This document shows positions 1-46,564 of a stretch of DNA of 46,564 nucleotides, piece after piece. The position numbers and the translations under genes were made by a program. How positions within the stretch are numbered: position 1 is the stretch's first letter; every line of letters begins with the position of its first letter. Location of the stretch: the NCBI GenBank assembly GCA_022567135.1, contig JADFHP010000002.1:1-46564 (forward strand), given 5' to 3'. Source of the stretch: Chloroflexota bacterium (GTDB taxonomy: Bacteria; Chloroflexota; Dehalococcoidia; Lucifugimonadales; Lucifugimonadaceae). The notes below the pieces were generated by a model that had not been told where the DNA came from, ran no database searches, and saw only the letters and a list, made by a program, of their open reading frames with translations.

Positions 1-681
1 GCCAGTTCGGACGGTCGAGACACGATCGTAGACGTGGTCCGCCGCGTCTCCGCGCAGGTATTCATCCCGCTCACGGTTGGCGGTGGGATACGCTCCGTAG
101 ACGATGTCAGGCGGATGCTAGAAGCGGGCGCTGACAAGGTGTCGATCAACAGCGCCGCTGTGGCGCGTCCGGAGCTGATCTCAGAAGCGTCGGCAGAGTT
201 TGGCGCGCAGTGCATCGTCCTTGCCATCGACGCCAAACGCGAGCCCGATGCAGGCTTCGTCGCGCTCGAGGGCGAAGATGCCATTCCCGCGGAGTCGGGC
301 TGGCGGGTATATACCCACGGAGGCCGCAGGCCGACCGCTCTCGACGTCGTCAAGTGGGCGAAGCTGGGGGTTGATCTGGGCGCGGGAGAAATCCTGCTGA
401 CCAGCATGGATGAGGACGGCCAGAAAGAGGGCTATGACCTGGCGCTGACGCGAGCCGTGTCAGAGGCGGTGAACGTCCCTGTCATCGCCAGCGGGGGCGC
501 AGGCAACCTGGAACACCTGCGCGACGCGCTGGTGGACGGCCGCGCAGACGCGGTGCTCGCAGCCTCTATCTTCCACTACGGTGAGTACAGCATCGATGAG
601 GCCAAGGCGTACCTGGACGAGCGGAATGTTCCGGTAAGGCCAGTCCCCCAAAAGCGCCAGGACCCCGCGGCAGGCGCGTGA
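1..681 (+). CDS. hisF: Imidazole glycerol phosphate synthase subunit HisF (5'-truncated by window edge)
   Basis: Frame open from base 1 ([54 protein letters not shown]... [13 protein letters not shown]); HisF TIM-barrel motifs. Confidence 0.97.
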
Positions 682-687
682 ACCGCC

Positions 688-1422
688 ATGCCGCTCGAAT
701 CACCCGACGCAATAATCTTCGATGCATACGACACCCTCTTCGCCAACTCCCCGGAGAAGTGGCAGGAGGCGTTTGCGGAGATCGTCGCGGAGCAGGGCCT
801 CCCGCTGGACGGCCCAGAATTGTGGCGGCGGTGGAAGGTATACGAAGTCGACTTCCGCAAGACGCGCACGAATATGGAGGATCCGGATAACAACCCGCCA
901 TTCAGATCGTATGAGCAGGCGTGGGCGGACTGTTTCGAGCGGGTGTTTGCAGATGGCTCGCTCCCAGGAGACGCCGCGGCGGCTGCGAAACGGTCCGTGG
1001 AGCACATGTCCCGCAGAGATCCTTTCCCGGAGATGCTGGAGGCAATTCGAGCACTGGATGGCCGCACGAAGCTCGCCGTCTTCTCCAACGCCGACGACGC
1101 TTTCCTGATGCCGATGCTCGAAGAGTACGACCTCCCTTTCGAGAGCGTGAACAGTTCCGAAAGCGCCCGCATCTACAAACCCCATCCGGCCGCGTACAGG
1201 TATGTGCTGGATAAGATCGGCGTTCCGGCGGCCCGGGCATGGTACGTTGGCGATCACCTCTGGGACGATGTCCACGGCGCAAGCAGAGTCGGCATGACGA
1301 CCGTCTGGATTAACCGCGAATCGGCGGAATTCGACGGCCTTACCAGGCCGGACATTGAGATCAAGAGTCTGACCGAACTTTCAGACCTGATTTCCCATCC
1401 GGGTTACTATTTTCAAGCGTGA
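688..1422 (+). CDS. HAD-superfamily hydrolase (2-haloacid dehalogenase-like)
   Basis: FDAYDTLF motif I, AVFSNADD, KPHPAAYRYVLDKIG, YVGDHLWDDVHGA motif IV; lies between hisF and hisIE. Confidence 0.88.
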   Translation: MPLESPDAIIFDAYDTLFANSPEKWQEAFAEIVAEQGLPLDGPELWRRWKVYEVDFRKTRTNMEDPDNNPPFRSYEQAWADCFERVFADGSLPGDAAAAAKRSVEHMSRRDPFPEMLEAIRALDGRTKLAVFSNADDAFLMPMLEEYDLPFESVNSSESARIYKPHPAAYRYVLDKIGVPAARAWYVGDHLWDDVHGASRVGMTTVWINRESAEFDGLTRPDIEIKSLTELSDLISHPGYYFQA

Positions 1423-1471
1423 TATTCCCGGCGCGACGCGCCCTTCTCGCCGCTGAAAGGCCAGGCAAAAA

Positions 1472-2083
1472 ATGGTTCGCTTCAACGACCGCGGTTTGAT
1501 TCCCGCAATCGTCCAGGACGATTCGACCGGAGACGTCCTGACGCTGGCGTACATGAACGAAGAAGCGCTGAAACGCACTCTGGACGGCCCCGACGTCTGG
1601 TTCTACAGCCGCTCACGCAGGAGCCTGTGGCACAAGGGGGAGACGTCGGGAAATTATCTCAAGGTCAAGAGTGTGATCGAGGATTGCGATGCGGACGCCG
1701 TGCTCGTTCGAGCCGATCCGATGGGTCCCGCCTGCCACACGGGGAGCAGGTCGTGTTTCAACGAGCCCGTCCAGCAGAGCAGCGATGCCTCGACGGACGA
1801 TGGCCCCGGAATAATCGACGAACTATTCGACGTGATCAAAGAGCGGAAGGAAAGCCCCGTTGAAGGGTCATACACGTCGTCACTGTTCGAGTCCGGCCGC
1901 GAGCGAATTGCCCAGAAGGTGATCGAGGAGGCCGGGGAGTGGGCGATTGCGGGCCTTGGCGACGACCCCGAGCGCGCCGCGGAAGAGATTGGCGATCTGC
2001 TGTATCACACCCTGGTGCTGATGGCGGCCAACGGCATCGAACCTGAACTGGTCTGGAAAGAGCTACGAAATCGCCGCACATAG
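1472..2083 (+). CDS. hisIE: Bifunctional phosphoribosyl-AMP cyclohydrolase / phosphoribosyl-ATP pyrophosphatase
   Basis: [42 protein letters not shown], plus C-terminal His[10 protein letters not shown]...[10 protein letters not shown]. Confidence 0.95.
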
Positions 2084-2175
2084 GCGGGCAGGGCAGGCGA
2101 TGGCCTGCATCTTGTCGGGATCGGGGCGTTTGTTGCTGGGTCGGGGGCGGGTGCCCGCGATGGGTTTGATGCAAC

Positions 2176-2353
2176 GTTTGGCAGAGGCGAGTTTAAAACC
2201 CGCCCCGCCCCGGTTGCCGGCCGATGACGGTCGGGGGCAGCCCCGATTCCGCGTCGGGACTCCCCTGGGGTGATTCGCAATCGGTTAGTCACTGTGTGGC
2301 GAATCGTTGAGACGGGCGACGCATGGGCGGTTTTAAACCCGCCACTACCAAAC
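2176..2353. repeat. Inverted-repeat-bounded intergenic element (MITE/REP-like)
   Basis: Left GTTTGGCAGAGGCGAGTTTAAAACCCGCCC (2176-2205) matches the reverse complement of the right end GGGCGGTTTTAAACCCGCCACTACCAAAC (2325-2353); internal GATTCGC/GCGAATC inverted repeat. Confidence 0.6.
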
Positions 2354-2401
2354 CTTTCAGGCAGTCGCCGGGGGCCACCCGGTCTGCGGGGGGATCTGAG
2401 A

Positions 2402-3367
2402 CTAATCGCCTGCCTCCTGCGAGCCCTTCGGACTCTGCGCCCATATTGGGCTGGCGGGGACGTTGTGGTCTGCAACAGGGAAGCCCTGGTCTATCTTGAC
2501 GACGTGGTTTAGCGCCTCGATGGCCACTTCGATCTGATCGTCCTTAGGCTCCCGTGTCGTCATCTCCTGGAGGAGGATGCTGGGAGAGATCAGTATCCGT
2601 ATCGTCAGGCTATCGCCATGCCGGCCGGCATAGCGGATGAACTCGTAGGCCGCGGCAGCGATAAAGGGTACGAGCAGGATTCGTGACCCCACCACCAGCC
2701 AGAGCGGGTCACGCGGCACGAAGATGAATACGATAACCGCCATCAACATCACGGTCAGAAGAAATGCCGTCCCACACCTGGGATGGGCCGTCGGAAACTT
2801 CTTTACGGACTCAACGGTCATGTCATGCCCGGCTTCCTGGGCATGCACCGCCTTGTGCTCTGCGCCGTGGTAGGCGAGGACTCTCTCGATGTCGGAGACG
2901 CGGGAGACCAGCCAGATGTAGGTTACGAACGCGCCCAGCCTGAGCAGGCCCTCTACGAGGTTTGACAAAAATCCGTTCAGGCCGGCGTTCTCGAACAGTT
3001 TCGAGGCAAAAAATGGGGCCAGGAAGAATATTCCGATTCCAAGGCCCATGGCTACCACGAGCATCGCGACGATCGCGGTGTTGCTGATCGGGCCGGCATC
3101 GTCGTCTTCGGCATCTTCTAGCGAAAGGGATGCCGACATGCTCAGCGCCTTCATGCCGACTACAAGAGTCTCGCCGAAGATGACCATTCCCCGAATGTAC
3201 GGGATCCTGCGCAGGCGACCCGTCGACCAGCCCGGGACGGCCAGAGCGCGTACGCAGATCTCACCGGCGGGGTTGCGAACCGCGACGGCCGCGCGGTCAC
3301 GGCCGCGAATCATCACGCCTTCGATGATCGCCTGGCCGCCATACTGGTGACGTTGTTGTTCTTCCAT
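2402..3367 (-). CDS. DUF1385 family membrane protein
   Basis: YGGQAIIEGVMIRGRDRAAVAVR N-terminus, AYHGAEHKAVHAQEAG, HPRCGTAFLL motifs; adjacent to rpmE. Confidence 0.92.
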   Translation of the reverse strand: MEEQQRHQYGGQAIIEGVMIRGRDRAAVAVRNPAGEICVRALAVPGWSTGRLRRIPYIRGMVIFGETLVVGMKALSMSASLSLEDAEDDDAGPISNTAIVAMLVVAMGLGIGIFFLAPFFASKLFENAGLNGFLSNLVEGLLRLGAFVTYIWLVSRVSDIERVLAYHGAEHKAVHAQEAGHDMTVESVKKFPTAHPRCGTAFLLTVMLMAVIVFIFVPRDPLWLVVGSRILLVPFIAAAAYEFIRYAGRHGDSLTIRILISPSILLQEMTTREPKDDQIEVAIEALNHVVKIDQGFPVADHNVPASPIWAQSPKGSQEAGD

Positions 3368-3456
3368 AGAATCCTGCTGGTGACTGCCTACGCGGCGGAA
3401 AAATCGATTCTATGACAACGGCCGGGCGAGTTGCCCGGCCGTTTCTACTAAACGAG

Positions 3457-3672
3457 TTACGAGTTTTCCTGCTGCAGCTTGTAACGCCTGCGCAAACGCT
3501 CGACACGGCCTTCCGTGTCAACGATGCGCTGCTCGCCCGTGAAGAACGGGTGGCATGCGCTGCAGATCTCCACCTTCAGCGACTCCGACGTGGAACCCAC
3601 TTCGAAGGTGTTGCCACATGAGCAGACCGCTACGGCATTCGGGTGGTAATCGGGATGGATGTTAGCTTTCAT
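3457..3672 (-). CDS. rpmE: 50S ribosomal protein L31 (zinc-type)
   Basis: [46 protein letters not shown]. Confidence 0.97.
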
Positions 3673-3734
3673 TTGATGGGCCTCTCAGAACTGGGCGCAA
3701 TCGGGCGCTGCAACGCCGCCGGGTTAGCTATGAA

Positions 3735-4010
3735 TTAGCTTTTGGCGGCGATCTCTTCCAGCGGCCTCACATTTGCGCGGCGGTGAGACTTGGTCGCCCG
3801 GTCGTAGTAGACCTGGCCGTCCACCCTGGAGTACAGCGTGTGGTCGTTGCCGACCCCCACGTTGATTCCGGGCTTGATGGGCGTGCCCCGCTGGCGCACC
3901 AGAATGGAGCCGGCTGTAACCAGCTGGCCTGCGTAAACCTTCACGCCGAGACGCTTGCCTTTGCTGTCCCGTCCGTTGCGAGAGGTCCCGCCACCCTTTT
4001 TGTGTGCCAT
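3735..4010 (-). CDS. rpmA: 50S ribosomal protein L27
   Basis: [43 protein letters not shown]. Confidence 0.97.
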
Positions 4011-4029
4011 ATCGACGCCTCCGGGCGCT

Positions 4030-4350
4030 CTACTTAATTGAGATGTCCTGAACCAGCACGTCGGTGTAACTCTGCCGGTGGCCGCGCTTGGTGCGCTGGC
4101 GCGTCTTGTTCTTATAGCGGAACGCTATTACCTTCTTGCCGCGGCCCTGATCGGTGATCTCGGCGCGCACGGTGGCGTTCTCTACCAGCGGGCTTCCAAC
4201 TGTGACTTTATCGTCCACAGAGGTCATCAGGATCTCGTCGAAATTGACGAAATCGCCAACCTCGCCGCCCAGCTTTTCTATCGATACGGTGTCGCCCGGC
4301 CGCACGCGGTACTGCTTGCCGCCGGTCCGAACGATTGCATAGTCGGTCAT
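4030..4350 (-). CDS. rplU: 50S ribosomal protein L21
   Basis: [27 protein letters not shown]; start chosen at 4350 (GGGAG SD) rather than 4362 because a promoter sits immediately upstream. Confidence 0.95.
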
Positions 4351-4369
4351 GTTATCTCCCAACCCTCCA

Positions 4370-4399
4370 ATTCTAGGTCCGAGCCCGATGGAGGGTCAA
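4370..4399 (-). promoter_or_regulatory. Predicted sigma70-type promoter for rplU-rpmA-rpmE
   Basis: On the minus strand TTGACC-N18-TAGAAT, about 20 nt upstream of the rplU ATG. Confidence 0.6.
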
Positions 4400-4497
4400 G
4401 GCAGTTAGCACAGCCTGATGTGGCGGGCGCGATGGAGCCTGAAAACCGGGGCGGATGAAGCAGGTATACGCTGGCTGCTCACGGGCCAAACACCTGT

Positions 4498-5106
4498 CTA
4501 ACCGCCCTGCAATCCTCCGAAGGCGCTCTCGAACCACATCAGCGGCTCGCCGTCCTGTGTTTCAAAAGCCTGGACGCGGCCAACGAATATGGTGTGGTCG
4601 CCCTCCTCGTGAGCTGACACTACCTCGCACTCGAAAGTCGACAACGCCCCTTCGATGACCGGATGGCGGCCATCCGCGGACGTATAGCCGGACGGAGGAT
4701 CGCCTTCACGATCTTCGGGTCGTCGTGCAAAGTACTCGGCCGTCGCGCGCTGATCGGCGCCAAGCACACTCATGCCGAATTTGCCGGACTCTGCGATTAA
4801 TCTGAACGTGGTTCTTGCGTGGGAGATACAGACCAGCGCGAGTGGCGGCTCAAGGGCCACGGATGTGATGGCGTTCGCCGTCATGCCATGCGGCGTGCCG
4901 TCCGGCTCAACCGTCGTGATGACGGTGACGCCGGTGGCGAACCGGCTCCATGCCCGGCGGTAGTCAGGATTGTTGCCGGGTGCGCTGGGCAAGCGTTCTT
5001 CTCCGGTCTGGGAAGTTGGTGTTCTGGCCACCCCTGCGTGAGGGGCCATCAGATCGGGTGGATTATATGCGGGCCCAGGTGATCGAGAGTGATTGAGAGC
5101 CGTCAT
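4498..5106 (-). CDS. Flavin reductase family protein (FMN-binding split barrel)
   Basis: WSRFATGVTVITTVEPDGTPHGMTANAITSVALEPPLALVCISHARTT; exact start uncertain. Confidence 0.9.
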   Translation of the reverse strand: MTALNHSRSPGPAYNPPDLMAPHAGVARTPTSQTGEERLPSAPGNNPDYRRAWSRFATGVTVITTVEPDGTPHGMTANAITSVALEPPLALVCISHARTTFRLIAESGKFGMSVLGADQRATAEYFARRPEDREGDPPSGYTSADGRHPVIEGALSTFECEVVSAHEEGDHTIFVGRVQAFETQDGEPLMWFESAFGGLQGG

Positions 5107-5124
5107 GCCCGCAGTCCCGGCCCA

Positions 5125-7323
5125 TTAGGCCCTCAGCCCGGGAACAGACAGCCGCCGGATGATACCCGGCGCCCACCAGTTCGCTGGCCCCATCAGCCGC
5201 ATGATCGCAGGCACGAAAAGCGCACGCACGATGCTGGCGTCCAGTCCGATCGCGATCGCGGTGCCCAGTCCCAGCGCCTTGACGATCGCGATGTCCGCCG
5301 TCGCGAACGAACCGGCCACGAGGACGAGTATTAGCGCCGCGCTGGTCACGATTCGGCCCGTCTGCTCCATCCCCTTCCGAACAGCCAGTTCGTTGTCGCC
5401 GGTCTCATCCCAGTGTTCTTTAATTCGACTGAGCAAAAACACCTCGTAGTCCACGCTCAGACCGAATACGATCGCGAATATTAAGATCGGCACGGTGGCC
5501 TCTGTAAAGCCGGTCCCGGTCGAGCCCAGCACCGAGTCGAGCAGTCCATCCTGGAATATCAGCACCAGCGCTCCGTATGCCGCAAAGAGGCTCATCGTGT
5601 TCATCACGACGGCTTTCAGGGGCAGCAGTACGGATCGGAACAAGACCATGAGGGCCAGGTATACCGAAACCATGACGTATAGGATCACCCACGGGAACAC
5701 GCTGTACATCCGATCGACCGCGTCACTCAGATCGGCCGTGCCGCCGCCTACGAGGATTTCCACGCCTTCCGGCTCCGGCAGGTCCCGGAGCCAGTGGACC
5801 AGGTCCTCCGTCTCCTGTTCGGCCGGGCCGAATTTGCTGTAGACGGTAAGCAGGGTGATCGAGCCGCTCGTATAGCGGCCCGCCTGCTCCTGCAGCTCCT
5901 CATCGAATCCGAGAGTCGCCGCCAGGGTCGGAAGATCTCCTCCTCCCTCCAGCGCGCCTTCTGGCAGCAGATCGATCACGCTGTCGGTGCGCGCCACTCT
6001 CGGGTCGGCCTCGATGCGCTCTCGCAGAGTCAGGACTTTCGGGACATCGCTGATGCGGAACTGGCCGCTTTCCGACTTGAGCACGACCAGAATCGGGGCG
6101 AGTTCCCCGGGGCCTATCTCGTCCGCCACCAGGTCCCAGCCCTGCCTCGACTCCGCAGACGACGGCAGTATGTCGGCCCAGGGCGAGCCGAGGTTCACGC
6201 GCAGCATCGGGGTGCCCAGAGCTACTAACGAGACGCCGACTACAACCAGTACGGTCCAGGGATGTTTCATTACCCACCCGGCGAGGCGCCCCCAGTTGCG
6301 CGCGCCGCCGATTCCCGAGGCACCCTGCCCCAGCCGGTGGCCCATCAGGCCCATGAGCGCCGGCAGCAGCGTGAGCGCGACGAGCAGTGAGACGGCTATC
6401 ACGATCACCCCGCCGATTCCCAGAGACCGCAACATCATGTAGTCGAAGAACAGCAGTCCCGAGAGTCCGAGCATCGAAGTGATCCCGGAGAAGACGATGG
6501 CCCTGCCCGCAGTTGACATCGCACGGCCGACCGACTCTGTAACCTCGTAATTCGACCGCTCTTCCCGGAACCGGCCGACGAGAACGAGGGAGTAATCAAT
6601 GGCGGCGCCAAGCCCCAGGAAGGTGATTACGTTCAGGACGAAGATGGACATGTCGACGCCGGCGGCGAGCACGTAGATGGCCGCCAACGTGATCGAAACC
6701 GCGACTCCCCCCATCACCAGAGGCAGAGTGGCCGCCAGCACGCTCCTGAAGACGAATACCAGCGCGAGAAGCACCAGCGGAAACGTGAACAGCTCCGCCC
6801 TGCGGAGGTCGCGCTCGCTCGACTTGTTGACGTCCGCAAAGATCGCCAATCCTCCGGTGGCCTTCACGTCGAGCAACTCAGACGAGACGGCGCCTGTCAG
6901 CTCCGGAAAGTGATCGAGCGCCTCCTGCGGATTCGCGCCGATCAGGACGTTGACGTACGTCGTGTGACCGTCCGGCGATGCCAGCGCCCGGTTGCCGGTC
7001 GAATAGATGGAATCGACGCGTATGACGTCTTCCAACGATTCGAGAGGCGCTACGGCGGCAGTTAGCGCCTCCCTGTACCGGTCGTCTTCAACGCTGAGAT
7101 CGGGGTGGTGGAACGTGAACGCCATCCCGGTAGGCGACGCGCCAAGCTCATCCTCGAGCAGGTGCGCCGCGGCCCGGGCTTCGGTCGGCGCCTCGCCCAG
7201 CCCCGGCAGGAGGCGATCAGTGACGCGCGGCGCGAGGAATGCCGACGGGACAAGGACAAGCGCCCAGACCGCCATTACCGGCCAGGGATGGAGAGCCAGC
7301 CAGATGCCTGACTTGTAGAGCAC
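5125..7323 (-). CDS. MMPL/RND-superfamily transporter
   Basis: 732 aa, twelve-TM RND-like layout, GLGAAIDYSLVLVGRFREE and VFGLSVDYEVFLLSRIKEHW motifs. Confidence 0.92.
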   Translation of the reverse strand: MLYKSGIWLALHPWPVMAVWALVLVPSAFLAPRVTDRLLPGLGEAPTEARAAAHLLEDELGASPTGMAFTFHHPDLSVEDDRYREALTAAVAPLESLEDVIRVDSIYSTGNRALASPDGHTTYVNVLIGANPQEALDHFPELTGAVSSELLDVKATGGLAIFADVNKSSERDLRRAELFTFPLVLLALVFVFRSVLAATLPLVMGGVAVSITLAAIYVLAAGVDMSIFVLNVITFLGLGAAIDYSLVLVGRFREERSNYEVTESVGRAMSTAGRAIVFSGITSMLGLSGLLFFDYMMLRSLGIGGVIVIAVSLLVALTLLPALMGLMGHRLGQGASGIGGARNWGRLAGWVMKHPWTVLVVVGVSLVALGTPMLRVNLGSPWADILPSSAESRQGWDLVADEIGPGELAPILVVLKSESGQFRISDVPKVLTLRERIEADPRVARTDSVIDLLPEGALEGGGDLPTLAATLGFDEELQEQAGRYTSGSITLLTVYSKFGPAEQETEDLVHWLRDLPEPEGVEILVGGGTADLSDAVDRMYSVFPWVILYVMVSVYLALMVLFRSVLLPLKAVVMNTMSLFAAYGALVLIFQDGLLDSVLGSTGTGFTEATVPILIFAIVFGLSVDYEVFLLSRIKEHWDETGDNELAVRKGMEQTGRIVTSAALILVLVAGSFATADIAIVKALGLGTAIAIGLDASIVRALFVPAIMRLMGPANWWAPGIIRRLSVPGLRA

Positions 7324-7341
7324 GCTGGAGGGGTATCGGGC

Positions 7342-9990
7342 CTAAGAGTCGGCCCGGTCCTCCCCGTGCTCTTCTTCCGACTCGGTCGTCTCTGGCTCGT
7401 CCATCGCCGGTTCGTCTCCTGGGCCATCGGCCTCGGCGAAAGGCGCTTCATCCTCGTCGCCGGATGCCTCAGAGACCGTTCCATTGGTCGAGCCATTGCT
7501 GAATTCGTCCACGGGCCTATCTACGATCGCCGCCGGTTCCCTGCGGTCGCCGACTGCGCGGATAGCGGAGACGGCGTCCCCGCTGTCCATCTTCGCCAGC
7601 GTAACGCCCTGCGTGTTCCGGCCGACCTGCCTGATCTCATCGAGCGGTATGTTGATCACCTTGGCCTGCTCGGTCACCAGATACACGTTGCTCTCGCCCT
7701 CGACTACCTGGGCGGCTGCGACTCGTCCGTTCTTGGTGGTCAACTTCAGGGTGATGAGACCCTTTCCGCCCCTCTTCTGCTGGCGGTAGTGGCGGAGCAA
7801 CGAGAGCTTGCCGAAACCTTTGTTGGTGGCAATCAGCAGGCGGGTCTCCTCGCTGTCCACCGGAACGACGTCCATTGCCGCGACCCGGTCCCTGCTGGCA
7901 AGCTGGATTCCCTTCATCCCACCCGCGGCGCGCTGCCGGGGGCGTATGCCCGTGCTGGGGAACCTGATGGACATTCCGTTTCTGGTGACTATGACGATGT
8001 CGTCCGGCTCCTGTGCGAGCACCACCGAGATCAGCGAATCACCCGGCCGCAGATTCATGGCGTTCAGTCCCGAGCTCCTCAGGTTTGCCAGCATAGAGAG
8101 ATGCATCCGCTTGACCTGGCCTGCCTCGGTGCACATCACGAGGTACGCGTCTTCCAGCAGGTCGGATGCGGCCACCAGCGCCTGCACCTTTTCGCCTGCC
8201 TCAAGGTTGATGATGTTCTGGACCAGGGTGCCGCGCGAGGCGCGCGTGGCATCGGGCGGGAGGTCGAACACCCGAGTGTTGAACACTCTGCCCTTGTTCG
8301 TGAAGAAGAGCAACACATCATGCGTATCGGCCACCTGCAGGAACGGGATGACATCGTCTTCCCGGCTCATGCGCTGACCCTTGACGCCTTTGCCGCCGCG
8401 GTGCTGACGCCGGTACGTGCTGGAAGGGATCCGCTTCACGTAGCCGGCCCTGGACAGCGTGATGACCACTTCTTCGTGTGGCTCCGTGTCCTCACGCCGC
8501 CACTCGCCCAGTTCTTCCTCGTGGACCTCGGTCCGGCGTTCGTCGCCGAACTTCCGCTTGAGCGCGTTCATCTCTGTCCGGACCGCGCCGAGGATCTTCG
8601 TCGGGTCGGCGAGCAGCGCTTCTAGTTCAGACACCAGCTTGAGCAGATCCTGATACTCGTTCTCGATCTTCTCCTGTTCGAGTGCGGCCAGGCGGCGCAG
8701 CTGCATGTCCAGAATGGCCTGAGACTGGATCTCGCTCAGGTCGAACGCGGTGATCAACGCGGCGCGGGCTTCCTCGACGTCTGCCGAAGCCCGGATCAGC
8801 GCGATCACCCTTTCAATATTGTCAACCGCTATTCTCAGGCCTTCCAGGATGTGAAGCCTCGCCTGCGCCTTCCGCAGATCGAACTGCGCTCTTCTGGTCA
8901 CGATCTCCCGCCGGAAATCGATGAAGTGGCGCAGAATGGCTTTCAACGTAAGTGTCTGGGGCATGCGGTCGACGAGCGCCACCATGTTGGCGGAGAAAGC
9001 CGAGCGCAGCGATGTGCTCTTGTAGAGCTGGTTCAGGACCACGTTGGGGGCGGCGGCGCGGCGGAGTTCGACCACTATCCGCATTCCCTTGCGGTCTGAC
9101 TCGTCGCGGACCTCGGCGATGCCATCGATCTTCTTCGTCTTCGCCAGGTCGGCAATCTTCGCGACGAGGGTGGCCTTATTCACCTGGTACGGGATTTCCG
9201 TAAATATGATGCGGACCCTGTCGCCGCCGCGTTGCACCTCTTCGAACTCGTGGGTGGCCTGCAGCACGATGCGGCCCCTTCCGGTCGCGTAGGCATTGCG
9301 GACACCCTCCCGGCCCCAGATGTGGGCGCCGGTGGGAAAGTCGGGACCCGTAACGTGCTTCATCAAGTCGTCGAGGGTGGCGTCCGGATGCGCAATCAGA
9401 TGCACCACCGCGTTGCAGATCTCGGTGAGGTTGTGCGGAGGGATGTTCGTCGCCATTCCAACCGCGATGCCGGACGCACCGTTGACCAGGAGGTTCGGAA
9501 GCGTGGCGGGCAGAATGGTCGGCTCCTTGAGCGAGGCGTCGAAGTTGTCCGCCCAGTCCACCGTTTCGCGATCGATGTCGCTGAGCATCTCGTCGGAGAT
9601 GCGTGCCAGGCGCGCCTCCGTGTACCGCATTGCGGCCGGCGGGTCTCCATCTACGCTGCCAAAGTTGCCCTGGCCGGCAACGAGCGTGTAGCGCAACGAG
9701 AAATCCTGCGCCATCCGGACCATCGCCTCATATACCGGCGAGTCGCCGTGCGGGTGATACTTGCCTAGCACCTCGCCGACAAGACGGGCGCTCTTCTTGA
9801 ACGAGGACGTTGGGCGCATGCCCAGTTCCTGCATCGCGTACAAAATCCGGCGCTGTACTGGCTTCAGACCGTCCCGCACGTCCGGAAGCGCCCTGGAGAC
9901 GATGACACTCATGGCGTAATCCAGATACGAAGTCCGCATCTCCTCGTCGATGCGAACCGGACGAATCTCACCAATGTCCGTTGTGGTCAT
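7342..9990 (-). CDS. gyrA: DNA gyrase subunit A
   Basis: [72 protein letters not shown], beta-pinwheel repeats, acidic C-terminal tail. Confidence 0.97.
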
Positions 9991-10299
9991 GAATGCCCTC
10001 TCAATAAAGGCCCTTTGGGCAGGCGGTCTCGGCATGGGATGGCAGCCGGTTTTGCCTCGCGCGCGCGCCATAGGCAAACAAACTACCGGGGAATGAAGAA
10101 ATTATACCGTTTTTCGAGTTCAGCCTCAATGCTTCAACGGCGGAAAATCATCGCGTGCGCCCGCGCACGCAGTCGCGCGAGGGGTTCGAGGGGCCGATTT
10201 GTCGATTTCGCCATTTGCGGACGGCGTCTGGAGGGCCAGAGGGAACCAGCGGGAAATTGATGGGAGACCGAGGTAGGACGACTTGCTAATGGGCGCCGG

Positions 10300-10935
10300 C
10301 TAACGCTCAGACGAGATCCCGACGAGCGCGTAGAACAGGTTGTCGAAGCCCGAAGGCTGCTCGTCGAGCGCCTGGGCGCGCCATTGGACGCCGATCACCC
10401 ATCCCGGTCCCGGCACTTCGATGGCCTCCAGCACGCCGTCTTCCAGCGCATATGCGCATGCGAGCGTGCCGGGCGCCTGCAGCGCCCTGGTAACGCCGTG
10501 GGTGTGATCGCCGGAGGCCGTCACCGACCCTGCGCCCCCTATCGTCTCGGCCAGCTTGCTGCCCAGCGCCATGAAGATTCCGTGGCGAACGGGAGATGAT
10601 TCTCCATTGGCAGGGCGGGAGTGGCCGGCAACCGGGACCGGCGAGCCTCCGCCCAGGGCGATGTTCAGGGCCTGCATGCCGGCATCAACGCACAATACCG
10701 GGATGCCGGCGTCGAGCGCGTTCGTCAGGGCCGGGGGCACAGCCTCTCCTGACGCGCCGAACGGGCCGCTTCCGGATACGCATAGCCCGGCCGCGTCCGT
10801 CGGCAGGCTTTCTCCACCGCCTAATACAGCCACGCGGCCACCGGCCGACTCTATTGCGCGAGACGTCGCCAATGTTTGTTCATCGCCAACGGAAAGAAGC
10901 GCGATTAGCGGCTGAGCCTGATTCAGGGGCGTCAC
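10300..10935 (-). CDS. Class I glutamine amidotransferase / peptidase C26-like protein, apparently lacking catalytic residues
   Basis: IPVLCVDAGMQALNIALGGGSPV and EAIEVPGPGWVIGVQWRAQ resemble PVLGICRGMQxLNVALGG and VLGVQWHPE, with C->D, H->R and E->Q. Confidence 0.65.
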   Translation of the reverse strand: MTPLNQAQPLIALLSVGDEQTLATSRAIESAGGRVAVLGGGESLPTDAAGLCVSGSGPFGASGEAVPPALTNALDAGIPVLCVDAGMQALNIALGGGSPVPVAGHSRPANGESSPVRHGIFMALGSKLAETIGGAGSVTASGDHTHGVTRALQAPGTLACAYALEDGVLEAIEVPGPGWVIGVQWRAQALDEQPSGFDNLFYALVGISSER

Positions 10936-10989
10936 GAGCGGATTTGCGTGCGGACTGTTTTCACTGGCCGATTCGGCCGAATTGCGAAC

Positions 10990-11586
10990 TTAGAACGGAA
11001 TGCCCCAGATGGGCCGCCACTCTTCGAGTTCTTTCTCTACGGTGACGTTGGCGCGGCGCATCAAGCGGCTGATCTGCATCTCGCCAGGCCGGTTGCGTTC
11101 TTCTTCGCCTTCGGGAACAAACGGGTAGAAGCGTTGCCTGTCATACCTGTACACCCAGTAGCCGATCGTCCCGGGTGCCCAGTCGTTCTCGTCGGAGTCC
11201 AGGCCGCCGCCGCGGTAGAACTCGAAGACGGCCGCAATCCGAAGCGGGCCTGCATCGTTGTGGACCATCGCGTTGCCCACGGTGTACAGGGAGCTGACCA
11301 GGTCTTCGAAGTTCCCATCGTCCAGCACGACCCAGCTCGTACCGTGATCGTCCGTCTCGATCTGGCCGGCGGTCTTCGTCGCGCCATCTCCCTCGTTGAG
11401 GATGTGGATCAACTCCCGATCAAGTCCCTGGAGAAATTCGTTGTTCTCGTCGGGCCGGTAAAGAAGACCCGCGCGGCGCGACGGCGATATCTCGTGCTCG
11501 CCATGAAGTTGTGTCTCGGCGCGCAGGATGGTCCTCATGACCTCCCAATCGTCCACCGGTCCCGATTTCCTACCAAAGAGACTCAT
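10990..11586 (-). CDS. PspA-associated protein PspAB-like
   Basis: MSLFGRKSG..., FEDLVSSLYTVGNAM, YWVYRYDRQRFYPFVPEGEEERNRPGEMQISRLM, C-terminal ELEEWRPIWGIPF; directly downstream of htpX. Confidence 0.72.
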   Translation of the reverse strand: MSLFGRKSGPVDDWEVMRTILRAETQLHGEHEISPSRRAGLLYRPDENNEFLQGLDRELIHILNEGDGATKTAGQIETDDHGTSWVVLDDGNFEDLVSSLYTVGNAMVHNDAGPLRIAAVFEFYRGGGLDSDENDWAPGTIGYWVYRYDRQRFYPFVPEGEEERNRPGEMQISRLMRRANVTVEKELEEWRPIWGIPF

Positions 11587-11605
11587 CGTTACCTCTGTCT
11601 TGCCA

Positions 11606-12526
11606 TCATCTCAGGAATGTCGGCATCTCGCGCTCCATCGCGCGGAGTCGCGCCACTCTGTCTTCAACGGCCGGGTGTGTGGAGAGCAGCTTGCCCATTC
11701 TGTCGCCGCGTAGCGCCGGAATGATCATAAAGGCGTTTGCTGTGGAGAGCTTCCTCAGGTCATCAGACGGGATCCTGGCGAGTGAGCCGCTGATCTTCTC
11801 TAGAGCCGAAGCGAGGGCACCCGGGTCGCCGGTCAACTCGGCGCCGCCGTGATCTGCGCCGAACTCGCGGTACCTGCTGAGCGACTTCATCAGAATCGAC
11901 CCAATGAAATAGACAAGGATGGTTACCAGGAAGATGCCCATGATTGCGCCTCCCTGGTTGCCTCGGTGCCCGCCGAACATCCCGCCGAACATCATGCGCC
12001 ACATGAACATCTGCATCAAGAAACTGGCCACCGTGACGAAGAAGCTGGCAATCGCCATCATCCGCATGTCCCGATTCGTCACGTGGGCGAGTTCGTGCGC
12101 AAGCACCGCGTTCAGCTCACGGTCGGTCAGCCGCTGCCTGATACCCGTGGTCACCACGACGAGGGCGTGCTGGGGATTGCGCCCGGTTGCAAACGCATTG
12201 GGCACCGGCGAATCGATGATCGCCAGCTTGGGCATCGGCAACCCGGCCGTCTCGGCCAGCCGCTCGACCATCGCATAAAGCTCCGGTTCCTGCTCCCTGG
12301 TCACCTCTCTGGCGCCGGTCGATCTGAGAACCAGCTTTTCAGACATGAAATACTGAATCGCCAGAATGACTCCGGCGATTATCCCGACGAAGATGATGCC
12401 GACTCCTGAAGACCAGAGAATCAGAACGAATGCGGCGTACAGGATGCCCATCAGGAACATCGTCAGGTACATCCGAGACATGAGTCCCTTGTCCCTAGTT
12501 AACTTATGGGGTCCGTATGTTGCCAT
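11606..12526 (-). CDS. htpX: M48 family zinc metalloprotease HtpX
   Basis: PNAFATGRNPQHALVVVTTGI, AVLAHELAHVTNRDMRMM (HExxH), SRYREFGADHGGAELTG. Confidence 0.95.
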   Translation of the reverse strand: MATYGPHKLTRDKGLMSRMYLTMFLMGILYAAFVLILWSSGVGIIFVGIIAGVILAIQYFMSEKLVLRSTGAREVTREQEPELYAMVERLAETAGLPMPKLAIIDSPVPNAFATGRNPQHALVVVTTGIRQRLTDRELNAVLAHELAHVTNRDMRMMAIASFFVTVASFLMQMFMWRMMFGGMFGGHRGNQGGAIMGIFLVTILVYFIGSILMKSLSRYREFGADHGGAELTGDPGALASALEKISGSLARIPSDDLRKLSTANAFMIIPALRGDRMGKLLSTHPAVEDRVARLRAMEREMPTFLR

Positions 12527-12765
12527 CGTTTCCTTCGGAAGAGGGATGCAGACCGGCTACGGCCTCGCAGCCATATTCCTTTATGATGCGGCCGCCCGGC
12601 TGCGAGGCGTCTGCACGAATCAGACGCATCGCGCCTGCCACGATTGTAAGCGAATGGCTCTGGCCGTTCCATGATCCGATACTTGAACGGTACTTGCACG
12701 CTGAACCGATTAGTCCCAGAACCGCTCGTTCAATTAACTGATACGACTGCGAGAGGATACGCGGG

Positions 12766-13752
12766 TTGATTCAACCGCCTGATTTCACGCCGCTCCTGCA
12801 ACAGATCGATCTCGACGAGCAGTTGCTTTCGGAACTGGAAAGCGCCGCTATCGCCGCCGCGGAGCGGGCGGGCGCATACGTGGCCGGTAAATTCGGCGGC
12901 GTTCTCACCGTCGAGGAGAAGGATGACGCAACTCGCAGCCTGGTCTCGGACGCAGACCGCGAGAGCCAGCGCATTATTGCGGAGCTGATCGCGGAACGAT
13001 TCCCAGATCATCAAGTTTTGGGCGAAGAGGATCCGCCGGCAACGGAGCCGCCCGCGCCCGATTTCGTATGGGCGGTCGATCCCATCGACGGCACCACGAA
13101 TTTCGTGAACGCGCTGCCCACGTACGTCGTGTCCATCGCCGCGCTGTACAGGGGGAGCCCGGTCGCGGCCGCCTTGTACTTGCCGTGGCCGAACGAGGCC
13201 GGCCGCGTACTCTTCCACGCCCGTACCGGCGGCGGCGCATGGATGGGTGATGAGCGTATCTATGTCAAGGGCCCGCTTTCGGGTTCCACGCCGCAGCACG
13301 GCCGGGTTACGATGATTCCGATAGGCCTCACCCGTATGTTCACGGTAGGGAGAGAGCTTGGCCGGTCACTGGGCGAGCCGCGGGTCACCGGAAGCCTTTG
13401 CTACGATCTCCTCATGGTGGCTTCGGGGAGGGCCCAGGCGCTGATCGGCAGCCCGGCGGCGGCGTGGGATTACGCCGGCGGGATGCTGATGGTGAAAGAG
13501 GCGGGAGGCAACGTAGTCGTGTCCGACGTAGCCGAGACCGGCGGTTTTCTTCCCACCTGGTCCGCGTTCACAACGTTCGACACGGCCTACGATGAGACGC
13601 CTGCAACCATGAAAAGGCTCAGGGCATGGCGCAGGCCGGTCATCGTCGGGGCACCCGAGATCGTCGGGTTTCTCGCGAGCAACATCCAGCCCGGCAGGCG
13701 CTCTCTCCTCGACCGTATCCGGCGGTCGCTACTCGGCGAGCGGCACGGGTAA
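12766..13752 (+). CDS. Inositol monophosphatase family protein
   Basis: LVSDADRESQRIIAELI, VLGEED, WAVDPIDGTTNFVNALPTYVVSIA, GSLCYDLLMVASGRA, WDYAGGMLMVKEAGG; TTG start. Confidence 0.92.
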   Translation: MIQPPDFTPLLQQIDLDEQLLSELESAAIAAAERAGAYVAGKFGGVLTVEEKDDATRSLVSDADRESQRIIAELIAERFPDHQVLGEEDPPATEPPAPDFVWAVDPIDGTTNFVNALPTYVVSIAALYRGSPVAAALYLPWPNEAGRVLFHARTGGGAWMGDERIYVKGPLSGSTPQHGRVTMIPIGLTRMFTVGRELGRSLGEPRVTGSLCYDLLMVASGRAQALIGSPAAAWDYAGGMLMVKEAGGNVVVSDVAETGGFLPTWSAFTTFDTAYDETPATMKRLRAWRRPVIVGAPEIVGFLASNIQPGRRSLLDRIRRSLLGERHG

Positions 13753-13767
13753 ACGGGCTGAAACGGC

Positions 13768-15366
13768 CTAACCGAACCCGTTCTCTTCCGCGTGGCGGAC
13801 CAGCCAGTACTCCATGCTGTCGGCCAGCGCCAGCCAGCTTGCCTCGAGGACGTTCGGCGATGCGCCCACGGTTTGCCACGTTTCCGTGCCGTCTGAAGTC
13901 TCGATGACCACTCGAACGGTGGCGCTGGTGTCGGTTCCGGCCGATACGACCCTGACCTTGTAGTCGGTCAGGCGCACCACTTCGAGCTTCGGATAGGTCT
14001 GCAGGAGCGCCTTGCGCAGGGCCTGGTCAAGCGCGTTTACCGGACCGTTCCCCTCGGACGCAGTGTGGAGCGTCTCTTCTCCGACGCGGACTTTCACGGT
14101 GGCCTCGGACGTCACCTGTGAGCCGTCGGCGGCCCGGCCGTGGCCGCGATTTTCGACGAGCACCCGGAAATCAACGAGTTCGAACGGCGGCTCGTAGTTG
14201 GGGAGGCTCCGTCGGATCATCAAATCGAACGACGCCGCCGCCCGCTCGTACTGAAACCCCTCGTTTTCTTTCTCTTTGACCAAATTGACTATATTGCGGG
14301 CGTCTTCTTTCGTCAGGTCGTCGCCGAATCCGAGTTCCCGGACCCGTTGCAGCACCGTCCCCCGCCCTGCCAGCTCGGAGACCACGAATCCCTTCGAGTT
14401 TCCGACCAGATTCGGTTTGATGTGCTGGTAGGCCTCTTCGACCTTCTGCACGGCCGCGGAGTGAAGGCCGCCCTTGTGGCTGAAGGCGTTCAGGCCGACG
14501 TATGCCTGGTAGGCGTGGGGCGGCATGTTGACCACCTCGGCGACGAAGTTGGAAAGCTCGGTGAGGCTCGCCAGCTGCTCGTCTGTGATCACGTCCTGGC
14601 CCAGCTTGAGCTTCAGGTTTGCGGCGACGCTTATCAGGTTGGCGTTGCCGGTGCGCTCGCCGTAGCCGTTCACGCAGCCCTGTACCTGTAGGACGCCACC
14701 TTCTACAGCCGCCAGCGCGGACGCCACGGCGGTGTCGGTGTCGTTGTGCGTGTGGATGCCCAGCTTCACGTCCACCGCGGCCTTCACTGCTTCCACGATG
14801 GGTTTGATTTCGCCGGGCATCGTCCCGCCGTTCGTGTCGCACAGAATCACCGTCTCGGCGCCATGTCCGGCCGCTACCCGTACCGCCTGCAGGGCGTAGT
14901 CCGGGTTCTGCTTGTAGCCATCGAAGAAATGCTCGGCGTCGAAGAAGACCGTCCGGCCCGCTGCCTTCACGTACTCGACCGAGTCGGCGATCATCGCCAG
15001 GTTCTCTTCGAGCGAGGTCTCCAGCACGTCCCGGACCTGCATTTCCGAGGCTTTGCCGACAAGCGTCACGACCTGCGCTTCCGAAGCGAGCAAGGCCTTC
15101 AAAGTCGTGTCGTCCTCGGGCCGGACATCGGCGCGCCGGGTGTTCCCGAACGCTGTGATCCTGGCCTGATTCAGGTCCAGCTCGCGGACCCGGCGGAAGA
15201 ACTCATCTTCCTTCGGGTTGGCGCCTGCGTATCCACCTTCGATGTAGTGGAACCCGATCTCATCGAGCCGCTTTGCGATGGCCAGCTTGTCGTCTACTGA
15301 GATGGAGATGCCTTCCATCTGGGCGCCATCCCGCAGCGTCGTGTCGTAAAGCTCTATTCCGGTCAT
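13768..15366 (-). CDS. cimA: (R)-citramalate synthase
   Basis: MTGIELYDTTLRDGAQMEGISISVDDKLAIAKRLDEIGFHYIEGGYAGANPKEDEFF; HTHNDTDTAVASALAAVEGG; C-terminal LeuA-dimer-like domain. Confidence 0.94.
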   Translation of the reverse strand: MTGIELYDTTLRDGAQMEGISISVDDKLAIAKRLDEIGFHYIEGGYAGANPKEDEFFRRVRELDLNQARITAFGNTRRADVRPEDDTTLKALLASEAQVVTLVGKASEMQVRDVLETSLEENLAMIADSVEYVKAAGRTVFFDAEHFFDGYKQNPDYALQAVRVAAGHGAETVILCDTNGGTMPGEIKPIVEAVKAAVDVKLGIHTHNDTDTAVASALAAVEGGVLQVQGCVNGYGERTGNANLISVAANLKLKLGQDVITDEQLASLTELSNFVAEVVNMPPHAYQAYVGLNAFSHKGGLHSAAVQKVEEAYQHIKPNLVGNSKGFVVSELAGRGTVLQRVRELGFGDDLTKEDARNIVNLVKEKENEGFQYERAAASFDLMIRRSLPNYEPPFELVDFRVLVENRGHGRAADGSQVTSEATVKVRVGEETLHTASEGNGPVNALDQALRKALLQTYPKLEVVRLTDYKVRVVSAGTDTSATVRVVIETSDGTETWQTVGASPNVLEASWLALADSMEYWLVRHAEENGFG

Positions 15367-15402
15367 ATTTCGACAACTCCCCGGCGGCCACATCACGGAC
15401 AA

Positions 15403-15430
15403 CAAAAAACCCGTCCTCACAGGGACGGGT
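15403..15430 (-). terminator. T-box-controlled intrinsic terminator before cimA
   Basis: Minus-strand ACCCGTCC-CTGTGA-GGACGGGT followed by a TTTTT tract. Confidence 0.9.
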
Positions 15431-15714
15431 CATTCAACTCCGCGGTACCACCCTGAGTTCTCCCGATGCGGCATCGGGAACGCTCTGCGAGGCACGTGTT
15501 CATGCCTCAGCGGTGATAACGGGCCGCTTACCCGTCCAGGTCTACTGTCCCGGCGGTCCATTAGCGGGCCCCTCGGGAGTTCGGCTGGCGGCTTCGGAGG
15601 GATCTTCACCCGGGTGCTCCGCGCCTGCTCGCACCAGACCAGGCTCGCTCATCGGCATAACCGGGCTACTCGTCTCCGCATCGTGGACTCCGAAGAGGCC
15701 ACATCGCCTGTACA
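15403..15714 (-). ncRNA. T-box leader, predicted isoleucine (AUC) specifier, upstream of cimA
   Basis: Minus-strand AACTCAGGGTGGTACCGCGGAGTT (T-box/antiterminator, core 15441-15453); Stem I base CTTCGGAG/CTCCGAAG; GGGTGAAGATCC specifier side with ATC at 15601-15603; GAGTA element. Confidence 0.9.
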
Positions 15715-15829
15715 GGGAGAATTTTAGCACGGGCGCGCCCTGATAACCCTGAGCAACCCTCAGCAGCCCGCGAGTGCGATACTTCACATCCCACTGATTT
15801 GACCGACCCTTCTCAGTGCCAGGATAAAA

Positions 15830-16753
15830 TTGACACTCCGAATCGGCTCCAACCTCGCAGATCCGCTACAGACGGCGCAGCACGCCCGCCTCTCAGAAGA
15901 CACCGGCTTCGATTTCGTCGGCGCCGGCGAGCACGTCTTCCGGGACAATCGGCCCGGCGCCACGCAGATCGCGCTCTCGGCCCTCGCCACCGCGGCCGGC
16001 GCGACCAGCCGCGTCAGGCTCCTCACCTCGGTTGTGATCGTGCCGCTGCACCATCCGGTAATGCTTGCGAAAGAGGCGACTATCGTCGACGCCGCATCCG
16101 GCGGCCGCCTCACCTTCGGACTCGGTGTCGGAGGCGAGTTCCCGGGCGAATGGGACGCTCTGGATATTCCCACCAGGGAGCGCGGCGCCCGGACCAACGA
16201 GTCGCTCGAGTTGATGAAACGGCTCTGGTCCGAGGAGGACGTAACACATGCGGGCCGCTTCTTCTCGTGCAATGGCATCACCCTCTACCCGTCCTCGCCA
16301 CAGGCGGGAGGTCCGCCACTGTGGGTGGGCGGCCGCGCCGAACCGGGGATGAGGCGCGCGGTGAAGTACGGCGATGGCTGGCTCCCATACCTCTTCCGGC
16401 CGTCGCATTACGCCCGCTCCTTCGAGACGCTCGGCAACATGCTTGAAGAGGCGGGAAGAAGCGCGGACGGCTTCGGATGGGGGCTGCACTTGATGACCGC
16501 CATGGGGGATTCGCGAGAAGAGGCCGTTGCCACGGCCACCGCGGGTCTTGAAGCCGGCTACAACTACGACGGCGACTACTCCGAGCTGGCCGAGCGTTAC
16601 TGCCTTCTGGGCACACCGGATGAGTGCGTCGAGCAGCTCAAGGCGTTCGAGGAGGCGGGGGCGCAGGACATACTCCTGAGCTGGCTCGCTCCGGCCGAGC
16701 GGATCTCAGAGCAGATCGAAGTGGCCGGCCGTGAGGTCCTGCCACGTCTATAG
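15830..16753 (+). CDS. LLM class F420-dependent oxidoreductase
   Basis: TTG start; GFDFVGAGEHVF, TSVVIVPLHHPVMLAKEATIVDAASGGRLTFGLGVGGEFPGEWDAL. Confidence 0.92.
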   Translation: MTLRIGSNLADPLQTAQHARLSEDTGFDFVGAGEHVFRDNRPGATQIALSALATAAGATSRVRLLTSVVIVPLHHPVMLAKEATIVDAASGGRLTFGLGVGGEFPGEWDALDIPTRERGARTNESLELMKRLWSEEDVTHAGRFFSCNGITLYPSSPQAGGPPLWVGGRAEPGMRRAVKYGDGWLPYLFRPSHYARSFETLGNMLEEAGRSADGFGWGLHLMTAMGDSREEAVATATAGLEAGYNYDGDYSELAERYCLLGTPDECVEQLKAFEEAGAQDILLSWLAPAERISEQIEVAGREVLPRL

Positions 16754-16877
16754 CGGATAGCACACCGCCATGAGACATATAGAATCACCACATTGCGGCC
16801 CGGAAAGATGAATCTAGTGCTGCACTTGCGCCGGAGGGAATTTCAGGGCCCTATGGCCAGGAGCTAAGACGCCCCTC

Positions 16878-17414
16878 ATGGAAGACGATCGGCTCGACCT
16901 CGGACTCGTTGACACCGTGGAAGCTACGGATGTTGGCGAGCCCGGCCAGCGGACATTCAAGATCACGGTGGCAAGCCCGCGTGGCGAGGCAGTGATTTGG
17001 ATGGAGAAGGAGCAGATGTTCCAGATCGGCCTGGCGATCAAGCAGTTCATTACCGTGGAAGAGCCGCCCTCATCGCCGACTCCATACGAACCCGAATATC
17101 CTGCGCCGCCTACGCCCGGAAAGTCCGAATTCAAGGCATCGGAGATGCGCATCCGGCATGATCTGCGCTCCGACGTATTCACGGTGGAGGCGACGGATCC
17201 GGACTCCGAGGCCGAGGACGATAACGAAGAGCCGGCCACGACGGTCCAGTTCTCGTTCACCAGGGAAGTGGCAACGGGCCTGTCGGAGGCGGCCCTGGAA
17301 GCCGTCTCGAAGGGCCGGCCGCGTTGCGAGCTTTGCGGCGGGCCGAAAGATCCGGGTGGCCACGTCTGCCCGAAGACGAACGGCCATCACAAGGGCGATT
17401 TCGAGCTGGCCTGA
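16878..17414 (+). CDS. DUF3090 family protein
   Basis: GQRTFKITVASPRGEAVIWMEKEQMFQIGLAIKQF and C-terminal CELCGGPKDPGGHVCPKTNGHHKGD Zn-ribbon-like motif. Confidence 0.88.
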   Translation: MEDDRLDLGLVDTVEATDVGEPGQRTFKITVASPRGEAVIWMEKEQMFQIGLAIKQFITVEEPPSSPTPYEPEYPAPPTPGKSEFKASEMRIRHDLRSDVFTVEATDPDSEAEDDNEEPATTVQFSFTREVATGLSEAALEAVSKGRPRCELCGGPKDPGGHVCPKTNGHHKGDFELA

Positions 17415-17428
17415 GGCCGGCCTGACTT

Positions 17429-18184
17429 ATGACCGATGGGACCGGCGGCAACTCTGCCAGCGAACTATCCCTGGGTGAGACCCTTCAACTGCTGCGAACT
17501 GCGGAAATCGACGGGCTCGGCCTGCACCCCGAGGGCTCGAACTACGTATTCATCGTCAGGCTGCAGCCGGACGGCGGCGGTGAGCCGGTTCTCGCCATAT
17601 ACAAACCAACCGCAGGCGAACGGCCGCTCCGTGACTTCCCGCGCCAGACTCTATATCGCCGCGAAACGGCGGCCTATGAACTGGGCGTCGGACTGCGATG
17701 GCCAAGGATTCCGCCAACGGTCATTCGCGACGGGCCGCACGGCATTGGCAGCGTTCAGCTGTTCATCGACGGCCAGCCGGACGCCAACTACTTCAGCATG
17801 CGGGACGATCACCTGGAGCGGTTCGAAGCGATAGCCCTCTTCGACATCATCACGAACAATGCCGACCGCAAAGGCGGCGCGGTCTTGCTCGACGACGACG
17901 ACCGGCTGTGGGCCATCGACCACGGTCTGACCTTCAATCCGCATGCCCGCCTGCGCACCGTGATGTGGGAGTTCTGCGGGAAGCCGATCTCGGACGCCCT
18001 TATCGACGACCTGAAAGAGCTTGGCCCGGCGCTTGGCGTCGGCGCGCCACTCGGCGCAAGGCTCCGGGAGCTGCTTTCCGACGAGGAGGTCGAACAGCTC
18101 CAGGCCAGGGTGGAGCGGGTGGTCCAGGATCCCGTGTTCCCAATGCTGGACCCGGATAGAAACGTTCCCTGGCCGTTCCTCTGA
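17429..18184 (+). CDS. SCO1664-like (PI3/4-kinase-fold) family protein
   Basis: GSNYVFIVRL...AIYKPTAGERPLRDFPRQTLYRRETAAYELG, FDIITNNADRKGGAVLL, WAIDHGLTFN. Confidence 0.85.
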   Translation: MTDGTGGNSASELSLGETLQLLRTAEIDGLGLHPEGSNYVFIVRLQPDGGGEPVLAIYKPTAGERPLRDFPRQTLYRRETAAYELGVGLRWPRIPPTVIRDGPHGIGSVQLFIDGQPDANYFSMRDDHLERFEAIALFDIITNNADRKGGAVLLDDDDRLWAIDHGLTFNPHARLRTVMWEFCGKPISDALIDDLKELGPALGVGAPLGARLRELLSDEEVEQLQARVERVVQDPVFPMLDPDRNVPWPFL

Positions 18185-18232
18185 TCGCGTCCTCGCGATC
18201 CGGTCCCCGGCGTGATGAGCCAGCCTGACTGA

Positions 18233-18646
18233 TTAGCCGGTTTCGAGAAATACTTCCGTTACCTGCGCGTCTTCGGTAATCCAGAAAGCCCGTACCACCG
18301 GACGTGTCTTTTCGACGAGGGAGATGACGATGTAGTGGTAAGGCACCCAGCCTGTCTCAATGGCCGTCTCTATGTCTGTCTCCGATGGGTAGCCGTGCGT
18401 ATAGGTGTGCGAGTGGTAGATGGCAAGGAGGTCCTGGCCAAGCGCATCGGCGTCTCTCTGGACCTTCTCCACTTCCCGGTAGTCCATGAAGAACCGGGTC
18501 AGCTTGTCGTCGTGGACGTTATCCATGCGGCGGGTTTCCGTCGCAACGCCGTCCTTGCCGAAAAGGAATCCGCAGCACTCGTTCGGATCCGATTCGAGCG
18601 CGTGAGTGAGGAGTTCGGATATGAGCAGCTTGTTTACGTGCAACAC
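18233..18646 (-). CDS. Mov34/MPN/PAD-1 (JAMM, M67) family metallopeptidase
   Basis: NECCGFLFG and YHSHTYTHGYPSETD (HxH-x(n)-S-x2-D JAMM signature). Confidence 0.88.
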   Translation of the reverse strand: MLHVNKLLISELLTHALESDPNECCGFLFGKDGVATETRRMDNVHDDKLTRFFMDYREVEKVQRDADALGQDLLAIYHSHTYTHGYPSETDIETAIETGWVPYHYIVISLVEKTRPVVRAFWITEDAQVTEVFLETG

Positions 18647-18894
18647 TTGTTCGCGAATTTCTCCCTCAGCACCGGCCGCCGGTTCTGGCTCCGCGGCATG
18701 TTCGTGACTCCCTCGATTATAAATATCCTGACCTGGCTACAGCAGCGCGTCCCGAAACCGGTTGTTTCCGCAACGGCTTTATCGGGGATAAGATGCGCGG
18801 ACTCAATTTCGTCTATAGCTCCCGGTTCGTTTGATGTGGTCCGCGGTGCGGGCGATTCATCCACCTCACCTGATCGGCAGAGACGGAGAACCCC

Positions 18895-20049
18895 ATGAAG
18901 ATCACCGGCGTTACCCCGCATCTCCTTCACCCCGGCGTTGGAAAAAACCTTCTATTCGTGAAGATCGAGACCGATGAGGGCATTCACGGCTGGGGTGAAA
19001 GCTATACGCAGTCAGATCGCGATATGACCGTCGTGGCGCATATCGAGCAGCTCACCCGCTACCTGATCGGCCGCGATCCAATGCACATACGCCACTTCAT
19101 GCGCTGGGCGTACGAGGATTTCGCGACCAAGCGCAGCGCCATGGACTTCTGGTGCGCCGTAAGCGGCATCGAGATCGCGCTCTGGGACATTGCCGGAAAG
19201 GCGATGGATCAGCCGGTATACAACCTGCTTGGCGGGCCGGTCCGGCCACGCATTCGCGTCTACGCGAACGGCTGGAGCGGTGGCTCAACGCCCGATGAGT
19301 ATGCGAAGGCGGCCGTGTCGATCGTCGACCGCGGCTTCACGGCAATGAAGTTCGACCCCTTCCCCGGTCCCTGGCGGCCATACGTCGATCACGCGGAGCT
19401 TGAGCAGGCCGCGGCGGTCGTCAACGCCATAAGGGAAGCCGTTGGGCCGCATATCGAGCTGCTGGTTGAGGTCCACCGCCGTCTGGCGCCAATGAACGCT
19501 ATCCGGGTGGGCAAGATGATGGAGGCGGCGCGGCCGTACTGGTTCGAGGAGCCGGTCCCGGCGCACAACCTGGCGGGCATGCGCGAGGTCCGTGACGCCG
19601 TCAACATCCCCATCGTCACGGGCGAGGCGCTATACGGAAAGGAAGAGTTCCGGCAGGTCTGTGTGGAGCGTGCGGCAGACATCCTGAACCCGGACATCTG
19701 CAACTGCGGCGGAATACTCGAGCTGACTCAGATCGCCTCGATGGCCGAGCCGTTCCAGATCGCCGTCTCCCCCCACGGATGGAACAGCACATCGGTAGGT
19801 GCCGCCGCGGCGATTCAGGCTTCGGCGGTGATGCCCAACTTCCTGATCTACGAGTACATGGTTCACGTCGAGGCTTTCTCGCAGGACATCTCGAAAAACC
19901 CGATCCGGCCGGACGGCGGGTACATCGAACTGCCGACCGAACCGGGCATCGGCATCGACTTGGACGAGTCGAAGTTCGAGAAGTACCCGTACAAGCAATT
20001 CCCGGCCCGCGATATCCGAACGGTTGAAGACGAGCGCCAGTATCAATGA
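18895..20049 (+). CDS. Mandelate racemase / muconate lactonizing enzyme family protein (enolase superfamily)
   Basis: GIHGWGESYTQ, SGIEIALWDIAGKAMDQPVYNLLGG, GFTAMKFDPF, WFEEPVPAHNLAGMREV, ISPHGWNS-like AVSPHGWN. Confidence 0.92.
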   Translation: MKITGVTPHLLHPGVGKNLLFVKIETDEGIHGWGESYTQSDRDMTVVAHIEQLTRYLIGRDPMHIRHFMRWAYEDFATKRSAMDFWCAVSGIEIALWDIAGKAMDQPVYNLLGGPVRPRIRVYANGWSGGSTPDEYAKAAVSIVDRGFTAMKFDPFPGPWRPYVDHAELEQAAAVVNAIREAVGPHIELLVEVHRRLAPMNAIRVGKMMEAARPYWFEEPVPAHNLAGMREVRDAVNIPIVTGEALYGKEEFRQVCVERAADILNPDICNCGGILELTQIASMAEPFQIAVSPHGWNSTSVGAAAAIQASAVMPNFLIYEYMVHVEAFSQDISKNPIRPDGGYIELPTEPGIGIDLDESKFEKYPYKQFPARDIRTVEDERQYQ

Positions 20050-20064
20050 GAAAACATCCAAAAA

Positions 20065-20087
20065 CCCCTCTCCCGGTGAGAGAGGGT
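20065..20087. repeat. CCCTCTC...GAGAGGG intergenic palindrome (GGGGTGAGGG-flanked class)
   Basis: ccctctcccggtgagagagggttggggtgaggg directly after the MR/MLE gene; common type of bacterial intergenic palindrome. Confidence 0.55.
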
Positions 20088-20182
20088 TGGGGTGAGGGAG
20101 CATCCCACTCTCACACCCGCGCTCGTAAACGTGTTTTGAGATAGTAAGGCGGCCGAGTAAGCTACCAGCGAATGGCAAACGA

Positions 20183-20210
20183 AAGGGACCGGTGTAGTTG
20201 CCGGTCCCTT
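20183..20210 (+). terminator. Strong hairpin, possible terminator
   Basis: AAGGGACCGG-tgtagttg-CCGGTCCCTT, 10-bp perfect stem; weak U-tract. Confidence 0.45.
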
Positions 20211-20525
20211 CTGATTTCCGGCGGCTTTCCCGCCGGCTCCCGGTCCGCTAGTTCTGGTCTTTTGATCAGTGGGGCTGCCGTGTATTTTCGGCTTTCAGCC
20301 CTCTGTGTGTTCAGCGTTGCGGACTCTGGAGGTCGATGAGCCCGGACTGGCGGTCAACTATGTTGCCACTCCGGGCCGGCACAAGGCTCGTGCCAGGCAT
20401 GGAAAAGTACGTGCAGTCGAACCATGCCATCCTCCTTCAACGCTTTTCAGACCAGCGGGCGAGCGCTTCCAGGCCATGCCCGAATGCTTTCCATCGCTCG
20501 TGACCCCATTATACGCGATCAAATT

Positions 20526-20541
20526 TGTGATTTCCTTCACA
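20526..20541. promoter_or_regulatory. CRP/FNR-superfamily-like operator
   Basis: TGTGATTTCCTTCACA = TGTGA-N6-TCACA perfect half-sites in an AT-rich island. Confidence 0.4.
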
Positions 20542-20710
20542 TCGTGGGAGTTATATCACAACATAAGATTTGTTACCGACATAGATATTATGTTTATCGT
20601 CTGTTTCTTTACATATCACAACGATATCAGCCATATACTGCTGGGTCCTTATACCCAACCGTCCGCGAGGCGAAGAATCGAGGTTAACGCGCCAGCCTCA
20701 CGGACCTGTT

Positions 20711-23047
20711 TTACACAGGCTCGAGCCGCTGTTTCGTCGCGGCGCGATCGGCGATCTCGTCCCAATCCCAGAGCTGGGGTATGTACTCCACGTTCGACCA
20801 CATCTCCGCCTGGTCGGCATAGTGCGGGCTGCCCGGATTGCCGGAGGAGCCGAGCGGCGTGATCCACCTGGAGTTGGTCCAGTCCGAAGGGTCGAAGATG
20901 TACCGGTTCACGGAAAGTCCGGTAACCGTGTACGGCAACTTCAGCAGGTGGCTGCCAGCCAGTGGCGTATCGCCATCGCCGTGTGCGGGCACAGACGGCG
21001 GGTCCAGCAGTTCGGCCATTTTCGGAAAGACTTCCGAAAGCGGATGTACAGGCGCGGTGAAGTGGATGTCGCCCCACTTCCACGACGGCATGTCGGCGCC
21101 CAGCCTCTCCGTCAGCACCGCCACAGCCTTCTGCAGCGCGGCCGCCAGGATGCCGGGCCAGTCGTGGCCGTCCGGCCATACGCCGTCGTCGCCGTTTTCG
21201 AGCGCCTTCAGCCACGCCTGAACGACGAGCCTGCGGTGCGCATCGGCGCCTGCGACGCCATCGTCGAACAGGCGCGCGCTATCGCCGAAAACATGTTCAG
21301 TCTGCCATTCGGTAATGAATGAGCGCGCGACCGCGTAGACACACGGTGCGGCCTGCTCTCGGTCCATCGATCCATCCCAGGCGCGCAACACGACCTGCGC
21401 AGCCTTCGAAGCATCGTCCCGCGGCTCCACCGCGCAGAGGGCGTCTTTAACCAGGTTTGCCGGATTGGATATGCGCTCGGCGTGGATGCGGGCCATGTCA
21501 TCGACGGTCGCGGAACGAGGAGTCATCTCCTTGATTCGGGTGATGATCCGCTCCGCCCGGTGCGGGGCCGAGAAGTAGAGGCCGACGAAGTACGGATACT
21601 CGTGGCCAACGACGCGCTGGTTGCAGGTCACGGCGTATCCCTCGGGTGGGTTAATCGCGTTCGGCAGCTCGGAATGCGGGATGTATCCCTGCCACTCGTG
21701 CTCGCCGCTCCAGCCCGGCACTGCCCGCCAGCCGTTCGATTCGCCCCTGATCGGAATCTTCCCTTCGTGGAGATACCCGAAGTTGCCATGCACATCGGCG
21801 ACGGCGTAGTTGTTCACCCGGTCCACCCACTCGCTGAACGCCTCGTGCAGCTCAGGGACCGATTTTGCCTGCATCGCGTCGCGCGCCGAGTCGACCCACT
21901 TCATGCCGGGGTCGAGTCCGGGGTCACCGATTGTCACTCCCCTGCCCTCGGCCGGGTCGCCGGCGATGACCGGGCCGTGGTGTGTCGAGGTAACTTCGAT
22001 CTCGACGTCCTGCCCGCCGCGAACCTTCAGCGTCTCGCGCCACACCTCGGCGGGCCGCCACTCCCCTTTGAACTCATACTCGCGGCCCGCCCCGCTCTCC
22101 CGGAAGCGCTCAAGGAACAGGTCCTGCGTATCGGCGCCGCCGTGGGTCATTCCCCACGCCACGTACTCGTTGTGGCAGAAGTGAAGCGCTCCCGGGAAGC
22201 CCGGGACCGAGTGGCCGATTACTGTGAACTCCGGACACGAGAGATGGATCTGGTAGTAGACGCTGGGCGTGTCGAGCGCGCGGTGGGAATCGCCGCCCAC
22301 AAGCGGCAGGCCTGAAGCTGTCAGATCGCCCGATATCGCCCACCCGTTCGACCCCGCGTCGGTCTCGTTCAGCCAGTTCGCCTCGCTGGCCGCTTTGATC
22401 AGATCGTCCAGCCCGTCTACCGGCGGCCCTTCATAGACTGCGCCCGGCGGGACTGTCAGCAGGGCTCCCTGCGGATAGCCGGTGATCAGATCGGCCAGCT
22501 TCTCCGGCCCGATCAGGCCGGCGAGCCTTGTCCGAAGCAACTTCGCCTCGAACGTTCCGAGCAACGTGTTGCGCATCTTGTAGACGGTCAGGCAGTGCCA
22601 GTTCTCCCATGGCTCCGGGCGCTCATCCAGCAGGGTGTACTCCACCGGCAGCACGTCCGCTGTATCGACATAGGCGTTCACTCCGGCGGCATAGGCGTCC
22701 ACCATCGCCTTCGCTTCTGGCGACGCCGCCTCGTAGTCGAGCTTCGCGATGCGCCCCATCCCGGCCGACCGCAGCAGCCGGTCTCGATTGACACCCGACT
22801 CGCCGACCCACTCCGACCAGCGCCCGAGCGCCCTGTGCCTGTCAGCATCCATGTGCCACAGCCGGTCCTGGGCTGTCACGAATCCCTGCGCGAAAAAGAG
22901 GTCGCGCTCGCTCTCGGCCTTGATATGCGGTATGCCCCACTCGTCCCGGAACACCTCCACGGGTCCCGACAGGTCGGGAAAACGGAGCGTGCTGGTAACG
23001 TCCGGCAGGGCGGCATCGAGGTCGGAACGGGATATCGACGGGCTCAT
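20711..23047 (-). CDS. Penicillin acylase family protein (Ntn hydrolase)
   Basis: VEVFRDEWGIPHIKAESERDLFFAQGFVTAQDRLWHMD; GSNGWAISGDLTASGLPLVGGDSH with N-terminal-nucleophile Ser; ATG at 23047 (ORF extends to 23110). Confidence 0.92.
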   Translation of the reverse strand: MSPSISRSDLDAALPDVTSTLRFPDLSGPVEVFRDEWGIPHIKAESERDLFFAQGFVTAQDRLWHMDADRHRALGRWSEWVGESGVNRDRLLRSAGMGRIAKLDYEAASPEAKAMVDAYAAGVNAYVDTADVLPVEYTLLDERPEPWENWHCLTVYKMRNTLLGTFEAKLLRTRLAGLIGPEKLADLITGYPQGALLTVPPGAVYEGPPVDGLDDLIKAASEANWLNETDAGSNGWAISGDLTASGLPLVGGDSHRALDTPSVYYQIHLSCPEFTVIGHSVPGFPGALHFCHNEYVAWGMTHGGADTQDLFLERFRESGAGREYEFKGEWRPAEVWRETLKVRGGQDVEIEVTSTHHGPVIAGDPAEGRGVTIGDPGLDPGMKWVDSARDAMQAKSVPELHEAFSEWVDRVNNYAVADVHGNFGYLHEGKIPIRGESNGWRAVPGWSGEHEWQGYIPHSELPNAINPPEGYAVTCNQRVVGHEYPYFVGLYFSAPHRAERIITRIKEMTPRSATVDDMARIHAERISNPANLVKDALCAVEPRDDASKAAQVVLRAWDGSMDREQAAPCVYAVARSFITEWQTEHVFGDSARLFDDGVAGADAHRRLVVQAWLKALENGDDGVWPDGHDWPGILAAALQKAVAVLTERLGADMPSWKWGDIHFTAPVHPLSEVFPKMAELLDPPSVPAHGDGDTPLAGSHLLKLPYTVTGLSVNRYIFDPSDWTNSRWITPLGSSGNPGSPHYADQAEMWSNVEYIPQLWDWDEIADRAATKQRLEPV

Positions 23048-23154
23048 GCAGATGCTCCGGGACTGGTTTGTTTGGCCCTGGGCAGGGCCACAATCGACCC
23101 GAGCGGGCACTCTGTCAAGGGACTGACACGGCCTGGATGGCCACGAGCACGTAA

Positions 23155-23182
23155 TTGATAAGGCATCCTGAGCAACTAATAC
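23155..23182 (+). promoter_or_regulatory. Predicted promoter for the DUF3179 cluster
   Basis: TTGATA-N16-TAATAC, 25 nt upstream of the first DUF3179 ATG. Confidence 0.6.
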
Positions 23183-23206
23183 GGCTGCGCGCCATCAAAT
23201 GTACTG

Positions 23207-24385
23207 ATGAGATTAACGCTGCCGCCTAAGAATCGCCGCCGCGGCGCGGCCACGATTGCCGCGATGACCGCTCTGGTCGCCGTTGCCTGTTCGTCCGCGG
23301 CTACGGCGATACCTACCGCGTCGCCCGTGCCGCCAACTCCCGCGCCGCCGCGCCCCACCGCGACTCCACTTGGCATCCTGGACGAGAAGTTCACCGCGCC
23401 GTTTGAGAAACTCACCCCGTCCGGCGCACGCGACATCGACCCCGACGAATATCGCGCGCAGACCGACGTCGACAACATCGCCCCCATCTACGACCCGAAA
23501 ATAGTGAGGGCAGACCAGGTGGACCTGCTCCCCGAGGAGTTGGTGCTGGGGGTTGAGATCAACGGTGAAGCGCGCGCCTATCCCCACCGCCTGATGCAGT
23601 TCAGGGAGATCGCCAACGACGTCGTGGGCGGCGTGCCCATTCTGGTTTCGTGGTGCCCGGTATGCTTCACAGGCCTCGTCCACGACCGTCGGCTCGACGG
23701 GACCCTGAAGACGTTTGGCAACCAGGGCGCATTGTTCATGAACGCCCTGACATTCTGGGACCACGAGACGAAGAGCATCTGGGCGCAGCCCTGGGGGACG
23801 GCCATCACGGGCGATCTCAAAGGGTCCGCGCTCACGCTGCTGCCCTTCTCGCTGGACACCTGGGGCGCGTGGCTGGAAGCGCATCCCGACACAACGGTAG
23901 TGGAAGACGAACGCGGAAAAGTCTTTCTCCCCGATCTCATTCCCTACGACTATGTGATTGGCGTATCGATTAAAGAGGACGCCAGCTCGTACTACGTCAA
24001 CTCACTCCTTGAGACCACCGTGCTCAATCACAACGTTGGGGAGAATCCGATAGTCGTGATAACGGACCCCGATACCCGAAAAGTACGGGTGTTCCTCAGG
24101 CAGACCACGGGCACACCCGCCGACAAAACAGCCACAGTGCCGGACCTGTTCACGTTTGAGACAGCGGGCGATGAGCGCATGAGGGATCTGGAGACGGGGA
24201 CCATATGGGAGGTCGAACGCGGACTGGCGCTGGAAGGACCGCTGAGAGGCGCCGTCCTGCAGCAGGTGCCGTACATAACGTCGTTCGACTGGGCATGGGC
24301 AGACTTCTTCCCGGAAACCGCGGTTTGGGGCGAGGCAGGGCTGACCGGGTTAGGTGAGGTCATAGAGTTGGGCCGGGACCGATGA
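23207..24385 (+). CDS. DUF3179 domain-containing lipoprotein (copy 1)
   Basis: Lipobox ALVAVAC; Pro/Thr/Ala linker; ELVLGVEINGEARAYPHRLMQFREIANDVVGGVPILVSWCPVCFTGLVHDR. Confidence 0.92.
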   Translation: MRLTLPPKNRRRGAATIAAMTALVAVACSSAATAIPTASPVPPTPAPPRPTATPLGILDEKFTAPFEKLTPSGARDIDPDEYRAQTDVDNIAPIYDPKIVRADQVDLLPEELVLGVEINGEARAYPHRLMQFREIANDVVGGVPILVSWCPVCFTGLVHDRRLDGTLKTFGNQGALFMNALTFWDHETKSIWAQPWGTAITGDLKGSALTLLPFSLDTWGAWLEAHPDTTVVEDERGKVFLPDLIPYDYVIGVSIKEDASSYYVNSLLETTVLNHNVGENPIVVITDPDTRKVRVFLRQTTGTPADKTATVPDLFTFETAGDERMRDLETGTIWEVERGLALEGPLRGAVLQQVPYITSFDWAWADFFPETAVWGEAGLTGLGEVIELGRDR

Positions 24386-25623
24386 TCATACGGCTGTTCG
24401 GGCTCCGCGCTTCTATTGGCGCGACTCTGGCTATCGCCGCTATCGCATGCTCCTCGGCGGCAGATGGGATCATCACATCTACCGCGCCGCCGCCTACAGC
24501 GACGCCGACTGCGGCTCCCGAGCCGGCCGGCACGCCCGTCCCCACCCCGTTTGTCGAGACCACCCCGGCGGACCCGGACGCGCCCGCGCCAACGCCGACA
24601 CCAGAGCGGATATTCGCGGCGCCGACTCCGACGCCGTTCCCGGTGGCCCATTTCGACACCGACTTTACAGACCCGTTCGCAATATTGAATCCACTCAACG
24701 CCGATAAGCCCGTAGACGAGCGCGAGTACCTTCGCAACACTCCGCCGGACGCCGTGGCCCCCGTTTACACGCCCGAGTATGTGACCACCGGAGAAGCCGA
24801 TCTGATCCCGGATGAGCTGGTCATGGGCGTTTCCATCAACGGCGAGTCAAGGGCATTTCCTATCGGGTTGATGCGCAACCGGGAGATGGTCAACGACATC
24901 ATCGGCGGTGTCCCGGTACTGGTTACCTGGTGTCCCATCTGCTTTACCGGCCTGGTCCACGACCGCCGGCTGGACGGCAAAGTGCTTACGTTCGGCAACG
25001 AGGGTGTTCTCTTCATGAACGCCATGACCTGGTGGGACCACAAGACCGCCAGCGTCTGGTCGCAACCCTGGGGTACCGCTATCACAGGGACGCTCAAGGG
25101 CAAGTCACTCACACAGATTCCGTTCGAGTTCACGACGTGGCAGTCGTGGCTCAACATGCACCCGGACACGCTGGTCATTGTCGACGAGCGCGGTTTCGAG
25201 TACGGCCCCCAGATGATCACCGACGCCTTCGTCATCGGCGTGGCGATACAGGACCAGGCCCTTGGCTTCTACTACAAGTCGGTCGAGGAGATCGGCGTCC
25301 GCAACGACACGCTCGGCGACTTCCCGATTGCCGTGGTGGTGAACGCGGAGACCCGCGAGATATCCGTGCTGCTCAGGAACGGCATCGGTACGCCGGCCGA
25401 CGACGACGTCGAGATCCCGGAGCTGCTGACGTTCGAGAAAAACGCGGATGGAACGCTCACTGACATCGAGACAGGCTCCACCTGGGACCCCCATCGCGGC
25501 CTCGCCCTCAGCGGCCCGTTGCGCGGCGCGCCCATCCAGAAGATCCCGTTCCAGTCTTCGTTCGACTGGGCCTGGAACGACTTCTTCCCCGGCGCCGGGT
25601 TGTGGGGGGATAGGAAGCGCTAG
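24382..25623 (+). CDS. DUF3179 domain-containing lipoprotein (copy 2)
   Basis: Overlaps copy 1 by ATGA; lipobox AIAC; DIIGGVPVLVTWCPICFTGLVHDRRLDGKVLTFGNEGVLFMNAMTWWDHKT. Confidence 0.92.
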   Translation: MIIRLFGLRASIGATLAIAAIACSSAADGIITSTAPPPTATPTAAPEPAGTPVPTPFVETTPADPDAPAPTPTPERIFAAPTPTPFPVAHFDTDFTDPFAILNPLNADKPVDEREYLRNTPPDAVAPVYTPEYVTTGEADLIPDELVMGVSINGESRAFPIGLMRNREMVNDIIGGVPVLVTWCPICFTGLVHDRRLDGKVLTFGNEGVLFMNAMTWWDHKTASVWSQPWGTAITGTLKGKSLTQIPFEFTTWQSWLNMHPDTLVIVDERGFEYGPQMITDAFVIGVAIQDQALGFYYKSVEEIGVRNDTLGDFPIAVVVNAETREISVLLRNGIGTPADDDVEIPELLTFEKNADGTLTDIETGSTWDPHRGLALSGPLRGAPIQKIPFQSSFDWAWNDFFPGAGLWGDRKR

Positions 25624-25676
25624 CGGAGCCGGTCCCGGTAATCTACTCGTATCTTCTACTGGGAATCTTTCATATC

Positions 25677-26858
25677 GTGCACAGACTCATTACACGCAAA
25701 TTACTGCTACCTGCAGCGGCGCTGCTCGGTCTTATTGCGGTCGCCTGCGGCGAGAGCGCTCCGGTCGATCTGGCGCCCGGCGCGCTGGTGGACCCGGACG
25801 ATTCGCAGTCTGCCGAGGCCTCGGCAGACGGGTCCGAGCTGGCGGCGATTGATCCCGACCGTGAGGACGACTTCTCCGCTCCCTTCGCTCTGCTCAACCC
25901 GACGGGTCAGAAGACCGTCAACCCGGACGAATACAGGAAGCTGATCGCGCGTGACGTCATAGTGCCCGTATACGAGCCGAGGTACGTCGGTCCGGAAGAG
26001 GCCAACCTCGTCGATCAGGAACTCGTTTTAGCCGTAGAGGTCAACGGCGATGCGAAGGCGTTTCCGATCGGGCTTATCAGGAACCGGGAGATCGTCAACG
26101 ACACGATCGGAGGCGTTCCTCTCCTCATCACCTGGTGACCGATCTGTTTTACCGGTCTCGTGCATGACCGGCGGCTGGACGGGCGGACCCTGACCTTCGG
26201 CAACGAAGGCGCGCTGTTCATGAACGCCATGACGTGGTGGGATCACGAAACGGAGAGTATCTGGTCGCAGCCGTGGGGCACGTCGATTGCGGGAGATTTG
26301 CGGGGCCGGTCCCTGACGCTGATTCCGTCCGAGCTGAGAACCTGGGGTAGCTGGATTGCCGAGCATCCGGACACTCTGGTGCTTGCGGATGAGCGCGAGG
26401 TGGACGGCTTCCTGTTCCCGCAGCGCAGACAGCTCTTCAACGAGCGCTTCGTGATTGGCGTCTCGATTCAGGATGACGCGGCCGCCTACTACTTCCCTTC
26501 AGTAGGAAACGTCGGCGTCAGGAACGATACCCTCGGCGAATTCCCGATTGCCGTCTTCGTTGACGATGAGACGAACGCCATCTCGGTTCTGCTGCGCAAC
26601 GGCGTCGGCAGACCCGCCGACGAGGACGCCGCAGTGCCGGCTGTCCTCACATTCCAGATCGACGCTCAGGGCGTCGCCACGGACGTCGAGACCGGCACGG
26701 TCTGGGACGTGGAGCGCGGTCTCGCAACGGCCGGGCCATTGCGCGGCGCGGCAATCCAGAAGGTGCCCTACACCCCGGCCTTCGACTGGGCATGGGAAGA
26801 CTTCTTCCCGCACTCGACGTTCTGGGGCGACAACAACGGCAAGGTGCCATCGCCATAG
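25677..26858 (+). CDS. DUF3179 domain-containing lipoprotein (copy 3) with in-frame TGA at 26136-26138, predicted selenocysteine
   Basis: GTG start; one frame spans 25677-26858. Read-through gives TIGGVPLLITW[U]PICFTGLVHDRRLDGRTLTFGNEGALFMNAMTWWDHET, collinear with copies 1-2, TGA replacing the first Cys of WCPxC. Confidence 0.85.
26152..26171 (+). promoter_or_regulatory. Candidate bacterial SECIS hairpin
   Basis: CCGGUC-UCGUGCAU-GACCGG, 6-bp perfect stem starting 13 nt after the UGA, GU in apical loop. Confidence 0.65.
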
Positions 26859-26918
26859 TAAAAATGCCGGGATTTCTTCCCATATCAACGGACCCTGCGC
26901 GCTCTCAGACCGACCGTT

Positions 26919-27995
26919 CTACCCGTTCGCCACGCCCCATGCGAGAACGGTATCCGCCATGAACTCGATGTGATACCTCTGAAGGTCCTGATGCACGGGG
27001 AGGAGCAGGCTCTCTCGGGCCATCCTCACCTCGTTGACGAAGCTTTGCTGTGGCAGGATGTCCGGCAGCACGGGCCACGCCCAGGCGCCGATGCCTTCCG
27101 CCAGGAGCACCTCCAGAAGCTCGTCCCGCTTCTGGACACGAATCGGAAACGCCCAGGGGCAGTCCCCGATTTCCAGCTCAGGCCGCATGAATGAGATTCC
27201 GCGCGCTCCGCGCAACGCGATCAGAAAGCCCTCGTAGTTCTGCCTGCGCCTCTCGCGAATCTGCGTGACCCGTGGCGCAAGCCGGCTCATCAGACGCCTG
27301 GAGAACGGATCGATCGCCGCTGATGTCACCCGTTCCACCCGGCCTTCATCGGACAGCGCTCCTGCAAACTGGCGACGCATGATGGCTGATCCACTCTTGA
27401 ATAGCGCCCACTTCAGAACTTGCCGGAACACGAACGTGTTGCTATTCGAACGGTTTGGTAACGGCTCCGGAACCTCCAGGCCGCCTGCAGAGTAGTATCC
27501 CGCGCCGGTCCTCAGTGGCAAAATCTTGCGGTAGCTGAAAATCCCGAACGCGCCCGTCGATCCGAGAGGCTGGCCCTCGTGCTGCGACAGGAACGAGTGC
27601 GCACAGTCCTCGACTAGTGACATGGAGGCGTACCGGCAGAACTCGATCGCCCGGTTCAGATCGTTCGCAAATCCGAAGTAGTGGACCAGTAGGAGCGCCG
27701 TGTCATCCGGCCTCCGGTTGGCGTCCAGCCAATCCCAGTCCGGCGTCAGGTCATCGTTGACCGGGTAGAAGCGGACAGGGAACCCCAGGGGCGGCAGCAC
27801 ATCCACTGCCGTGTCGCAGATGAACGCCGGCACAAGCAGCGACCCGCCTCGAAGGTTCCGCATGCCTGCTGCGAGCGCCTGCCGGGCATATCCGAAGAGC
27901 TGGACGTCGGACTGATCGCCCGCGCCGTCCTTGCCGCCCTTCAGGGCGCGCAGCCCATCAAGCGGTGGCATAAGCGGTTCTCCGGAGACGTTCAC
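26919..27995 (-). CDS. DegT/DnrJ/EryC1/StrS-type PLP-dependent aminotransferase-like protein
   Basis: SLVEDCAHSFLSQHEGQPLGSTGAFGIFSYRKILPLRTGAGYYS; VPAFICDTAVDVLPPLGFPVRFYPVNDDL. Confidence 0.8.
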   Translation of the reverse strand: MNVSGEPLMPPLDGLRALKGGKDGAGDQSDVQLFGYARQALAAGMRNLRGGSLLVPAFICDTAVDVLPPLGFPVRFYPVNDDLTPDWDWLDANRRPDDTALLLVHYFGFANDLNRAIEFCRYASMSLVEDCAHSFLSQHEGQPLGSTGAFGIFSYRKILPLRTGAGYYSAGGLEVPEPLPNRSNSNTFVFRQVLKWALFKSGSAIMRRQFAGALSDEGRVERVTSAAIDPFSRRLMSRLAPRVTQIRERRRQNYEGFLIALRGARGISFMRPELEIGDCPWAFPIRVQKRDELLEVLLAEGIGAWAWPVLPDILPQQSFVNEVRMARESLLLPVHQDLQRYHIEFMADTVLAWGVANG

Positions 27996-28043
27996 GGCCC
28001 GATTTTACTCGCCGTACCGCCCAACTATGCGCGGGGCCTCGCC

Positions 28044-29150
28044 CTACCCCACGCGGCCGGCGATCAGGTCGCCGAACGCGATGGTGCCGAGCGTCTTTCC
28101 GCCGTCTGTGGCGATCTCGGCGGTTCGGTATCCCTCGGTAAGAACGGCCTCGATCGCAGATTCGATGGCGTCCGCCTCTTCCTGCAGGCCGAATGACCAG
28201 CGCAGCATCATCGCCGCGCTCAGGATTGAAGCGCAGGGGTTGGCGATGCCCTGTCCGGCGATGTCCGGCGCCGACCCGTGAATCGGCTCGTAGAGCGCCG
28301 GCTTGCCGCCGCGGCGGGGCACCCCGTCGGCACGCGGCAGCGACGAAAGGCTGGCGGACGGCAGCATGCCCATCGACCCGGCGAGCACGGACGCCTCGTC
28401 AGACAGGATGTCGCCGAACATGTTTTCGGCGACGATGACGTCGAACTCCGCCGGTCTGACTATCAGTTGCATCGCGGCGTTGTCTGCGAGCATGTGGATC
28501 AGCTCGACGTCTGGATACTCCTCGCCTATCTCGATGGCGACCTCTCGCCAGAGGCGGGACGACTCGAGCACGTTCATCTTGTCCAGGGAGTGCAGCCGTT
28601 TGCGGCGATTGCGAGCAAGCTCGAAGCCGACCCGCAACACGCGGGCGATCTCCTGCTCCGTGTATTTCAGCGTATCTACCGCGCGCCGGCCGCGGGACGT
28701 GTTCCAGCGCTTCTTCGGCTTGCCGAAGTAGAGGCCGCCGGTCAGCTCGCGCACGATGATGAGATCAACGCCCTCCAGCAGCTCGGGCCGCAGCGGGCTG
28801 GCGCTGATCAGCTCCGGATATACCTTCACGGGGCGCAGGTTTGCGAACAGTCCCAGGGATTTTCTCAGCGCCAGAATCCCGTCCTCGGGCCGGGTCTTTG
28901 CCGCCGGGTCGTCCCACTGCGGCCCGCCAACCGCGCCGAACAGGACCGCGTCGCTCGCCAGGACCACGTCTTCCGTGGCCTTCGGCAGCGCCTCACCGAA
29001 GTCGTCGATGGCGTTGCCGCCGACGGGGCCGGTTCCCCACACGAACCTGTGCCCGTAGCGGCCGCCTACGGCCTCCAGCACCTTCATCGCCTCGGCCGTT
29101 ACATCAGGGCCGATGCCGTCTCCCCCCAGAACTGCAATCTTTACTTCCAA
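28044..29150 (-). CDS. leuB: 3-isopropylmalate dehydrogenase
   Basis: [91 protein letters not shown]; likely TTG start at 29150 with upstream GGAAGAAG (ORF extends to 29291). Confidence 0.95.
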
Positions 29151-29322
29151 TTTGTTCTCTTCTTCCTGTGTGGCGTCTCTAACGGTAGTCGAGGGGTTTG
29201 CCTCTCTCGTCCCCATGGCTGGTGCCAGGCTCTGGAGGGGCACCCCTCGGCTACCGTGTGGGGGCGGGCCGTGCGCATTGGGGCCGCCCAACGTTCAATA
29301 ACCGTCGCCATCAGACCCCCGA

Positions 29323-29919
29323 CTACCACCTCGCCGGGTGCGTTGCCTCGAACGCCGCGATCAGGTCTTCCTTCTTCAGCGTCTGGCCTATCTCGTCGAG
29401 GCCCTTGAGCAGCGACTCTTTCCTGAACGGGTCGATCTCGAAGCTCGCCGACCAGCCGCCGTCATCCGTTACTGTCTGCGCCTCCAGATCTACAGTTGCC
29501 GAGTAGCCGGTGCGCTGGAGCGCCTTGCCCATCATCGTGTCGACTTCGTCTTGCGTGAGGACTATCGGAAGCATGCCGTTCTGGAAGCAGTTGCCCGTAA
29601 AGATGTCGGCAAAGCTCGGTGCTATGAGGGCCTTGAAGCCAAACTCGCCAAGCGCCCAGGGCGCGTGTTCCCGGGACGAGCCTGACCCGAAATTGGGGCC
29701 GGCGACGAGGATGCTTGCGCCCTGGTATCGCTCCTCGTTGAGCACGAACTGGGGATTTGGGGCGCCGTCTTCCAGGTACCGCCAGTCGAAGAACGCGAAC
29801 TCGCCGAATCCGGTCCGCTCAATCCGCTTGAGGAACTGCTTCGGAATGATCTGATCGGTATCAACGTTCGCCCGGTCCATTGGCGCCACCAGGCCTGTCA
29901 TCTTTTCGAATGGCTGCAT
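29323..29919 (-). CDS. leuD: 3-isopropylmalate dehydratase small subunit
   Basis: [52 protein letters not shown]. Confidence 0.95.
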
Positions 29920-29935
29920 CTGTTCGATTACTCCC

Positions 29936-30958
29936 TCACAGCTTCAGCCCCTTCACAGGCGGTACCGCCAGGTGAGGGCCTACGATCTCATGCCGCTTCT
30001 CTTGCATCTCGTGAATCGCCGTCATCGACTTCAGCGCCAGCACGGCCGGGACGATCATGAATATGTCTGAAACTATGATCAGCCAGGCCAGCGTCAGCCT
30101 GGCATCGATTTCGTTCGATGAGAACTGGGTGCGGAAAAGGATGTTCAGCATTATGACGAGGGCCAGGGTGAACCACCAGACATCGATCCACCATTTCGAA
30201 GAGCGGGATTTCCACTCCTCCCCGCCGGAAGTGTTTCCTTCCGGGTCGCTGCCCCGCCAGATCTCCCCGAATATCTGGGCGCCTTTGAAGAAGTTGAACA
30301 GCGGAACGAAAAGCCACAGCATCGCCCCTGTGGCGGAAAATTTCTGTCCCTCTGTCTTCAAAGTCAGGAGATTCCGATTCGCCTGATAGGCGAACGACGC
30401 GACCATTACCGATATGACCACGAACAGGAACAGAAATCCCGAGAAGAAACCGAACACCAGGTCCTGAGCGCCGGTCAGATCGTGGGCGAAGTCGAACAGT
30501 CGGTCGCACGGCTCCGGCAGCGAACCGTCCTGGGAATCCGGCGTACAAGGAATTCCCTGCTCCGCGGCGTAGTCCAGCAACCCGTTGACGCTCTTGTCCG
30601 CCGGCGCTTCGATGAACCCGCGATCAGCCCAGCGATCGAGCACCCTGCGCTCGTTGAACTCGGCCAGCGCGCTCGCGATGGCCAGGATAATCCAGAGCGC
30701 CAGGACTATCTTAATAATCAGTATCTGCCGGCCGTTGGAGTCGTAGCGATACGGCTGCTCCTCTTGCTCCCTGAGCGAGCGCCCGACACGCTGTCTTCCG
30801 CCAACGTCGAACGGATTCAGGTAGCCGATACCGCGCCCTCGCGTTCGAGGGGTTCTGTCCCGGCCGCCGCCTCTTCCCGCGCCGCGTCGCGGTATCGGAC
30901 GCCGCGGGTCTCTGCCTTGATTCGAGTTGGGATTCGAACTGGGATTACGCCTCGGCAT
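29936..30958 (-). CDS. Multi-pass membrane protein, DUF4328-like
   Basis: Arg/Gly-rich N-terminus then several TM helices; [56 protein letters not shown] at 30958 immediately follows leuC. Confidence 0.65.
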
Positions 30959-30960
30959 GG

Positions 30961-32373
30961 CTACTGGTCGCGGTACTCCCAGTCCCGAATATCGACGAAG
31001 TGGCCGGCGACGGCTGCCGCAGTGGCCATCTCGGGGCTCACCAGGTGCGTGCGGCCGCCCTTGCCCTGCCTGCCCTCGAAGTTGCGGTTGGACGTCGACG
31101 CGCAGCGCTCCCCTGGGCTCAGAATGTCTGGATTCATACCCAGGCACATCGAGCAGCCGGCCTCGCGCCACTCAAAATTGGCGTCCTTGAATATCTTGTC
31201 CAGCCCCTCTTTTTCCGCCAGGATCTTCACCGCCGCGGAGCCGGGCACCACCATCGCACGCACGCCATCGGCGACTCGATGGCCCTTCGCCACCGCGGCC
31301 GCGGCGCGCAGGTCCTCCAGTCGGCCATTCGTGCATGAGCCGATGAACACGCGGTCAAGCTTCAGATCCTGTATCGCAGTCCCTGGCCGAAGGTCCATGT
31401 ACTCAAGGGCCCGCGCCGCGTTCTCCGCCTGCGCCGGGTCTTCGTAGTCGCCCGGGTCCGGAACGCTGCCCGTGATCCCAACGCCCTGGCCGGGATTCGT
31501 GCCCCAGGTGACCGTTGGCTCAATCTCCTCTGCGTTTATCACGATTCGCGTATCGAACTCCGCACCATCATCTGATGCAACCAGCTTCCACTCCTCGACG
31601 GCGCGATCGAAATCGGCGCCCTTCGGAACGTGTCTCCTGCCTTCAACGTAGGCAAAGGTCGTATCGTCCGGACGGATCATGCCGGCGCGCCCGCCGCCTT
31701 CGATCGTCATGTTGCAGACCGTCATCCGGCCTTCCATCGACATATTCTCGATTGCCGGCCCCGTGAACTCGACGGCGTGGCCGGTCGCCCCTGCTACCCC
31801 CATCTGGCTGATGATGTGGAGCATCAGGTCTTTTGGCCCCGTTCCCGCGGGCAGGTCTCCATCGACATGGATCTCCATCGTTTTTGGCCGCGCCTGCACC
31901 ACGCACTGAGAGGCCAGGACGTGTTCGACCTCTGACGTGCCTATGCCGAAGGCCAGCGAGCCAAAAGCACCATGCGTTGCGGTATGGCTATCTCCGCATA
32001 CGATCGTCATTCCGGGCTGGGTGTAGCCCTGCTCCGGGCCGATCACATGGACGATGCCCTGGTCCGGGCTGTTCATGTCGTAGAGGCGGATGCCGAAATC
32101 TGCCGTGTTCTTATCGAGTACGTCGAGCTGCTGCTTGGCGATCTTGTCCGCGAACGGAAGGTGCCGGTCGCTTGTCGGCACGTTGTGATCGGCCGTCGCG
32201 ATGGTCAGATCCGGGCGGCGAACTTTGCGGCCCGCGAGTCTTAGTCCCTCGAACGCCTGCGCGGAAGTCACCTCGTGCACGAGATGGAGATCGATGAATA
32301 GCAGCGCGGGCCGGCCTTCTGGCTCTTCGACAACGTGAGAGTCCCAGATCTTCCTGAACATCGTCTTAGGCAA
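30961..32373 (-). CDS. leuC: 3-isopropylmalate dehydratase large subunit
   Basis: [95 protein letters not shown]. Confidence 0.96.
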
Positions 32374-32544
32374 CGGCTTCCCTTCCCTCCGCGCTGCTGC
32401 GTCCCGCGTTTTCGCACGGCGACACCTTGCAGCTATTTAACTGGATTACCGGCTTGAGCGCCTTATCCTCAATCCCGCATCAGGCAATCAATTGTGCCAC
32501 GGGCCGCTGATCGCGGCCCGTGGCACTCTAATGCCAACTACGAA

Positions 32545-34101
32545 TCAGACCGACTGCTCGGGCGGGGGGCCAACGTCACCGGCCATGGCGAGAACGCGGT
32601 TTATGGCGTTCACGTACGCCTTTGCAGACGCCACGACTATGTCCGTCGAGCTGCCGCGACCGGCGTATATGTGGCCATCCTGCCCTCGTACTCTGATCGT
32701 CACCTCGCCAAGCGCATCGATTCCTTCGGTCACCGAGTTCACGGCAAACTCGGTTAGCTCGATCTCTTCATCGACCATGCCGTCGATGGCCTTGCATACT
32801 GCGTCTACGGGGCCGGTGCCCTGAGACGTGTTGGAGCGCTGATGGCCGTCCGGCGCTGTCAGGGTGATCGTCGCCGATGGCACCTCGACGTCGCCCGCCG
32901 TTACCTGGACATTGTCCACCCTGTAGGCGCGCTCGATATCGGCGAAGCGGTGCTGCTCCGACATCAACGCCTCGAGGTCGCGGTCCGTCACCTCTTTCTT
33001 TTGATCGGCGAGGTTCTTGAACACAGTGAAGGTGGTAACCAGCTCCTGGTCGGTCAGGTGGTAGCCGAGATCGGCAAGCCGCGACTTCAGCCCGGCCCGC
33101 CCGCTCAGCTTGCCCAGTACGAGCGCCTCTCCGCGCCAGCCGACCGAATCCGGCTCCATGATCTCGAACGTCGTTCGCTCCTTGATAAAGGCGTCCTGGT
33201 GGATGCCCGAGGAGTGCCTGAACGCGTTCTGGCCGACTATCGCCTTGTTGTACTGGACGGGGAATCCGAATATGTCCGCAACGAGCCGGCTGGCGGGCCC
33301 GAGGCCCTCCGGATTCACACCGGTCGTAACACCGTAGTGGTCCGGGCGCGTAATTAGCGCCATGATCACTTCTTCGATCGCCGCGTTGCCGGCCCGCTCG
33401 CCAAGGCCGTTTATACAGCCCTCAACCTGCCGCGCCCCGGCTTCGACTGCGGCCAGGCTATTCGCCACGGCCATCCCGAGGTCGTCGTGGCAGTGCACGC
33501 TGACGACGGCTTTGTGGATATTGTCGACGTTCTCGAAGACGCCCTGGATCAATTCTGCGAACTCCTTCGGGTTCGAGTAGCCGACGGTGTCCGGAATGTT
33601 GACCGTTGTTGCGCCCGCGTCGATCACAGCCCTCAGCACCGCGTAGAGGTACTCGGGATCGGTTCGCGTGGCGTCCATCGGAGAGAACTCCACGTCCTCC
33701 ACGTGGCCCTTCGCCCTGCGCACCGCGTCAACGGCCATCGACATGATCGCCTCGCGATCTTTGCGCATCTGGTGCATCATGTGGATGTCTGAACTCGAGA
33801 GGAACGTATGGATCCGCGGCCGCTCAGCGTCTTTCAGCGCTTCGGCCGCGGCGTCTATATCGCCTGCCACGGCCCGCGAGAGCGAGCAGATCACTGGGCC
33901 CTTTATCTCCCGCGCAATCTGCTGTACGGACTTGAAGTCGCCCGGCGAGCTGGCGGCGAAACCCACCTCGATCACGTCCACCTTGATCGTCTCGAGTTGG
34001 CGTGCTATCCGGAGCTTCTCGTCAGAGGTAAGACCGGCGCCGGCGGTCTGTTCGCCGTCGCGCAACGTTGTATCGAAGATGATTACCTTTTCGTTATTCA
34101 T
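32545..34101 (-). CDS. leuA: 2-isopropylmalate synthase
   Basis: MNNEKVIIFDTTLRDGEQTAGAGLTSDEKLRIARQLETIKVDVIEVGFAASSPGDF, VHCHDDLGMAVANSLAAVEAGARQVEGCINGLGERAGN; ORF extends to 34191. Confidence 0.96.
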   Translation of the reverse strand: MNNEKVIIFDTTLRDGEQTAGAGLTSDEKLRIARQLETIKVDVIEVGFAASSPGDFKSVQQIAREIKGPVICSLSRAVAGDIDAAAEALKDAERPRIHTFLSSSDIHMMHQMRKDREAIMSMAVDAVRRAKGHVEDVEFSPMDATRTDPEYLYAVLRAVIDAGATTVNIPDTVGYSNPKEFAELIQGVFENVDNIHKAVVSVHCHDDLGMAVANSLAAVEAGARQVEGCINGLGERAGNAAIEEVIMALITRPDHYGVTTGVNPEGLGPASRLVADIFGFPVQYNKAIVGQNAFRHSSGIHQDAFIKERTTFEIMEPDSVGWRGEALVLGKLSGRAGLKSRLADLGYHLTDQELVTTFTVFKNLADQKKEVTDRDLEALMSEQHRFADIERAYRVDNVQVTAGDVEVPSATITLTAPDGHQRSNTSQGTGPVDAVCKAIDGMVDEEIELTEFAVNSVTEGIDALGEVTIRVRGQDGHIYAGRGSSTDIVVASAKAYVNAINRVLAMAGDVGPPPEQSV

Positions 34102-34155
34102 CGTCGTATCCTTTCGCCGCTCCGGAACGATTGTCCTGTCAGACTGCGGTTCCCC

Positions 34156-34183
34156 GTAGGGGCAATTCATGAATTGCCCCTGC
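34156..34183. repeat. Perfect palindrome AGGGGCAATTCATGAATTGCCCCT between ilvC and leuA
   Basis: 24-bp perfect dyad at 34158-34181; resembles intergenic dispersed palindromes. Confidence 0.7.
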
Positions 34184-34206
34184 GTCGTCACGCGGTCTGC
34201 GGCCCA

Positions 34207-35205
34207 TCAGATCGTCTCCTCAAGCCAGGGCATCATGCCCCGCAATTCGCGGCCGATCTTCTCCACCGGGTGGGCGAGATCGTCTTTCTGGAGCTGGCGA
34301 TAACGCGGCAGGCCCTCATCGTTCTCCGCGATCCACTCTCGGGCGAATTCGCCGGACTGGATCTGTTTGAGCGCCTTCCGCATGTTCTCCTTTACGTGCT
34401 CGTCGATGATCTGGGGGCCCCTCGTGTAGTCGCCGTACTCGGCGGTCGTGCTGATCGAGTACCGCATTCCCTCGAGTCCGCCCTGGTAAATCAAATCGAC
34501 GATTAGCTTCAGTTCGTGCAAAACCTCGAAGTAGGCCGACTCTGGCTGGTACCCGGCTTCCGTGAGTACCTCAAAGCCGGCCTTGATAAGGCTCGTCACG
34601 CCGCCGCAAAGAACGGCCTGCTCCCCGAAGAGATCGGTCTCCGTCTCTTCTTTGAATGTCGTCTCCAATATCCCCGCCCGGCCGCCACCCACTCCGTGGC
34701 CGTATGCCAGTGCGCGGGCATGCGCCCGCCCGGTGTAATCCTGGTGAACGGCGATAAGGCACGGCACGCCGAGGCCCATCTCGTAGATCTTGCGGAAACG
34801 GTGCCCCGGCGCCTTTGGCGCAATCATCGTCACGTCAATGTTGCCAGGCGGGGTTATCGTCTCGTAATGGATATTGAAGCCGTGGGCGAACATCAGCATA
34901 TCGCCCTCGTTCAGGTTCGGCTCGATGTCCTCTTTGTAGACTTTCGGCTGGACCGTATCCGGAAGGCACAGCATCGTCACGTCCGCTTTTGCCACCGCAT
35001 CGGCGTTCGAGAGCACCTCGATGCCGGCCGCCTCCGCTGTCTCCTTGCTCTTGCTGCCTTCGTAAAGGCCGACCACAACGTCAAAACCTGAATCTTTGAG
35101 ATTCAGCGCGTGGGCGTGTCCCTGGCTGCCGTAGCCCAGAATCGCAACCGTCGATTCCTTCAACGGTGCAGCGTCGATGTCCTTGTCGTAGTACAGAGTT
35201 GCCAT
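34207..35205 (-). CDS. ilvC: Ketol-acid reductoisomerase
   Basis: [71 protein letters not shown]. Confidence 0.97.
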
Positions 35206-35300
35206 CTGTGCCTTTCCTGATCGTCCGACTGAGGCGGATTGTGCGCCGTCTGGGGGGCGCCGTTTTTGCTTTATACGCCTGATTTACCGGGTGGGGACCG

Positions 35301-35927
35301 CTAGACCGAGCCTGTCCGTTTCTCGCCTGGCGAATCTGGCGAATTCGGGACCCAGAATTTCGCGTCCTTGTCTCTCACATTGTGGCCATCTTTACCGCCG
35401 ACCTCGAGCGATGCGCGCGGCATTGCCACGCGCCCGGTGCGCATGACCTCCCTGAGCCCAAACGGCCTGAGCAGCGTGATCATCGAATCGATCTTGTCCG
35501 GATCACCGGTTACCTCGATTCCGATTGCCTCAGCGCCGACGTCCACTATCGTCGCCCTGAAAATCTCCGTGAGCTGCATGATCTCGCCGCGCGTCTCGGC
35601 TGTGGCCGACACCTTGATCAAGGCCATCTCGCGCCAGACGATGTCCCACTCGGTAACGTCCTGCACCTCGACAACCTCGATCAGCTTGTCCAGCTGCCGT
35701 GCGACGTGGGAGACGATCTCCGGATCGCCCTCGACCTCGAAAGTCATGCGCGACATGCCCTCTCGCTCAGATCGGCCGACTGCGAGCGAGGCGATGTTGA
35801 AGCCGCGCCGCCGGAACAGCCCGGCCACCCTGGCCAGGACTCCCGGCTGGTCCTGTACGAGGGCTATTACCGTGCGTTTGCTGAGGCCGTTTGCACCCTT
35901 GCCGGGAGAAGAGCCATTCATACTCAT
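35301..35927 (-). CDS. ilvN: Acetolactate synthase small subunit
   Basis: VIALVQDQPGVLARVAGLFRRRGFNIASLAVGRSEREGMSRMTFEVEGD (ACT domain). Confidence 0.95.
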   Translation of the reverse strand: MSMNGSSPGKGANGLSKRTVIALVQDQPGVLARVAGLFRRRGFNIASLAVGRSEREGMSRMTFEVEGDPEIVSHVARQLDKLIEVVEVQDVTEWDIVWREMALIKVSATAETRGEIMQLTEIFRATIVDVGAEAIGIEVTGDPDKIDSMITLLRPFGLREVMRTGRVAMPRASLEVGGKDGHNVRDKDAKFWVPNSPDSPGEKRTGSV

Positions 35928-37612
35928 ACCGGTTCCTCTATCAACTCACTTATGCTTTCACCGGCCGGAATCATCGGGTAGACGTTCGCTTCCTGGGAGA
36001 TCTGGAAGTCGATAACGACCGGACCGTCGTGTGCCATCGCCTCTTTGATCACAGATTCAAGCTCGTCCTGGGAAGTTGCCCGAAGGCCCTTTATCCCGAA
36101 CGCTTCCGCCAGCTTCACAAAGTCCGGATTGCCCGTGTACGCGTTGGCGTAAAAGTCCTTGTTGTAGACGAAGTCCTGCCACTGGGTGATCATGCCAAGC
36201 TGGTTGTTGTTCAGAATGGCGTACTTCACCGGGATGTTGTTTTCCTTGAGCGTGGCCAGCTCGGCCATCGTCATCTGAAAACCGCCATCGCCGGCAATTG
36301 ACCACACCACCTCATCCGGAACGCCGACCTGGACGCCCATTGCCGCCGGCACCTCGAAGCCCATGGTTCCGAGTCCGCCGGATGTGTGGAAGCGGTTCGG
36401 CTTGTCGAACGTGCTGAACTGCGCCGCCCACATCTGGTGCTGGCCAACACCGGTAACGATATGCGTGCCGCCGCCGGTCGCGTCTGCGATCGCCTTCACC
36501 ACGTGCTGGCCGAGGAGTTCATCCGTCTCCCGAATCGACAACGACGGATGCTCCGCCTTCAGGTGCTCGATTCGCCGCAGCCACTCGGTGTGCCTGTTCT
36601 TCTTCAACGCGGGCACAAGCTGGCCGAGCACCATTTTCAGGTCGCCGATCAACGCAACGTCTGCCTTGACGTTCTTGTCGATCTCCGCGGGATCGACGTC
36701 CATGTGGATTTTTTTAGATTGCAGCGCGAAACGCTTTGTATCGCCGGTTATCCGGTCGTCGAAACGGGCTCCGGCCGCGATGATCAGATCGGCCTCGTCC
36801 AGCGCAATGCTGGCGTATGCCACGCCGTGCATGCCCGGCATTCCGACATGCAGCGGATGATCGGTAGCGATGCCGCTTATTCCCAGGAGGCTTGTTATCA
36901 CAGGAATCTCGGCGCGTTCCGCGAACTCGCGAAGCTCCTCCGAAGCATGCGAAATCAACACACCGTGGCCCGCCAGGATCACAGGCCGCTCTGACTGGTC
37001 GATCAGCTCGACTGCCGCGTCAATATCTCCCGTGTCCGCCTCGCCAGGCGGGTTGTATCCGGGAAGGTCCATCTCGGCATTCCCGGTATACGTCGCCATC
37101 TCCTGGAAGACATCCTTGGGAATGTCGATCAAAACCGGTCCGGGCCGGCCCGTGCGGGCAATGTGAAATGCCTCTTTGATCGTCCGCTCCAGATCGCCGG
37201 CATGCATAACGAGGTAGTTGTGCTTGGTCACGGGCAGCGTCGCGCCTGTGATGTCGGTCTCCTGGAAGGCGTCGCGGCCAATGGCGGCGCGGCCAACCTG
37301 GCCGGTGATCGCAACCACGGCGGACGAGTCCATCATCGCGGTGGCCAGGCCTGTAATGAGATTGGTTGCGCCGGGGCCGGAAGTCGCGAAAGCGACGCCG
37401 ACCTTGCCGGTGGCGCGCGAGTAGCCGTCTGCGGCATGCGCAGCGCCCTGCTCGTGCCGCACCAGTATGTGGCGAAGCGGGTACTGGCCCAGCACGCCAT
37501 AGAGCGGCAGAATCGCGCCGCCCGGAAGGCCGAATACGACGTCGACGCCTTCCCGAAGGAGTGATTCGCAGACTATCTGCGCCCCGGAAAGTTCTCGACT
37601 ATCGGTACTCAT
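35924..37612 (-). CDS. ilvB: Acetolactate synthase large subunit
   Basis: SGAQIVCESLLREGVDVVFGLPGGAILPLYGVL, HEQGAAHAADGYSRATGKVGVAFATSGPGATNLITGLA; ORF extends to 37642. Confidence 0.96.
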   Translation of the reverse strand: MSTDSRELSGAQIVCESLLREGVDVVFGLPGGAILPLYGVLGQYPLRHILVRHEQGAAHAADGYSRATGKVGVAFATSGPGATNLITGLATAMMDSSAVVAITGQVGRAAIGRDAFQETDITGATLPVTKHNYLVMHAGDLERTIKEAFHIARTGRPGPVLIDIPKDVFQEMATYTGNAEMDLPGYNPPGEADTGDIDAAVELIDQSERPVILAGHGVLISHASEELREFAERAEIPVITSLLGISGIATDHPLHVGMPGMHGVAYASIALDEADLIIAAGARFDDRITGDTKRFALQSKKIHMDVDPAEIDKNVKADVALIGDLKMVLGQLVPALKKNRHTEWLRRIEHLKAEHPSLSIRETDELLGQHVVKAIADATGGGTHIVTGVGQHQMWAAQFSTFDKPNRFHTSGGLGTMGFEVPAAMGVQVGVPDEVVWSIAGDGGFQMTMAELATLKENNIPVKYAILNNNQLGMITQWQDFVYNKDFYANAYTGNPDFVKLAEAFGIKGLRATSQDELESVIKEAMAHDGPVVIDFQISQEANVYPMIPAGESISELIEEPV

Positions 37613-37674
37613 CTTCTTGTCTCCATCTCCCGTACTGCTCACTAACTCGATTGCGTCGAACTAATGCGGGTAAT

Positions 37675-37704
37675 AAAAAAACCCCGCCCAATCTGGTCGA
37701 GGTC
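37675..37704 (-). terminator. Intrinsic terminator of the ilv-leu T-box leader
   Basis: Minus-strand CCTCGaCC-agatt-GGgCGGGG followed by TTTTTTT. Confidence 0.8.
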
Positions 37705-37955
37705 GTTGCTTACCTGTTACCGGTACCCCGGTTCGCGCTTCAACCCCGCCCGTCGAAGGACGAGGCCAATGGCCCCGCGGTACCACCTTCGTTGCCCGCC
37801 GACACCTTACACATGCCACTGACGGACCACTCTTTGTGTTCGCTCGCGGACGAGTTCGCGGGGGACTGGGGCGCCGGACTTCCACCTACTCCGGCTCGCT
37901 GCTGCCCGCCACACCCGGTACTACTCCCGGTCATAGCGCTATTCAGTTTTACGAA
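37675..37955 (-). ncRNA. T-box leader, predicted leucine (CUC) specifier, upstream of the ilv-leu operon
   Basis: Minus-strand CGAAGGTGGTACCGCGGGGCC (37773-37790 region); GGAGTAGGTGGAAGTCC distal loop; GCGAACTCG with CTC at 37852-37854; GAGTAG element. Confidence 0.88.
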
Positions 37956-37961
37956 AGGACA

Positions 37962-37991
37962 AGTCTACCACCTGGGCTTAACTGCGTTCAA
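37962..37991 (-). promoter_or_regulatory. Predicted promoter of the ilv-leu T-box transcript
   Basis: Minus-strand TTGAAC-N18-TAGACT. Confidence 0.55.
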
Positions 37992-38092
37992 TTGGACGAT
38001 AAGGCGCCGAGACACCGCTCTCCACTTTTGAGATACCCCGAATCCCTCTTACGAGAGACGTTTATCACACCTGCCCCCGATAAACTGCGGGC

Positions 38093-39319
38093 ATGCTTGA
38101 GCGCCTCACACACAGTTACCGTGATCCGGCCAACGCGCAGCGGTACAGACTCGCCGCTCTGATCTTCGCGACAGCCGCATTCGTATTCATCGGCGTCGTT
38201 AACGCCGTGGATCCACCGGAGCCCGACAGCGTCTATGAGAAAGAAGACGCGATCGGCATCCTCCTCGTCGTCTTGACAACACTGCCGATCGTGATCGTAT
38301 TTCGCAACCCATTGGCCGTGCTCATCATGATCATGGTTGCGTTTACGGTTCACACCGGCCTGGGCCACGAACCGATCTGGGTGGTGCAGCTCACGGCCCT
38401 CTTCTCATTCTTCATTGCTACCACCCGGGGTGGCGGACGACAGTCTCTTCTCGCACTCCTGGTGGTCTACATCGGCGTCATCGTTTCATTCGGAATACTC
38501 ATTGATGATCCCGAGGCGGGAGATGTCTTAATCCAGATCCTGCTTTTCGGCGGTCTCTGGGTCGTCGGCAATCTGTTCCGCACTGGAAGAATTCGGCTCG
38601 AGTCGACAGAACAAGTGGTATTAGAACTGGAAGCTGAGCAAGACCGGATGGCACGCGAAGCTGTTCGGGACGAGCGCGCCCGCATCGCACGCGAGCTCCA
38701 CGATGTCCTGGGACACACGCTAAACCTCGTCGTCATCCAGGCGGGCGCCGCCCAGCGCGTGTTCGATGCGTCACCCGAAAAAACGCTTGAGGCCGTGAAG
38801 TCGATCGAAACGACCAGCCGCCAGGCTCTCTCAGACGTCGACAGAATGCTCGGCATACTCCGTAATCCAGATGACGCCGACGATATCGAGCCTTCCCTCA
38901 AAGCCAGGCCTTCAATGAGCCGGCTGGACTCGCTAGTGGAAGATCTGCGTACGACTGGCCAGACAGTTGATCTGGTGGTGTCGGGAACCCCGGCTTCGCT
39001 CACTCCCAGCATCGACCTATCTGCATACAGGGTAGTGCAGGAAGCGCTAACCAATGTGATGACGCATGCCGTTGGGGCGAAGGCCCATGTCGAGGTCGAG
39101 TACTCGGAAGATCTCCTCTCAATAACGATCACGAACGATAGTTCCGGCGACGAGGCGGTCACAGGCCGCAGTGGCGGCGGGCGCGGAATTGTCGGCATGC
39201 GGGAGCGGACGGCGCTGTTTGGCGGGGCCTTTGAGGCAGATCGCACCGATGACGGTGGCTGGAGGGTACATGCGACGTTTCCCATCGGTCCGATTAGCCC
39301 CGGTGGAGGGTTCGAATGA
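38093..39319 (+). CDS. NarL-type sensor histidine kinase (copy 1)
   Basis: N-terminal TM helices; ERARIARELHDVLGHTLNLVVIQAGAAQRVF (HisKA_3), GGGRGIVGMRERTALFGG. Confidence 0.93.
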   Translation: MLERLTHSYRDPANAQRYRLAALIFATAAFVFIGVVNAVDPPEPDSVYEKEDAIGILLVVLTTLPIVIVFRNPLAVLIMIMVAFTVHTGLGHEPIWVVQLTALFSFFIATTRGGGRQSLLALLVVYIGVIVSFGILIDDPEAGDVLIQILLFGGLWVVGNLFRTGRIRLESTEQVVLELEAEQDRMAREAVRDERARIARELHDVLGHTLNLVVIQAGAAQRVFDASPEKTLEAVKSIETTSRQALSDVDRMLGILRNPDDADDIEPSLKARPSMSRLDSLVEDLRTTGQTVDLVVSGTPASLTPSIDLSAYRVVQEALTNVMTHAVGAKAHVEVEYSEDLLSITITNDSSGDEAVTGRSGGGRGIVGMRERTALFGGAFEADRTDDGGWRVHATFPIGPISPGGGFE

Positions 39320-39714
39320 CCATTCGACTCCTGCTGGTAGACGATGACGCCCCGGTCCGCATGGCTCTCAGGATGCTCCTGGAATCCGATGGCGATCTTG
39401 AAGTTGTCGGGGAGGCGGGCAATGGCGCTGACGCCTTGGCCATGGCCGAGCAACTAGATCCAGACATAATTCTTATGGACATCCAGATGCCTGAGATGGA
39501 CGGAATCGAAGCGACGCGCCGGATCAGTGAAAAAATGTCTGGTGACGAAGGCCCGCGAGTACTGGTACTGACAACGTTCGAACAGGACGAGTATCTCTCC
39601 CAGGCACTGCAGGCAGGTGCCAGCGGGTTTCTCCTCAAGCGTATGCCCGCTGATGAGCTGATCGCCAGAATCAAGGCCGTAGCGTCACCGAACGTTACCC
39701 ATCGCCGTCAGTGA
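39316..39714 (+). CDS. Receiver-only response regulator (lacks LuxR HTH)
   Basis: MTIRLLLVDDDAPVRMALRMLLESDGDLEVVGEAGNG...ILMDIQMPEMDGIEATRRISEK...FLLKRMPADELIARIKAVASPNVTHRRQ*; overlaps kinase stop by ATGA. Confidence 0.9.
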   Translation: MTIRLLLVDDDAPVRMALRMLLESDGDLEVVGEAGNGADALAMAEQLDPDIILMDIQMPEMDGIEATRRISEKMSGDEGPRVLVLTTFEQDEYLSQALQAGASGFLLKRMPADELIARIKAVASPNVTHRRQ

Positions 39715-39717
39715 GGT

Positions 39718-40944
39718 ATGGTGCGAACCATGTTCAGCTTCAATTCGGTCGGCGGTCGCTACCAGGCTCTGCATCGCCAAAATCTTTACGTGACGCCCGG
39801 CATTGCCACCCTGTTCTTCCTGGCGTTCCTCATGCTGGACCTTCGGATCGAGCCGACAGAGGACAGTGGATTCGAGCAAGAAAACGCCATCGGAGTGCTG
39901 CTTGCACTGGCTCAAGTATTGCCGCTGGTTTTTTTGCGGAAGGCTCCTTTGGCCACATTAATGGTTATTCTCGTAGCTTTCGTCGCCCATTCCACATTCG
40001 ACTACCAGGTTCTGTGGGTCGCGCAGTTCACCGCGCTTATTGGGCTGTACCAGGTGGCCAGCGCGACCAACAATCGTCAATCGTTTTTCGCAGGAGCGGT
40101 CTGCTTCGGAGTCATCGTGGCGGTATTTGCGATCATCCGACAAGATCTGGATGCCGTGATCGCCCTCACTCTGCTCTTTGCCGCCGTGTGGCTCATCGGA
40201 ATCTTCGTGCGATCGCGCCACGCCCGTCTGGAGATCGCCGAGCTAACGGTCGCAGAGTTATCGGATGAGCAGGCGCGAGCCATGCGGGATGCCACCAATG
40301 AAGAGCGCGCCCGCATCGCCCGCGAGCTTCACGACATCGTTGGACATGCTCTCAACCTTGTGGTGATCCAGGCCGGCGCCGCAAGACGCGTGTTCGAGGC
40401 GTCGCCTGAGAAGGCGCTCGAGGCCCTGGAGTCGATAGAAACGAATGGCCGGCAGGCTCTTTCGGACGTCGATAGAATGCTCGGCATACTTCGAAGTTCA
40501 GATGGCGCTGCTGCACCGAGATCTCCCCTTGAAGTTAGGCCCTCAATGAGCCGTCTGGGCTCTTTGGTAGAAGAGCTTGGCGCAACCGGCCAGCCGGTCG
40601 ATCTAAAAGTATTAGGGACCCCGGCTACACTCGCACCCAGCGTCGATCTTTCGGCATACAGGGTCGTGCAAGAGGCGCTCACTAATGTGATGACACATGC
40701 CGCAGGGGCGAAGGCCCGCGTCGAGATCGAGTACTCGGAAGACCTCCTTGCGGTGACGATCACGAACGATGACTCCGGCGTTAATAAGGCCGGCGGCCGC
40801 ACCAGCGGCGGGCGCGGCATTGTCGGCATGCGGGAGCGGACGGCGCTGTTTGGTGGTGAGTTCCAGGCAGCACGCACGGACGACGGCGGTGGCTGGCGGG
40901 TTTATGCAACGTTTCCTATTGGTCCCATTGGAGGCCGCGAGTGA
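39718..40944 (+). CDS. NarL-type sensor histidine kinase (copy 2)
   Basis: Strong similarity to copy 1: ERARIARELHDIVGHALNLVVIQAGAARRVFEASPEKALEALESIE. Confidence 0.93.
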   Translation: MVRTMFSFNSVGGRYQALHRQNLYVTPGIATLFFLAFLMLDLRIEPTEDSGFEQENAIGVLLALAQVLPLVFLRKAPLATLMVILVAFVAHSTFDYQVLWVAQFTALIGLYQVASATNNRQSFFAGAVCFGVIVAVFAIIRQDLDAVIALTLLFAAVWLIGIFVRSRHARLEIAELTVAELSDEQARAMRDATNEERARIARELHDIVGHALNLVVIQAGAARRVFEASPEKALEALESIETNGRQALSDVDRMLGILRSSDGAAAPRSPLEVRPSMSRLGSLVEELGATGQPVDLKVLGTPATLAPSVDLSAYRVVQEALTNVMTHAAGAKARVEIEYSEDLLAVTITNDDSGVNKAGGRTSGGRGIVGMRERTALFGGEFQAARTDDGGGWRVYATFPIGPIGGRE

Positions 40945-41639
40945 CCGTTCGACTTCTGCTGGTAGACGATGATGACCTTGTCCGCACAGGCCTCAAGATG
41001 ATTCTCGACTCGGACGCAGATCTCGACGTGGTCGGCGAGGCCGCCAATGGCGTTGAGGCGCTGGATATGATCGACGCGCTCAACCCGGACGTGATTCTCA
41101 TGGACATCCAGATGCCAGAGATGGACGGAATCGAGGCAACACGTCGGATAAGCGAAAAATTTCCCGATGACGAAGGCCCGCGGGTGCTCGTGCTCACAAC
41201 GTTCGAGCAGGACGAGTATGTCTTCCAGGCCCTGCGAGCGGGAGCCAGTGGATTTCTCCTTAAGCGCACGCCCGCGGACGACTTGATTGCCGGCATCAAG
41301 ATCGTCGCGGAGGGTGATTCGCTCCTCTCGCCCTCGGTCACCCGACGCCTCATCAACGAGTTCGCGAACACCTCCATTTCTCCCGCGGGGGCCGATACGT
41401 CAGGCAAGCTGGATTCCCTCACGGCACGCGAGATGGAAGTCCTGCAACTCGTCTCGAAGGGCCTCTCGAACCAGGAGATCGCCGACGAGTTCGTGCTCTC
41501 CGAGGGCACGATCAAGACGCATGTGAAGCGGATCCTGGCGAAGCTGGAAGTCAGGGACCGCACCCAGGCGGTGATCTTCGCCTACAACGCCGGGATTATT
41601 CTGCCCGATGCCGGGACGCCGGACGCCGATAGCCAGTAG
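40941..41639 (+). CDS. LuxR/NarL-family response regulator
   Basis: Receiver domain as copy 1 plus LTAREMEVLQLVSKGLSNQEIADEFVLSEGTIKTHVKRILAKLEVRDRTQAV. Confidence 0.95.
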   Translation: MTVRLLLVDDDDLVRTGLKMILDSDADLDVVGEAANGVEALDMIDALNPDVILMDIQMPEMDGIEATRRISEKFPDDEGPRVLVLTTFEQDEYVFQALRAGASGFLLKRTPADDLIAGIKIVAEGDSLLSPSVTRRLINEFANTSISPAGADTSGKLDSLTAREMEVLQLVSKGLSNQEIADEFVLSEGTIKTHVKRILAKLEVRDRTQAVIFAYNAGIILPDAGTPDADSQ

Positions 41640-41703
41640 CGCCATGCAGCGCCCCCGCACCCCCGGGAGATACCCCTCACTGACGGGTCGGAGCACGGGC
41701 CGC

Positions 41704-41722
41704 CGCAGATTGGCTCTGCGGT
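41704..41722 (+). terminator. Hairpin downstream of the response regulator gene
   Basis: CCGCAGA-TTGGC-TCTGCGG, 7-bp perfect stem; no clear U-tract. Confidence 0.35.
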
Positions 41723-41823
41723 TGTGAAACCATTTCAGGCACACCGCAATAGGGACCGGAGGATATACTCACCGCTGATCGGCGAGACCATCGGATGGAT
41801 CAAGACTAAATGAGGCAGAGGAG

Positions 41824-42804
41824 ATGACCATCTCCGGAATGTCACCCCTGGCTGCAGGCGGCGCCGGTGAGATGAGAGATGGAGCCGGGGAGGAACTCCT
41901 CAGCACCGCACTGGAGGTTCACGACCTCGTCAAGTCGTTCAACGGGCGGAGGGTCGTGGACGGCGTTTCGTTCGATCTGCACCGTGGAGAGATCTTCGGA
42001 TTTCTCGGCCCGAACGGTTCCGGGAAAACAACGACGATGCGCATGGCGCTAGACATCATTCGGCCGGACTCTGGCGTCGTTGGGTTACTTGGCGGAACGC
42101 CAACCCGCGAGGCGCTGCGACGGGTCGGATATCTGCCCGAGGAACGGGGACTGCTGCAGCAGGCGCGCGTGCTTGATGTGCTCCGCTACCTGGGCCGGCT
42201 CAAGGGGCTCGATGCATCGATTGCCGAAGCCAGGGTCAAAGAGATGTTGGACCGAGTCGGCCTCGTCGAGCACCTCAACGCGAAGGTGCAGGAGCTCTCG
42301 CGCGGTATGTCACAACTGGTCCAGTTCGCCGGCGCGTTGCTCCATGAGCCAGAGTTGATCATCCTCGATGAGCCGTTCTCGGGGTTGGATCCGCTCAACG
42401 TCGTGTTGATGAAGGACATCATTCGCGAGGAGCAGAGGCGCGGCGCCTCCATCATCTTCAGCACGCACATCATGTCGGATGTCGAGGAGATGTGCGAGCG
42501 CGTGTTGCTCATCGACAACGGTAAGGTCCTTGTGTACGGACCGCTCATGGAACTGAAGCGAGCCCGTGGCACGAGCACCGTCTCCATCACAGCCGAACGC
42601 GAGCCGACCTCAGTCCCGGGCGTCACGGCCCTGAAAGTGGCAAATGGCGCCTACCAGTACCACCTCGGTCCGGGAGCGGAGCCGAAGGCTGTCCTGCGGT
42701 CGTTCATCGATGCCGACATCGATGTCCAGCGTTTCGAGGTGGCGCTACCGACGTTGAACGAGATCTTCATCGAGGAGGTCAGCCGTGCGCGAAACCTTAT
42801 ATGA
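41824..42804 (+). CDS. ABC transporter ATP-binding protein (NatA-like)
   Basis: FGFLGPNGSGKTTTMRMALDII (Walker A), LSRGMSQLVQFAGALLHEPELIILDEPFSGLDP. Confidence 0.95.
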   Translation: MTISGMSPLAAGGAGEMRDGAGEELLSTALEVHDLVKSFNGRRVVDGVSFDLHRGEIFGFLGPNGSGKTTTMRMALDIIRPDSGVVGLLGGTPTREALRRVGYLPEERGLLQQARVLDVLRYLGRLKGLDASIAEARVKEMLDRVGLVEHLNAKVQELSRGMSQLVQFAGALLHEPELIILDEPFSGLDPLNVVLMKDIIREEQRRGASIIFSTHIMSDVEEMCERVLLIDNGKVLVYGPLMELKRARGTSTVSITAEREPTSVPGVTALKVANGAYQYHLGPGAEPKAVLRSFIDADIDVQRFEVALPTLNEIFIEEVSRARNLI

Positions 42805-44002
42805 GGCTCGCATCGTCTTCGAAGAGGAGTTCCGCCGCAACATCAGGCGGCGCGCCTGGCAGATAACGACCGTTATCGTACCGCTCGCGCTTCTCATCGC
42901 GCTGGTCGCGATACCGGCTATCCGGTCCATCACGGCGAGCGACGAAGAGCCGAAACCGATCGGCTACATGGACCTGTCCGGTGAGATCACCGAGGGACAG
43001 TTCCCTGAGCTGGCAGCTTTCGCCAGCCTCGAGGCAGGAATACGGGCGCTGGTGGATGATGACATCGAGGATTTTTTCGTTGTGCCAGCCGACTTTCTGA
43101 AATCCGGTGAGATCGAGTGGCTCACCAACAGGTCCGGGATCTTTGCCGGCGACGACAACAGGGCAAGGTTCGACCGGTTCCTGACGGTTTCAGTGGTCGC
43201 CGAGAGGCTCGAGCCAGACGTGCTCAATCGCGTCCTCTCCGGATCCAGCTTTACCCGCGTCCGCGTCGCGGACGATGGGACGGCATCTGACGAGGATACG
43301 GAGATCAACGAGTTCTTCGTCCCTTTCATTCTCGCGTTTCTCCTCATGATGTCGCTCTTCTTGAACAGCCTCCCACTGTTCCAGAGCGTCTCCGAGGAGA
43401 AAGAGAATCGCATGATGGAGGTGCTCCTCACTTCCCTTTCGCCGATGGCGCTGTTGGCAGGCAAGGTTCTCGCCCTGGGGATCAGCGGGCTGATCCAGAT
43501 CGCAGCGTGGATCGCTGCGATCGCGCTGCTTGGCCCGCGGATCATCGAGCAGATACCGAATGCCGGCGACCTACAGTTCGCCCCCGCGACGTTTCCGGTA
43601 ATGGTGCTCTTCTTCATCGTCGGGTACTTCCTGTTCGCGGTGACGCTCGCGGGCATCGGCGCTGCCACGACGTCCGCGCGCGAAGCGGGCCCGATCGCGG
43701 CCATTGTCACTATGCCGGCCGTCATTCCGGTCTGGCTTTCGAGAGTCATATTGAGTGACCCCGATGGGGGTCTCGCCCGCACTCTGTCGTTTATTCCGCT
43801 CACGGCGCCGACGACGATGATTCAGCGAATCGGCTCAGGGGGCGTCTCCACCGTTGAGATGCTTGGCAGCCTGGCCGTCACCGCGGCGGCGGCCGGGGTA
43901 ATGCTGTTCATCTCGGCCCGCATCTTCCGGGCCGGACTGCTGATGTACGGCCAGCGAATGACTCTGCGCGCAGTCTGGCAGGCGGTGAGGCAAGCGGGAT
44001 AG
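42785..44002 (+). CDS. ABC-2 type transporter permease (NatB-like)
   Basis: EARIVFEEEFRRNIRRRAWQITTVIVPLALLIALVAIP; SEEKENRMMEVLLTSLSPMALLAGKVLALG; overlaps the ATPase gene. Confidence 0.92.
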   Translation: MRETLYEARIVFEEEFRRNIRRRAWQITTVIVPLALLIALVAIPAIRSITASDEEPKPIGYMDLSGEITEGQFPELAAFASLEAGIRALVDDDIEDFFVVPADFLKSGEIEWLTNRSGIFAGDDNRARFDRFLTVSVVAERLEPDVLNRVLSGSSFTRVRVADDGTASDEDTEINEFFVPFILAFLLMMSLFLNSLPLFQSVSEEKENRMMEVLLTSLSPMALLAGKVLALGISGLIQIAAWIAAIALLGPRIIEQIPNAGDLQFAPATFPVMVLFFIVGYFLFAVTLAGIGAATTSAREAGPIAAIVTMPAVIPVWLSRVILSDPDGGLARTLSFIPLTAPTTMIQRIGSGGVSTVEMLGSLAVTAAAAGVMLFISARIFRAGLLMYGQRMTLRAVWQAVRQAG

Positions 44003-44487
44003 CCCGAGCGCTCAGAGGGCGGCGGGCTCTTCGGGTTCGGCGACGCTATCGTCACCCGGAAGTTGAAAAGACAGATCAAAACCGACGCGAATAATTTCAA
44101 GGATGGGCTGGAAGTACAAGCTCACGTCGGTAGCTGATACGGCGTCTTGAGTGCCGCGGGCGGCCTCTCTGGCATGTTTTGGGAAGCCTGATACGAATAC
44201 CGGGCGCTCCTTCGCAGCTGCGCCATTCTGTGCCAGCCAGCCGGCAGCGCCCGGCCCCACGGCCACATACCCCCTGAGAGATACCCCCGCGGTCCCGGCG
44301 TCTGCCCGAAGAGCACAGCCGTCCGCCAGAAGAGTACAAGCAGGTTCACCCCTGAGTGGACTGCGAGCGCCCCCCTGGTGTGACGACGCCGCTGAGGAAC
44401 GCCCCTAACTTGGTTTGCAACGACGGGCTCTCCCAACGACCAGACGGTCGGCGGGGCAGCTCCGAATGACTGAGAAGGGGTAAACCA

Positions 44488-46564
44488 ATGACTAGCAAGA
44501 ACCTGACAGGCAAACTGGCGCACTTCAGCGCCCGCCGCCGCTGGACAGTGCTCGGCGCATGGGCAGTAATCCTGGTGGCGGCATTCTTCGTCGCCGGCAG
44601 TATCGGCGAAGTGACAAGCAATGACGGCCAGTCGAATCCGAATGTTGAGTCGGATGTCGCCCGGGCCCTCATCGACGAGCGGATCAACACCGAAGATAAG
44701 GCGGAAGAGTTCGTCCTGGTCGAGTTCACCTCCGGGACGGTGAATGACGCCGACAACAGGGCGTTCGTCACCGCGCTAGTTGCCGACCTGGAAGAACTCG
44801 AAGACGTGACCAGCGTCGCCAGTTACGTTGACGGTAGCGAAGGGCTAGTGACTTCCGATGAGAAGGCGGCACTGGTCCTAACCACGCTTTCAGTCGACGA
44901 CGACGACGCCATGGACGTCATTGAGCCGTTGCTGGCAGTCATTGAAGATGCCGATGCCACCACCGGTTACAGAGTGACCACCGTTGGCAACGGCAGCGTG
45001 AGTGTGGAGTTCGAAGCTCTCGCTGAGGAGACCCTGGCAAAAGGCGAGATGATCGGAGTCCTGTTTGCGCTCGTCATCCTACTGGTCGTATTCGGCGCAG
45101 CAGTCGCAGCCGGCCTGCCTATTCTGCTGGCCATCTCATCCATCCTCGTCGCCGTAGCACTCAGCGCGATCATCGGCAGGGTGATGGATCTCGACCCGTT
45201 TGTAGTGCAGATCATCACCATGATCGGCCTTGCGGTCGGCATCGACTACTCGCTCTTCATCGTGAAGCGATTTGGCGAGGAGCTTGCCAGGGGTCGCGAC
45301 AAGATGGACGCCATCACAGCCGCCGGCAACTCCGCGGGCCGAACCGTGATGGTCTCCGGCATGGCCGTCATGATCGCCCTCACGGGCATGCTGATCATGC
45401 CTGACATCACCTTCCGCAGCTTTGGCATGGGCGCCATCCTTGTAGTCATCGCCGCGGTCGCCGCAGCCACCACGCTGCTCCCGGCCATCATCAGCATCCT
45501 GGGCCACCGAATCTACTGGCTGCGAATACCGTTTATCAGCCGCAAGATCGTGATCGGCGAGGACCACTCCCAGGATAACGCCGGCACCGGCGGCTTCTGG
45601 GACAAGATCACCAACGCGGTCATCGCCCGTCCTCTACTCAGCGTCATCGTCACAGGCGGCGCATTGGTGGCGGTGTCATCCGCAGTCTTCACAATGAACC
45701 TAGGCGCGAGTGGATTGACTTCGCTCCCCGAAGACAGCCCATCACGGCACGCTTTCGAGATCGTGATCGAAGAGTTCAATGACGGCCTGATCACGTCCGA
45801 GATCGTGATCGACGCAACCGACGTCACGACGGCCCCGGTGCAGAGCGCTGTTGAGCAGCTCCTAGCAGACCTCGCGACAGACTCCTTCTACGGCAATACC
45901 GAGGTCACTATCGCACCCGGCAGCGACCTGGCGGTGATCAGTGCGGTGCTGCAGGGAGACTACTCAGGTCAGGAATCCGAGGATGCACTCTCACGGTTGC
46001 GTGATCAGTACATACCTGCGGCGTTCGATGGCGTAGCAGACGTGTACGTAACCGGAGCTACGGCGGAGACGGTCGACGCGGTGGACCTGATCAAGAGCTG
46101 GATGCCGCTCGTCTTTGGACTGGTCCTCGGCAGCAGCTTCCTGCTCCTGCTGATCGTCTTCCGCAGCATCGTGGTGCCGATCAAGGCGGTCATCATGAAC
46201 GTCCTCTCGGTCGGCGCCGCATACGGACTGCTCGTCCTGGTCTTCCAGCACGGCATCGGAGCAGACCTCCTGGGATTCCAGCAGGCGCCGGCCATCGAGT
46301 TCTGGCTCCCGCTGTTCCTCTTCAGCATCCTGTTCGGCCTCTCGATGGACTACCACGTCTTCCTGCTCAGCCGGATCAAGGAGCACTACGACGAGACCGG
46401 CGACAACAAGGCTTCCGTGGCCTTCGGTCTCCGCTCAACGGCCGGCATCATCACCGGCGCGGCGCTGATCATGGTCGGTGTCTTCGGCGGCTTCGCCATC
46501 GGCGACATGGTGATGATGCAGCAGGTGGGCTTCGGCCTGGCAGCCGCAATCATCATCGACGCCA
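44488..46564 (+). CDS. MMPL family transporter (3'-truncated by window edge)
   Basis: Translated from ATG 44488: MTSKNLTGKLAHFSARRRWTVLGAWAVILVAAFFVAGSIGEVTSNDGQSNPNVESDVARALIDERIN...; FGLSMDYHVFLLSRIKEHYDETGDN; open to window end. Confidence 0.93.
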   Translation, partial: MTSKNLTGKLAHFSARRRWTVLGAWAVILVAAFFVAGSIGEVTSNDGQSNPNVESDVARALIDERINTEDKAEEFVLVEFTSGTVNDADNRAFVTALVADLEELEDVTSVASYVDGSEGLVTSDEKAALVLTTLSVDDDDAMDVIEPLLAVIEDADATTGYRVTTVGNGSVSVEFEALAEETLAKGEMIGVLFALVILLVVFGAAVAAGLPILLAISSILVAVALSAIIGRVMDLDPFVVQIITMIGLAVGIDYSLFIVKRFGEELARGRDKMDAITAAGNSAGRTVMVSGMAVMIALTGMLIMPDITFRSFGMGAILVVIAAVAAATTLLPAIISILGHRIYWLRIPFISRKIVIGEDHSQDNAGTGGFWDKITNAVIARPLLSVIVTGGALVAVSSAVFTMNLGASGLTSLPEDSPSRHAFEIVIEEFNDGLITSEIVIDATDVTTAPVQSAVEQLLADLATDSFYGNTEVTIAPGSDLAVISAVLQGDYSGQESEDALSRLRDQYIPAAFDGVADVYVTGATAETVDAVDLIKSWMPLVFGLVLGSSFLLLLIVFRSIVVPIKAVIMNVLSVGAAYGLLVLVFQHGIGADLLGFQQAPAIEFWLPLFLFSILFGLSMDYHVFLLSRIKEHYDETGDNKASVAFGLRSTAGIITGAALIMVGVFGGFAIGDMVMMQQVGFGLAAAIIIDA

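Follow-up and report, generated by a model that had tools for sequence, protein, structure and literature searches.

A candidate selenocysteine-containing DUF3179 lipoprotein in a tandem Sec/Cys gene cluster of a Dehalococcoidia genome

Introduction

DUF3179 (pfam11376) is listed, with a UxxC/T motif, in two inventories of prokaryotic selenoproteins, in which the entry is traced to Zhang & Gladyshev 2007 (PMC9312934, PMC13188914), and the word Chloroflexi is absent from both review texts. Within a partial coverage of the literature, we found no paper on selenocysteine (Sec) in the Chloroflexota lineage considered here. The locus lies in the window, which means the whole stretch of DNA analysed (46,564 nucleotides), corresponding to contig C105 of a Dehalococcoidia MAG (G000; 2.6 Mb, 82.6% complete). 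One of its DUF3179 genes, copy 3, shares with the listed DUF3179 selenoproteins the Pfam family, the position of Sec in UxxC and the partner Cys, whereas the window differs from them in holding a three-gene tandem, with Sec and Cys copies adjacent, in a Dehalococcoidia MAG. A sequence-only reading of this DNA had guessed that DUF3179 might be a new selenoprotein family, which was wrong in view of the two published inventories. Copy 3 is therefore a well-supported new member, and the family is not new.

Results

Three DUF3179 (PF11376) genes are arranged head-to-tail in the window, the start of copy 2 overlapping the end of copy 1 (24382 vs 24385), and their neighbours are ordinary chromosomal genes, including those for penicillin amidase, leucine/valine biosynthesis and gyrA. 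The genes and the two codons of the motif are as follows.

23207 to 24385, + strand: DUF3179 copy 1, Cys form with the Cys codon TGC at 23654 (PF11376 match, tree)
24382 to 25623, + strand: DUF3179 copy 2, Cys form with the Cys codon TGT at 24931 (PF11376 match, tree)
25677 to 26858, + strand: DUF3179 copy 3, predicted selenoprotein of 393 aa with U154 (open through TGA, PF11376 match of 191.7 bits, orthologue with the same TGA in G003)
26136 to 26138, + strand: predicted Sec-UGA codon, first position of U-P-I-C (aligned to the motif Cys of homologues)
26145 to 26147, + strand: codon of the partner, or resolving, Cys of UPIC (Cys in all 62 Sec copies)

Copy 3 begins with GTG at 25677 (ATG in copies 1 and 2), contains the TGA within its reading frame and then remains open to the TAG at 26858, read-through giving the 393 aa. 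Both the sequence and the frame were as the sequence-only reading had described them, namely two ORFs in one frame split only by this TGA, and the Cys codons that it had placed at the same site in the tandem paralogues were confirmed. The motif is W-C-P-[VI]-C in copies 1 and 2 and W-[TGA]-P-I-C in copy 3, the TGA occupying exactly the position of the first Cys of W-C-P-x-C in both paralogues. The three window copies score 191-209 bits against the DUF3179 profile of Pfam (cut-off 27); the Pfam search of copy 3 detected no family besides PF11376, and sequence searches of NCBIfam and PDB gave no match for the window DUF3179 protein.

The RNA that follows the UGA of copy 3 contains one further element.

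26152 to 26171, + strand: bacterial-SECIS-like stem-loop (6 bp vs 1 bp in the Cys paralogues; covariation over 162 Sec genes)

Its stem is formed by CCGGUC (26152-26157) pairing with GACCGG (26166-26171), and its loop is UCGUGCAU, with GU at 26160-26161. All three window copies encode the nearly identical peptide P[IV]CFTGLVHDRRLDG there, and the number of consecutive pairs is six in copy 3 and one in each of copies 1 and 2. Among the 162 Sec genes, the stem starts 13 nt past the UGA codon, in either of two registers, and 4 or more consecutive pairs are present in 77%, compared with 9% of codon-randomised versions and 3% of Cys genes. The pair 20-30 (numbered from 0 at the U of UGA) is formed in 94% of the Sec genes, by six pair types with compensatory changes, and positions 24-25 are GU in 75%. 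When the folding stability after the UGA was expressed as z against synonymous-codon randomised versions, the mean was -1.34 in the 162 Sec genes vs 0.00 in 40 Cys genes, a comparison whose significance overstates independence because the Sec genes are related; the codon-randomised control and the in-window paralogues are the stronger arguments for a SECIS-like stem. The bSECIS model specifies a stem of 4-16 bp, a loop of 3-9 nt, a distance of 16-37 nt from the UGA and an MFE of at most -7.5 (PMC13188914). Copy 3 fits it in size, distance and energy, with 6 bp, an 8-nt loop, 19 nt from UGA to loop and an MFE of -11 to -12. The model also calls for a G at one of the first two loop positions, which copy 3 has only when U22 is paired with A28 and a U is bulged out.

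It could be supposed that translation really ends at the UGA, copy 3 being a pseudogene or the TGA an error of sequencing or assembly, given that TGA is one substitution away from TGC and TGT and that the assembly is a draft MAG. The codons downstream of the UGA are, however, under purifying selection. The orthologue in G003 has TGA at the same codon, and the dN/dS after the UGA between the two is 0.065 (dN 0.023, dS 0.36; 235 codons), a low value of the kind that the sequence-only reading had expected and one that speaks against pseudogene decay. The same is indicated by the distribution of TGA within the family. G000 has eight DUF3179 genes, four of them with exactly one in-frame TGA, and its relatives have up to 11 copies each. 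When 112 DUF3179 copies from G000 and its relatives were aligned (about 38,500 domain codons), 62 of the 66 in-frame TGAs within DUF3179 domains fell in one column, with 4 elsewhere, a placement that is far beyond chance; the earlier expectation that related genomes would have TGA at this codon was borne out in these 62 copies. The first motif position is U in 62 of the 112 copies, C in 35, S in 7 and W in 3, and the second is Cys in every one of the 62 U copies. With the stem-loop also specific to TGA copies, and with the same TGA in independently assembled genomes refuting a stop or an error as a general explanation, we regard this alternative as highly improbable.

Further TGA-containing DUF3179 copies were present in other families in a 200-genome sample of the phylum. 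When GTDB contigs were scanned with a DNA pattern built around W-TGA-P-x-C-[FY]-T-G, 116 stretches were obtained, and 114 of them belong to DUF3179 genes whose frame stays open across the TGA. Among the named records are, within Chloroflexota, Dehalococcoidia/SAR202 and Anaerolineae and, from other phyla, Zixiibacteriota, Neomarinimicrobiota, Methylomirabilota, Tectomicrobia and Acidobacteria. A lone match of the W-TGA-P-x-C pattern on a viral contig was rejected, as it is not a DUF3179 gene. Two variants were also observed. In a one-contig genome, a window-like DUF3179 gene (L117, G014:C1:2387562-2388431) has two in-frame TGAs, the extra one lying eight codons upstream at a position that is normally Gly, and a clade of copies lacking the motif (L130-L137) has Ser, Trp or Ala at the first position and often Thr at the second, perhaps representing non-redox paralogues.

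The occurrence of TGA-containing DUF3179 genes was compared with that of SelA, SelB, tRNA-Sec and SelD across 60 genomes. All 28 genomes with such a gene have at least two of the four components, 23 of them having all four, and the ten genomes with none of the four have no DUF3179 at all. In G000, SelB is full (337.6 bits, on C117), and SelD (386 bits, on C164) carries an in-frame TGA of its own. Only the N-terminal 92 residues of SelA are present, 92% identical to the G003 protein, and tRNA-Sec was not found in this 82.6% complete MAG, where the four RF01852 matches examined are Ser, Leu and Trp tRNAs. Synteny with G003 did not locate selC in G000, since the flanking DNA is split over contigs and the tRNA is absent there. 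Among the relatives of the same genus, full SelA is present in G001-G003, and tRNA-Sec with the anticodon TCA in G002 and G003. The earlier expectation of Sec genes was borne out by SelB and a Sec-type SelD in G000 and by the relatives. The SelA fragment (L255:1710-1985; G000:C114:13209-13484) ends abruptly inside contig C114, which reflects either chimerism in the assembly or a genuine truncation. Many G000 contigs contain short repeats of about 50 bp (e.g., C77:16382-16432 and C88:2079-2132), which adjoin the point at which G000 ceases to be syntenic with the selC region of G003.

The open frame past the UGA would also be explained if, instead of Sec, the codon specified another amino acid (Trp or Gly code) or were passed by generic read-through. 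Against this, 10 of the 21 annotated window genes end in TGA, consistent with the ordinary use of TGA stops noted earlier, and genome-wide recoding of UGA as Trp is therefore excluded for the window. Furthermore, the TGA stands in for the motif Cys, no TGA copies occur in genomes without Sec genes, and the stem-loop is present. Such decoding is, hence, scarcely probable.

To trace the history of Sec and Cys, a tree of 106 DUF3179 copies was used in which the two motif columns were left out. The window clade comprises 14 rows (support 100) and is mostly Sec. Copy 1 (Cys) groups with its G003 orthologue, and the sister of this pair is a Sec gene (TGA) of the same-genus G001, which adjoins a Cys gene that is orthologue-like to copy 2. 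Because the clade is mostly Sec and copy 1 has a Sec orthologue in G001, the Cys copies 1 and 2 are read as derived, probably from Sec ancestors, with the nine changes on the tree also permitting other histories. The earlier picture of a lone odd Sec copy among normal Cys copies is accordingly probably to be reversed.

The features of the copy 3 protein are given below.

25746 to 25748, + strand: predicted lipobox Cys, C24 of the precursor, in LIAVAC followed by GES (column Cys in 85 of 112 relatives)
25983 to 26393, + strand: first domain repeat, which carries UPIC (hhalign of half vs half; AF2 pLDDT 96)
26418 to 26846, + strand: second domain repeat, motif lost (hhalign; AF2 pLDDT 92 for the whole domain)

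The precursor has a short positive start, then a hydrophobic stretch and then the LIAVAC lipobox, the signal peptide with the lipobox Cys being LLLPAAALLGLIAVAC as judged by sequence only. These elements indicate that copy 3 is most likely an exported, lipid-anchored protein. The DUF3179 domain is a tandem duplication (hhalign of the first vs the second half, E 2.3e-31) in which CPxC/UPxC is retained in the first repeat alone. The AF2 models (pLDDT 92 for the whole domain and 96 for repeat 1) are beta-rich and place the motif at a turn between two strands. The full model gave nothing at E 0.001 in a Foldseek search of the PDB, and, in a viral structure library, the sole significant match was to an uncharacterised protein of Indivirus. 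The best matches of repeat 1 by probability were Rieske-fold 3c0d (0.98) and 4aiv (0.97), nitrite reductase small subunits, which are non-significant with a TM of about 0.4-0.6 and an E above 0.08; hhalign against the Rieske profile was also weak (P 0.15 for repeat 1 and 0.002 for repeat 2). Repeat 1 may resemble Rieske/NirD-like proteins in structure, whereas the cluster ligands CxH...CxxH (two Cys, two His) are absent from the conserved DUF3179 columns and the UPxC pair is not aligned to Rieske cluster loops, so that a cluster-less Rieske/NirD-like fold is a weak hint from the models. That CPxC stands in place of the Rieske CPxH loop was considered and then abandoned because of the P of 0.15 for repeat 1 and because the match of repeat 2 aligned away from CPxC. 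With thioredoxin-like selenoproteins, DUF3179 shares a redox-type UxxC motif that follows a beta strand and a Trp, but it is predicted to fold as a duplicated beta-rich domain, and the listed Foldseek PDB matches included no thioredoxin fold around CxxC. As a separate observation, three order-level relatives (G039, G042 and G043) have 37-59 Rieske-domain matches each, compared with none to four in the others sampled.

In the neighbourhoods examined, a general partner gene of DUF3179 was not found; the neighbours are mostly conserved housekeeping genes, such as recF-like, leuB and phosphoribosyltransferase genes. At three Zixiibacteria-type loci (L141, L164 and L243), the Sec DUF3179 gene has a pyridine nucleotide-disulphide oxidoreductase gene downstream of it on the same strand, with a gene for a 4Fe-4S ferredoxin-type membrane protein coming next in the two such loci scanned, and the three genes possibly form an operon. 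At L189, Sec DUF3179 lies beside a glutaredoxin-reductase fusion. These redox-gene neighbours and the modelled position of the motif at a strand turn lend support to a redox role.

The main rival to the redox role is that, in a genuine Sec protein, the U/CPxC hairpin serves as a knuckle that binds metal (for example, Hg, Cu or Zn) and not as a thiol-disulfide site. CPxC at a hairpin tip resembles rubredoxin and zinc knuckles, and in Acidobacteria (L166) a merR-type regulator, an HMA protein and a MerA-like reductase are encoded within a few kb of Sec DUF3179. This mer neighbourhood was seen at one locus only, however, each protein has one such pair with no conserved set of His/Cys elsewhere in the alignment, and UxxC pairs with Sec are typically redox sites. 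Metal binding is, therefore, considered unlikely.

Discussion

The reading of UGA as Sec is based on the position of the codon, purifying selection, structured RNA and co-occurrence with Sec genes, and copy 3 almost certainly has Sec at U154. A redox role of its UPIC is probable, and taken as a whole, copy 3 is very likely a selenoprotein that acts as a lipid-anchored extracytoplasmic seleno-thiol oxidoreductase. The earlier proposal of an exported, Sec-containing DUF3179 lipoprotein is thereby supported by the Sec genes, the TGAs of relatives, the dN/dS and the normal TGA stops. Mechanistically, UGA 154 would be decoded as Sec via the SelB/SelD pathway and the stem-loop starting 13 nt past the codon. 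The product would be lipid-anchored outside the cytoplasm and is predicted to consist of two tandem beta-rich repeats, in the first of which a beta-hairpin would hold the U-P-x-C pair at its tip. This pair may form a selenenylsulfide, and the selenenylsulfide/dithiol pair could exchange electrons with a partner protein or a small thiol.

What is new here is the occurrence of multi-copy Sec/Cys mixtures in Dehalococcoidia and the Sec/Cys exchange at an orthologous tandem gene, together with the internal duplication of the DUF3179 domain and the weak Rieske/NirD-like hint. It might be speculated, although we hold it to be rather doubtful, that DUF3179 proteins in general are extracytoplasmic seleno-oxidoreductases made of two tandem cluster-less Rieske/NirD-like repeats, in which the U/CPxC hairpin of the first repeat replaces Fe-S redox chemistry, and that Dehalococcoidia have expanded mixed Sec/Cys paralogues with rapid swaps between them. 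Standard gene calling splits Sec DUF3179 genes, so that many of the copies found in Dehalococcoidia and in other uncultured phyla probably carry wrong annotations.

The tandem Sec and Cys paralogues, with their near-identical flanking peptide, represent a clean natural control for SECIS requirements, and the speed of residue exchange is seen from an orthologous gene that has Sec in one member of a genus and Cys in another. For this widespread domain of unknown function, moreover, the position of Sec suggests thiol/selenol chemistry.
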